From contig DATLZR010000126.1 in assembly GCA_035573895.1 (NCBI GenBank), positions 1 to 49,198 of the forward strand: a stretch of DNA of 49,198 nucleotides, given 5' to 3'. The notes beneath the pieces were generated by a model. The model worked only from the letters and a program-made list of their open reading frames with translations. It did no database searches and was not told the origin of the DNA. The stretch is from Blastocatellia bacterium (GTDB lineage Bacteria; Acidobacteriota; Blastocatellia; HR10). Each line of letters opens with the position of its first letter. Position 1 is the first letter of the stretch. Positions 1 to 49,198 of this stretch are shown here, one piece after another. The position numbers and the translations under genes are program-made.

Positions 1-1
1 C

Positions 2-3000
2 CGGGGCATCTTCTCCGCTCCCGCCGAGGTTTTCCCTCTCGCTGCCGATGCAACAGCAATTGCTGTCGGGCAGCTCGACGAGAAGTACGAAAACGATGTG
101 ATTGTCGCTTCGGGCTCCGAGCTTGTCCTCATCTCCGGGCACGATCCTCTCCGAGTCGCAGCTGGATCCGGCGAGGCTGTGGCGCGGGTGTATCGTCGCT
201 CTTTTCCCTTCGAGATTCGCTCGCTCGCGCTGGGATATTTTGGGCCGAGGCGAAACTCACCGATGGACATCGCTTTGCTCGGCAGCGACGGGTCCATCCA
301 TTTTCTGACCTCGCCGACGGAAGCCGATGAGAGCGGCGTGTCCTTCCCTCTCGAGCAGTGGTCCTTCGTCACGTTTTCGTTCGATCACCCGCTGGGAATG
401 GGACCAGATCGCTCGCCTCTCTTTCTGCGGGCCAAAGTCTCCAGTCGTCCGAGCGATGATCTCATTCTCTTTGACGAAGCCGATTCTCAGATTCACATCC
501 TGACGCCTCAGGGCGATGGGTCCGTCCCGATCGCTTCTGCCGACGGTGATCCGGAGGGAAATGTCACTCGACGGGAACGTTCGTTCTCAGTGGTGAGTCT
601 GGATGAAGTAGCCGATCCTCCGATTGCTGCTCTGACGCTGCGATTAAATGCCGACGCGCTTGGTGATCTCGTGATCCTTCACGAGCGCACGATGACTCCA
701 ACGGTGGTTCTCACGGCCGCTCCCCGGAGATTCACGGTGACGACGACCAACGACAGTGGCGTGGGTTCGCTCCGTCAGGCCATTCTCGATGCCAATGCCA
801 ATCCGGGAGCCGATACAATTGCCTTCAACATCCCGGGAAGTGGCACGCGCACAATCGCCCTCACCTCACCGCTGCCCAGCATCACTGAAGCCGTGACCAT
901 TGACGGAACAACACAACCGTCCGGACGGGTGGAGATCAACGGAGATCGCGCCGGTCGAGCGGCCACGGGCTTGATTCTGGCCGGGGGGAATATCGTTGTC
1001 CGAGGACTGACCATCACCCGATTTCACTACGATCCGGTGAAGCTTCTGGCCCTGGATTTCATCGGAGCGGGCGGCAGCGCCATTCGCATTGACTCGAGCA
1101 ACAATATCGTTGAGGGCAACTTTCTCGGCACCACCGCCACCGGCGCTACGGATGCCGGGAATGATCTGGCCGGCGTACTCGTCACGGGATCGAACAACAC
1201 GATTGGGGGGACGCGCGATACGGCACGCAACATCCTCTCGGGGAATCTCGTCGGCGTGGGCTTAGCGACGAGCGGGGCGACGGGGAACCAGGTGATCGGC
1301 AACTACATCGGCACCGATCCCAGCGGAACGACGGCGATTCCGAACTCCGCCGGCGTCGTCATCCTCGGCGCGTCGGGCAACACCATCGGTGGGACGGCTA
1401 CAGGAGCCCGCAACGTGATTTCGGGCAATCGCAAGGCTCCTCCGCTGGCGAACCTTCCTCTGGCTGGTGGCGTGGCGCTCATCAGCTACCAATCGTTCAC
1501 CGGCACGTCGGGCAATCTCATCCAGGGCAACTATATCGGTCCCACGCGCGCGGGCACAGCGGCGCTCGGGAACGGCGTGACCAACGGGCGCATTCCCGGT
1601 GCCGGCATCTTCATCGGCAGCGCGACCAATAACACGATCGGAGGAACGACGGCAGCCGCCCGGAACATCATTTCCGGCAATAACGGCTATGGCATCGTCC
1701 TCGGCACGGCCAACGGCGACGGGGCCAGTGGCAACGTCATTCAAGGAAACGCTATCGGTACTCAGGCCGACGGTCGTACAGCGTTGAGTAATACCTCTCA
1801 TGGCCTTTTCATCACGGCGTCCTCCAGCGGGAACCTCATCGGCGGCACCGATCCCGGTGCCGGAAACATCATCGCGTTTAACGGGGGCGCCGGTGTCGTG
1901 GTGGAATCCGGCACTCGAAACGGGATTCTCGCCAATGTGATCTTTTCCAATGAGCGACTGGGAATTGATCTCGGAGGTAACGGTGTGACGCGCAACGATT
2001 CCGATGATCAAGATGCGGGGGCCAATGATCTGCAGAACTTCCCGGAATTGATCGTCGCCGCCTCGTCGAGCAGTCGCACCACTGTGCGCGGACGCCTGAC
2101 GGGTGCCGCCAATGCCACGTACACGCTGGAGTTTTTCTCCAACACCAACTGTGACCCCTCACGCTTTGGCGAAGGCGAGAGCTTCGCCGGTTCCGCTCGC
2201 GTGACGACGGACGCCTCAGGCACGGTCAATTTCACCGTCACGCTCACTCCCGTTCTCACGGCGGGACGATTCCTCACCGCCACGGCGACCGATGCCGCCA
2301 ACAATACGTCCGAGTTCTCGCCGTGCCTCGAAGTGGTGCGAACGGGGCAGCCCGATATCAACGTTCCCACGAGTCTCGCCTTTGATCGCGTCACGGTGGG
2401 TCAGACGGCGGAGCGCTCCCTGCCGGTGGCCAACGACGGGGATGCCAATCTGGTGATCACCAGCCTCTCGGTGGACAGCCCTCAGTTTTCGGTCGTCACG
2501 TCGGGATTGCCGCTGACCATCGAAGCGGGAGATCAACGCACCATCACCGTCCGTTTCAACCCGACGGTGGTGGGGAATCACTCCGGGCAATTGACGATTA
2601 CGAGTAACGATCCCAACGAATCGCGCACCGTGGTCGAGTTGACCGGCGAAGGCATCCCGACAGCGCCGGAGATCGAAGTGACGCCGAGTGCGCTCGACTT
2701 CGGCACTGTGACGCCCGGGCGCACAAAGGAGTTAACGCTCACCCTGCGCAATGCGGGGACGGCCGCGCTGCGCGTCACAACGCTGGCGCTGGAGAGTTCC
2801 GGCAGTTCGTTCACCCTGGTTTCTCCGGCGGCTCCTTTCGATCTTGCTCCTTCGGCAGAGCGGTCTGTCGTTGTTCGTTTCGCTCCCACCGGCCCGGGGG
2901 AGCAGACCGACACCCTCGTGATCGTCAGTAATGATGCCGATGAAGCTACCGTGCGCGTTCCCCTCACCGGCGTGGGCATGCCCCGCACGTTGAGCATTCT

Positions 3001-3628
3001 CGGCAGCGAAGCGGCTCCCGGAGCCCAGGTGACGGTTCCGGTGATGCTGAGTGACGGGAGCATGATCTCGGCGTTGCGATTCACCATTACCTTCGATAAG
3101 GCCGTTGTGTCGGTGCCGATGCCTGAAGCTGTCGCCGCTGGCCCACTCTTACCCCAGGGGTTCTCCTTGAGCGCCAACGTCAGCGTGCCCGGACAGGTCA
3201 CGGTCCTGATCACGCCGCCGCTCCAGACGCCATTGCCGACGCTTCCTCCGGACAGCGGGGCCGTCGCCATGATCACTTTTCAAATCGCCTTCACGGCTCC
3301 CGGAGGCACGCAGACTCCACTGCGATTGGCTTCGGCTTCGGCCTCAGATCCACAGGCGCGCGGCCTCTCCCTCGCGCTCAAGGATGGAATGATCGCCATT
3401 AGCGAGGTGCTTCCCGGTGACACCACTCAGGATGGACAAATCAACGAGCAGGACGTTGTGCGCCTGATCCTTCATCTCACCGGCGAGAGTCCGCTTACGG
3501 GGCGGGCCCTTCGGGCCGCCGATACCAATTGCGATGGAAGAGTCACAGAACAGGACCTCGTCCGCCTTATTCTCCATCTGACGGGCGAGCGGCTGCTGTC
3601 GCCCAGTTGTTCCACTCCGCCGTCATGA
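2..3628 (+). CDS. Secreted beta-helix/cohesin/dockerin protein (5' end missing)
   Basis: The frame is open from the left edge, so the N-terminus lies outside the window; at least 1208 residues are present. Nucleotides 2-710 encode FG-GAP/VCBS-like repeats. From about 730 a CSLREA-type entry motif (SLRQAILDAN) leads into a right-handed parallel beta-helix to about 2000, with repeated NTIGGT and ARNIISGN turns. An Ig-like segment follows (2060-2340), then two SPD-2/Hydin-type 'choice-of-anchor D' repeats (2347-2980; FDRVTVGQT and LDFGTVTPG). A cohesin-like domain (2985-3400) and a C-terminal type I dockerin (3413-3590) complete it; the dockerin has two calcium loops, DTTQDGQINEQD and DTNCDGRVTEQD. 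Known architecture of this kind is extracellular adhesion or surface assembly. The specific ligand is unknown. A cohesin and a dockerin in one chain could allow self-association, which is inference. Confidence 0.85.
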   Translation, partial: RGIFSAPAEVFPLAADATAIAVGQLDEKYENDVIVASGSELVLISGHDPLRVAAGSGEAVARVYRRSFPFEIRSLALGYFGPRRNSPMDIALLGSDGSIHFLTSPTEADESGVSFPLEQWSFVTFSFDHPLGMGPDRSPLFLRAKVSSRPSDDLILFDEADSQIHILTPQGDGSVPIASADGDPEGNVTRRERSFSVVSLDEVADPPIAALTLRLNADALGDLVILHERTMTPTVVLTAAPRRFTVTTTNDSGVGSLRQAILDANANPGADTIAFNIPGSGTRTIALTSPLPSITEAVTIDGTTQPSGRVEINGDRAGRAATGLILAGGNIVVRGLTITRFHYDPVKLLALDFIGAGGSAIRIDSSNNIVEGNFLGTTATGATDAGNDLAGVLVTGSNNTIGGTRDTARNILSGNLVGVGLATSGATGNQVIGNYIGTDPSGTTAIPNSAGVVILGASGNTIGGTATGARNVISGNRKAPPLANLPLAGGVALISYQSFTGTSGNLIQGNYIGPTRAGTAALGNGVTNGRIPGAGIFIGSATNNTIGGTTAAARNIISGNNGYGIVLGTANGDGASGNVIQGNAIGTQADGRTALSNTSHGLFITASSSGNLIGGTDPGAGNIIAFNGGAGVVVESGTRNGILANVIFSNERLGIDLGGNGVTRNDSDDQDAGANDLQNFPELIVAASSSSRTTVRGRLTGAANATYTLEFFSNTNCDPSRFGEGESFAGSARVTTDASGTVNFTVTLTPVLTAGRFLTATATDAANNTSEFSPCLEVVRTGQPDINVPTSLAFDRVTVGQTAERSLPVANDGDANLVITSLSVDSPQFSVVTSGLPLTIEAGDQRTITVRFNPTVVGNHSGQLTITSNDPNESRTVVELTGEGIPTAPEIEVTPSALDFGTVTPGRTKELTLTLRNAGTAALRVTTLALESSGSSFTLVSPAAPFDLAPSAERSVVVRFAPTGPGEQTDTLVIVSNDADEATVRVPLTGVGMPRTLSILGSEAAPGAQVTVPVMLSDGSMISALRFTITFDKAVVSVPMPEAVAAGPLLPQGFSLSANVSVPGQVTVLITPPLQTPLPTLPPDSGAVAMITFQIAFTAPGGTQTPLRLASASASDPQARGLSLALKDGMIAISEVLPGDTTQDGQINEQDVVRLILHLTGESPLTGRALRAADTNCDGRVTEQDLVRLILHLTGERLLSPSCSTPPS

Positions 3629-3645
3629 GCGGGACAGCGTGAGTT

Positions 3646-3680
3646 GTGGCGCGGGCTTTCGACCGGAAAGTCCGCGCGAC
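3646..3680. repeat. Dispersed GC-rich hairpin repeat, copy 1
   Basis: An imperfect inverted repeat lies directly after the dockerin gene. Its left arm is GTGGCGCGGGCTTTC and its right arm GGAAAGTCCGCGCGAC, around a short loop. Related right arms occur in other intergenic gaps of the window (near 8850, 16460, 21670, 34925 and 45510). A third, partial element (GATTGGAAAGTCCGCTCTCC) follows at 3718-3737. Confidence 0.6.
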
Positions 3681-3684
3681 AGTG

Positions 3685-3714
3685 GCGCAAGCTTTCCAGC
3701 TTGCGCATTTTTTT
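3685..3714 (+). terminator. Rho-independent terminator of the dockerin gene
   Basis: A perfect 9-bp stem (GCGCAAGCT / AGCTTGCGC) closes a TTCC loop and is followed by ATTTTTTT. It starts 57 bases after the stop codon of the large secreted protein. It is embedded in the dispersed repeat cluster, so here the repeat appears to serve as the terminator. Confidence 0.8.
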
Positions 3715-3754
3715 CGCAGATTGGAAAGTCCGCTCTCCTCATTCACCGGGCCCT

Positions 3755-3784
3755 CTGGCAAAGATCGAGACGAACTCGTACAAT
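3755..3784 (+). promoter_or_regulatory. Candidate promoter just upstream of the DUF1460 gene
   Basis: CTGGCA (3755-3760) and TACAAT (3779-3784) are separated by 18 bases. The -10 box ends 8 bases before the ATG at 3793, so transcription would start at or very near the start codon. No Shine-Dalgarno sequence is present in the gap, which fits a leaderless message. Confidence 0.45.
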
Positions 3785-3792
3785 CGCCAACT

Positions 3793-4557
3793 ATGTCGGG
3801 ACGGAAAACCTTCCACGATCGGCGCACGCTGGCGGAGGTGAACCGGTTGCTGCGGCGCATTGGGGCGGAAGCGGCGGTTGGTGAGCGGATGAAAACGATT
3901 GCTCGACTCCTGCACGGACGCCCCTATCGTGAGAACCCGCTCGTCGGTTCGGCCGATTCGCCCGAGGTATTTACCTTCTCGCTGCGCGCATTCGATTGTG
4001 TGACGTATATCGAAACGGTTCTGGCGCTGGCGCTGGCCCGGTCGGCCAGAGATTTCCTCCGATGGCTTCGGAGGATCCGCTACCGGAATGGTCGCGTCAC
4101 CTGGCGCGACCGCCACCACTACATGGTGGAGTGGATTCGGGCCAATGCCCGTCAGGGGGTGATCGCCGATCTCACGCGCGGTCCGATGACGGTCTCCCGC
4201 TCGAAAACGCTCGCCGTTGTTGCCGGGCGTGCGCCCCGGCGCGTCCGCTTCCGCCTCTTTCCCAAGAGGATGATCGGGCGGATCGCCCCGCAGATGCGCG
4301 ATGGCGATCTGCTGTTTTTCGCCTCGACACGGAAATATCTCGATGTCTTTCATGTCGGCCTTGTTTTCGTCGGCGCCGATGGCATCACGCTGAGTCATGC
4401 TGCGCGGAGTCGAGGGCAGGTCATCGAACAACCTCTCGAACATTTTCTTCGGGAGAATCGAATGGCCGGAGTGCTCTGGGTCCGTCCGCGACGGCCCGAG
4501 AATCGGGCGGTTCGTCGTGCGCGAGCGGACGGCGCACCCATCGGTCGGCGGCGATGA
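3793..4557 (+). CDS. DUF1460 (NlpC/P60-like) hydrolase
   Basis: A 254-residue protein matching the DUF1460 family (PF07313), papain-like-fold enzymes related to NlpC/P60 and annotated as N-acetylmuramoyl-L-alanine amidase-like. The probable catalytic cysteine is in FDCVTYIETV and the histidine in DVFHVGLV, the usual order for this fold. The open frame runs upstream to 3646, but that extension is made of intergenic repeat and terminator sequence, so the ATG at 3793 is preferred. I see no clear signal peptide from that start, although relatives are often exported. The -10 box is 8 bases upstream and there is no ribosome binding site, so translation may be leaderless. The substrate (a peptidoglycan fragment or another amide) is not shown by the sequence. 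Confidence 0.8.
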   Translation: MSGRKTFHDRRTLAEVNRLLRRIGAEAAVGERMKTIARLLHGRPYRENPLVGSADSPEVFTFSLRAFDCVTYIETVLALALARSARDFLRWLRRIRYRNGRVTWRDRHHYMVEWIRANARQGVIADLTRGPMTVSRSKTLAVVAGRAPRRVRFRLFPKRMIGRIAPQMRDGDLLFFASTRKYLDVFHVGLVFVGADGITLSHAARSRGQVIEQPLEHFLRENRMAGVLWVRPRRPENRAVRRARADGAPIGRRR

Positions 4558-4635
4558 TCGGCCCCGGCAGAGAGGGACCTCTTTGGCAGAGGGTCCCGCA
4601 TAACGCCCTTTTTTCAGAAGGGGGGAAAGTCGGTC

Positions 4636-6012
4636 ATGATCATCATGAAGTTCGGCGGCACATCGGTTGAAGATGCTCGAGCGATTACCCGCGTGACGGA
4701 TATTGTCCGAGAGCATTTGCGCGATCGTCCGATCGTCGTTCTCTCGGCCATTGCCGGGATGACCGACGGATTGATCGCGATGGCTCACCAGGCCGCCGAG
4801 GGACGGGAGGCAGAGGCGCAGGCGGTGCTCGCGCACCTGCGCGAACGTCATGAGACGATCGTCACCGAGCTTGATCTGAGCGAGGAAACGCGCGAGACGC
4901 TCCGAGCGGAGATCGAGCACCACTTCGAGCAACTGGCGCATCTCGTGCGCGGCCTGGCCATCCTCGGCGAACTCACTCCACGATCGCTCGATACCATCTG
5001 CTCCTACGGGGAGCTTCTGTCCACCCTCATCGTGGCCCGCGCCATGCTCGAGCGAGGGATTCCAGCCCGATGGCTCGATGCCCGACAGATCATCCTCACC
5101 GATGAGATGTTCGGTCGCGCCACACCCCTTCTGGAGAAGATCGAGGGAAAAGTGAACGAACATCTCCGCCCCCTCTGGGAACAAGGATACGTGCCGGTCA
5201 CACAAGGGTATATCGGAGCCACCGAGCGAGGAGTGACGACCACTTTGGGGCGGGGAGGATCCGACTTCACGGCGGCTTTGCTGGGAGCCGCTCTTGGAGC
5301 CCGTGAGATTCAGATCTGGACCGACGTGGATGGAATGCTCACGGCGGATCCTCGTCTCGTCCCAACGGCCCTGCGGGTGAAGTGGCTCTCTTTTGCCGAA
5401 GCCGCGGAGCTGGCCTACTTCGGAGCCAAGGTCCTCCACCCCAGCACCATTCTCCCCGCCATCAGCAAGAATATTCCCGTGCGCATTCTCAACTCGCGCA
5501 AGCCGCATCTGAGCGGCACGCTCATCACCTCGGAGATCCCCTCGGCAGCCGGCTGCGTGAAATCCATCGCCTGCAAACAGGGCATCACCATGATCAACGT
5601 CTACTCCACCCGAATGCTCATGGCCTACGGATTCCTACGACGAATCTTCGAGGTCTTTGAACGGCATCGAACCTCGGTGGATCTGGTTTCCACGTCCGAA
5701 GTCAACGTCTCGGTTACCGTTGACCGTCCCGATGACGTTCAAGCGATCGTGGCCGATCTAAGCACCTTCTCCCACGTCACGGTCGAGCGGGACAAAGCCA
5801 TCGTTTGCGTCGTCGGCGAACAGCTCAAGTACACGCCGGGAATCGCCGGGAGAGTCTTCAAGGCCATCGAGGACACGAACGTCTACATGATCTCGCAGGG
5901 GGCCTCCGAAATTAACCTGAGCTTCGTCGTTGACGAGGCCGATCTCCCACAGGTCGTGCAAACGCTTCACCGGGAATTCTTCAGCACCGTTCCCGGCGAG
6001 ATCTTCGAATGA
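4636..6012 (+). CDS. lysC: Aspartate kinase
   Basis: 458 residues, close to the length of single-function class III aspartokinases. It phosphorylates L-aspartate, the first step towards lysine, threonine, methionine and diaminopimelate. The N-terminal KFGGTSV nucleotide-binding motif is at residues 5-11, the aspartate/ATP region GRGGSDFTAALLGA is near residue 205, and two C-terminal ACT domains (about 305-455) normally sense end-product amino acids. An AAGGGGGGAAAG ribosome binding site precedes the ATG; a second in-frame ATG lies three codons later (MIIMKFGGTS) and could be the true start. The gene stands alone: no homoserine dehydrogenase or other pathway gene is adjacent. A long antisense open frame covering this gene is only a shadow of high GC coding. 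Confidence 0.93.
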   Translation: MIIMKFGGTSVEDARAITRVTDIVREHLRDRPIVVLSAIAGMTDGLIAMAHQAAEGREAEAQAVLAHLRERHETIVTELDLSEETRETLRAEIEHHFEQLAHLVRGLAILGELTPRSLDTICSYGELLSTLIVARAMLERGIPARWLDARQIILTDEMFGRATPLLEKIEGKVNEHLRPLWEQGYVPVTQGYIGATERGVTTTLGRGGSDFTAALLGAALGAREIQIWTDVDGMLTADPRLVPTALRVKWLSFAEAAELAYFGAKVLHPSTILPAISKNIPVRILNSRKPHLSGTLITSEIPSAAGCVKSIACKQGITMINVYSTRMLMAYGFLRRIFEVFERHRTSVDLVSTSEVNVSVTVDRPDDVQAIVADLSTFSHVTVERDKAIVCVVGEQLKYTPGIAGRVFKAIEDTNVYMISQGASEINLSFVVDEADLPQVVQTLHREFFSTVPGEIFE

Positions 6013-6181
6013 GCTGTCCGCGAGACGGGTTCCTTTTGTGACGGGCGAAAAGGTGCTTCCCGCTGACCGGGAGAAAGCGACGGGTGAACGATGGCGAATG
6101 TGTCCATTGAGGGGATGCCATCGCAGGGGCTGCCCGCGCTCGATGGTCTGACGATATCGCCCGTCGTTGCGGTGATGGCCC

Positions 6182-6847
6182 TTATGCCGGGACTAAATCG
6201 CGAAAGCAAAAGGAATCTCTGAGGACGGTCTCGCCGATGGTGAACGTCACCGGACGGGTGAAGATCGGGCCATCAAAGACAAACGAGTGAAACTCTCCGT
6301 TTTCGCCACAGGGGTCCACCCCGGGAGGAAGCCGACGCAAAAATTCCTCCTCGATCATCTGCCCGGCAAAAGAACGATCGAGAACTTTTGTGTCCACGCA
6401 CACCACTATCGCTTTGAACCCCATGGTGATGAAAGTTCGTGCCAGTTCATTCGTATCGCGCCTCCAGATCGGAAATGCCCCTTTCATTCCTATTTTCGAG
6501 AGAAAGTCCTCTCGATACCTTCGTATGTCTTCCAGAAAGATGTCGCCGAAGACGACCGTCTGGACGCCGTTTCTCCGATACTCCTCAAGCGCCGCCTTCA
6601 TTTTCGACTCGTATTCTTCGTTCGTCGCGTTCATCGAAAGGTGAATCGTATGCAGCGGCAGGCCGAGGGATTCCACTTGACGTTCGAGAAGACTGCGACG
6701 CACGCCGTGCATACTGATTCGGTCGTAACCGTCGGTCACCGTGGTGACCAAGGCTACAATCTCGTACTGACCGGTTTTTTGAATCTCATAGAGCGCCATC
6801 GAGCTATCTTTCCCACCGCTCCATGAGACGAGCACTCTTTCTTTCAT
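6182..6847 (-). CDS. Dph6-like ATP pyrophosphatase
   Basis: 221 residues of the adenine-nucleotide alpha hydrolase/PP-loop superfamily, ATP_bind_4 type. The PP-loop SGGKDS is at residues 10-15, and the family-specific C-terminal motif GVDPCGENGEFHSF is near residue 175. In eukaryotes and archaea Dph6 amidates diphthine on elongation factor 2. Bacteria do not make diphthamide, so the bacterial substrate is unknown; the sequence supports only an ATP-dependent amidase or ligase. It is a single minus-strand gene facing aspartokinase tail to tail across 169 bases and divergent from rpsT. Confidence 0.82.
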   Translation of the reverse strand: MKERVLVSWSGGKDSSMALYEIQKTGQYEIVALVTTVTDGYDRISMHGVRRSLLERQVESLGLPLHTIHLSMNATNEEYESKMKAALEEYRRNGVQTVVFGDIFLEDIRRYREDFLSKIGMKGAFPIWRRDTNELARTFITMGFKAIVVCVDTKVLDRSFAGQMIEEEFLRRLPPGVDPCGENGEFHSFVFDGPIFTRPVTFTIGETVLRDSFCFRDLVPA

Positions 6848-7020
6848 CGCTGTCTCTTCAGGGGTGATCCCTTTTCCCGGAGATTCCCCATCTCACGATT
6901 ATACGAAGGAGTGGGGACCGTTGAGGCACTCTCAACAGATGTTTCAGGGCTCTTTGGCATCGGCGCGTTCTCCACGAAAGCTCCTGAAGGCTCGGGAAGG
7001 CCGGTATTCCCCGGAGCTTC

Positions 7021-7050
7021 TTGACACCTCGGAAGGGCGGCCCCTATACT
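7021..7050 (+). promoter_or_regulatory. Sigma-70 type promoter of rpsT
   Basis: TTGACA (7021-7026) and TATACT (7045-7050) are spaced by 18 bases, a near-consensus housekeeping promoter. It lies 80 bases upstream of the rpsT start codon, leaving a leader of roughly 70 bases. Confidence 0.8.
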
Positions 7051-7129
7051 TTCGGCCTTTCTGCAAGCGAGGCAAGAGTGAGCGAGCGGGGTGCGCCCGC
7101 CTCTCACGCGAGAAAAAAGGAGATACTTT

Positions 7130-7423
7130 ATGCCACGAACACAATCGGCCATCCGGCAGATGCGCAAAAACGAGCGCCGACGCGAAATCAATCGGCGGAA
7201 TCGCAGCCGCCTGCGGACGGCGATCAAAAAACTCCGCGCAGCTCTCCAGGCAGGTGCGGTCGAAGAAGCCAAGCAGCTCCTGCCCCGGACGCTCTCGATC
7301 ATTGATAACTCGGTCCACAAGGGCATTCTCCATCGAAATGCGGCAGCCCGATACAAATCGCGTTTGATGGCTCATGTTCATCGGCTCATTCGTGCCTCCT
7401 CGACCGTGACGCAGGCGCAGTGA
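7130..7423 (+). CDS. rpsT: 30S ribosomal protein S20
   Basis: 97 residues, very basic and largely helical, as expected of S20, which binds the 5' domain of 16S rRNA in the small subunit. Recognisable features are the N-terminal SAIRQMRKNERRREINRRN, the central LLPRTLSIIDNSVHKGILH and the ARYKSRLM segment. The start at 7130 is chosen because AAAAAGGAGA lies just upstream; the frame extends to 7091, but that stretch is leader sequence. A strong promoter sits 80 bases upstream. Many bacteria autoregulate S20 through its leader; I did not identify a specific structure here. Confidence 0.95.
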   Translation: MPRTQSAIRQMRKNERRREINRRNRSRLRTAIKKLRAALQAGAVEEAKQLLPRTLSIIDNSVHKGILHRNAAARYKSRLMAHVHRLIRASSTVTQAQ

Positions 7424-7664
7424 AGCCTCGGCATCAGGGGTGCTCCGTGTCACGCCCACCGGACTTATGAGAGCGCCCTGAGCACGTCCGCTGAAGGGAA
7501 GGCGACACCCAACGTCCACTCTCCATTTTCCCCGAAGGCGAGGCATCACCGGTGTTCAACCCGACGCTATGTCGTTTCCCCTTGACGAGTAAGGGCGGAT
7601 GAGCGTCTGCCCCTGATGCTCACCGGTCTGAAGGGAGCGCGCAACGGTCTCCGGCGCGTTCCCC

Positions 7665-8717
7665 TCAGGGGAGGACGGAAATCGTTCCCGGAGGCCCCTC
7701 CGCAATCTCTCCAATGACGGCGGCAGCCGGCGTTTTCGCTCGCTGGAGGGCACCGATCAGCGCTTCGGTTCGATCCGGCGCCACCGCAATGAGCAGACCA
7801 CCAGAGGTTTGGGCATCGCACAGGACGAGCTGAGCGTCAGGGGTGATGGCTTCATGCCAGGTGACGAACTGGCTGAGGTAACGATGATTGTTTCGTGTGC
7901 CGCCGGGAACGACGTCCTGGCGGACGAGGTCCCAGGCCTCAGGCAAAACGGGCACGCGCGAGAGCCAGACGCGTGCGCTCACCCGGCTGGCCACGAGCAT
8001 GTTACGCAGATGGCCGAGGAGACCGTAGCCGGTGACGTCGGTGGCGGCGTGAACGCCTACCTCTCGCATCGCCCGAGCCGCGGAAGCGTTGAGCGTCGCC
8101 ATGAGCGCGATGACTTTCTCCTCGGTTTCCCGGCTGATGACCTGACGCTTAATTCCGGTCGTGATGATTCCGATGCCGAGCGGTTTTGTCAACACGAGCT
8201 GATCGCCGGGCCGCGCCGTCGCCGTGGCAATGATGGCCGAGGGGTGGGCGACGCCGACAACGGCCAGTCCGTATTTCGGTTCCACATCATCAACGGTATG
8301 ACCGCCCAGAATGGGCACGCCGGCCTCCCGCGCTTTGTCGGCTCCGCCGCGCAAAATCTCACTCAGGATGCGCAGGGGCAGCTTCTTCGAGGGAAATCCG
8401 ACGAGATTGAGGGCCACCAGCGGATCAACCCCTTTCGCATAGAGATCGCTCAGCGAGTTCGCAACAGCAATCGCGCCGAAGGCATAGGGGTCATCCACCA
8501 CCGGTGTGAAGAAATCGGTCGTCAGCACCAGAGCGGTTGTCTCGTTGAGCAGATAGACGCCGACATCGTCGGAGCTGCCCGCTCCGATGAGCACGCGGGG
8601 ATCCTCCACCGGGGTGAGAGTGGCCAGAACCTCGACCAGGTCCTGCTGACTCAGCTTACACGCTCAACCGGCCCCGTGACTGAGCATGGTCAATCTGATG
8701 TCTTCCGGTGTGTTCAC
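7665..8717 (-). CDS. selD: Selenide, water dikinase, itself a selenoprotein
   Basis: SelD makes selenophosphate from selenide and ATP, the selenium donor for Sec-tRNA and selenouridine. The uninterrupted frame starts only at 8609 and lacks the catalytic N-terminus. Reading upstream past an in-frame TGA (8666-8664) restores it: GTG at 8717 with GGGAGGAAA just ahead, then IRLTMLSHGAG-U-ACKLS, the position where other SelD proteins carry Cys or Sec. This gives 350 residues, the normal length. Later features include DFFTPVVDDPYAFG, LGGHTVDD, ATDVTGYGLLGH and DAQTSGGLL. A SECIS-like hairpin follows the UGA. pdxJ and a glycosyltransferase lie upstream on the same strand. selA, selB and tRNA-Sec are not in the window but are predicted to exist elsewhere. 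Without Sec insertion the product would be a 17-residue peptide. Confidence 0.93.
8625..8645 (-). promoter_or_regulatory. Bacterial SECIS-like hairpin in selD
   Basis: On the minus strand, CAGGACCT pairs with AGGTTCTG (8 bp, one G-T wobble) around the five-base loop GGTCG. The stem begins 18 bases after the UGA. A GGUC-type apical loop at this distance is what SelB recognises in the known E. coli fdhF element, so this is the probable insertion signal. Confidence 0.75.
8664..8666 (-). other. selD: Selenocysteine codon (UGA) of selD, residue 18
   Basis: The complement of TCA at 8664-8666 is TGA, in frame 17 codons after the GTG start and just before ACK. It lies in the conserved glycine-rich catalytic loop, where the residue is Cys or Sec in known SelD proteins. 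No frameshift is needed to join the two parts. Confidence 0.92.
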
Positions 8718-8810
8718 GCTTTCCTCCCTCGGCACAGCCGAAACAGATGGTCATCCACTCCCCTGTCGCGGCTGCGCTCTTTCACATCGAACGTGACAGT
8801 CTACGTGATG

Positions 8811-8869
8811 GGGCGTCGGCTTTCCAGCTCGCGCCGGGTTGCCGACCAGAAAGTCCACGCTCCTCATTG
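8811..8869. repeat. Dispersed GC-rich hairpin repeat, copy 2
   Basis: The region between pdxJ and selD contains GTCGGCTTTCCAGC and, after a gap, CCGACCAGAAAGTCCACGC followed by TCCTCATT. The last part closely resembles the end of copy 1 near 3725-3745 (GGAAAGTCCGCTCTCCTCATT). The arms GTCGG and CCGAC are complementary. Confidence 0.5.
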
Positions 8870-8870
8870 A

Positions 8871-9629
8871 TCAGCGCACCCGACGGATCAGTTCGACCAT
8901 CTCCCGCACGGCCCGTTCCAGGCCGACCAGCACGGCCCGCGCGATGATATTGTGTCCGATGTTGAGTTCCTCGATCTCGTCAATGGCGGCGATGGCCCGA
9001 ACGTTCCGATAGGTCAATCCGTGACCGGCGGCCACGCTGAGTCCAAGCGAACGAGCCCGACGCGCCGCTTCACGGATACGCTCGCACTCCTGCTGTCCGC
9101 GAGCCGGATCATAAGGGATCGCTCGACGAAAGAAAGGGGACGGCGGGGTCGTGTAGTCGGCGTAGACGGCGGTGCAGATTTCAATTTCCTGTGCTCCCGT
9201 GGCCCGTGCCGCCTCGATCTGATCGGCCACCGGATCAATGAAGAGGCTGACGCGAATGCCCGCTTCCGTCAGCCGTTCAACCGCACGAGCCAGCTCGCGT
9301 CCGCCTTTGACGACATCGAGTCCGCCCTCGGTGGTGATCTCACCGGGATTTTCCGGGACGAGCGTCACTTTGTCCGGTTTGACCTCGCGGGCGATCTGCA
9401 CCATCTCGTCGGTGGCGGCCATTTCGACATTGAGAAAAGTCGTCACCATCTGGCGGAGGAGTCGAACGTCCCCGTCCTGAATGTGGCGGCGATCCCCACG
9501 AAGGTGAATGGTGATGCCGTCAGCTCCGGCCAGCTCACAGATCATTGCTGCCATGGCCACGCTCGGCTCGATATGCCGTCGCGCCTGGCGAACCGTTGCG
9601 ACATGATCAATGTTCACATTCAGCCTCAT
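8871..9629 (-). CDS. pdxJ: Pyridoxine 5'-phosphate synthase
   Basis: 252 residues. PdxJ condenses 1-deoxyxylulose 5-phosphate with 3-amino-2-oxopropyl phosphate to pyridoxine 5'-phosphate in the DXP-dependent vitamin B6 pathway. Family signatures are clear: [12 protein letters not shown] at the N-terminus (about 5-16), [16 protein letters not shown], the [20 protein letters not shown] segment, FIDP, and the C-terminal [10 protein letters not shown] and [12 protein letters not shown], which bind phosphate and close the barrel. GGGGGGAAG precedes the ATG. It is on the same strand as, and 72 bases below, the glycosyltransferase gene, and 153 bases above selD; the repeat in that second gap may separate transcription units. 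Confidence 0.96.
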
Positions 9630-9701
9630 AGTCTTCCCCCCTCGATGCCTCCGGCCGAGACGCTCGCCGGGATCTTCGACGCGGACTCGTTTACTGAAAC
9701 C

Positions 9702-10445
9702 TCAACCAGCTTTGTCGTAGCGTCCCGTCAGATCGTTCCAACGCGTCTCAGCCAGGTTGAGAACCATGCGGATGGCGTCTCTCATCATGCGCACGCGCGA
9801 TCCTTCGGAATGAGACCAGCGCACCGGCACTTCGCGAAGTCGCAATCCTCGCTTGTGGGCGAGATAGAGAACTTCGGCATCGAATCCGAACCCTCTGATT
9901 CGTTGAACGCGAAAGATGGGCAGGATCGCCTCCCGGCGATACGCTTTGAATCCGCATTGCGTGTCTTTGAACCGCAGACCGGTGAGCGCCCGCACACAGA
10001 GATTGAAAAGGCGACCGGCCAGTCGCCTCCCCACCGGCTGTGTCACCAGGTGCGGATCGAGCGCCCGCGAGCCAATGACCACATCCGCCATGGCGCCAGC
10101 AATAGGCTCGTAGAGCTTGGGCGCTTCCGCGATGGGAGCCGACAGATCGGCATCGGTGAATAAAACGATCTCTCCTCGTGCGGCCAGAACTCCCCGACGG
10201 ACGCTGTAGCCCTTCCCCTCATTGCGCCGATTCCGCTCCAGCCGCACGGCCATGTGCGGGTGCTCGTGCATGAACCGCTCGACGAGGGCTGCCGTCTCGT
10301 CGGTCGAACCGTCGTCAACGACGATCACCTCACTGGCAAATGACTTCCCCTGGAGAAACTCCCGGATAGACTCCAGTGTGCGACCGATGCGGTGGGCTTC
10401 GTTGTAGGCCGGGATGATGATCGAGAGAAAAACGGCCTCCGCCAC
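9702..10445 (-). CDS. GT2 family glycosyltransferase, polyprenyl-phosphate sugar synthase type
   Basis: 247 residues from the GTG at 10445, which has GGAGGAG six bases upstream; an ATG seven codons earlier has no such site. The GT-A core has SIIIPAYNEAHRIG, VVDDGSTDET and the metal-binding FTDADLSAP; the last motif is typical of ALG5-like dolichyl-phosphate glucosyltransferases and bacterial relatives. These transfer a sugar from a nucleotide donor to a polyprenyl phosphate at the cytoplasmic face of the membrane. DTQCGFKAYRREA and RGFGFDAEVLYLA are the usual later motifs. No membrane segment is seen, so it is the short, soluble form. The sugar cannot be read from the sequence. It lies upstream of pdxJ and may be cotranscribed with it. 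Confidence 0.85.
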   Translation of the reverse strand: MAEAVFLSIIIPAYNEAHRIGRTLESIREFLQGKSFASEVIVVDDGSTDETAALVERFMHEHPHMAVRLERNRRNEGKGYSVRRGVLAARGEIVLFTDADLSAPIAEAPKLYEPIAGAMADVVIGSRALDPHLVTQPVGRRLAGRLFNLCVRALTGLRFKDTQCGFKAYRREAILPIFRVQRIRGFGFDAEVLYLAHKRGLRLREVPVRWSHSEGSRVRMMRDAIRMVLNLAETRWNDLTGRYDKAG

Positions 10446-10563
10446 TCTGCTCTCCTCCGGATGCACAGAGAGAAGTTAGTATCAGGCTCCCTCGCACGAA
10501 AATCAAGAGGGCCCATTGAAGCTCCTCCGAGGAGGATCCCTGAGAGAGACCAGCGATTCGAAT

Positions 10564-10620
10564 GTGGCGCGGCCTTTCCGCTCCTGCCGGAGCAGCACAG
10601 AGGCGAAAGTGTGTGCTACC
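10564..10620. repeat. Dispersed GC-rich hairpin repeat, copy 3 (divergent)
   Basis: GTGGCGCGGCCTTTCC at the left resembles the left arm of copy 1. GGCGAAAGTGTGTGCTAC at the right is a weaker match to the right arm. An inner stem CTCCTGCCGGAG is also visible. It lies between the glycosyltransferase and the DUF4139 gene. Confidence 0.4.
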
Positions 10621-10687
10621 GATGTCCCTTTACTTTCGCTGGAACCTGCGGTTTCCTTGAGGCGTCTCTGTAACGGAGGGATAAGCG

Positions 10688-12772
10688 ATGAAGAAGCGAT
10701 ACACGTATCTCGTCCATGCCCTGCTGGTGATTACTCTTTGCCATCCGATTCTCGGTCTGGCCGTGCAAAGCGAGCAGGCGACATCGCTACCAATTCGTCG
10801 CATCGTCCTCTATCGGCACGGCGTGGGTTATTTCGAGCGACGCGGGCGCGTCACCGGCAACGTGGATGTCAGGTTGAGATTCAATGCCGGGCAGATGAGC
10901 GATGTCCTCAAGTCGCTCGTTGTGCTCGATCTCGGTCGGGGGACGGTGTCGGCAGTTGCGTTTGATTCGTCGGAGCCGCTCGAACGACGGCTCGCGCGAT
11001 TCTCCGTCTCGCCCTCGACCACCGAGATGCTCACCTCGCTGGCGAGTCAGTTGCGCGGCGTGCGGGTGGAAATCACGACCAGCGCGGGAACGGCCAGCGG
11101 CGTCATCACCGGGTTTGAATCACGCCAGGTGCTGAAGGTCTCCGAAGCCCTGCCGGAGATCGTCACGCGAAAGTATCTCGTCCTGCTGATGGATACAGGT
11201 GAACTCCGCACCTTCGATTTCGAGGAGTTGCGCAGTTTCCGCATCCTGAACCAACAGATGGCCGAGGAGGTCAAGCGTTACTTTGAAGCCCTCCACTCGT
11301 CTCATCAGCGCGACGAACGCACGCTGCGGATTTCCGCGCAGGGACAGGGAACGCGCGAACTGGTGGCCGCCTACACCATCGAAGTCCCCGTCTGGCGCAC
11401 GACCTATCGCATCGTGATGGAGCGCGGCAGCAGACCGCTGCTTCAGGGATGGGCCATCGTGTATAACACGAGCGACGAGGATTGGACCGATGTCTCGCTC
11501 TCGCTCGTGTCGGGACTGCCCGTCTCCTTCGCCTACGATCTCTATCAACCGCGATACATGCGTCGTCCCGAAATTCGCCTGGCCGAAGAGCTGACCGTCA
11601 CCCCCCAGACTTACGAGAGCGCCCTGGGCAAGCCCGCCGAGGAGAAAGTAACGGGAGAGGAGCTGATGAAGCAAAGGGCGCTGATGGGGCCACCCGCCGC
11701 TCAGCCGCTCATGGCCCGGGAAGCCGTCGAAGCCGCCGTGACGCCGGAAGCCGCAGCCCGAAGCATCACTCCCACGACCGTGACGCGACAGATCGGTGAG
11801 CTGTTCGAGTATCGCATTGATCATCCCGTCACCGTGCTACGGGGCCAGTCGGCCATGGTCCCGATTGTGCAGGCGCAGATCGAGGCGACTCCGGTATCCC
11901 TCTATAATGAATCGGCGCGGGCCGATCATCCGATGTCCGGATTGCGACTGACCAACACCACCGATTTGACGCTCGAAGGGGGGACCGTCACGGTGATCGA
12001 GGACGGAAGCTATGCCGGAGAGGCGCTGGTGGAGACCATTCGCCCTCGTGAGCAACGATTCATCTCCTATGCCGTGGATCTCGGCATTGATGCGACGACC
12101 AATCGAGAGAGCCGCCGCGATCGAGCCTACCGTCTGGTGGCCCGTGGGGGATCGCTCTCCCTCCACTTTTACGAGATCGAGACCAAGACCTACACGCTGA
12201 CGAATCGGAGCGACCGCCCGCGAACCGTCATCGTCGAGCATCCCTATCGCAGCGGCTGGGAGTTGTCTCAGGAGGGAGAGAAACCGATCGAAGAAACGCC
12301 CCATTTTTACCGCTTTCAGGTCGAGGTCCCCGTGCGGGCAACGAAGAAGCTGGTGGTCAAAGAGCGACGGACGCTCACCGAGGAGTATCGCGTCGGCGAT
12401 CTGACGCCGGAGCAGCTTTCGGCTCTGATCGCCGGAGGTTCTCTCGATGCCGAGACGCGAAGGAAGCTGGAGGAGATCATGCGGGTGAAGGCTCAGATCG
12501 CCGATCTGACCGCGCGGATTGAGGCGCGGACGCGAGAGATGGACCAGATTTTCCGCGATCACCAACGCATTCGAGGTAATCTGACCGCCCTCGGTCAGAG
12601 CGAGCAGGAACGACAATTGCGATCACGTTACATCGAACAGATCACCCGCGATGAGGAACGTCTCGCCCGACTCCGGCAAGAGAACGATCGCGACGAACAG
12701 GAGCGCGCCCGACTCCAGAACCAGCTCAACGACTTGATCGAAAAATTCGCCGTGGATCGCCGACTCACGTAG
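10688..12772 (+). CDS. DUF4139 domain protein, secreted, coiled-coil C-terminus
   Basis: 694 residues. A signal peptide or N-terminal anchor spans about 8-25 (LVHALLVITLCHPILGLAV). The body matches the DUF4139 family (PF13598): RRIVLYRHGVGYFERRG near 37, a beta-rich domain with PVWRTTYRIV near 232, and NTSDEDWTDVSLSLVSGLP near 257. About 590-690 form a charged coiled coil (repeated heptads in the RIEARTREMDQIF and RLARLRQEND regions). DUF4139 proteins in other bacteria are periplasmic or surface proteins of unclear function; no enzymatic motif is seen. An ACGGAGGGAT ribosome binding site precedes the ATG. Its stop codon is only 2 bases from the stop codon of ilvD on the other strand, so the two genes converge without room for a separate terminator. 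Confidence 0.82.
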   Translation: MKKRYTYLVHALLVITLCHPILGLAVQSEQATSLPIRRIVLYRHGVGYFERRGRVTGNVDVRLRFNAGQMSDVLKSLVVLDLGRGTVSAVAFDSSEPLERRLARFSVSPSTTEMLTSLASQLRGVRVEITTSAGTASGVITGFESRQVLKVSEALPEIVTRKYLVLLMDTGELRTFDFEELRSFRILNQQMAEEVKRYFEALHSSHQRDERTLRISAQGQGTRELVAAYTIEVPVWRTTYRIVMERGSRPLLQGWAIVYNTSDEDWTDVSLSLVSGLPVSFAYDLYQPRYMRRPEIRLAEELTVTPQTYESALGKPAEEKVTGEELMKQRALMGPPAAQPLMAREAVEAAVTPEAAARSITPTTVTRQIGELFEYRIDHPVTVLRGQSAMVPIVQAQIEATPVSLYNESARADHPMSGLRLTNTTDLTLEGGTVTVIEDGSYAGEALVETIRPREQRFISYAVDLGIDATTNRESRRDRAYRLVARGGSLSLHFYEIETKTYTLTNRSDRPRTVIVEHPYRSGWELSQEGEKPIEETPHFYRFQVEVPVRATKKLVVKERRTLTEEYRVGDLTPEQLSALIAGGSLDAETRRKLEEIMRVKAQIADLTARIEARTREMDQIFRDHQRIRGNLTALGQSEQERQLRSRYIEQITRDEERLARLRQENDRDEQERARLQNQLNDLIEKFAVDRRLT

Positions 12773-12774
12773 CC

Positions 12775-14448
12775 TCACCGGGTGACGGCCCCTTCGGAAG
12801 CCGAGGAGACCAGACGCTGGTACTTGGCCATGACGCCCGTGCGATAACGGGGCGGGGGCGGAGACCAGTTGGCCAGACGCGCGGCGATCTCCTGCTCGGA
12901 GAGGTCCACATCGAGGCGGCGACCGGGGACATCGAAGACGATCATGTCGCCATCGCGCAGGGCCGCGATCGGGCCGCCGACGGCGGCTTCGGGAGCCACG
13001 TGGCCCGCCATCAGCCCATGCGTTGCGCCGGAGAATCGCCCATCCGTCAGCAGCGCGACCGAGCCACCGAGCCCGGCCCCCTGCAGCGCACTCGTGACCG
13101 CGAGCATCTCTCGCATTCCCGGCCCTCCTTTCGGTCCCTCATAGCGAATGACGACGACATCGCCGGGCCGAATGGTTCCCCGCTTGACCGCCTCAAAAGC
13201 CTCTTCCTCTCGATCAAAAACTCGCGCCGGCCCCCGATGCGTCAGCTTCTCCTTCCCGGCGATTTTCACCACGCATCCGTCGGGGGCGAGATTTCCTTTG
13301 AGAATCACCAATCCGCCGGTGGGCGACAAGGGACTGGACAGGGGACGGATCACCGGCTGTCCGGGAGTTTCTCGGGCCTCGGCGGCTTCTTCACCGATGG
13401 TGCGACCGGTGACGGTGAGAGCATCGGCGTGAAGCAGTCCCGCTTCCAGCAGCCGGTTGGCGATGACGCCGATGCCTCCGGCTTTGTAGACATCAGTGGC
13501 GACATAGCGTCCCCACGGTTTCAAATCGGCCAGCAACGGCGTCCGGGAACTAATCCGATCAAAATCATCAATGCTCAACTCCACGTCCGCTTCCCGCGCC
13601 ACGGCCAACAGGTGAAGGACAGCGTTGGTTGATCCTCCGGTGGCGGCCACGGCGGCAATGGCATTCTCCAGGGACTTCCGGGTGATGATCTGACGGGGTC
13701 GCAGGTCACGGCGGAGAAGCTCCATTACGAGCTGTCCGCAGCGAAAGGCGACGTCGTCTTTGAGCGGATCGGTCGCCGGGACCATGGCGCTCCCCATGGG
13801 CGAGATGCCCATCACCTCAAAGGCGGTGGCCATGGTGTTGGCGGTGAATTGCCCTCCGCAAGCTCCCGCTCCCGGACAGGCGGCATTCTCGATGGCCCGC
13901 AGCTCTTCGGCCGTCAGACGACCGGCGGCACACGCCCCGACGGCTTCGAACACATCCTGAATAGTCACATCCCGCCCGGCGATATGGCCCGGCTCAATCG
14001 AGCCGCTGTAGAGCATGAGCCCGGGAATATCCAACCGCAAGAGGGCCATCACCGTGCCCGGAATCGTTTTATCGCAGCCCGAGATGACCACCAGCGCATC
14101 CAACAGATGGCCGCGCGCGACCAGCTCAATGGAATCGGCGATGATTTCGCGGCTGACAAGCGACGTCTTCATTCCTTCCGTCCCCATAGCAATGCCATCG
14201 GAGATGGCGATCGTGCTGAACTCGACCGGCGTGCCGCCGGCCTCACGGATGCCCTGTTTGACGCGTTCGGCCAATCGCCGATGATTCCAATTGCAGGGCA
14301 TGATCTCGATCCAGCAGTGAGCCACTCCCACAAGCGGTCGTGACAAATCCTCATCGCTATAACCCACGGCTTTCATCATCGCCCGGGCCGGGGCGCGATC
14401 AAGCCCCTCAAGCAGGGGACGACTTCGCTCTCTCAGATCTCGTTCCAT
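12775..14448 (-). CDS. ilvD: Dihydroxy-acid dehydratase
   Basis: 557 residues from the ATG at 14448, preceded by GAGGAG; the frame continues seven codons further up. IlvD removes water from 2,3-dihydroxy acids in valine, isoleucine, leucine and pantothenate synthesis, using an iron-sulphur cluster. Diagnostic features are [17 protein letters not shown] (first cluster cysteines), [28 protein letters not shown], the central [12 protein letters not shown], and the C-terminal [21 protein letters not shown]. IlvD-type enzymes with this spacing of three cysteines generally bind a [2Fe-2S] cluster. No other branched-chain amino acid gene is adjacent. Confidence 0.96.
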
Positions 14449-14623
14449 ACCCACTCTCCTCGACGGCATTTGATCCTTTGCCGAAAAAATGCCCGGTGAT
14501 TATAGTGTGCTCCACCCCATGAGATAAAGCGGATGAAAGGATGACCGCCATGACGAGAGGATATGCCGCTGACATCCCTGAAGGTCTTCGCCGCGCCGAC
14601 GTTCTTCCTTCAGACAACGGCTA

Positions 14624-16378
14624 TCAGTTGTCGGCGATTTCTTTGAGAAGCCAATTGCGCGGATCGAGAGTGACGGCGGTGGGTTCCCTGCTCGTGGTGA
14701 AGCGAAACTCCTGCACGCGGGCGTCGTTCCACACCCGTTTGATCTCCGAGGTCCCATCGGCATAGCCGATGGCGAGATCGAGCGGCATGATGTAGACGTT
14801 GGCCCGGGCCGCCTCGCGTCCGGGAATCGTGTGGGTTTGTTTTTGCTCCACGCGAACGCGAAGCTGATAGTTCTGTCCCTCGCGCCTGACGGTGGTGGAA
14901 AGGGAATAGATCGGGCGGCGGGGGGCATAGACCCATTGCTGGAAGAACCAGTCGAGCGATTGTCCGTAAAACTCCGAGAAGACCTGTTTGAGATCGTCAG
15001 TGCTCGCGTTGGCATAGGCGAAGCGCCGTCCGTATTCGCGCAAAGCGGCGAAGAAGATTTCATCGCCGACAACGTAGCGGAGCATGTGAAGCACCCAGGC
15101 CCCCTTGTTGTAAATCGCCCGGTAATCGTCCCAGGGATCGGCGGCATCTTCGGCATAGACCGTCCCCCGCAGCATTCCATCGGCACGCCCGTCATCATAG
15201 CGCCGCATGAGAGCGCCCGGATCAGTTCGATCACGCTTTTCGTAGAAGAGGACCTCGCTGTAAGTAGCAAACCCTTCGTTGAGCCAGATGTCGTTCCAGG
15301 TCTTCATCGTCACCATATTGCCCCACCAGTGATGGGCGAGTTCATGGACGATGGTCGTCAGCGGATTGGGCGACGTGACGAGCGACTGACCGAGGCTGGT
15401 GATCGTCTGATGCTCCATCGCTCCTCCCCAGGGGAACTCGGCCATACCGTATTTCTCGGCCAGGAAGGGATACTCGCCGAACATCTCGGCCAAGATCCTG
15501 ATCGCGTCTTTGACGGGAGCGAAATTTCGCCGCGCATCGTCCAAATGTTCGGGATAGACGTAGTAGAGGATGGGCATGGTCGTCGTGCCGTCCAGCGCCC
15601 GATAGGTATCGCTGAACGGCGCGAAATTAGTCGCCGTGACCGAGATGAGATAGGTGGCGATGGGATAGCGTTCCTGCCACACGTAGGAGAGGGTGCCGTC
15701 GGGATTCGGATGCACACGTTGCAGCAGGCCGTTGGAGGCCACGACATATCCTGACGGAACGGTGACGATGATCTCGGCACGAGCTTTGTCGGCAGGATCA
15801 TCAATGCAAGGCCACCAGGTGGGAGCGCCGTAGGGTTCGCTCAACGTAGCGATGACGGGGAACCCTCCGTGAGAGCTGATGAACATGCCACTGCCGAGCC
15901 GTCCGATGATTCGAGGCTGACCCCGATAGCTGACGGTGATCGTGAAGGTCTCATTCTTAGCCAGGACGGAGGGAAGGGTCACGGCGAGTTCTTCGCTCGT
16001 TCGCGTGAAGGTCGAGGGCGCTCCGTTGTACAGGACCCCGGTGATGACGAGGTTGTCGGCGGCATCAATCGTGATCGTTTGGGTTGGTACCGTGAGGCGA
16101 CCGGAGATGGTGACTGTTCCGGCCAGAGCGTTGGCCTCGGGAAAGAGCGACAGCTCAATGATGTAGTTTTCGACATCCACCGGCCGCGAAGAGGTAGCTT
16201 GTGAGGCCGCCGCTCGTCGCCCTCTCGGAGGATGAGGTGGCGACGGGGCGAAAACGAAAGAAGAGGCCTTGCCGTCGCTCCCTCCCAATAGCATACCGGT
16301 GGCCGGTGTCACCGCCGGCGGAAGGAAAGCCGCCACGATCACGCTGCCGAGAATCAGGATACGAAGAAGGCGTTTCAT
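14624..16378 (-). CDS. Secreted M1 family metallopeptidase
   Basis: 584 residues with an N-terminal signal or anchor (about 4-25). It is a zinc aminopeptidase of the M1/gluzincin clan. HEXXH is seen as H345-E346-x-x-H349 with the third ligand E368 in NEGFATYSE. The exopeptidase motif, usually GxMEN, is G319-A-M-E-H323 here, with His in place of Asn. A beta-sandwich N-terminal domain precedes the catalytic core. The long C-terminal helical domain of aminopeptidase N is absent, so this is the short form found in many secreted bacterial members. GGAGGGA lies before the ATG. A subtilisin-type protease gene lies on the same strand upstream; both are probably exported and act on external protein. 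Confidence 0.9.
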   Translation of the reverse strand: MKRLLRILILGSVIVAAFLPPAVTPATGMLLGGSDGKASSFVFAPSPPHPPRGRRAAASQATSSRPVDVENYIIELSLFPEANALAGTVTISGRLTVPTQTITIDAADNLVITGVLYNGAPSTFTRTSEELAVTLPSVLAKNETFTITVSYRGQPRIIGRLGSGMFISSHGGFPVIATLSEPYGAPTWWPCIDDPADKARAEIIVTVPSGYVVASNGLLQRVHPNPDGTLSYVWQERYPIATYLISVTATNFAPFSDTYRALDGTTTMPILYYVYPEHLDDARRNFAPVKDAIRILAEMFGEYPFLAEKYGMAEFPWGGAMEHQTITSLGQSLVTSPNPLTTIVHELAHHWWGNMVTMKTWNDIWLNEGFATYSEVLFYEKRDRTDPGALMRRYDDGRADGMLRGTVYAEDAADPWDDYRAIYNKGAWVLHMLRYVVGDEIFFAALREYGRRFAYANASTDDLKQVFSEFYGQSLDWFFQQWVYAPRRPIYSLSTTVRREGQNYQLRVRVEQKQTHTIPGREAARANVYIMPLDLAIGYADGTSEIKRVWNDARVQEFRFTTSREPTAVTLDPRNWLLKEIADN

Positions 16379-16418
16379 GTCCCTCCGTCCTCTGTCACAC
16401 AGTGCAAACCCTTCATCT

Positions 16419-16474
16419 GTCGCGTGGACTCTCCGATCCGGGCGCTTGGCCGCAGACGGGAAAGTCCGCGCGAC
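16419..16474. repeat. Dispersed GC-rich hairpin repeat, copy 4
   Basis: The arms are GTCGCGTGGACTCTCC (16419-16434) and GGGAAAGTCCGCGCGAC (16458-16474), complementary apart from one wobble pair and one mismatch. The element sits in the 98-base gap between the S8 and M1 peptidase genes and ends 3 bases from the stop of the S8 gene, so it may act as its terminator or mRNA stabiliser. Confidence 0.6.
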
Positions 16475-16476
16475 TC

Positions 16477-18891
16477 TTACGACGGAGCCGTTCGGATCCA
16501 GAAGGGGATATAGAGCGGTCGCGGCGTGGTTCGCTCGCCGTCGGAGATGAGCAGGAAACCTTCGCTATCCACCTGCTGGACGACCGAGTCCGTTTCAATC
16601 GAAAGTGTCAGCGTGATGGTCGCCGTCGCTCCGGGTGGAAGAGTCAGTTCCCGGGGAGTCACCTGGACCTTGAGATACTGAGCAGCCAGCGACAGCGCCG
16701 CGTGAAGCGTGTAGGTTGTTGTGATGCGGGAACGGTTGGTGATGGTGAATTCTTTGACGATACGGGTGGGCGTGGAGACGATGACTTTGCCAAAGCTGTG
16801 GCTGGGCGGAGTGACAATCGTCTCGACGCGAACGGCAGCGGCCAGATCAATCGCTCCGGAGCCTCGTTCCATGATGCGATTAATGCCCACTTCGTTCGGT
16901 CCGGTGGGACGGGAGGCCGAGGTCATCAGAGCCGCTTTGAGATCAGCCGGGGACCAGTCGGGATGAAGCTGCTTGAGGAGCGCGATGGCTCCGGCAGCCC
17001 GAGGAGCGGCGAAACTCGTTCCCGAGGCGAAAACATAGCCGGTGGGATCGTACAGAGGAGGTTGAGGAGATCCGGGATCAGGTCGCGGGAAGCGGCTTTC
17101 ACCCCGCGGATCATCGGCCTGAGCCGGGCCGTAACTTCCGGCACCGATGGTGACCAGATCGGGCTTGATCAAAAGATCAGGCGTCGGTCCCCGCGAGCTG
17201 AAATCGGCCAGCACATGAGGTTGGCGATCGAAGGTCAACGGATCTTCGGCGGGAGCCAGTTGCACGACGGTGGACTGACCGGTGGCAGCATTGGCATCCA
17301 CCAGGTTTTTCAGCGCCAGGCCGCTCGAGCGAGGGAGAAAGAGCGTCGGCAGCAACAATCCGGCCAGAGAATCGAGCGTTTCGCCGCCTTCCTGGTTGTT
17401 GTAAACGATCAGCGCCGTGGCTCCCCGCAGGTTGGCATTGAGGGCTTTGACCAGAATATCGCAGCGGCCCTTTTGCACGAGCAAGGCCGTGCCCCGGACA
17501 ATCGCCGCGGGCAAGAGCGTACATCCGTAGCCATCGCCGTCGGCGATGCCATCGTCAATGAGATCGGCATCCACCACCGGCGCCGTGAGTGAGTCTGGGA
17601 ATCGCTCGCTGCGAACCCCCACAATGCGGGTGAATGTCGGCGGAGGAGCTGGGGTGGTGATGCGCACCTGACGCAACTGGCCCGGCGTGAATCCATCATG
17701 GCTGTTGGTCACCGCGCCGACGGTGAGAACGCTCGGTGCCGTTCCCGGCGAAGTGATCGTCCCTCGCCCGCCGAAATTCCCCGCGGCAACGGTGACAAAG
17801 ACTCCAGCAGCCACGGCATTGGTCACCGCTTCGACGAAGGCATCAGGGGCGCCGCGATCTGAGGGCAGGACCGGATGACCGAAACTCAGGTTGATGATAT
17901 CCATGCCATCGGCGACGGCCTCCTCGATCGCTTTGACCACGTTGTCGGTCTCAGCGCTCGGGGCGAAGACGCGATAACTGCCGATGAAGGCTTTGGGAGC
18001 AACGCCGCTCAGCGTCACCGGACGCGCCCCCGGAGTGGAGCGTAAATCCACGAAATTTCCCGCCGCCGCTGCCGCCACATGAGTCCCATGTCCGATCAGA
18101 TCGAGCGCCGTGGCGTGACCGGGATGAAGATTGGGATTGGATTGATCTTTCAGCGACTGGAAGAACTTCGCCACGATGATTTTGCTGCCGGGAGGAAGCG
18201 TGAGATTCGGATCATTGGTTTTCGGAAAACCGGCGGGCGGCGTGAGGCTGGGGTCAATGAACATCGGGTTGGTGACATCCACGCCGCTATCAATGATGCC
18301 GATCTTGATCCCCCGACCGGCGTTTTCCGGTCCGCCCGTGGCTTGCCAGGCGTCGGCAGCGCCCATGAGTGCCGGGCTGACATCGAGGGGAGGGGCCGGC
18401 GCCGCCAGCAACTGATACTCATGAATCGGCGCCAGAGCCGCCACCTCCGGCAATCGCGCCAGAGCGGCGACCTGATTCTCCGGCACAGCCACCGCCATCC
18501 CGTTGAGCACGATGTGATAGTGATCGCCCACAAGAGCATCGGGAGCACGTTGGCGCAGCCGTCGAGCAAATGCTTCGTGCTGCGCTTCCAGATAGCTCAG
18601 GTACCGGCGGGAAGCCTCCGACTGAAGATTCAATTTTCCCTCGCGCCGGTTGGCGGGAGCTACAGCCGGGTTCGTCGCAGGCAGGCCCCGAATCTGGCCT
18701 CGATAGTCCGCAAGCGAAGCATCTTTGAAAAGGACGATGTAAGCTTTCTTATCGGCGATGGTCAGCGTCTCTTGCGGTAGGACAAAGGGAGACCCAGCGG
18801 GAGATGACCGCGCCGCCAGTGACAGCGAGTCCGCACACACCAGGCACCCGAGAATGAACAGGATCAGGAGCGTCTTCGTAGAGTGCCTCAT
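16477..18891 (-). CDS. Secreted S8 (subtilisin-like) protease with PA domain
   Basis: 804 residues. Signal peptide at about 7-27. An inhibitor-I9-like propeptide spans about 48-162. The catalytic triad is intact: D201 in IIDSGVDV, H268 in GHGTHVA and S626 in SGTSFAAP, with the oxyanion Asn372 in AAGNFGG. A protease-associated (PA) domain is inserted between about 405 and 560, before LADFSSRGPTPDLLIKPDL. After the catalytic core a fibronectin-like C-terminal domain (about 690-800) carries SHSFGKVIV. This order is that of lactocepin/C5a-peptidase-like and plant-type subtilases, extracellular endopeptidases. GGAGGAAAA precedes the ATG. It lies directly above the M1 peptidase gene and 30 bases below the cytochrome c gene on the same strand, so the three may be transcribed together. 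Confidence 0.93.
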   Translation of the reverse strand: MRHSTKTLLILFILGCLVCADSLSLAARSSPAGSPFVLPQETLTIADKKAYIVLFKDASLADYRGQIRGLPATNPAVAPANRREGKLNLQSEASRRYLSYLEAQHEAFARRLRQRAPDALVGDHYHIVLNGMAVAVPENQVAALARLPEVAALAPIHEYQLLAAPAPPLDVSPALMGAADAWQATGGPENAGRGIKIGIIDSGVDVTNPMFIDPSLTPPAGFPKTNDPNLTLPPGSKIIVAKFFQSLKDQSNPNLHPGHATALDLIGHGTHVAAAAAGNFVDLRSTPGARPVTLSGVAPKAFIGSYRVFAPSAETDNVVKAIEEAVADGMDIINLSFGHPVLPSDRGAPDAFVEAVTNAVAAGVFVTVAAGNFGGRGTITSPGTAPSVLTVGAVTNSHDGFTPGQLRQVRITTPAPPPTFTRIVGVRSERFPDSLTAPVVDADLIDDGIADGDGYGCTLLPAAIVRGTALLVQKGRCDILVKALNANLRGATALIVYNNQEGGETLDSLAGLLLPTLFLPRSSGLALKNLVDANAATGQSTVVQLAPAEDPLTFDRQPHVLADFSSRGPTPDLLIKPDLVTIGAGSYGPAQADDPRGESRFPRPDPGSPQPPLYDPTGYVFASGTSFAAPRAAGAIALLKQLHPDWSPADLKAALMTSASRPTGPNEVGINRIMERGSGAIDLAAAVRVETIVTPPSHSFGKVIVSTPTRIVKEFTITNRSRITTTYTLHAALSLAAQYLKVQVTPRELTLPPGATATITLTLSIETDSVVQQVDSEGFLLISDGERTTPRPLYIPFWIRTAPS

Positions 18892-18921
18892 CGTCTTTTC
18901 CTCCGTGGGAAATTTTTCCGC

Positions 18922-19386
18922 TCAGCGAGGTGATCTGTTCGAGCGTCCTTTCGTGACCAGTGATCGCACGTAATTGACCAGGTGCCAGATTTCCTCCTTC
19001 TCCAGAATGGCACCGTATTCGGGCATCTCATTGGTTCCGGTGGAGATTTTGTAGAACAGCTCGCCATCAGTTTGAGCCTCCATGCGCGTGGCATCGGTGA
19101 GGTCGGAGGGCTTGGTGTCGAGGCTCCGGGCCATCTCCCCGGTGCCGTCACCTTTCTCACCGTGACACATCACACAATTGGCCTGAAAAAGCTCCTTCCC
19201 TTTGGCCAGCGATTCGGTCGTCGCCGCGATGGGATTTTTCATCGTCCTGGCCGAATCGGGGATATTCCATTTGTGTTGAGGATGGCCTCCGGTGACCTCG
19301 GCGGGAAGATTCACCACAACAAGGGTGAGCCCGAGCAGCACAGCGGATGCAGTGACGGTTGTTCGTCGGGACCTGCTCGATGTCAT
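18922..19386 (-). CDS. Small secreted class I cytochrome c
   Basis: 154 residues with a signal peptide (about 9-32). One haem-binding motif C71-V-M-C74-H75 occurs in the typical ANCVMCHGEKGDGTG context, and the sixth ligand is probably M121 in TNEMPEYG. The C-terminal helix EEIWHLVNYVRSL is characteristic of single-haem cytochromes of the c6/cytochrome c oxidase-associated type. Its likely role is periplasmic electron transfer. GGGAGG lies upstream of the ATG. It is divergent from the small membrane protein gene at 19515 and is followed after 30 bases by the S8 protease gene. No oxidase or reductase genes are adjacent, so the partner is unknown. Confidence 0.92.
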   Translation of the reverse strand: MTSSRSRRTTVTASAVLLGLTLVVVNLPAEVTGGHPQHKWNIPDSARTMKNPIAATTESLAKGKELFQANCVMCHGEKGDGTGEMARSLDTKPSDLTDATRMEAQTDGELFYKISTGTNEMPEYGAILEKEEIWHLVNYVRSLVTKGRSNRSPR

Positions 19387-19514
19387 TCTTTGCGACCTCC
19401 CTCAAGAAGTTCTCAGGGATACGAGCGGCAATTGTACCCCTTTGAGCGGCCTCAGGCAACCGTTGATTTTCCTCGGGCGGATGAGTATGATGACCGGTAC
19501 AGGAGGCACTGGCC

Positions 19515-19811
19515 GTGAAGACGCTTCACTGGGCGGAAGTTCAGCGGGGACTTTTGACCAAGCGGGCCGATTTGCTGGTGCGGCTGGCTTTCATTCTCCT
19601 GGGAATCAGCGCGCTGCTCACCGGCATGGTTGTTCTGCTCAGCCGGTTTCGGGATCATGGATGGGTCGAACCGGTGATCTTCGGCCTGGCGCTCGGAGCC
19701 GTCATCCTGCTCATCATCGCTTTCGGCCTCGTCCTGCCCGTGCCGCTCATCGTCCACGAGTTGAAAGAAATGGACGAGGTCGTTGCCGAGCAAACGCGTC
19801 GCCATTATTGA
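19515..19811 (+). CDS. Small membrane protein, two helices, unknown function
   Basis: 98 residues from a GTG start with AGGAGG nine bases ahead. Two hydrophobic helices are clear: about 22-43 (VRLAFILLGISALLTGMVVLL) and about 52-78, the second ending in a charged C-terminal tail rich in Glu and Arg. I do not recognise the family. It is divergent from the cytochrome c gene with about 128 bases between the starts, so the two may share a control region. Confidence 0.7.
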   Translation: MKTLHWAEVQRGLLTKRADLLVRLAFILLGISALLTGMVVLLSRFRDHGWVEPVIFGLALGAVILLIIAFGLVLPVPLIVHELKEMDEVVAEQTRRHY

Positions 19812-19881
19812 CCGAGTCCCACCGTCAGGCTGTCCCCATGAGTTCTTCACTGGCCGAGGGGAAAGTCTGTACTGCCGGAAA

Positions 19882-20256
19882 TCATTCCACGCGATAGGAC
19901 AACAGATCGGTGGCCAGCTCCGATCCCTCACGCCGGAGATGGTAAAGCGTCAGGACAACGTTCAGTGGCGTGCCGTAGAGAATCGGGAGAATGTCGGCGA
20001 GAATCTTGCCGTTGCCCGCTTCGATGCCTCCGGCCGGATCAATTGTGATGATCACCGATTGGGCCGACGCCGATGCGACGCTCTCCGTGGGGCGAGCGAG
20101 GAGGCGAACTTCGTCGGGAACGTCCATCAGGCGAAGAATCGGCTTCACCCGGGGTTTATTGGCCTCATTCGACAGGACGACTTCGATCCGGCCCATGGTC
20201 AGAAGCGCCTCTTCCGGATGAGGCGTCATCAGTTCAAGCATGACCCTGGGACGCAT
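19882..20256 (-). CDS. Hypothetical 124-residue protein
   Basis: I do not recognise this protein. The frame is open up to 20442, but the ATG at 20256 has CAGGAGG seven bases upstream and begins the part with regular protein-like composition (MRPRVMLELMTPHPEE). It is probably cytosolic, with no signal or membrane segment, and its pattern of alternating beta-like and polar stretches suggests a small alpha/beta domain. It lies 190 bases downstream of manC on the same strand and could be part of its transcript. The stop is well separated from the convergent small membrane gene. Confidence 0.6.
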   Translation of the reverse strand: MRPRVMLELMTPHPEEALLTMGRIEVVLSNEANKPRVKPILRLMDVPDEVRLLARPTESVASASAQSVIITIDPAGGIEAGNGKILADILPILYGTPLNVVLTLYHLRREGSELATDLLSYRVE

Positions 20257-20446
20257 GGCGTGCCTCCTGGGAAAATCTCCGGGAATGCAGGCATCGCGGG
20301 CGCTTCGGTGGAGGCGAACTCCTTGCACGCCGAAAGCGCGCGCTCCCGGATTGTCCTCGCTTGTGGCGGGCCGGTGGACATGAGCGATTTCTCCGAAAAA
20401 TGAGCCGTCAAGTTCCGTCCCGTCCGTTGTGGGTGCTGACACCGCG

Positions 20447-21523
20447 TCAACAAAATGCTTCCCGGCCCTGGTTCTTCAACTGTTCGGGAAACCGGCGCAC
20501 CTCCTGAGAGCGGCGGAGATCGCCGACCAACAGCACATCGTCCGTGTCAATGATCATGACGTTCTCCAGTCCGAGGACGGCGATGAGCCGATTGGTGCGC
20601 GAATAGATGAGCGAGTGATGGACATCAACGAGCAGGCCATTGCCCTGAACGAGGTTGCCGAGGGGATCGTGATCGGTGGCCCGCAGTTCGTAGACGGCCT
20701 GCCAGCTTCCCACATCGTTCCAACCGAAATGGACCGGCAGCACGTAGACGGGGGCGCGCGTTTTCTCCATCACGCCGTAGTCAATCGAGATCGCTTCGAC
20801 GGTGGGATAGACCTCGGCCAGCACATCGTCATAGCAACCTTCGTCGAGGCTGCGGTCGAGCCGCTGAAGAGCCGCGTGCAGCCGGGGCAGATATTTGCCG
20901 ATCTCTTCGAGGATGGTCCCGGTGGTGAAGACGAAAATGCCGCTATTCCACAAGTACTTTTTGCTCAGCACGTACTGACGGGCCGTGTCCAGATCGGGCT
21001 TTTCCACGAACTGTTCCAGCCGGTGAACCGGATGAGAGAGCACCCTCGTCAGTTCGGGGCCTTTCAGGAGATAGCCGTAGCCGGTTTCCGGTCGCGTCGG
21101 TGTGATGCCGAGAGTGGCAATGCCGCCCTCGGCGACTAGCTCGGCGGCGGCGCGCAGGGCCTGACGAAATGCCTCGTCATCGTAGATAAAGTGATCGGCG
21201 GGCACGGCGGCCATCACCGCATTTCCCGCTCGGCGCTGCACATGAAGGGCCGCCAGGCCAATGCAGGGAGCCGTGTTGCGACCGAGCGGCTCGCTGAGAA
21301 TACTCACGCGATGATGGGCAAACAGGTCTTTCACCAACGACTCGTGAGCGCGATTGATGACAAGGAAAATGTTCTCCTCCCCCGTCAGAGGGGCGACCCG
21401 ATAAAAGGTCTCCATGATGAGCGGGCGCGCGCCGGTGATGTTCAAAAATTGCTTGGGGAGCGACTCCCGACTGGCGGGCCAAAAGCGCGTTCCCGATCCC
21501 CCGGCCATGATAGCAATATACAT
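20447..21523 (-). CDS. manC: Mannose-1-phosphate guanylyltransferase
   Basis: 358 residues. It makes GDP-mannose from mannose 1-phosphate and GTP for glycan and glycolipid synthesis. The nucleotidyltransferase signature MAGGSGTRFWPASRESLPKQ is at residues 6-25, and later motifs include AAVPADHFI, ETGYGYLLKG, FVEKPD, LWNSGIFVF and IDYGVMEKT. The length is that of the single-domain form without the C-terminal phosphomannose isomerase domain. AAGGAGAACGG precedes the ATG. The polyprenyl-phosphate glycosyltransferase at 9.7 kb could use GDP-mannose, but that link is only inference. Confidence 0.93.
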   Translation of the reverse strand: MYIAIMAGGSGTRFWPASRESLPKQFLNITGARPLIMETFYRVAPLTGEENIFLVINRAHESLVKDLFAHHRVSILSEPLGRNTAPCIGLAALHVQRRAGNAVMAAVPADHFIYDDEAFRQALRAAAELVAEGGIATLGITPTRPETGYGYLLKGPELTRVLSHPVHRLEQFVEKPDLDTARQYVLSKKYLWNSGIFVFTTGTILEEIGKYLPRLHAALQRLDRSLDEGCYDDVLAEVYPTVEAISIDYGVMEKTRAPVYVLPVHFGWNDVGSWQAVYELRATDHDPLGNLVQGNGLLVDVHHSLIYSRTNRLIAVLGLENVMIIDTDDVLLVGDLRRSQEVRRFPEQLKNQGREAFC

Positions 21524-21599
21524 AACCCCGTTCTCCTTTTGATTTCCCGGTCAGCTCTTTCTTACCACACCCGCAAGGAGAAGACAAAGGCCGGCCAGG

Positions 21600-21685
21600 G
21601 AGCGTAGACCTTCCAGTTTAAAGTAGCGCAACTTTCCAGTCCGCGGAAAAAGCGCAGGCTCGAAAGCCCGCGCCACATCGCTACG
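21600..21685. repeat. Dispersed GC-rich hairpin repeat, copy 5 (compound)
   Basis: GGAGCGTAGACCTTCCAG, GTAGCGCAACTTTCCAGTC and GCGCAGGCTCGAAAGCCCGCGCCAC occur in succession in the divergent gap between manC and the next gene. All three are variants of the repeat arms seen in copies 1 and 7. The inner GGGACGGCGTCCC at 21700-21712 is a further small palindrome just before the next gene. Confidence 0.5.
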
Positions 21686-21715
21686 GCCTATGGACGATGG
21701 GACGGCGTCCCGTCT

Positions 21716-22270
21716 ATGATGAAGCAGGCTATGAGCAGCGAGCGGTCAGGGAGCAAAGACGCCGAGCATAAGCAGCAGGGGTTTTTCACTCGTCTCCGGG
21801 CCGAGCTTGATGCCATCGAACATGACATTCAGGAGGAATTCCCCGACTGGCCGGAGATCAAACGGCGCATCCGCCGATGGATCGTGACATGTTTCCTTGT
21901 CGGTTTCGCGCTCGTGGGACTTCTCCTCTTGCGCCAGTGGTGGATGGCCCGCGAACAGGCTCGTCGTCAATGGGAACGGGCGCGAACGATCCAGCTCATC
22001 AGTCCGACCGAAGAGGTGCGGGAAGAAATCATCGAGTTCGTCTGGCGACCCTCGCCCCTGGCCGCGTCCTACGTCGTCGAATTGAGCGATGCCACTTATC
22101 GGCTTCTCTGGCAAAGCGAGCGGGTGAAGGTGGTCGAGGTGACGCTTCCCCAGGGCGTGCGGCAGCGCCTGGAGCGCGGTCAGGTCTACATCTGGCAGGT
22201 GCGCGGATTCGACGACAAGGGGAACGAAGTCGCGCGCTCGCCCTTTGACCACATCACCATTATTCGCTAG
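21716..22270 (+). CDS. Single-pass membrane protein with extracytoplasmic beta domain
   Basis: 184 residues, unrecognised at family level. An acidic, lysine-rich cytoplasmic segment (1-55) precedes one transmembrane helix at about 56-76 (VTCFLVGFALVGLLLLRQWW). After the helix the region 90-184 reads like a fibronectin type III or similar beta-sandwich, with ISPTEEVREEIIEFVWRP, YVVELSD and YIWQVRGFDDKGNEVARS. Such domains usually bind protein or sugar outside the membrane. Possible starts are at 21716, 21719 and 21731; none has a strong ribosome binding site, so the exact N-terminus is uncertain. Confidence 0.6.
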   Translation: MMKQAMSSERSGSKDAEHKQQGFFTRLRAELDAIEHDIQEEFPDWPEIKRRIRRWIVTCFLVGFALVGLLLLRQWWMAREQARRQWERARTIQLISPTEEVREEIIEFVWRPSPLAASYVVELSDATYRLLWQSERVKVVEVTLPQGVRQRLERGQVYIWQVRGFDDKGNEVARSPFDHITIIR

Positions 22271-22297
22271 CTCGCACCGAGCGATCCCTCTTCCCCT

Positions 22298-22344
22298 GTG
22301 TGTGGACCTTCCCTGTCCGAATCGCCCGCGGATGGAAAAACGGA
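22298..22344. repeat. Dispersed GC-rich hairpin repeat, copy 6 (divergent)
   Basis: GTGTGTGGACCTTCCCTGTCC and CCCGCGGATGGAAAAACGG resemble decayed arms of the repeat family. The element lies 28 bases after the preceding stop codon. The match is weak. Confidence 0.3.
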
Positions 22345-22418
22345 GCCCGTCGGAACTTTCTCCGGCATCCGGCGAGTCCCCTTCGTCCAGACCAAGGAGA
22401 GGTCTGGCTTTACGACTA

Positions 22419-22448
22419 TTGACACCTTTGGCGACGATCTTCTACTCT
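22419..22448 (+). promoter_or_regulatory. Candidate promoter immediately before the symporter gene
   Basis: TTGACA (22419-22424) is a perfect -35 box. A -10 box may be TCTACT (22441-22446, spacing 16) or TACTCT (22443-22448, spacing 18). Either places transcription start within a few bases of the ATG at 22457. Confidence 0.5.
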
Positions 22449-22456
22449 CTTCCGCC

Positions 22457-23908
22457 ATGAACATCTACTTGCTGACGGTCATTGTTTATCTCGTTTTTCT
22501 CACCGGCGTCAGTCTCTACAAGTCGCGGGCGGTGAAATCGGAAGCCGACTTCATGGTGGCGGGGAGGAAGTTGAGCGCGCCGATTCTGGTGGGGACGCTT
22601 CTGGCAACCTGGATTGGTTCGGGTTCGATCATTGCCAGCGCCGGACTCGCCTATCGAGAAGGATTCGCCGCGTTGTGGTTCGATGCCGGGGTATGGGTGG
22701 CGCTCATCGTCATCTATTTCATCGCCGGACGAGCGCGAGCGCTGGAACAGATGACGGTTCCCGACATTCTCGAAATCCGCTACAACCGCTGGGCGCGCAT
22801 TCTGGCCACCGGCGTCATCATCATTGCGTACACCGTCATTGCCTCCTATCAGTTTCGCGCCGGAGGCCTCGTGCTCAATATCGTCACGGGACTGGACACC
22901 GACCAGGGGATCCTCCTCACAGCGATCTTCGTGACGGCCTTCACGGCGACGGCGGGATTGATCTCGGTGGCCTATACGGACATCTTCAACGGGTTGCTCA
23001 TGCTGGGAGGGATTTTCCTCGCCTATCCTCCGTTGCTCGAGCGGGCGGGAGGATGGACGGGCGTGCGGGAGCGATTGGAGGCGACGCTGGGTCACGCCGG
23101 CGCGGCGGAGAGGTTGAGTTTGATGGGCGATTTCACCTGGCAGGAAGCCTTCTCCTATGCCTTGCCGACGCTGCTGCTGATGCTGGGTTTGGCCAATATG
23201 TACCAGAGGTTTTTCTCGGCTCGCGATGCGAAGGCCGCGCGCCAGGCCGTCGTCGGATGGATCCTGGGAACCGTCGCCATTGAAACGATGATCGTCGTGC
23301 TGGCTGTGATCGGATCGGGATTGTTTCCTGAACTGGGGCAGCAGCAGCGCAGTGAGCAGGTCCTTCTCTATGCCGCTCGCGAGGGCCTGCCGATTTTTGC
23401 CGGTTGTGCACTTTTGGCCGCCGCCGTGGCCATCATCGTCTCGACGGCCGATAGCTTTCTCCTCGTTCCGGCGACGAGCATTGTGCGCGACATTTATCAC
23501 CGGTTCATCAATCCTCAGGCGTCGGAAAAGCAGTTGGTTCTTTACTCCCGGCTGGTGGTCATCGGGCTGGGAGTTGTGGCTTATGTTCTGGTCCGTTTCT
23601 ATCAGACGGTGCTTGAGGCAGCGCTCTTTTCCTACACCATGTACGGGGTGGGCGTCACGCCGGCTTTGCTGGCGGCTTTTTTGTGGAAGCGGGCGAGCAT
23701 CGCTGGAGGCGTCAGCTCAATTGCCGCAGGGATGGTGCTGACGATCCTGTGGGAGTTCGGCGGCCTGGCCGAGCGAACGGGCATTCAGACGATCTACGCG
23801 GCCCTGCTGGCCTCGCTCGTGTGTTTGATCGGAGTCAGCTTGCTCACGCCACCGCCGGCACGATCCCACTGGCAGCCCTTCTTCCCGGCGAAGGAAAATG
23901 CCACCTGA
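22457..23908 (+). CDS. Sodium:solute symporter (SSS family)
   Basis: 483 residues with about 13 hydrophobic helices, the LeuT-fold sodium-coupled symporter family (SSF, PF00474) that includes proline, pantothenate and sugar transporters. Recognisable are the first helix MNIYLLTVIVYLVFLTGVSLY, the early FMVAGRKLSAPILVGTLLAT segment, GSGSIIASAGLAYREG, and AVAIIVSTADSFLLVPATS in helix 8-9, whose Ser-Thr-Ala-Asp residues contribute to the sodium site. The substrate cannot be assigned. The frame extends to 22298, but that part lies over the repeat and promoter; the ATG at 22457 starts the first helix. No ribosome binding site is seen, so the message may be leaderless. Confidence 0.88.
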   Translation: MNIYLLTVIVYLVFLTGVSLYKSRAVKSEADFMVAGRKLSAPILVGTLLATWIGSGSIIASAGLAYREGFAALWFDAGVWVALIVIYFIAGRARALEQMTVPDILEIRYNRWARILATGVIIIAYTVIASYQFRAGGLVLNIVTGLDTDQGILLTAIFVTAFTATAGLISVAYTDIFNGLLMLGGIFLAYPPLLERAGGWTGVRERLEATLGHAGAAERLSLMGDFTWQEAFSYALPTLLLMLGLANMYQRFFSARDAKAARQAVVGWILGTVAIETMIVVLAVIGSGLFPELGQQQRSEQVLLYAAREGLPIFAGCALLAAAVAIIVSTADSFLLVPATSIVRDIYHRFINPQASEKQLVLYSRLVVIGLGVVAYVLVRFYQTVLEAALFSYTMYGVGVTPALLAAFLWKRASIAGGVSSIAAGMVLTILWEFGGLAERTGIQTIYAALLASLVCLIGVSLLTPPPARSHWQPFFPAKENAT

Positions 23909-24003
23909 GCCCCTGCGGGAATCATTGCCGCGCCTCTGAAGAAACGGCCCTTCCGGCGATCATGCCCGAATGAGCAACTGCCGACAACAACCGTCGCTCG
24001 GGA

Positions 24004-24052
24004 GGGGATGCATCCCCGGAACTTCGGGCGGGGAGCCCCCTTTATGAGGGGC
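24004..24052. terminator. Two GC hairpins between convergent symporter and purQ genes
   Basis: GGGGATGCATCCCC (24004-24017) is a perfect 14-base palindrome, and GCCCC/GGGGC (24035-24052) forms a second stem with an eight-base loop. They lie between two convergent genes, where bidirectional termination would be expected. There is no clear T tract, so the assignment is weak. Confidence 0.3.
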
Positions 24053-24066
24053 ACCCGATCTAAACG

Positions 24067-24771
24067 TCAGTCTCTGCCGATCTCGGCCAGCACGGTGGCC
24101 AGCGAGTGAAAGAGCGCCCGCCCGTCGCAACTGCCCAGAATCTCCTCCGAGGCCCGTTCGGGATGAGGCATGAGGCCGAGGACGTTTCGCTGCCGATTGC
24201 AAATTCCCGCGATGTTATCGAACGATCCGTTGGGATTGGCGGCCTCGGTGATGTTCCCCTGAGCGTCGCAATAACGGAAGATGATGCGATCCTCGCGCCG
24301 AAGCTCCTCCCAGGTGGCGCGGTCGCAGTAGTAATTCCCCTCGGCATGAGCGATGGGAAGAAGCAGCACCTGCCCCTTCCGGTACATCGTGGTGAAGGGC
24401 GTATCGGTGCTCTCGACGCGCACGTGGACAAAGCGACAGATGAACTGAAGGTTTCGATTCCGCATGAGGGCGCCGGGCAGCAGGCCGCTCTCGCAGAGAA
24501 TCTGAAAGCCGTTGCAGATGCCGATGACGAATCCGCCGCGGGCGGCAAATTCCTTCACCGCCTGCATGACGGGGCTGAAGCGCGCGATGGCACCGGCGCG
24601 AAGATAATCTCCATAGGAGAATCCGCCGGGAAGGATAACGGCATCCACATCGCCGAGCGTGGTGGCGCGATGCCAGATGAACTCCACCGGCTGGCCCAGC
24701 ACTTTGCTGATGACGTGATAGGCATCGTGATCGCAGTTCGATCCGGGAAATACCACAACGCCGAATTTCAT
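24067..24771 (-). CDS. purQ: Phosphoribosylformylglycinamidine synthase, glutaminase subunit
   Basis: 234 residues. PurQ releases ammonia from glutamine for PurL, which converts FGAR to FGAM in purine synthesis. It is a class I glutamine amidotransferase: [12 protein letters not shown] at the N-terminus, [17 protein letters not shown], the nucleophile cysteine in [13 protein letters not shown], and the His-Glu pair in [11 protein letters not shown] near the C-terminus. A perfect GGAGGTGA site precedes the ATG. It is the last gene of the purB-purS-purQ group. The large synthetase subunit purL is not in the window. Confidence 0.96.
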
Positions 24772-24823
24772 GACCGGTCACCTCCGGCGGGAAATGTCGG
24801 GTGGTCTTTGGGGGCCCGCATCT

Positions 24824-25069
24824 TCACTCCAGGATCTCGACCGTAAAGTCCTCGATGACGGGATTGGCCAGAAGTTCATCGGCCAGTCTGACCATCAGGT
24901 CGCGGGCGGCCTCAGGAGAGAGCACCGAATCCAGCTCGATCTCGAAGAACTTCCCCTGACGAATCTCGCGGATCCCGTGATAGCCGAGCGTCTCGGCGGC
25001 CTGGTGAATCGTCTTCCCCTGAGGATCGAAAACTCCCGGTTTCAACCGAACGTGGATGAGTGCTCTCAT
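24824..25069 (-). CDS. purS: Phosphoribosylformylglycinamidine synthase, PurS subunit
   Basis: 81 residues. PurS is the small structural subunit that bridges PurQ and PurL in the three-subunit FGAM synthetase. The family pattern is seen: an N-terminal strand (IHVRLKPGVFDPQGKTI), the LGYHGIREIRQGKFFEIEL strand and helix, and the C-terminal NPVIEDFTVEI. The ATG overlaps the stop of purB by four bases (ATGA), pointing to translational coupling. purQ follows after 52 bases. The presence of PurS tells that this organism uses the Bacillus-type split synthetase. Confidence 0.94.
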   Translation of the reverse strand: MRALIHVRLKPGVFDPQGKTIHQAAETLGYHGIREIRQGKFFEIELDSVLSPEAARDLMVRLADELLANPVIEDFTVEILE

Positions 25070-26394
25070 GATGACGTCCTCTGCCGCTCATCGTTTTGAG
25101 CGGTTCCAAAAACGCGCTGAAAGATGGTATCCACATGGCGCAACAGGCGCTGGAGGCTGAAAATCTCGTCAATCTCGTCGGCACGCAGGCGCCCGGTGAT
25201 TTCCGGAGAGCGGCGAACGAGGGCGGCGAAATCCGCTCGCTCGTCCCAGGCGCGATGGGCCAGGCGTTGAACGATCTCATAGGCGTCCTCCCGACTCATC
25301 CCGCGCTCGGTCAATGCGAGCAGCAGATCCCCGCTGAAGATCACGCCGCGCGTCGCCTGAAGATTCTCCATCATCCGTTCGGGATAGACGACCAGATTCT
25401 CGATCAGTCGCGTGGTTCGATGGATGAGGTAATCGGTGAGGATGCAGCTTTCCGGCACAATGATGCGTTCGACCGAGGAGTGGGAAATATCCCGCTCATG
25501 CCAGAGGGCGATATTCTCCAGAGCCGCCTGGACGTTGGCGCGCACGACGCGCGCGAGCCCGCAGATTTGTTCCGAGGCGATGGGGTTGCGCTTGTGCGGC
25601 ATGGCCGAGGACCCTTTTTGTCCCGGGCTGAAGAACTCCTCCGCCTCTCGCACTTCCGTTCGCTGGAGATGGCGAATCTCCAGGGCGATCTTCTCCAAAC
25701 AGGAGGCGATGATGCCCAGCGTCGCCAGGAATTCCGCATGACGGTCGCGCTGCACGATCTGCGTGGAGATGGGGTCGGGCGTAAGACCGAGGCGAGCGCA
25801 CACCTTTTCTTCCACCTCGGGATCAAGGTGCGCGAAGGTGCCGACGGCGCCGGAAATCTTGCCCACGCTGACGATGTCGCGCGCTCGCCGGAGGCGTTCC
25901 CGATTCCGCTCGGTATCGGCATACCAGAGGGCGAGTTTGAGACCGAAGGTCGTCGGCTCGGCATGAACGCCGTGCGTGCGCCCGATCATGGGCGTGTACT
26001 GAAACTCGAAGGCCCGACGGCGTAACACCTCGGCCAGTCGCGCGAGCTTGTCGAGCAGCACATCGCTGGCGTCGCGCAAAAGCAGCGCCATCGCCGTATC
26101 CAGGACATCCGAGGACGTCATTCCGTAGTGCACGAATCGCGCCTCCGGCCCGATCTCCTCGGCCACGGCCGTGAGAAAGGCGATGACATCATGCTGGACG
26201 CGAGCCTCGATCTCCTGGATGCGCGCGATGTTTATGCGGGCTTTTCGCTTGATGACGTCGAGAGCCTCGGCGGGGATCATCCCGCGTTCCGCTTGAACCT
26301 CACAGACGGCCAGCTCGACCTTCAACCAGGTGCGAAACTTATTCTCGTCGCTCCAGAGCTGGCCCATTTCGGGAAGGGTGTAGCGGGGAATCAT
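25066..26394 (-). CDS. purB: Adenylosuccinate lyase
   Basis: 442 residues of the fumarase/aspartase superfamily. It acts twice in purine synthesis, splitting fumarate from SAICAR and from adenylosuccinate. The superfamily signature is intact as GSSAMPHKRNPIASEQ (catalytic serine in the flexible loop), with TSSDVLDTAMALLLR and GRTHGVHAEPTTFG further up. The length is that of the short Bacillus/Thermotoga type. The start codon overlaps the stop of the upstream YycJ-like gene by four bases and the stop overlaps the purS start by four bases, so the three genes are very probably one transcript. Confidence 0.96.
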   Translation of the reverse strand: MIPRYTLPEMGQLWSDENKFRTWLKVELAVCEVQAERGMIPAEALDVIKRKARINIARIQEIEARVQHDVIAFLTAVAEEIGPEARFVHYGMTSSDVLDTAMALLLRDASDVLLDKLARLAEVLRRRAFEFQYTPMIGRTHGVHAEPTTFGLKLALWYADTERNRERLRRARDIVSVGKISGAVGTFAHLDPEVEEKVCARLGLTPDPISTQIVQRDRHAEFLATLGIIASCLEKIALEIRHLQRTEVREAEEFFSPGQKGSSAMPHKRNPIASEQICGLARVVRANVQAALENIALWHERDISHSSVERIIVPESCILTDYLIHRTTRLIENLVVYPERMMENLQATRGVIFSGDLLLALTERGMSREDAYEIVQRLAHRAWDERADFAALVRRSPEITGRLRADEIDEIFSLQRLLRHVDTIFQRVFGTAQNDERQRTSS

Positions 26395-27185
26395 AGGTCA
26401 ATCCACTCGCTCGGGCGATCATGAAAAGCGAGACGAATCCGCTGCTCCAGATCACCGCTCAGTGGGGGCTGTCGCTCGGAGAGTGCCTGGAGGGCCGCCA
26501 GGCGGGCGATCTCGGGATGATTATTGGTTCGACTCAGGTGAACCAGAGTGATGATCTCGGCTCGGCCGTCGAAATCCTCGCGCAGGAATCGGGCCATCTC
26601 ATCGTTGGACAGATGCCCGTGACGGCTCATGACGCGTTGCTTGACCGCCCAGGGGTACGGGCCGGCGCGCAACATCTCCACATCGTGATTGGCTTCGAGA
26701 ATGAGGACATCGGAGCCCCGAAGATGCTCGGCGACCATCTGGGGGATGTATCCCAGATCGGTGGCGTAGCCCACGCGAACGCCACGCGCCGTGATGGTGA
26801 AGGCCAGCGTTTCCGCCGCATCGTGGGGAACGGAGAACGGACGGAAGGTGATATCGCCGATTTCAAAAGGGCGCTCGGCTTCGATGAACTCGGCGACAGT
26901 CAACGTGTCCGCGGGATTCATGCGACACCACGCCTCATGACTGGCCCGCGACATGAAAATGGGAATCCCCAGAGATCGCGCCAGAATGGGCGCCCCCCGG
27001 ATGTGGTCGGCATGTTCGTGGGTGATAACGAGGGCCGATACCCGGCAGATGTCCTCACCGATCTCCCGGAGTCGCCGGGTCAACTCCCGCTGAGAGAAAC
27101 CGACATCGAGTAAGACTCGCGTCGAACCGGAGACCAGCAGAGTCGCATTGCCCGAACTGGAGCTGCCGAGAATGTTGATGCGCAT
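26391..27185 (-). CDS. YycJ/WalJ-like metallo-beta-lactamase-fold hydrolase
   Basis: 264 residues. The zinc ligands are seen in ITHEHADHIRG (HxHxDH), with further ligands in VPHDAAETLAF, YATDLG and the C-terminal VHLSRTNNH. The N-terminal ILGSSSSGNATLLVSG is typical of the YycJ/WalJ group, metal-dependent hydrolases proposed to be exonucleases in DNA mismatch repair in Firmicutes. The substrate here is not shown by the sequence. It lies 42 bases below the M16 peptidase gene and overlaps purB by four bases, an unexpected partner for purine genes. Confidence 0.86.
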   Translation of the reverse strand: MRINILGSSSSGNATLLVSGSTRVLLDVGFSQRELTRRLREIGEDICRVSALVITHEHADHIRGAPILARSLGIPIFMSRASHEAWCRMNPADTLTVAEFIEAERPFEIGDITFRPFSVPHDAAETLAFTITARGVRVGYATDLGYIPQMVAEHLRGSDVLILEANHDVEMLRAGPYPWAVKQRVMSRHGHLSNDEMARFLREDFDGRAEIITLVHLSRTNNHPEIARLAALQALSERQPPLSGDLEQRIRLAFHDRPSEWIDL

Positions 27186-27227
27186 GGTCTGTCGTCCTGG
27201 AGCGAGAGCGCGAAGACGCAGAATCGG

Positions 27228-28502
27228 TCAGTCACAGGCCAGTCGTGATCGGTCAATCTCCAGATGATTCAAGCTGCCGAGCACAACCAGCGCCAGCGAT
27301 TCGGTATGGAAGATCTCATTGGCCACCCGGTGGAGATCCTCGGCGGTGACGGCACTGATGCACGCCAGGATGCTGTCATAAGGAACTTGCTCGCCGAAAT
27401 AGATCTCCTGCTGAGCGATATGCCCCATGCGGGCGTTGGAGGATTCGAGACTGAGCATAGTGGCGGCTTTGGCCTGCTCCTTGGCCCGCTGAAGCTCCTC
27501 CTCGGAGACGGGCTCGGATTTCAGACGAACGATTTCCGCAATGCATAGATCAATGACCTTGAGAACCTTCTCCGGCGACGTGGCCGCATAGATGAAGAAA
27601 AGGCCCGTATCGGTGTATTGCAAGGTTCCCGCGCCGGTGGAGTAGGCGAGCCCGTGATCCTCCCGAATGGACTGGAAGAGGCGTGAGCTGGCGCCGCCGC
27701 CGAGAATCGAACTGAGAATCATCACGCTGTGACGATCGGGCGACAGCAACGACGGACAGGTGGCTCCGAAAAGCAACTGTACCTGTCCCAACTGATCCTT
27801 GCGGTGCAAGACAATCGTGGGCGAGGCTTGAGGCGGTGTGTCCTGCGGACGGAATCCGCTGTCGGGAATCTCCTCGAAGTACCTGGCCGCCAGCTCCACA
27901 ATCTCCTCATGGGTGACGTGACCCGCCGCCGAAACGACGAGATTGGCCGGGGTGTAGACCTTCTGCCAGTGAGCGACGATCTCCTCGCGCGTCAAGCGGG
28001 TGAGGCTCTCCTCCGTTCCCAGGATGGGACGCCCCAGCCGATGATTCGGCCAGAAATTCCTCAGGAAAATTTCGGTGGCCAGATCATCCGGCGTATCCTC
28101 GACCATGCGCATCTCCTCGACGATGACGCTGCGTTCCTTCTCGATCTCTTGCGGATCGAACCGGGGCCGGGTGATCACATCGGCGATGAGATCGAAGGCC
28201 CGGGGAACATGCTCATCGAGCACTTTGATCGAATAGGCGGCACACTCATGACTGGTGAAGGCATCGAAGGTGCTCCCCAGCATGTCCGACTCGATGGCAA
28301 TATCGCGCGTCGTGCGCCGCTCGGTCCCCTTGAACAACAGATGCTCGATGAAATGGGAGATGCCACATTGATCGAGCGGTTCGTGACGGGATCCGGCTCG
28401 AACCCACACCCCAATGCTCACCGAGCGCAGGTGATTCATTTGCTCGGTAACGATGGTCAGTCCGCTGGGCAGGACTGTTTTCTTAATCTCCTGATCAACC
28501 AT
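27228..28502 (-). CDS. M16 family zinc peptidase (processing-peptidase type)
   Basis: 424 residues from the ATG at 28502. The inverted zinc motif HxxEH is seen as HFIEHLLFKGT near residue 60, with the distal Glu in the following helix. The first domain begins IKKTVLPSGLTIVTEQM, the second carries LGGGASSRLFQSIREDHGLAYS, which is the usual substrate-binding R/Y motif. The length and two-domain form match bacterial PqqL/YmxG-like proteins related to mitochondrial processing peptidase. Function in bacteria is little defined; no signal peptide is seen. A GTG at 28535 would extend the frame, but a promoter -10 box at 28526-28531 overlaps that extension. First gene of the M16-yycJ-purBSQ row. Confidence 0.9.
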   Translation of the reverse strand: MVDQEIKKTVLPSGLTIVTEQMNHLRSVSIGVWVRAGSRHEPLDQCGISHFIEHLLFKGTERRTTRDIAIESDMLGSTFDAFTSHECAAYSIKVLDEHVPRAFDLIADVITRPRFDPQEIEKERSVIVEEMRMVEDTPDDLATEIFLRNFWPNHRLGRPILGTEESLTRLTREEIVAHWQKVYTPANLVVSAAGHVTHEEIVELAARYFEEIPDSGFRPQDTPPQASPTIVLHRKDQLGQVQLLFGATCPSLLSPDRHSVMILSSILGGGASSRLFQSIREDHGLAYSTGAGTLQYTDTGLFFIYAATSPEKVLKVIDLCIAEIVRLKSEPVSEEELQRAKEQAKAATMLSLESSNARMGHIAQQEIYFGEQVPYDSILACISAVTAEDLHRVANEIFHTESLALVVLGSLNHLEIDRSRLACD

Positions 28503-28525
28503 TGCGCCGCCTGACAAGAGGCTGA

Positions 28526-28555
28526 ATACTAGCACATCCGTACAAACGCCTGCAA
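28526..28555 (-). promoter_or_regulatory. Candidate promoter of the M16-yycJ-purBSQ row
   Basis: On the minus strand TTGCAG (28555-28550) and TAGTAT (28531-28526) are spaced by 18 bases, four of six matches at -10 and three at -35. Transcription would begin about 17 bases before the ATG at 28502. Confidence 0.4.
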
Positions 28556-28935
28556 CCGACAGATCCGTCCGGCCCGATCATCGCGCGACACTGCGCGAGC
28601 GCCGGGCGTTCTCAAGACAAAACGATGACTCCCCGGCTTCCCGGTCAGCTTTTCCCGAAGAAAAATCCCCACAGATTCGCCGAGCAGGGATCGCTCTCCG
28701 GATGGCATCAGCGCCCCATCCGCCTATCGGGACTCCCTCTTTCTTCGGTCGAGGGAAGCGTTCTCCCCGGTGAAGCAGCAGCCGAAACGTTGCGCGGGCT
28801 TGAAGCGAAAATCTCAGGTGAAGCGGGAATAAATGCCCTCCTGCGAGGCAGGCGACAGATCAGGGAGCAGATGGATGAACTCCCACCCACAGGATAGGTC
28901 AACAGGGCCGCGAGAGCCGGTGAAAAAACTTTGCC
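28556..28935. other. Intergenic region without a convincing gene
   Basis: A 380-base gap between the M16 gene and the end of the ABC permease. One plus-strand frame (28625-28897) is open, but it has no ribosome binding site and no recognisable domain. No tRNA, terminator with T tract or dispersed repeat copy was seen. Confidence 0.5.
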
Positions 28936-30393
28936 CTAGGCGCGGACGTCATAGCGGAGGAACGCCACGCAGGCTCCAACGAAGAGAACCCCCGTCCAGA
29001 GGATTAACGTCAGAATATCCCATGCGGCCCCGGCAGCCGCTTCCGACAGTGAGGGCAATGGCATCTGGAATCGCGGAAGCTGACGCCGATCAAACGGCAC
29101 GTGGGCGTAGGAGATTTTTTCAATCCCATTCAGCTGATAGACCCTCCCCTTGTAGGTGAACCGGGTAAATCCTCCTTCGACATGCGCCTGAGGGCGCAGA
29201 AGCCGCCGCAGGCGGCGAGCAACCGTCGTATAAGAATCCAGGTATCGCTCGGCGGCCGCGAGAAACTGCGCATGTCTGACATACCCTGCCGGGATTATTC
29301 CTTCCAGGGCAAACTGGTAAGAAAATGCCGGAGAGGAACGGCTGAAGAAACGAATGCGCTCGGCCTGCTGGGCGACCTCACGGTAATAGGAAGCGAGGAT
29401 CTGTCCTGTAGTCACAGCGAACTTTTCCAGGACTTGCTCGTGATCAGCATAGATTTTGGCTTGGACGGCAGCGATGAGTTTCTCCCTCTGAGACTCCGTC
29501 AGTCCGGGATAGGTCACCGCCGCCCACAACACTTCCCCCGAAAGACTCAACCCGCTCCATTTCGCCCGCCTCGCCCCCTCCAGATTCTCTTGAAGCTCAT
29601 GAAGCGACGGCACTCGACCCCAGGATTCGACAGCCAGGCGAACCCCGTTGGGAAAGACGATGACCATCCCGATCCAGAGAATGAGGGAAACCACCAAAGC
29701 CGTTGAAGCCCGATAAAAGACCGTCGAGGCCAACAAGCCCACCGTCCCCATGATGGTGATGAAGAGTCCCGAGAGCATGAGGGCGATGCCGATTCTGAGC
29801 CATTCGCGTGCCCCCAACTCGACTGGGCCCATCAGGAGGATCACCAGCAGACTGAGCCCAACAGTCAGCACTAACGGCACCCACAGGACAACCACATTGC
29901 CAACAAAACAGGCCAGGATGACCGTCCAACGACGACAGCTCCCGGCGAGCACGAGCGGTAACGTCCCCGATTGTTTTTCTCCGGCAACACTATCATAGGT
30001 CATCAAAACGGCGAGAAAACTGTAGACGTAGACGATCAGGAAAGCCCAGTCGAAAGGAATGGCCGTCTCAACCAGCGGCCGTTCAGTCGTGTCAGCGCTC
30101 TCCACATAGTGAAGGACTGCCGGTTCCATCTTAAGGAGAATCGGCGCGTCTTGCTCGCCGTCGCGGATAAAGAGCAGAGGGTTCGGAGGTTTCACCACAT
30201 AGGTGCGATCGAGCGTCGTTTGCTGCTCGGCCTGAGAGCGCAGCCGCACATATTCCTTGTGACGGTGGCGATATTGGCACATCGAGAGGGCCGTCGCCGT
30301 GACCCCCATCACCAGGGAGACGGCCAACAGGAGAAAGAAGCGCAGGTCATAGAAGCGTTTTTGAATCTCCTTTATGACGAGGAGCATCAGCAT
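28936..30393 (-). CDS. ABC-2 type transporter permease
   Basis: 485 residues. An N-terminal helix (about 16-37, FFLLLAVSLVMGVTATALSM) is followed by a long extracytoplasmic domain, then helices near 115-135 (FLIVYVYSFLAVLMTYDSVAGEKQ), 160-190, 200-230 and 233-252, a second large soluble region and a last helix near 458-480. The TYDSVAGEKQSGTL motif is the typical cytoplasmic loop of ABC-2 permeases of the DUF3526-related kind. GGAGGAGAG precedes the ATG. Upstream on the same strand lies a decayed paralogue with the same helix order. No ATPase gene is present in the window, so this permease may be an orphan left over from a transporter that is being lost, or its ATPase is elsewhere. Confidence 0.8.
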   Translation of the reverse strand: MLMLLVIKEIQKRFYDLRFFLLLAVSLVMGVTATALSMCQYRHRHKEYVRLRSQAEQQTTLDRTYVVKPPNPLLFIRDGEQDAPILLKMEPAVLHYVESADTTERPLVETAIPFDWAFLIVYVYSFLAVLMTYDSVAGEKQSGTLPLVLAGSCRRWTVILACFVGNVVVLWVPLVLTVGLSLLVILLMGPVELGAREWLRIGIALMLSGLFITIMGTVGLLASTVFYRASTALVVSLILWIGMVIVFPNGVRLAVESWGRVPSLHELQENLEGARRAKWSGLSLSGEVLWAAVTYPGLTESQREKLIAAVQAKIYADHEQVLEKFAVTTGQILASYYREVAQQAERIRFFSRSSPAFSYQFALEGIIPAGYVRHAQFLAAAERYLDSYTTVARRLRRLLRPQAHVEGGFTRFTYKGRVYQLNGIEKISYAHVPFDRRQLPRFQMPLPSLSEAAAGAAWDILTLILWTGVLFVGACVAFLRYDVRA

Positions 30394-30412
30394 CGGCGCT
30401 CTCCTCCCACGA

Positions 30413-31764
30413 TCACAGAGTTGGGGAGTAAGTCATTATCGCTCTCAGCCCACCCACGCATCCGATGAGATTGAATACGAGGAGCGTCACGATGGCAGGC
30501 AGAGCGCGGTCCAGAGACTCTCCGAGCGATTCAGGCTCATAGTGCGGCGTCGGGAGGTTGGTCAGGTCAAGCGGAGTGTTTTCATAAACGTCCGGGATAG
30601 AGGCGAAGCTTCTCCTCTTGCCACCCCTTGAGTTGCCCGTTCTGCCACCTCGCCTGGCTGACAAAGCGAATGTGCGCTCCCGCGTCCGATTGAGCCAGAG
30701 CTTCGCAAGACATAACGTAACTCGTCGTAGGAACCAGCCACATCAGGCGTTCCATCGAGCGGGAGAGTCGCAGGTTTTGTTGCCACAGGGCGTCGGCGCG
30801 CTCGGGCGTCCACGGCTGAAAGATTCCTCCGGATGTCGTCACCCCATCAGTTAGGCTCGCTCGAACGAGCACAGGTAAAGACGACGGATAAAACAACCAC
30901 CAGTCCCACCCAGATCACCAACAGCAGAGCTAGACTCGCCGCCGAACTTCGCGTCAAAGCCGAGACCCAGAACCCCAGAAAGATAAATCCCGATACGAAG
31001 AGGATGGTGAATCCCGCGATCAGAGCGAGTCGTGCGTAGTCAGCCCCGTCCATGGGGAGCGACGGGGGAAGCCGCAGGATGATGAGCCAAAGAAGGATCA
31101 TCACGGCCAGCGGCAAGAGTAAAGTGACAAGCGTTCCCCCATATTCGCCGAAAAGGAGGCGAAATCGAGGCACACTGTAAGACCAGCAGAGTCGGAGCGT
31201 CCCCTGCTCGCGCTCGCCGCAGATAGCATCGTAGGTGAGAAATATCGCCAGCAGCGAAAAGAACAATAACACCAGGTGAGAAAAATCCAGGCTCAAGACT
31301 CCCGTGAGGAAGGGATTTGTCCGGACCAGCGTTTACGTCTTGAACGGGCGGGGATCGTCCGGAGCATCAACGCCAAAGAGCCCGCCCATCCGGGCCACGG
31401 TTCCGTAGCGTCCGCCCACACCCGTCACCAGCGTGGTCAGAGGAGAGAGCGGCCGAAACATCGTGAGAATCACCTGCCGGTAGACCCGCGCATTGTAAAC
31501 CTCCCCCTGACGCTCCTCCTGCTCCTGTTCCAGGTCACGTCGTTCCTCGTGGTAGGACCGCTTGTGATTGATCACACTCAGGCCAAACAAAAGCAACACG
31601 ACAACCACTGCGCCGAGAAAGCGAAACTCGAGCAGATTCAGCAACAACCTCTTTCCGGCAAAGAGCACCACGCTCTCGCACGCAAAGCACCACCGGATAC
31701 AAGCCCTCCACCCGGCGATGCCCGTCCTTTGGCCCCTAGAAAATGGCGGCGAGGATGGCTGCAA
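30413..31764 (-). pseudogene. Decayed ABC-2 permease, paralogue of the neighbouring gene
   Basis: Four protein-like pieces line up as one permease. Piece 1 (31764-31333) has the first helix FLGAVVVVLLLFGLSVI. It ends at an in-frame TAA (31335-31333), after which the same frame continues as TLVRTNPFLTGVLSLDFSH into piece 2 (to 30847), with TYDAICGEREQGTLRL, the ABC-2 loop also found in the intact neighbour. A frameshift between about 30850 and 30895 leads to piece 3 (WTPERADALWQQNLRLSRSM), and a second near 30595 leads to piece 4, with the last helix ALPAIVTLLVFNLIGCVGGL. One nonsense change and two frameshifts make sequencing error an unlikely sole cause. The start is unclear; no good ATG or ribosome binding site is left. 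Confidence 0.8.
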
Positions 31765-31786
31765 TCACCTGCCCAATCTTCACCAT
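31736..31786 (-). CDS. Possible 16-residue hydrophobic peptide
   Basis: Between the decayed thioredoxin and permease genes a tiny frame encodes MVKIGQVIAAILAAIF. An AAGGTGA sequence lies six bases before the ATG; a GTG three codons earlier is an alternative start. It may be chance, a remnant, or a real small membrane peptide. Confidence 0.15.
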   Translation of the reverse strand: MVKIGQVIAAILAAIF

Positions 31787-31847
31787 CGCGTTCACCTTGC
31801 TTTCTTTTGAGTTACAATCACAGTACTCGCCGCACTTACAACTACAC

Positions 31848-32450
31848 CTATTTACCGACTGTCGCCTCAGAAGACTCCACAAGATCAAATGGCTCCATGG
31901 CCAGATACACCGCCGATACGATCTCTCGCTCGCGGGCGAGCCTCTCCACCTGAGCGGCCCAAAAAGTGTGACTGAAGATGAAATGATAGGGACCAGAACT
32001 CCTTCGCCCCACTTCGATGCCCCGCAGTTGATCAAAATAACGCGACACGTTCCACAACGAACAGCTCGCCGTGAAAAAGACGATAGTTCCTTCAGCCCGG
32101 TCAAGATCCCGGAGAGTGAGACTCTTGCCGCTTCGCACGTCCATAAGCCGATAGGGTGGAAGTCGCTGTCCCGGTTTCATGTCGGTCCCTCATTCCCATA
32201 AGGGAAGCCTCCCAGCAGATGCTTCTCCACTAACTGTCGCAGATCGCTTTTCGTCAATCAGATGAACATGTTCTATCTCCGACGGAGAGGACTTCAGCCA
32301 GTAGAAAAAGTCATATCGTCGAAAGAGCGTGATGAGCACAAGAATATTGGCGATTAAGACTGCGGTAATGAGGATGAAGAACCAACTCTCCTTCTTCTTT
32401 ACGACCTCCAGTGACTTCAGTCGGAGAGTGCGTTCCGGGACAAGTTCCAT
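31848..32450 (-). pseudogene. Decayed membrane-anchored TlpA-like thioredoxin
   Basis: Two open pieces are in the same frame, separated by a single TGA (32192-32190). The first has one transmembrane helix (about 22-43, SWFFILITAVLIANILVLITLF). The second starts MKPGQRLPPYRLMDV and continues with LTLRDLDRAEGTIVFFTASCSLWN, the layout of TlpA/redoxin proteins, where a CxxC redox pair is expected; here only one cysteine is left (SCSLWN). The frame stops about 110 residues into the redoxin domain, short of the usual length. The TGA probably came from CGA or TGG. It has no SECIS-like hairpin after it and is not at the redox site, so selenocysteine is unlikely. A promoter and GGAGGTGAGGG site remain upstream. 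Confidence 0.7.
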
Positions 32451-32474
32451 ACCCTCACCTCCGCTTGCGGCCCT

Positions 32475-32502
32475 ATCTTATCCCAACCGAGATAGGTCTC
32501 AA
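32475..32502 (-). promoter_or_regulatory. Candidate promoter of the TlpA-like gene remnant
   Basis: On the minus strand TTGAGA (32502-32497) and TAAGAT (32480-32475) are 16 bases apart. GGAGGTGAGGG follows just before the ATG at 32450. Confidence 0.4.
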
Positions 32503-32521
32503 GGCTGTATCTGTCAGCGGG

Positions 32522-32541
32522 TGTCATAAAATGTCACAAAA
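32522..32541. repeat. Tandem 10-base repeat upstream of the decayed operon
   Basis: TGTCATAAAA and TGTCACAAAA stand in tandem, differing at one base, about 20 bases above the candidate -35 box. Helically phased direct repeats at this distance could be an activator site for the former operon. Confidence 0.35.
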
Positions 32542-32916
32542 TCTTGCATGGTAGACGGAACTTGTATCGGGCAAGCGGCTTCAGGCACGCCCTCCGGCAA
32601 TGCGCCGCCCGGGGTGTGCTGCCAGGCTCATGCCGGGGTGACCAGCCTGCTTGCCTCCCTTTCACCAACCAAAATAGCGAAGACCGCCAGGCAGGAGCAA
32701 CCACGATGCTTCATCTCCCGCGCGGTAAAGATGTACTGGAGCTTGCATCCGGGACGCAACAATCCCCGGTACTCCTCGCCGGCTTTGCCGGGTGACCCAA
32801 TCTCCTCTTGTTGAACGTTCAAGTACCCCGCCACCGGAGCTGCCAGGGCACACTCCCCGGCCTTTCACCACCAGTGAAAACTGCCTCCGCCCGGTCAGAC
32901 GATGACCGTGAAACCT
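32542..32916. other. Intergenic region without a convincing gene
   Basis: About 375 bases between the decayed operon and the small HTH gene. Several frames are open on both strands, but none has a start with a ribosome binding site or a recognisable domain. This stretch may hold further remnants too worn to identify. Confidence 0.4.
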
Positions 32917-33131
32917 TCAGCACGCCGTTTCTCTGCGCGCCCGGTCATACAGAATCAGCGACTCCTTACAGATGCGCCACTGGCCACAGGCACCGCATGC
33001 ACCTTCTGCTGCTCGATCCATCGGTAGATGGTCCGAACCGTCACTCCCACAACCTCAGCCGCATGCTGAACCGTCATCATCGCCCTCTCCTGCTCACAAA
33101 CCGGACAATAAAAGTGACCCACTCGCATCAT
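32917..33131 (-). pseudogene. Small helix-turn-helix protein gene with a frameshift
   Basis: The gene starts at ATGATG (33131) behind GGAGGGGAAG. It encodes an N-terminal CPVC pair (HFYCPVCEQER), then MTVQHAAEVVGVTVRTIYRWIEQQKVH-type sequence, an excisionase/MerR-like helix-turn-helix of about 65 residues. The open frame ends in SVRSR, but one base further on the other frame reads RICKESLILYDRARRETAC and stops at 32917. That is the usual C-terminal strand and tail of this family. A single missing G in the run after VASG would explain it. It could be a true mutation or a sequencing error in a G run. The known family is DNA-binding; its target here is unknown. Confidence 0.65.
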
Positions 33132-33307
33132 AGGTCTTCCCCTCCGCAGGAAAAGACAAGCGAGCGTCGGCGATTGCAAAAGAGACTGTCGCCCACCAAT
33201 GTGGAATCGCCATCTGAACCGAGAAAGCCAAAGTCCAAGGTTAGTGCAAGATACACTAACCTTGGTCAGAACCACCGACCCTGAGAGATGTAGATCGTCG
33301 AACTTCT

Positions 33308-34498
33308 TCAGAGCGATTCCAGGAAGGCGAGCAGGTCCGCGCGTTCGGCCGGTGTGAGCATCAAGAATCGCTCGGTAACCCGACGGGCCTCTCCTGCATG
33401 CCGCCGGATTGCTTCCTCAATGGTCGCGGCGCTCCCATCGTGGAGGAATGGACGACTCATCCGCAGTCCCCACAGAGGCGGCGTGCGAAACTCAGTTGGC
33501 CCGGCATCGCCCTGAGGAATCCCATCTCCCGTTCCCACGTCGTGCAACAGCAGATCGGAGTAGAGCGGCACCGTCTTGCGGCTGAGAGCGGCAATGGGAT
33601 GGTCGCCGGTTTGAAACGCAGGCGTGTGACAGCGGGCACAGCCAATGGTGGTGAAGATCTGTTCTCCTCGACGGACGGCCTCAGTAATGGGGCCACGTGG
33701 CGGCGGGCCAAGAAGTTGCATGAAGTTGACGAAATTGTCAATGCCCCGGCGTCCCGTCATCGGATCGGGGACATCCTCGGGATCGGCAACAGAGTCACAC
33801 TCGGCCAGTCGCGCCATATCTCCATTAGGAGGATTCTCCTCACGAGCCAAATCGTTAGTGATGCCCATCTCGTTGAGGTAGGCATCACCAGCGAAACCGA
33901 GCAAGCTCGCCTGCTGGGCCTTCCAGCCGAATCGCCCCAGACGCACGCGGTTGGTCGCCAGATCCAATACCCGCGCAGCCCGCCCGGAAATTCCATCGCC
34001 GTCGCGATCCTCCGGATCAGCCTGAGCGACAATTGCCTCCTCCGGGATGGCTTCGATCAAGCCGATGCCAAAAAGCGGCTGAACCTGACGAAAGGCCACG
34101 ACGTTGGCCTCCGCCGGAATCCTCTCCTGACACCGATCGGGAGCAACCGAGAAGATCTGAATGAGCGATCCTCCGGGCACATCCCGAAATGTTCCGTCCA
34201 CATCTCGGAACCCCACTCGCACCTCGTTAGTGATGCCCGAGCCTCCGGTCACCGGCACGGCATGGCACTCGGCACACCCTCGCGCATTGAACACTGGACC
34301 CAGGCCATCAGCCACTTCTTCGATCTCCTCGAAGTCCTCCTTCCCCTCGAGGAAAAGAGCCATCTGTTCTGCCGACAGACCAGGTAAGGGATCACCAAAA
34401 CCGGCGCCGGACTCCTGACGGCTCGTTCCCTCACCGCTCGGAGCCCAGGCCCAACACGTGACAAAGAGCAGCGCCATTACCAGCTTTAAGTGTTTCAT
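33308..34498 (-). CDS. Secreted di-haem oxidoreductase (DHOR/DUF1111 family)
   Basis: 396 residues with a signal peptide (about 4-20). Two c-type haem motifs are seen: C75-A-E-C78-H79 (GCAECHAVP) and C287-A-R-C290-H291 (GCARCHTPA). Between them lie GIGLIEAIPEEAIVA and DRDGDGISGRA, both typical of the di-haem oxidoreductase family (PF06537), described as putative peroxidases or thiol oxidoreductases. The C-terminal TEFRTPPLWGLRMSRPFLHDG and ALLAFLESL-like helix are also characteristic. AAGGAGGGGAACC precedes the ATG. It is probably periplasmic and passes electrons to or from another cytochrome; the partner is not nearby. The upstream gap contains an AT-rich inverted repeat. Confidence 0.9.
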   Translation of the reverse strand: MKHLKLVMALLFVTCWAWAPSGEGTSRQESGAGFGDPLPGLSAEQMALFLEGKEDFEEIEEVADGLGPVFNARGCAECHAVPVTGGSGITNEVRVGFRDVDGTFRDVPGGSLIQIFSVAPDRCQERIPAEANVVAFRQVQPLFGIGLIEAIPEEAIVAQADPEDRDGDGISGRAARVLDLATNRVRLGRFGWKAQQASLLGFAGDAYLNEMGITNDLAREENPPNGDMARLAECDSVADPEDVPDPMTGRRGIDNFVNFMQLLGPPPRGPITEAVRRGEQIFTTIGCARCHTPAFQTGDHPIAALSRKTVPLYSDLLLHDVGTGDGIPQGDAGPTEFRTPPLWGLRMSRPFLHDGSAATIEEAIRRHAGEARRVTERFLMLTPAERADLLAFLESL

Positions 34499-34610
34499 TT
34501 TGGTTCCCCTCCTTATGTGAGTTGCTGCTTAGCCCGGTTGGGGGCTCCTGTGGCACCCCGTACGCGGGGAAGCATGGATCCACGCTCCGTATTAATTTAT
34601 TTTGCAAAAG

Positions 34611-34645
34611 CGAAATTTATTTGAGGGGGGAACAAAAAAATTTCG
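34611..34645. repeat. AT-rich inverted repeat in a divergent gap
   Basis: CGAAATTTATTTG (34611-34623) and CAAAAAAATTTCG (34633-34645) pair over 12 of 13 positions around the loop AGGGGGGAA, and GTTTTT follows. The surrounding 90 bases are far richer in A+T than the rest of the window. On the plus strand it looks like a terminator, but no plus-strand gene lies upstream. It sits 113 bases above the di-haem gene. Confidence 0.6.
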
Positions 34646-34657
34646 GTTTTTCCTCCG

Positions 34658-34890
34658 CTAAGTGAAAAAGGAACGGTCATAATGCCAATCCGCCACGCCG
34701 GAAGGGATGAGAGGGACTCCGCCACCGGCAGTCTCGATGGAAGTGACAACCGCCCCCTGCACAGGTCGTGCGCATCCTTAAAGCAAAAAGTCCACCAGAT
34801 CGCTGCCCCTGGCGTGATTCCACACCAGTTCCACCGGAATCAGACGGGTAGGGACGAAAAAGCCGCAGGCGGGGAAGCCACCTAGCGCAG
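34658..34890 (-). pseudogene. Possible gene remnant of unknown origin
   Basis: A minus-strand frame reads protein-like on both sides of one TAA (34780-34778): FFVPTRLIPVELVWNHARG before it and GAVVTSIETAGGGVPLIPSG after it, ending at TAG (34658). No start or family is recognised. It may be chance, but the composition is unlike the other intergenic gaps. Confidence 0.2.
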
Positions 34891-34936
34891 ACTTTGCCGT
34901 CTGCGGGGCATGCGCAGGGGGAAAGCCCGCGCCACA
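34880..34936. repeat. Dispersed GC-rich hairpin repeat, copy 7
   Basis: GCGCAGACTTTGCCGTCTGC forms its own stem (GCAGAC/GTCTGC), and GCGCAGGGGGAAAGCCCGCG with CCAC follows, close to the right half of copy 5. It lies just before the promoter of the 35.0-kb gene. Confidence 0.5.
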
Positions 34937-34966
34937 AACCTGAAGAAGGGGTCACCCATCCTGCTT

Positions 34967-34995
34967 TTGACATTTCCTCGGCGGTCCTCTATAAG
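34967..34995 (+). promoter_or_regulatory. Sigma-70 type promoter of the Tat-exported MBL gene
   Basis: TTGACA (34967-34972) and TATAAG (34990-34995) with a 17-base spacer, close to consensus. The ATG at 35040 follows after a leader of roughly 38 bases with GGAGGT. Confidence 0.75.
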
Positions 34996-35039
34996 TCTGG
35001 CCCGGCTGGATAGATGATCTTTGGGAGCGGAGGTCAGTC

Positions 35040-36260
35040 ATGCGCACGCACCATCAGACTGCATCGGGGAATCACGCTCATTCCCCTTCCGGGGTGACAC
35101 GGCGGCAGGTTCTCGCCGGACTTGGAGCCGTTGGGACAATGACGGCGGCAGCAGGACTGCCCGGAGGGTCGCTTCTTCAGCCGGTAGGACCCAGGTTCGG
35201 GCAGGAGGCCGCAGGTCAGCCCCCGCTCTTTCGGCTGGAACGGGTGACGGAGAATGTCTACGCGGCCATTGCGCGACCGGCGATGCTCGTCAATTGCAAC
35301 GCCGCGATAATCGTCGGGTCGGATCATCTCCTGGTGGTGGATTCTCACTCCAAACCGTCGGCGGCGCGCGCCTTGCTCGCTCAGGTTCGATCCGAGATCG
35401 GCGACCGACCGGTACGCTATATCATCAACACGCACTTTCACTGGGATCATGCTCAGGGCAATGCCGTCTATCCGAATACTTTCGGGATGAAGGCGGACAT
35501 CGTCGCATCAACGGCCACGCGGGAATGGCTCGCCCGGGAAGGCACGTCGCGTTTGCGGCAGCAACTGGAGAGCCTCTCGCGGCAGGTCGAAACGTTGCGA
35601 CGCCAGCTCGCTCAGGCGACCGATGAGGACCAGCGGCAGCAACTCGTGAACCAGATCGGCGAGATCGAAGCCTACATCAAAGAGATGACACCGCCGCAAA
35701 TCACCCTGCCGACGATCACCTTCGACGACCGATTGGTCATCCATGACGGCACTCGAGAAATTCACCTCCTCTTTCTCGGACGCGGCCACACGGCCGGAGA
35801 CATTGTCGTCTACGTACCGAGCGAGCGAGTGGTAGCCACCGGAGACCTCCTGCAGGGGATGTTGCCTTATCTCGGTGACGGTTACCCCGAAGAATGGCCG
35901 CAAACGCTGGCCGCGCTCGAGCGACTCGATTTCACGCGAGTCGTTCCCGGACACGGAGCGGTTGAGCACGATAAATCGGTCGTGGCGTTCATGCGGGCCT
36001 ACATTGAGGAGCTGGTCGAGCTGGTCAAGCGGGGCATTGAACGCGGTGCTTCTCTTGAGGAACTGCGTCGGACGCTTCTGCCGGATCAGTTTCGCTCGCT
36101 CATGACCGGGGGACAGGGCGAACGCGTCCAGCGGGAGACGGTGGCCGTCTTTGGACCGACGCGGGCCCCCTCGCTCGCCGCCGGAGTGGCCCGGACGGTG
36201 ACGGAAGTCTACACCTATTTCACCCGGCGGAAACCCGAGCGCTCGTCCCGGGGCGAATGA
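35040..36260 (+). CDS. Tat-exported metallo-beta-lactamase-fold hydrolase
   Basis: 406 residues. A twin-arginine signal (TRRQVLAGLGAVG, about residues 20-32) indicates folded export. The zinc motif is NTHFHWDHAQGN near 137; further ligands are in GRGHTAGDIVVY and PGHGAVEHD. Between the two halves of the domain is an insertion of about 60 residues forming a Gln/Arg/Glu-rich coiled coil (about 165-215). This is the broad MBL-fold group that includes SoxH/QuinoproteinB-like and lactamase-like hydrolases; the substrate is unknown. It has its own near-consensus promoter and a GGAGGT site, and stands alone, converging on the aminotransferase gene with 22 bases between stops. Confidence 0.87.
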   Translation: MRTHHQTASGNHAHSPSGVTRRQVLAGLGAVGTMTAAAGLPGGSLLQPVGPRFGQEAAGQPPLFRLERVTENVYAAIARPAMLVNCNAAIIVGSDHLLVVDSHSKPSAARALLAQVRSEIGDRPVRYIINTHFHWDHAQGNAVYPNTFGMKADIVASTATREWLAREGTSRLRQQLESLSRQVETLRRQLAQATDEDQRQQLVNQIGEIEAYIKEMTPPQITLPTITFDDRLVIHDGTREIHLLFLGRGHTAGDIVVYVPSERVVATGDLLQGMLPYLGDGYPEEWPQTLAALERLDFTRVVPGHGAVEHDKSVVAFMRAYIEELVELVKRGIERGASLEELRRTLLPDQFRSLMTGGQGERVQRETVAVFGPTRAPSLAAGVARTVTEVYTYFTRRKPERSSRGE

Positions 36261-36282
36261 AGATGGCGGCACCGACGTGCGC

Positions 36283-37470
36283 TCAGGCCGACAGCACGCG
36301 CTCGCGCAGCGTCATCAATCGCCGGGCGGCGAGATCGAGCGTCTCGTCCGTCTTGCAAAAGCAAAACCGCACCTGGGTGCGACCTTTTTGGGGATCGTGA
36401 TAGAAACTGCTGCCGGGGACCACGGCGACACCAATCTCCTGAACGAGATAGGTGGCGAAGGTGACATCATCGGGGAAACCGAACCGGCTGATGTCGGTCA
36501 TGATGTAGTAGGCGCCGCGCGGGAGATAGGCGTGAAAGCCCGCCGCCACGAGCGCCCGATAGAGGCGATCCCGTCGCGCGGCGTAGTCTGATGCCAGCTT
36601 CTCGTAGTAGCTTCGCGGCAAGCGCAGGGCCACGGCGCCGGCTTCCTGCAACGGAGCGGCGCTGCCGACGGTGAGAAAATCATGCACCTTGCGGATGGCC
36701 GATGTGATGGCCGGAGGAGCCAGAACGTATCCCACGCGCCAGCCCGTCACGCTGTAGGTCTTCGACAGCCCGTTAATGGTGATCGTGCGCTCGCGCATGC
36801 CATCGAGCGTGGCCAGGGCAATGTGCTCAGCTCCATCGTAGAGAATGTGCTCGTAAATTTCATCGGTGATCGCCACCACATTCCACTTCTGACACAGATC
36901 GGCGATCAGTCTCAGCTCATCACGGGTGAAAACTTTCCCCGTCGGATTGTTCGGCGTATTGAGGATAATGGCTTTGGTTCGGTCTGTGAAGGCCGCGGCC
37001 AGTTCATCAGGATCGAACGTCCAATCGGGAGGAGTGAGCGACACGTAGCGCGGCCGGGCACCGCAGAGAATCGCATCCGGTCCGTAGTTTTCGTAGAACG
37101 GTTCGAAGATGATGACCTCGTCTCCCGGATTCACGACGGCCAGCATCGCGGCCATCATCGCTTCGGTGGAGCCACAGGTCACGGTGATCTCCGTCTCCGG
37201 ATCCACCTCCAGACCGAGATACCACCGCGTTTTCTCGGCGATGGCATCGCGGAAGGATTTAGCTCCCCAGGTGATGGCATATTGATTGATGTCAGCGGCA
37301 ATGGCTTCGATGGCCGCCCGTTTGATCTCCTCGGGAGCGGGGAAGTCGGGGAATCCCTGAGCGAGATTGACCGCCCCGTACTGCAGAGCCAGGCGGGTCA
37401 TCTCTCGAATGACCGATTCGGTGAACTGATCAGCTTTGTCCGACGTCAGTTTCTTCATCGGCGCGATCAT
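36283..37470 (-). CDS. Class I/II pyridoxal-phosphate aminotransferase
   Basis: 395 residues from the ATG at 37470, which has GAGGAG five bases upstream. Fold-type I aminotransferase of the kynurenine/methionine aminotransferase (YbdL-like) subgroup. LAQGFPDFPAPEEIK near the N-terminus, TCGSTEAMMAAMLAV (cofactor phosphate), EPFYENYGPDA, NTPNNPTGKVF, the PLP-lysine in NGLSKTYSVTGWRVGY and the final arginine in VRFCFCKTDETL are all present. It moves amino groups from an amino acid to a keto acid; relatives act on methionine, glutamine or kynurenine, so the exact substrate is open. It lies 121 bases below the Lon-like protease gene on the same strand. Confidence 0.9.
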   Translation of the reverse strand: MIAPMKKLTSDKADQFTESVIREMTRLALQYGAVNLAQGFPDFPAPEEIKRAAIEAIAADINQYAITWGAKSFRDAIAEKTRWYLGLEVDPETEITVTCGSTEAMMAAMLAVVNPGDEVIIFEPFYENYGPDAILCGARPRYVSLTPPDWTFDPDELAAAFTDRTKAIILNTPNNPTGKVFTRDELRLIADLCQKWNVVAITDEIYEHILYDGAEHIALATLDGMRERTITINGLSKTYSVTGWRVGYVLAPPAITSAIRKVHDFLTVGSAAPLQEAGAVALRLPRSYYEKLASDYAARRDRLYRALVAAGFHAYLPRGAYYIMTDISRFGFPDDVTFATYLVQEIGVAVVPGSSFYHDPQKGRTQVRFCFCKTDETLDLAARRLMTLRERVLSA

Positions 37471-37591
37471 GGCTCTCCTCACACAGCAGCGATCTGAAAC
37501 GCCGGCGCAGGTCGCACCGCGCCAACGACGCGCACTCCTTCGGAGAACGCAGCGGATCCGGTGCGATATCTCGATCGCGGTCGTCCGAGCG

Positions 37592-40009
37592 TCATTGGCC
37601 GTCCTGCTCCTCCTTCTCTTCTCTCGCTCGGGCGAGTTCTTTAAGCTCGCGGGCCAACTGGCGGAGTCGTTCGTTCACCCGGTAGTTGAACGTCCCCTCG
37701 GGGAACTGGCCGTGAGCGTCCTTCTCTCCGGCCTCCATTCCCGTGAGAATTTCCACCGCCTCGTCCACCGTCGCAACCGGATAGATGTGAAATTTCCCCT
37801 CGCGAATGGCCTCGACGACCTCTCGCCGCAGCATCAGGTTCTTGACGTTTTGATGAGGGATGATGACGCCCTGGTCGCCGGTCAATCCCTTAGCTTTGCA
37901 GACATAGTAGAAGCCCTCGACCTTTTCGTTGACTCCGCCGATGGGTTGAATCTGACCCTTCTGGTTGACCGATCCGGTGATGGCAATATTTTGCTTGAGG
38001 GGGACGCCGGCCAGACTCGACAGCAACGCGATCAACTCGGCCGCCGAGGCGCTATCGCCTTCGACCATCTCGTAGGATTGCTCGAAGCAGAGGCTGGCGG
38101 CGAGGCTCAGGGGTTTATCCTGAGCGTAGCGAGCCCCCACATAGCCGCTGAGGATGAGCACGCCCTTGTCGTGGATATTGCCGCTCAGTCGCGAGCGCCG
38201 TTCGATATTGATGACGCCTTCTCGTCCCATGAAGGTCTCGCAGGTGATGCGCGTCGGACGACCGAAACTGTAATCGCCGAGACTCAGAACGGCCAATCCG
38301 TTGATTTGCCCGGGAACGGCTCCCGTCACATCCACCAGAATGTCACCGCGCGCGATCATCTCCTGAATCCGCTCCTCGACGCGATTGGAGCGGAAGATCT
38401 TCTCCTCGATGGCGCGTTCGACATCGGCGCGCGTGACCTGCGCGTGACCCGCCTGACGCGCCCAGAAGCTGGCCTCCCGCAGAACATCCGAGACCTCGCC
38501 AAACTGCGTCGAGAGTTTGGTCTGATCTCCGGCCAGCCGCGAGCTGTACTCGATGATGGCGGCGACAGCATCTCGATCGAAGTGAGCCAGCCCCTCCCGA
38601 TCGCAGCAGGATTTGATGAAATACGCATATTGCAGGAGATTCTCCGGCGTGCGATCCATCTGAGTATCGAAGTCGGCCTTCACCTTAAAGAGCTTGCGAA
38701 AATCCTCGTCGAAGGTGTAAAGCAACAGGTGCAGGAGCGGACTGCCGATGAGAACGATCTTCACATCCACGGCGATGGGTTCGGGCCGCAACCCCGTCGT
38801 ACTCACCAACCCGTATTGGGTCGCAACATCTTCGATCCTCAACTCGCCGCTTTCGACGACGCGCTTGAGGGAATCCCAGACGAAGGGATATTTCAATACG
38901 TCCAGCGCTTCAACGACGAGGAAGCCCCCGTTGGCGCGGAGGATCGAACCGGCTTTGATCTTGGTGAAGTCCGTCACCAGAGCGCCAAATCGAGCCTCGC
39001 GCTCGATGGCCCCGAACATATTGGTGTAGGTCGGATTGGGCTCGAAGACGATGGGAGCGCCCTGCGTGTCGGAGTTATCCACCAGTACATTCACCTGGTA
39101 GGGGACAAAAGGTGAGGTCTCCTCCACCCGAAGGCCGGGCGTCGGCTCGGCTTCGGGTTTGCGCTTGAAGACCTCGCGATTCTCCAGCACACTCTCCTGA
39201 ACCTGATCGAGATAGTCGAGCACCTCCGGATAGTCGCTATACCGACGCTTCAGTTCGTCGGCGAACTGGCGAACGATGAACAGGAGGGTGAGCCGCTCCA
39301 GCTCCTCGGCTCTCTCACGGGCCTGGCGTTCGAGTGCTCTCACGTCATCGAGCAGTCGGGCGATCTCTTCGTTGAACTCCTGCAATCGCCGTCGCAGCGC
39401 TTCCCGAACCGTCTCGGGAAGGGCGTCGTATTCTTCCTGGCTGATGGGCTTGCCGTTGACGAGCGGGCGGGTGACGATCCCTGTGGGAGTGATGCGAAAC
39501 TGAATCCCCTCGCGGCTGGCCCGCTGCTCCAGTTGCGCAAACAGGGCAGCACTCGACTCCTGATAGCGGCGGACGATCTCCGCTTGCTGATCCTCGTACT
39601 CTTTGCTCTGGAGCGCCTTGGGAATCTCCTCCCGCAGTCGGGCGATGAAACCATCCATATCGCGCTTGAGCTGGCGACCCATTCCAGCCGGCAAATGCAG
39701 TGCCCGAGGCCGATCCGGATCCCGAAAATTATTGACCAAACAGACATCCCCCGGAACCGGCCTCTGGCGGGCCAGATCATCGAGCATGGCACGGATGAGA
39801 CTCGTCTTGCCCGTACCCGGCGGCCCGGTGAGGAACAAATTGTAGCCCCGGGATTCGATGTTCAAGCCAAAACGAATCGCCGATACCGCCCGCTTCTGTC
39901 CGATGAACCCAGCGGGAGGCGGCAAGCTCGCCGTCGTTTCAAAATCGAAGACCGTGGGATCGCACGCGGCATACACGTCTTCGGCCGACAATCGTCGAAT
40001 CTCTCTCAC
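37592..40009 (-). CDS. Lon-like ATP-dependent protease
   Basis: 805 residues from the GTG at 40009, which has AAGGAG nine bases upstream; a TTG at 40039 would add ten residues. Walker A GPPGTGKT is at about 62-69. A long helical, Glu/Arg-rich insertion follows (about 170-270), then the second half of the ATPase with IVFEPNPTYTNMFG and GGFLVVEALDVL. The C-terminal Lon protease domain has the catalytic serine S653 in EGDSASAAELIALLSS and the paired lysine in GGVNEKVEGFYY. The layout is that of the AAA_32/'Lon-related, putative' group, soluble cytoplasmic ATPase-proteases distinct from LonA. Relatives are linked to protein quality control; targets here are unknown. Confidence 0.9.
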   Translation of the reverse strand: MREIRRLSAEDVYAACDPTVFDFETTASLPPPAGFIGQKRAVSAIRFGLNIESRGYNLFLTGPPGTGKTSLIRAMLDDLARQRPVPGDVCLVNNFRDPDRPRALHLPAGMGRQLKRDMDGFIARLREEIPKALQSKEYEDQQAEIVRRYQESSAALFAQLEQRASREGIQFRITPTGIVTRPLVNGKPISQEEYDALPETVREALRRRLQEFNEEIARLLDDVRALERQARERAEELERLTLLFIVRQFADELKRRYSDYPEVLDYLDQVQESVLENREVFKRKPEAEPTPGLRVEETSPFVPYQVNVLVDNSDTQGAPIVFEPNPTYTNMFGAIEREARFGALVTDFTKIKAGSILRANGGFLVVEALDVLKYPFVWDSLKRVVESGELRIEDVATQYGLVSTTGLRPEPIAVDVKIVLIGSPLLHLLLYTFDEDFRKLFKVKADFDTQMDRTPENLLQYAYFIKSCCDREGLAHFDRDAVAAIIEYSSRLAGDQTKLSTQFGEVSDVLREASFWARQAGHAQVTRADVERAIEEKIFRSNRVEERIQEMIARGDILVDVTGAVPGQINGLAVLSLGDYSFGRPTRITCETFMGREGVINIERRSRLSGNIHDKGVLILSGYVGARYAQDKPLSLAASLCFEQSYEMVEGDSASAAELIALLSSLAGVPLKQNIAITGSVNQKGQIQPIGGVNEKVEGFYYVCKAKGLTGDQGVIIPHQNVKNLMLRREVVEAIREGKFHIYPVATVDEAVEILTGMEAGEKDAHGQFPEGTFNYRVNERLRQLARELKELARAREEKEEQDGQ

Positions 40010-40355
40010 GATGACACGCTCCTTATCTCCATATCGCAAACGGGAGATAAGCTTACACGAAGTCCGGCGGAAGAAGGAATCGAAAAACGCTCCATCACCA
40101 CGAGGGCGTCGAGCGCTCCGCCCGGGATTCGGTCATTTCGGAAGGGCTCACCACAACAGCCTCCCTCAGCCCCCTGGATGAGCCATCGGTCGCCGGTCAG
40201 GCAAAGGTTCCATCCGGGATGCGCTCAGGGCAACTCCCCTTGAGGCAGCGCGCGACGGGAATCCCTTCCTCCTCGTGATCGAAGTTTCGCCTGGCCTGTG
40301 CTATGATAAAGCCGCATGTCTTAGAACGACGACGATAATTCAGGAGGAGCGGGCA

Positions 40356-40778
40356 ATGATGAGAAAATCACCAAACATCGTCGCGTGCGGGGCCCTCCTT
40401 CTGGCGGGCCTTTTCACTCTGGCCCTGGGACAGGGGCAGACGGAAGAGCCGGTAGCTACGACGCGAATGTATTCCAATCTCCGATGGAGCGTCGAGCGTA
40501 ATGCCCTGGTTGGAGCCAATATCCGCATCACCCGGGAGGGTGATGAGATTCGCGGGTCTTATATTGTCTTCGAGCAGAATCCTCAAGGAACTCACTATCG
40601 CTTCACCGGAACGGCCCGGGGAGATCATCTCACCTTTACCGTCCGGGTCGCCGGCGCGACGCTTCGCTTCAGCGGTCGGATGACTGAAGACGAGCTGATC
40701 GGAAAGATGACCACCATCCGTCCGGATGGAACGCGAGAGGAGAAGGATTTCAAAGCCCGGCGGATGTGGCGACACTAA
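40356..40778 (+). CDS. Small secreted protein of unknown function
   Basis: 140 residues. Start at 40356 is set by AGGAGG eight bases upstream; the frame extends to 40275 without support. A signal peptide spans about 9-25 (VACGALLLAGLFTLALGQG). The mature part of about 115 residues looks all-beta (VGANIRITREGDEIRGSYIV, HLTFTVRVAGATLRFSGRM), the pattern of a small lipocalin- or META-like barrel that might bind a hydrophobic or small ligand. No family is recognised with confidence. TATGAT at 40302-40307 could be its -10 box. It heads the plus-strand run that continues with DUF6941 and the sigma factor. Confidence 0.7.
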   Translation: MMRKSPNIVACGALLLAGLFTLALGQGQTEEPVATTRMYSNLRWSVERNALVGANIRITREGDEIRGSYIVFEQNPQGTHYRFTGTARGDHLTFTVRVAGATLRFSGRMTEDELIGKMTTIRPDGTREEKDFKARRMWRH

Positions 40779-40816
40779 GGCATGCGAGAGCAAGCCAATC
40801 GAGCCAATCGCCATCT

Positions 40817-41251
40817 ATGGATGAGATTCGTCAGCCGCGAATAGAACTGGTTTATTCGATCCTGTGCGATGATGTCCGGCTGGAGGTCGGCAACAAGCTG
40901 ACGCTCGTCGGGGTGTTTCATGCCATTTATGTTCCCCATGTTCCGGTGACGGTCCTGAAGTTCGCCGTGTTGAACCACTGGCGGGGGGAAGGTCAGTATC
41001 TGTCGGAGGTGCGCATTCTCTCGCCCGAGCGCTCTCAGGCGATTGTGGCGTCACATCCGACGAGCTTTCATATTCCGCCCGATGGCTACGCCGACAATGT
41101 CACGGTCTTTGCTAACGTGACGTTCCCGGTTGCCGGGGATTATATCGTGCAAACGCTGGTGAACTCGATGCTCTTTGCCGAGCAGCGGCTCCCGGTGGGC
41201 GTGCTCCCCTCCGAACCGATGGATCGGATCACCAGCGACCGCATCCATTGA
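40817..41251 (+). CDS. DUF6941 family protein
   Basis: 144 residues from the ATG at 40817 (MDEIRQPRIELVYSILCDDV). It resembles DUF6941, a small conserved bacterial family of unknown function, with the central LTLVGVFHAIYVPHVPVTV and the C-terminal FPVAGDYIVQTLVNSMLFAEQRLPV. It is probably a cytosolic beta-sandwich. Close relatives often begin with a statement-like pattern of 'YSILCDDVR', which is seen here. No ribosome binding site precedes the ATG, which lies 38 bases below the previous stop. The sigma-factor frame begins at its stop codon, so the two genes are probably coupled. Confidence 0.68.
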   Translation: MDEIRQPRIELVYSILCDDVRLEVGNKLTLVGVFHAIYVPHVPVTVLKFAVLNHWRGEGQYLSEVRILSPERSQAIVASHPTSFHIPPDGYADNVTVFANVTFPVAGDYIVQTLVNSMLFAEQRLPVGVLPSEPMDRITSDRIH

Positions 41252-41376
41252 GAACCATGGCCAGGACCGTCCGTCCGAACACGAGGAACCAGCCACCGGC
41301 GTCACCCGGAGCCGCTTTTTTGGAACCGGCGGCGGCATCGGACGTGTCAGCCAGTGAGCGTCAGAGTGAGAGGGAG

Positions 41377-42042
41377 ATGTCGGCTCAGGCGAGGGCGATC
41401 AGGTGTGAGACCGAGGTGGCGACGGTGGCTTCGCTCCCGTACCACGCGCGCGACGATCATGAGCTGATGGTGGCGACGCGCGCCGGTGATGAATCAGCGT
41501 TTTATGAGCTGGTGCGCCGGTACCGCTCGCCCATCACCAACTACATCTATCGGATGGTGAGCGATTACGAGACGGCCGTTGATCTGGCTCAGGAGACGTT
41601 CGTGCGCCTCTACACGCACGCCGATCGCTACCGCGCCAATCACCACTTCTCCACCTACATCTACAAAATCGCCAGTAATCTGGCGATCAGCGAGCTGCGG
41701 CGGCGAAAACGCTGGAATCTGATCTCGCTCGTCTCCTTCTTCGCCAGTTCGGATGAGACCGACGCCGGTGACGATAAGGATTTGGATCTGCCCGACACGC
41801 GACCGCTCCAGGATGCTCAACTGCTGGAGGACGAGCAGCGGCGCGTCGTTCGGCGGGCGGTGGCTTCCTTGCCGGAGAAATACCGGGCCGCCATCATTCT
41901 GCGGGACATCGAGGGATTGGAGTACGACCGCATCGCCGCCATTTTGCAGCTCCCGGTGGGAACCGTCAAATCGCGAATTAATCGCGCCCGCAGCTTCCTG
42001 CGGGAAAAACTCCGCGCCTATATGCGGGAGAGAGAACCATGA
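41377..42042 (+). CDS. ECF-type RNA polymerase sigma factor
   Basis: 221 residues from the ATG at 41377 (MSAQARAIRCETE); the frame is open back to a TTG at 41248, so the N-terminus is uncertain. Region 2 is clear: DESAFYELVRRYRSPITNYIYR, then ETAVDLAQETFVRLYTHADRY (core binding and -10 recognition). A variable acidic linker (SDETDAGDDKDLDLPD) leads to region 4, VASLPEKYRAAIILRDIEGL and AILQLPVGTVKSRINRARSF, the -35 recognition helix-turn-helix. Group 4 (extracytoplasmic function) sigma factors are usually held by a membrane anti-sigma factor. The next gene overlaps by four bases and encodes exactly that. Confidence 0.93.
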   Translation: MSAQARAIRCETEVATVASLPYHARDDHELMVATRAGDESAFYELVRRYRSPITNYIYRMVSDYETAVDLAQETFVRLYTHADRYRANHHFSTYIYKIASNLAISELRRRKRWNLISLVSFFASSDETDAGDDKDLDLPDTRPLQDAQLLEDEQRRVVRRAVASLPEKYRAAIILRDIEGLEYDRIAAILQLPVGTVKSRINRARSFLREKLRAYMREREP

Positions 42043-42734
42043 CATGTCATCAGGTGAGAGCGCGTTTCGATCCGAGCGACATCGCCTCGGCGGAGGTGAC
42101 TCACCATCTGGCCCGCTGCGCCGATTGCCGCGCCTACGCTGAGGAGATGCGCCGCGTCTATGACCTGCTGGCCGAGTGGAAACATGAGCGCGTCGCTGTG
42201 CCCGAGGACTTTGACGATCGCCTGCGCCACCGTCTGGCCGAGCATCGGGCGATCCCCTCGGTCAGGCGCATCCTCTTCGCCGCTCCTTCGATGGCGCTAG
42301 CGGCTTCGCTCCTCGTGGCGACGGTCGCCGGCGTAATTTATTTCCGCATCTCGCAGCAGACACCGCCACAGGTATCGCCTCGTTCGAGCGAAACGGCGAC
42401 GGCGAACATTCGCCCCGAGACCGGAGCACAGCCGTCCCCATCGCCTGCGCCTTCTCTTCCCTCGTTGTCCGAATCATCGCCACCGAGCGACACGTCCCCG
42501 GAGGAAACAGTGGCGGCCGCCGATTCCTTACCGCGCTCCCGTTCATCCGTGGCAGGACATCCCCGGCTGGCGATGGAATCGGCGAGCACGGGAGTCGTCC
42601 TGTTCATCCGCGATGAAGAGACCGACGAAGAGAGCATTGTTCCGATTCCCCCTGTGGTGTTTGGCTCCCGTCCTCTCTTTCCGTTGAATGTGAGCACACG
42701 ACTCATCCGGGAGGAGAAACGAGGAGTGCTATGA
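42039..42734 (+). CDS. Zinc-finger transmembrane anti-sigma factor
   Basis: 231 residues. The N-terminal zinc-binding anti-sigma motif is H23-x3-C27-x2-C30 (THHLARCADC), which normally clamps the sigma factor. One transmembrane helix lies at about 79-102 (LFAAPSMALAASLLVATVAG). The rest, about 103-231, is outside the membrane, low in complexity and rich in Pro, Ser, Thr and Glu, ending in a more conserved stretch GVVLFIRDEETDEESIVPIPP. The ATG overlaps the sigma-factor stop by four bases and its own stop overlaps the next start by four bases, so all three are translationally coupled. The disordered outer region is a plausible site for regulated proteolysis. Confidence 0.88.
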   Translation: MTCHQVRARFDPSDIASAEVTHHLARCADCRAYAEEMRRVYDLLAEWKHERVAVPEDFDDRLRHRLAEHRAIPSVRRILFAAPSMALAASLLVATVAGVIYFRISQQTPPQVSPRSSETATANIRPETGAQPSPSPAPSLPSLSESSPPSDTSPEETVAAADSLPRSRSSVAGHPRLAMESASTGVVLFIRDEETDEESIVPIPPVVFGSRPLFPLNVSTRLIREEKRGVL

Positions 42735-44494
42735 GGAAAGGCGAGGACAGCCGGCTCACCGCCATGGTGAAGCACAGATCGTCAGGCAGCCGAGAGCGGT
42801 GGCGACTCTGGATCGTCCTTCTGCTCATCGTCTGGGGAGTACCGGCGTTTGCCGAATCCCGGAGCGCAAACCCGGCGCAACAACCGGAGGCGAGGGAGAC
42901 CCCCTGGCTCGTGACGGTGATTCATCGTGCTCGTGTGAGCGATCTGGTCACGACTTTGCGTCGGCGTGGCCTTCGGGTGGCTGCCCTCGACGGTATCTCG
43001 CCGACACAGCACATCACCAACGTGACATCGGGTATTGTGATTGACCCGGCGGGACGAATTCTCGTCCGACTGGCCACCATCAGCCCGGAGGCTCGCCCGG
43101 AAGATGTCACCGTCATTACTGCCGATGGACGGACGTTTCATCCGACCCGCATCGGCTGTGACGAAACCAGCGGCTATACCGTCATCGAGGTTCCCGGCTT
43201 AGGCATCGCACCGCCGCCTTTCGCTCCGCTGCCGACACCGACCGAGGCGTTGCCGGTTCAGATCATCTCTCAGGTGCCCGATCTGACCGAGGAACACAAG
43301 GCTCTGCTGTCTTCGCTGGGCCTGGGGCGAGATGACCGGTTCGCTCTTCCTCAGCCGCCTACTGCGCCACTGAAGTCGGCTTCAGGATCATCCCCGTCCT
43401 TGCCCGGTCGAGCCGCACCCTCCCAGCCATCGAAGCTGTGGTCGCTGCGGTGGAAACTCGACTCAGCCCGGCTCGCGCAAAGGATCGTCGGCGACACGGC
43501 GGAGAAACATCCCGCCGTCATCGTCGAGGTCTCCGATGACGAATGGTCCGCCGATGGGAGCGTTGTCCTCAACGACAAGAACGAAGTCATCGGCGTCGCC
43601 GAGGAAGTGAGTCCGAGGACCTACTTTCTCAATCCCATTGCGACGCTGCGCCAGTTGGTGGAGCAACTGACCCGGCAGATGGCGAAAGCCACGACGGCCA
43701 CTGCCGAGAAGATTAAAGCCCGCCTGGCCCAAAGCACTCGCAGCACGACGGCTGCCGCAGCGAATATCCTCACGCGCTTCGGCGGATGGCTGGGAATTCG
43801 CGCGACGAATCTGGCGGAAACTGATGAGGCCACACGGGCTCGATTGAGAAATCTACCTGAGAAAGCCGTCATCATCACCGATGTTGTCGCCGAAGGTCCG
43901 GCGGCCCGCGCCGGAGTGCGAACCGGTGATGTCCTGCTTTCGTTCAACGGGCAGCGCCTCTCCTCGGTGGATCATCTGGCCGAACTGATCGCCACCACGC
44001 CAATTGGCCAGGAAGTCACGCTCGATGTCTGGCGCGAGGGGACGCGGCAGGCGATTACGACCCGCATTGAGGATCGCCCCGCATCCTTTGCCGGTGCGCC
44101 CACGGAACGGGCCGAGGTACCGGTTTCTGCTCCCCCGCGGCGTCCGTCTGAGCGAACAATCTCCGCATCGGGTGACCACCGACCGTCCTCCCGCATTACG
44201 CTCACCCAGCTTGGACTCAAGGTGACCGATTTGACCGAGCAACTGGCGACGTTCTTCGGCGTGGCGGATCGCCCTGGCCCCCTCATCACGGAAGTCACTG
44301 CCGGGAGCCCGGCGGCTCGTGCCGGACTCCGAGCGGGAGACATCATCACCGCGATCAACGGCACGCACACGCCCACGCGCCGTGATCTTCTCCGGGTGTT
44401 GCGGCTCATTGAATGGCGGGACTCGACTACTCTCTCCGTTGGCCTTGTGCGCGACCGTCAGCCTCTGGTCGTCTCCCTGCGGCTGTCACGATGA
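42731..44494 (+). CDS. HtrA-like protein with two PDZ domains and no visible catalytic triad
   Basis: 587 residues. A signal or anchor helix spans about 26-40 (LWIVLLLIVWGVPAF). Residues about 60-310 follow the trypsin-like HtrA/DegP pattern: SGIVIDPAGRILV, VTVITADGRTFHPTRIG and, near 276, GSVVLNDKNEVIGVAEEV. At the positions of the triad, NHVV is replaced by RLAT, the Asp segment by SGYTVIEV, and the GNSGGP loop by SADGSVV. PDZ1 (about 350-448) has VVAEGPAARAGVRTGDVLLSFNG and PDZ2 (about 490-585) has VTAGSPAARAGLRAGDIITAING; both are intact. It is probably a periplasmic binding or sensor protein rather than a protease. The start overlaps the anti-sigma stop by four bases, so it probably works with that pair. 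Confidence 0.83.
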   Translation: MRKGEDSRLTAMVKHRSSGSRERWRLWIVLLLIVWGVPAFAESRSANPAQQPEARETPWLVTVIHRARVSDLVTTLRRRGLRVAALDGISPTQHITNVTSGIVIDPAGRILVRLATISPEARPEDVTVITADGRTFHPTRIGCDETSGYTVIEVPGLGIAPPPFAPLPTPTEALPVQIISQVPDLTEEHKALLSSLGLGRDDRFALPQPPTAPLKSASGSSPSLPGRAAPSQPSKLWSLRWKLDSARLAQRIVGDTAEKHPAVIVEVSDDEWSADGSVVLNDKNEVIGVAEEVSPRTYFLNPIATLRQLVEQLTRQMAKATTATAEKIKARLAQSTRSTTAAAANILTRFGGWLGIRATNLAETDEATRARLRNLPEKAVIITDVVAEGPAARAGVRTGDVLLSFNGQRLSSVDHLAELIATTPIGQEVTLDVWREGTRQAITTRIEDRPASFAGAPTERAEVPVSAPPRRPSERTISASGDHRPSSRITLTQLGLKVTDLTEQLATFFGVADRPGPLITEVTAGSPAARAGLRAGDIITAINGTHTPTRRDLLRVLRLIEWRDSTTLSVGLVRDRQPLVVSLRLSR

Positions 44495-44516
44495 GACGCC
44501 TTCCGCCTGATCGCTG

Positions 44517-45428
44517 ATGTCACCGAGGATGCCATCGAGACGATTCTCCCGATCTCACCAACTGAGCTGTCTCCTCGCTTTCGGGCTCGTGGCAACGAGC
44601 GGCATCGTCCCGGGGGGAGTACCGCAACAGCCTCTCCTGGTGCGGGTCAATGTCAGCGCCTTCGATGCGACCGGGAAGCCACTCACTGATCTTCGACTCG
44701 AAGAGTTCACCGTCCGCGAAGCCGGACGCGAACAACCGATTCGTCGCTTCCTTCCCCCGCAGGCTCCGCTCAAGATCGTCCTGCTCATAGATACGAGCGC
44801 CAGCATGATTGAATGGCTCAGACCGGTGACCGAACAGCTTGTGGATTTCATCCTCAGCCTGGGGCCTTACGATGAGGTCTCCGTCATTTCCTTCAGCAGC
44901 AACGTCACGCTCGAGACCGACTTCACGTTCAACCCGGAGCGCTTGCAAACGGTCCTGAAGAAGCTGGAGCCAGCGCACGATCCCCGCGATGTGACCAAGC
45001 TCTACGATGCCGTGGCCATCGCCCTCGAGCGCTTGACCGAGCAGGGCCGGGCGCGTACGGCCTTGCTCCTTGTCACCGACGGCGAGGACGCCGGGAGTCG
45101 AGAGGCGAAACGGGATGAAACGCTCGATCTGGCCAGTCGAAGTTTCGTGACGATCTATCCCATCTACGCCACGCGGCGTCGGGGTGGAAAAAACGACTAT
45201 CTGGAACGGTTGGCCCAAGCGACCGGGGGCGAGTGGTATCGCACCGATGCGACGCTTCCCCGTGAGCTGGGCGCGCTCGCCCGCCATCTCCGCTATCATT
45301 ACGTGCTCGGTTACGCCCCGACCGTCAGCGAGAGTCCGGCGGGAAAGATTCCCATCGAGGTGCGCGCGTCCCGATCGGACGCGCGCTTGACGGCCACAAC
45401 GGGTTACCGCCTTTTCATCAAGAAATAG
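44517..45428 (+). CDS. Secreted VWA domain protein, acidobacterial VWFA-related type
   Basis: 303 residues with an N-terminal signal (about 16-35, LSCLLAFGLVATSGIVPGG). A beta-rich lead-in has VRVNVSAFDATGKPLTDL and EEFTVREAGREQPIRRF, then a von Willebrand A domain with the metal-ion site DTSAS (IVLLIDTSASM, near 93-97), and VTDGEDAGS later in the fold. The pattern is that of the VWFA-related acidobacterial domain family (TIGR03436), greatly expanded in Acidobacteria. Such proteins are thought to bind ligands or proteins outside the cell. It starts 22 bases after the HtrA-like gene and is probably the last gene of that operon. Confidence 0.9.
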   Translation: MSPRMPSRRFSRSHQLSCLLAFGLVATSGIVPGGVPQQPLLVRVNVSAFDATGKPLTDLRLEEFTVREAGREQPIRRFLPPQAPLKIVLLIDTSASMIEWLRPVTEQLVDFILSLGPYDEVSVISFSSNVTLETDFTFNPERLQTVLKKLEPAHDPRDVTKLYDAVAIALERLTEQGRARTALLLVTDGEDAGSREAKRDETLDLASRSFVTIYPIYATRRRGGKNDYLERLAQATGGEWYRTDATLPRELGALARHLRYHYVLGYAPTVSESPAGKIPIEVRASRSDARLTATTGYRLFIKK

Positions 45429-45483
45429 CGCATGCGCCGTCTTCTGACATAGAATCTCTTCCGGAGGAGGTGTTCGTGGGGGA

Positions 45484-45546
45484 GGGAGCGTGCGCCACAG
45501 GCCGCGCGGACTTTCCGGTCTGCCAAACCACAGGCTGCAGAAGTTG
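45484..45546. repeat. Dispersed GC-rich hairpin repeat, copy 8
   Basis: GGGAGCGTGCGCCACAGGC, GCGCGGACTTTCCGGTCTGC and CCACAGGCTGCAG lie between the VWA gene and thyA. GCGCGGACTTTCC is the exact complement of GGAAAGTCCGCGC, the right arm of copy 1. Confidence 0.6.
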
Positions 45547-45575
45547 CCCCACATCTCCGGTGAGGTCATGGGACG

Positions 45576-46931
45576 ATGCGGCAATATCTCGATCTCCTCA
45601 ATGAGATTTTAACGCGTGGCGTCAAACGGGCTGACCGAACGGGAGTCGGCACGCTGAGCCTCTTCGGCTATCAGATGCGGTTCGATCTGAACCAGGGCTT
45701 CCCCTTGCTGACGACGAAGAAACTCCACCTCCCTTCGATCATCAACGAGCTGCTGTGGTTTCTTCACGGCGAAACGAACAATCGCTGGCTGGAGAGTCGC
45801 GGCGTAACCATCTGGCGAGAGTGGGCGCGGGAGGATGGAGCTTTGGGGCCGATCTATGGCAAGCAGTGGCGGCGCTGGGAACAGATCGAGTTCGTCGTCC
45901 CCACGGTCTTCGAGTCGCCGCCGATCACTCTCCGGGATGGGCTCGTGGCCGGCGTCGGCTACGGTTTGCAGCGGCGCGACGAATCCGAGTGGACGCGGCA
46001 TCTCTACGAGGTCTGGAGCCAGATGCTCCATCGCTGCTACGATCCCTCCTGGCCCGACTATCCCGAGTACGGTGGACGCGGCATATTCGTGGATGAGCGG
46101 TGGCACGACTTCAACAATTTTCTCGCCGACGCGCCGCAGCTCCCCAATGGGCTGCTTAAGCGGGAGTTTCCTGACGAGTACGAACTGGATGTCGAATACT
46201 ACGCAACCAACAAGTACGGTCCCAAGACCTGCCTCTGGCTGAGCAAACAGGAGCGAGTCCTTAATGCCGGTCCGGCGATCCTGGCCGAGAGCCCCTGGGG
46301 GGAGCGCATCGTGACCTTGAACGTGGCCGGATTGTGCCGGGACTACGGCCTTGATCAACAGGCGGTGGAGGGCTGCCTTCGGGGAGAGAGCGAGACTCAT
46401 CAGGGGTGGAGATTCACATCGGTGGAAACGGCGTCGGGACTGCGACCTCGCCTGCGCATCCGCGATCAGATCAAAGAAGCCGTCGCTCTCATCAAGCACG
46501 CGCCCACGTCGCGCCGGATCATCGTCAGCGCCTGGAACGTCTCGGAACTCGAACGCATGAGCCTGCCTCCTTGCCATCTTCTCTTTCAGTTTTATGTCTC
46601 CGAGGGACGCCTGTCGTGCCAGGTCTACCAGCGCAGTGCCGATGTGTTTCTCGGTGTTCCCTTCAACATCGCCTCCTATGCGCTGCTTACGATGATGATG
46701 GCTCAGGTATGCCACCTGCAGCCGGGGGAGCTGATTCTCACCCTTGGCGATGCCCACCTCTATCTGAACCATCTCGAACAGGCACGATTGCAGCTCAGTC
46801 GGCAACCCCGACCGCTGCCCCGGATGTTGCTCAATCCCGAGGTGCGATCGCTCGACGACTTTCGCTACGAGGATTTCACCCCGATCGGCTACGACCCCCA
46901 TCCTCCGATCAAAGCTCCCGTGGCGGTATGA
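45576..46931 (+). CDS. thyA: Thymidylate synthase interrupted in frame by a phage-type DNA-binding insert
   Basis: 451 residues against the usual 260 or so. ThyA methylates dUMP to dTMP using methylene-tetrahydrofolate. Residues 1-101 and about 297-451 match ThyA: DRTGVGTLSLFGYQMRFDL, LGPIYGKQWRRW, then SRRIIVSAWN (313-314 phosphate arginines), the nucleophile C333 in LPPCHLLFQF, D356, N364, H394 and Y396, and the C-terminal IKAPVAV. Between W101 and DQIKEA about 195 extra residues are read without a stop. They resemble phage homing-endonuclease accessory domains (described separately). All catalytic residues are present, so the enzyme may be active with the insert on its surface. folA overlaps the end by four bases, which completes the thymidylate-folate cycle. 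A GGTGAGG lies upstream of the ATG. Confidence 0.93.
   Translation: MRQYLDLLNEILTRGVKRADRTGVGTLSLFGYQMRFDLNQGFPLLTTKKLHLPSIINELLWFLHGETNNRWLESRGVTIWREWAREDGALGPIYGKQWRRWEQIEFVVPTVFESPPITLRDGLVAGVGYGLQRRDESEWTRHLYEVWSQMLHRCYDPSWPDYPEYGGRGIFVDERWHDFNNFLADAPQLPNGLLKREFPDEYELDVEYYATNKYGPKTCLWLSKQERVLNAGPAILAESPWGERIVTLNVAGLCRDYGLDQQAVEGCLRGESETHQGWRFTSVETASGLRPRLRIRDQIKEAVALIKHAPTSRRIIVSAWNVSELERMSLPPCHLLFQFYVSEGRLSCQVYQRSADVFLGVPFNIASYALLTMMMAQVCHLQPGELILTLGDAHLYLNHLEQARLQLSRQPRPLPRMLLNPEVRSLDDFRYEDFTPIGYDPHPPIKAPVAV
45882..46466 (+). mobile_element. In-frame homing-endonuclease-like insert inside thyA
   Basis: 585 bases, 195 codons, starting and ending at a CAGATC direct repeat (45882-45887 and 46467-46472, encoding Gln-Ile both times). 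Residues about 123-230 of the fusion follow the pattern of phage AP2/HNH-associated proteins: GVGYG, YEVWSQMLHRCYDP, PEYGGRGIFVDERWHDFNNF, LDVEYYATNKYGPKTCLW. Residues about 239-280 (WGERIVTLNVAGLCRDYGLD and CLRGESETHQGW) look like a NUMOD-type helix-turn-helix. Neither a full HNH nor GIY-YIG catalytic set is visible, so nuclease activity is doubtful. There is no N-terminal Cys/Ser or C-terminal His-Asn-Cys/Ser/Thr, so it is not a normal intein, and no group II GUGYG start is seen. The precise borders are uncertain by several residues because the loop replaced is variable in ThyA. Confidence 0.72.
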
Positions 46932-47452
46932 CGATCTCGATCATCGTCGCCATGTCGTTAAATCGCGTCATCGGACGCGACAATCGCCTGCCGTGGAAGT
47001 TGCCGGCGGATCTCCGGCGATTCAAACGCCTGACGATGGGACATTGCCTGATTATGGGACGCAAGACCTATGAATCCATCGGGCGGCCTCTTCCCGGGCG
47101 AACGATCATCGTCCTCACGCGCCAATCCGATTACGCGCCGCCGGGCGTTGTCGTCGCCCACACATTGGATGAGGCGCTGGCGCTGGCTTTCGGGGACGAA
47201 GTCTTCATCGCCGGAGGCGCCGAGATCTACCGGCAAACGCTACCGCTTGCCGACCGTCTTTATCTCACCCTGATCGAGCAGGAGGTCACCGGCGACGCCT
47301 TCTTCCCTCCCCTGAACGAGGCTGACTGGCAGCTCATCAGCCAGGAGCATTACGATGCCGACGAGGAGAATCCTTACCCTCATCGCTTCCTCGTCTACGA
47401 ACGGAAACGCGAGGAGCCCGCGAAACTCGTTCGTTCCACCGGGACCGGCTGA
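46928..47452 (+). CDS. folA: Dihydrofolate reductase
   Basis: 174 residues. It reduces dihydrofolate, the by-product of ThyA, back to tetrahydrofolate with NADPH. The N-terminal ISIIVAMSLNRVIGRDNRLPWKLPADLRRF, which must be read in two parts, has the substrate and cofactor loop; MGRKTYESIGRPLPGRT and VFIAGGAEIYRQTLPLADRLYLT are the usual nucleotide-binding and C-terminal motifs. The ATG overlaps the thyA stop by four bases (ATGA). The frame is open far upstream within thyA, but the start is fixed by the conserved N-terminus. The C-terminus has a basic tail of about 15 residues beyond the core. Confidence 0.96.
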   Translation: MTISIIVAMSLNRVIGRDNRLPWKLPADLRRFKRLTMGHCLIMGRKTYESIGRPLPGRTIIVLTRQSDYAPPGVVVAHTLDEALALAFGDEVFIAGGAEIYRQTLPLADRLYLTLIEQEVTGDAFFPPLNEADWQLISQEHYDADEENPYPHRFLVYERKREEPAKLVRSTGTG

Positions 47453-47465
47453 TCCTCCTGAATTC

Positions 47466-48260
47466 TCAACGCCGTTTGGGGATGAGTTTAATCTCGAAGA
47501 GCTTGGGCCAGAGCTTGCCGGTGACAAACAGGCGATCTCCGGCAGCGTCGTAGGCAATGCCGTTGAGGACGTCCACCGGCGGACGGCGATCCTCCTCCGT
47601 CAACAAGCCCGCCAGATGGATCCACGCCAGAACCCGTCCCGTCTTGGGGGAGATTCGAGCGACTCGCTCGGTCAACCAGACGTTGGCGTAGATCTCGCCC
47701 TTGACGAATTCCAGTTCGTTGAGAGAGGAGACGGGAACGCCTCGATCACGGACGACCAGGCGCTTGACTTCCTTAAACGTCTCCGGATCGAGGAAGCGCA
47801 ATGTCGCCGTCCCATCGCTCATAATCAGATGCTGACCATCATGAGTGAGCCCCCAGCCCTCGGTCCGGTAGGTGAACTGGCGCAGCGGCTGGAAGCTTTC
47901 CTTGTCATAGACCCAGCCGACTTGCTCGCGCCAGGTCAATTGAATGAGCGTGTCTTTCCACAGCGTGAGACCTTCGCCGAAATAGTTCTCAGGAAGCCGA
48001 TAGAGCTTGAGGACTTTTCCCGTCTCCAGTTCCACCTGACGCAGACTCGATTGCCCGTAAAGACCGGTGCTTTCGTAGAGCACGCCGTTGTCATAGACAA
48101 GCCCCTGGGTGAAGGCCGTGCGATCATGAGGATAGACGTTGACGATCTGATAGGTGTAAATCAGCGTCGGCGAGAGCGTCAGAGTCTGCGTCCGCGGCGC
48201 AAAACCCGCTATCCCTTCAGCTCCGAGCAGAATCAGAACGACACCGAGGCAGCGAGCCAT
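47466..48260 (-). CDS. Secreted glutaminyl-peptide cyclotransferase
   Basis: 264 residues from the ATG at 48260, with GAGGAAGAG just upstream; the frame continues 12 codons further. A signal peptide spans about 2-19 (ARCLGVVLILLGAEGIAG). The rest is the five-bladed beta-propeller of the plant/bacterial-type glutamine cyclotransferase (PF05096): HDRTAFTQGLVYDNGVLYESTGLYGQS must be read in parts, and EGWGLTHDGQHLIMSDGTATL and LNELEFVKGEIYANVW are the key conserved blocks. It converts N-terminal glutamine of peptides to pyroglutamate, protecting secreted proteins. It is 14 bases from folA tail to tail, and directly below the NiCoT-like gene. Confidence 0.92.
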   Translation of the reverse strand: MARCLGVVLILLGAEGIAGFAPRTQTLTLSPTLIYTYQIVNVYPHDRTAFTQGLVYDNGVLYESTGLYGQSSLRQVELETGKVLKLYRLPENYFGEGLTLWKDTLIQLTWREQVGWVYDKESFQPLRQFTYRTEGWGLTHDGQHLIMSDGTATLRFLDPETFKEVKRLVVRDRGVPVSSLNELEFVKGEIYANVWLTERVARISPKTGRVLAWIHLAGLLTEEDRRPPVDVLNGIAYDAAGDRLFVTGKLWPKLFEIKLIPKRR

Positions 48261-48273
48261 GATCGTCTCTTCC

Positions 48274-48993
48274 TCACCTGAGGGGGAAAAGTCCAAGCCG
48301 CGAACCCATTTCGGCGATGATGATGAGGCCGAGGCCGATGCTCGTGCCGCTCGCCAGCGTGCGAATCACCAGGTTGGCGCGTTCGAACCGTCGGGCCGTG
48401 TAAGCAAACGGCGAGCCGATGAGCGTACTCATCGCCATCATCCCGACAATCGAACCGAGACCGAACAGGGCGAGATAAAAAAGGCCATGAAGGACCGACG
48501 GCATCGCCGACAGAACCAGCACGGTCAGAGCGGCGCTGCCAGCCAGCCCGTGAACCATGCCCACAAAAAGTGGCCTATAAACCCCGAAATCGGGATGGGC
48601 GTGCGCGTGATCGGGGCGGTGCTTGTGCGAGTGAAGGTGGGTATGCCAGTACCCGTCGTGCTCATGGCGATGGAGGTGAACCTTCTCCCGCATGAGGGAA
48701 ACGGCCACGGCCAGACCTAATACGACGAGCATGAAGCCAACGATAAGCTCCAGGCTGTGGGCGAGCGCCGGTGGCACCGTCACCTTGAAACCGAGTACGA
48801 CCAAACCGACCACTGCCAGGGTGATCGTGTGACCGATGCCCCAGAAGATTCCCGCCAGTGAGGACCGCCAGAGGCTCTTGTGCTCGGCGACGATCGTCGA
48901 GACCGCCACAAGGTGATCGGGATCCAGCGCATGTTTGATCCCGAAAAGGAACCCCGCCGCCAGGCTAAGCGTCAGAGGGGCTGCGTCCGTCAC
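48274..48993 (-). CDS. Nickel/cobalt transporter-type membrane protein
   Basis: 239 residues, six hydrophobic helices. The NiCoT/UreH/HupE-type signature HALDPDH is at about 21-27 (FGIKHALDPDHLVAVSTI), followed by FWGIGHTITLAV, the second metal-site motif. A histidine-rich loop (about 106-133, HLHRHEHDGYWHTHLHSHKH) lies between helices 3 and 4. The C-terminal half has VGMVHGLAGSAALTVLVL and LFGLGSIVGMMAMSTL. Members move Ni2+ or Co2+; the exact metal cannot be read from sequence. The GTG start overlaps the grpE stop (GTGA), so it is coupled to grpE, an unusual pairing. Confidence 0.85.
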   Translation of the reverse strand: MTDAAPLTLSLAAGFLFGIKHALDPDHLVAVSTIVAEHKSLWRSSLAGIFWGIGHTITLAVVGLVVLGFKVTVPPALAHSLELIVGFMLVVLGLAVAVSLMREKVHLHRHEHDGYWHTHLHSHKHRPDHAHAHPDFGVYRPLFVGMVHGLAGSAALTVLVLSAMPSVLHGLFYLALFGLGSIVGMMAMSTLIGSPFAYTARRFERANLVIRTLASGTSIGLGLIIIAEMGSRLGLFPLR

Positions 48994-49198
48994 GGGTCCG
49001 TCTCCTCGGGCTTCGACTGAGCGGCCCGCGTCGCCACTTTGACGCGAGCCGGCCGCAACAATCGGTCTCCGATCATGTAGCCGGGCTGGTACTCGTCAAT
49101 GACGGTGTTCTCCTCGTGATCGTCCCGCTCTTCGGTGGAGATCGCCTCATGGCGCGTCGGATCGAACGGCTTGCCGATAGTTTCGATCCGTCGGACGC
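48990..49198 (-). CDS. grpE: GrpE nucleotide exchange factor (C-terminal part)
   Basis: Only the last 69 codons are in the window. The beta-domain is clear: IETIGKPFDPTRHEAIST, then VIDEYQPGYMIGDRLLRPARV, which is the standard C-terminal block of GrpE, followed by a short polar tail. GrpE drives ADP release from DnaK in the heat-shock chaperone cycle. The N-terminal helix and start codon lie beyond the right edge. Its TGA overlaps the GTG of the nickel/cobalt transporter-like gene. dnaK or dnaJ are not visible here. Confidence 0.93.
   Translation of the reverse strand, partial: VRRIETIGKPFDPTRHEAISTEERDDHEENTVIDEYQPGYMIGDRLLRPARVKVATRAAQSKPEETDP

Follow-up and report, generated by a model that had tools for sequence, protein, structure and literature searches.

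A selD gene with an in-frame UGA at its catalytic position and a shifted bSECIS-like hairpin in a Blastocatellia bacterium

The window analyzed here, the whole 49,198-nt stretch of contig DATLZR010000126.1 from a Blastocatellia bacterium (GCA_035573895.1), carries a selD gene on its minus strand whose full selenocysteine (Sec) reading frame extends from a GTG start codon (8715–8717) to a TGA stop (7665–8717, −; 350 aa) and contains a UGA at codon 18 (8664–8666, −). From position 8717, the minus strand reads GTG AAC ACA ... GGG GCC GGT TGA GCG TGT AAG, so that the UGA falls on the codon of the catalytic Cys, in the motif GAGUACK. With the UGA read as Sec, the frame comprises 351 codons from the GTG to the stop and encodes 350 residues, with U as residue 18. 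The sequence-only reading had proposed this frame, a GTG start with a good ribosome binding site, and a plain ORF call from 8609 that misses the catalytic N-terminus; all three points were reproduced. The plain call covers 7665–8609 (−; 314 aa) and lacks residue 18, while a putative ribosome binding site, GGAGG (8723–8727, −), is located 5 nt 5′ of the GTG. The GTG aligns exactly with the ‘MAETERIRLTQ’ or ‘MSETERIRLTQ’ starts of relatives, whose start codons share its column (‘MAETERIRLTQFSHGAG*ACK’ vs ‘VNTPEDIRLTMLSHGAG*ACK’), supporting this start. It is plausible that the gene would be mis-annotated as truncated; naive gene calling removes the catalytic N-terminus from the SelD of this acidobacterial lineage. 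The region directly upstream (8718–9629) holds pdxJ (8871–9629, −) on the same strand, after a gap of 153 bp.

The encoded protein matches the NCBIfam selD model TIGR00476 with 375.4 bits (cut-off 125) over model positions 1–310 of 311. U18 aligns with the catalytic Cys of the E. coli-type SelD structure 3u0o (SHGAGCGCK) and with the corresponding Cys of the Aquifex-type structure 2yye. In an alignment of 13 SelD members, the Sec/Cys column is invariant; Lys21, Asp50/Asp51, Asp68, Asn87, and Asp91, which we take to be the catalytic Lys and the ATP-site residues, are likewise invariant. Across 149 SelD loci, the position of codon 18 is occupied by TGA (84), TGC (40), or TGT (25), and by nothing else.

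An 8-bp hairpin, CAGGACCU-GGUCG-AGGUUCUG (8625–8645, −), starts 18 nt after the UGA, as had been noted from the sequence; its apical loop GGUCG lies at 8633–8637, 26 nt after the UGA. Its energy is −10.4 kcal/mol, and the MFE of the folded segment is −19.7. The published bSECIS model specifies a loop of 3–9 nt with a G in loop positions 1–2, a stem of 4–16 bp, a spacing of 16–37 nt, and an MFE of −7.5 or lower (PMC13188914). The selD hairpin (5 nt with GG, 8 bp, 26 nt, −10.4) satisfies all four constraints. When a simple hairpin test was applied to the 149 SelD loci, a model hairpin was present in 69 of the 84 TGA genes and in 0 of the 65 Cys genes, and this contrast is decisive. The folding energy after the UGA was 2.0 s.d. 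better than that of synonymous recodings for the nine closest relatives and 1.7 s.d. better for all 43 TGA genes, compared with 0.1 s.d. for the Cys homologues.

The hairpin might nonetheless be a coincidence of GC-rich codons, with SelB using another structure near the UGA. Consistent with this explanation, the stem pairs almost invariant coding sequence, with one one-sided change and zero double changes among the six species of the family, and 15 of the 84 TGA genes fail the simple test. However, in each of the six family members the hairpin energy beats that of synonymous recodings (p = 0.052 for the selD of this genome alone and 0.024–0.034 for the five relatives), and no hairpin passing the model occurs in the Cys homologues, which makes such a coincidence improbable. 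The TGA at the catalytic codon, combined with the hairpin contrast between TGA and Cys genes, instead indicates that the selD product is a selenide, water dikinase with Sec as catalytic residue 18, a reading to which we assign a probability of roughly 0.97.

If the TGA came instead from an error in sequencing or assembly, or from a nonsense mutation, the gene would be a Cys-type SelD or a pseudogene, with a truncated protein translated from the internal GTG at 8609. The assembly is indeed fragmented (184 contigs), and a plain ORF is present downstream of the UGA; however, five further species of the family share this TGA, as do three of the same order and dozens more. Conservation also extends over the rest of the frame, which is intact, and a product truncated in this way would be without both the catalytic residue and the conserved N-terminus. 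Retention of the TGA codon across species thus already refutes this explanation. We found no point in favor of reading the UGA as Trp, or of its general suppression, and this idea has next to no likelihood, given that selD itself terminates at TGA, that no internal TGA interrupts selA, selB, or the other matched conserved genes, that homologues carry Cys and never Trp at the position, and that the genome encodes a complete Sec machinery.

That machinery had been expected from the Sec reading of selD, and all of its parts were found in this assembly, which is 97% complete. Contig 5 carries selA (596.6 bits, cut-off 267.9), contig 86 carries selB (356.8 bits, cut-off 242.25), and contig 49 carries a tRNA-Sec with anticodon TCA (UCA) (73.8 bits, gathering 47). 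By analogy with the SelD family, SelB carrying Sec-tRNA-Sec would bind the hairpin just 3′ of the UGA, so that Sec would be inserted instead of termination, yielding a presumably active enzyme. SelD would then make the selenophosphate that SelA would use to form Sec-tRNA-Sec; because SelA needs selenophosphate for this step, SelD would depend on its own product.

The expectation of further selenoproteins also held for at least one gene, encoding a peroxidase-related AhpD/CMD protein (G000:C105:5268-5804, −; TIGR01926, 181.8 bits). Its TGA lies in the motif CFYU at the expected Cys and is followed on the 3′ side by the hairpin ACGGGGA-GGA-UCUCCGU, and an in-frame TGA is present in most of its relatives from related genomes. 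AhpD-like CxxU selenoproteins are already known (PMC1088965). Some relatives contain two or three AhpD/CMD genes with in-frame TGA. Three Molybdop_Fe4S4 proteins showed no internal TGA of the formate dehydrogenase type in the matched stretch or the translated part inspected, and no SelW-type (Rdx) selenoprotein was found in the genome. A match of a large protein of the window (98-3628) to the OS_HP2 (seleno)protein model was rejected, as it scored 28.4 bits against a cut-off of 100 and fell in a choice-of-anchor domain region. The Sec reading of selD supports the use of Sec by this acidobacterial lineage.

SelD was detected in 54 of 58 close genomes, with exactly one TGA in 43 of the 54; of the other genes, ten are Cys versions, all in one sister family (f6), and the last is interrupted by the end of its contig. 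The genomes with Cys-SelD keep selA (10/10) and selB (4/4 tested), and three genomes of the class without SelD (G050, G055, and G057) lack selA and selB as well. In a sample of the phylum, 261 of 396 genomes carry SelD, with a single TGA in most among the matches listed. Among prokaryotic selenoprotein families, SelD ranks second in how widely it is distributed (PMC13188914), and an Acidobacteriota genome in which three selenoproteins were known has previously served as a benchmark (PMC12013277). The sequence-only reading, which regarded selenoprotein SelD as little described in this phylum, therefore overstated its rarity. Being common in the class, and in the phylum too, the Sec-SelD reported here is a well-known kind of gene with ordinary biology, and the wider value of the finding is modest since the family is already widespread. 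The f6 Cys-SelD genes (L029–L038) carry the motif RAGCAAK and have a Planctomycetaceae SelD as their tree neighbor, so replacement by transfer is possible. Several Acidobacteriota genomes (L050–L065) contain two SelD genes, one with a TGA and one stop-free in a frame of ~750 aa; the latter is probably the known oxidoreductase–SelD fusion.

The one fresh point of the analysis is the relocation of the hairpin. Measured from the U of the UGA, the loop starts at 29 nt in the six species of the family and at 36 nt in most other class members, so that the hairpin of the family is shifted ~7 nt upstream relative to the site that most of the class conserves. Covariation is seen in hairpins elsewhere in the class: the class-wide hairpin GCUCAG-GUU-CUGAGC has five pairs with compensatory changes, altered on both sides. 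This hairpin is broken in the family studied here (46% of cells paired), and the hairpin of the family is broken in the rest of the class (56% of cells paired). In the family, the pairing partner of the AGGUYCU stretch (QVL) is an AGGACCU upstream of it; most of the class instead pairs the CAG and CUG that flank GU-N with each other. Such shifts recur across phyla. The three registers require at least 11 changes on a 100-sequence SelD tree, a count that is only indicative because the tree was built quickly and has many weak branches, and the register is the single best hairpin of each sequence. We tentatively propose, at somewhat less than even odds, that the selD bSECIS moves among a few discrete positions (loop ~17–20, 26, and 33 nt after the UGA) and stays functional by switching pairing partners within one coding segment (DL..QVLS). 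The relocated hairpins offer natural variants for probing how far SelB tolerates changes in bSECIS position. In the tree, the SelD studied here groups with those of Methylomirabilota and Latescibacterota (weak support, 83) and apart from the Sec-SelD of most other class families; this placement suggests that the class may hold at least two SelD lineages.

The Cys-SelD of f6 is a full-length protein ~55% identical to the Sec-SelD described here, from genomes that contain selA and selB, but it differs in having a Cys codon and no bSECIS-like hairpin that passes the model. Relative to the bSECISearch consensus, the selD hairpin satisfies the published constraints but occupies a register unlike that of most relatives, its loop lying 26 nt after the UGA compared with 33 nt in the SelD of most of the class. 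With the SelD selenoprotein family (TIGR00476), the gene shares the predicted catalytic Sec, the bSECIS just downstream, the Sec machinery, and a full-length match; only sequence detail differs, here the GTG start and the motif GAGUACK.
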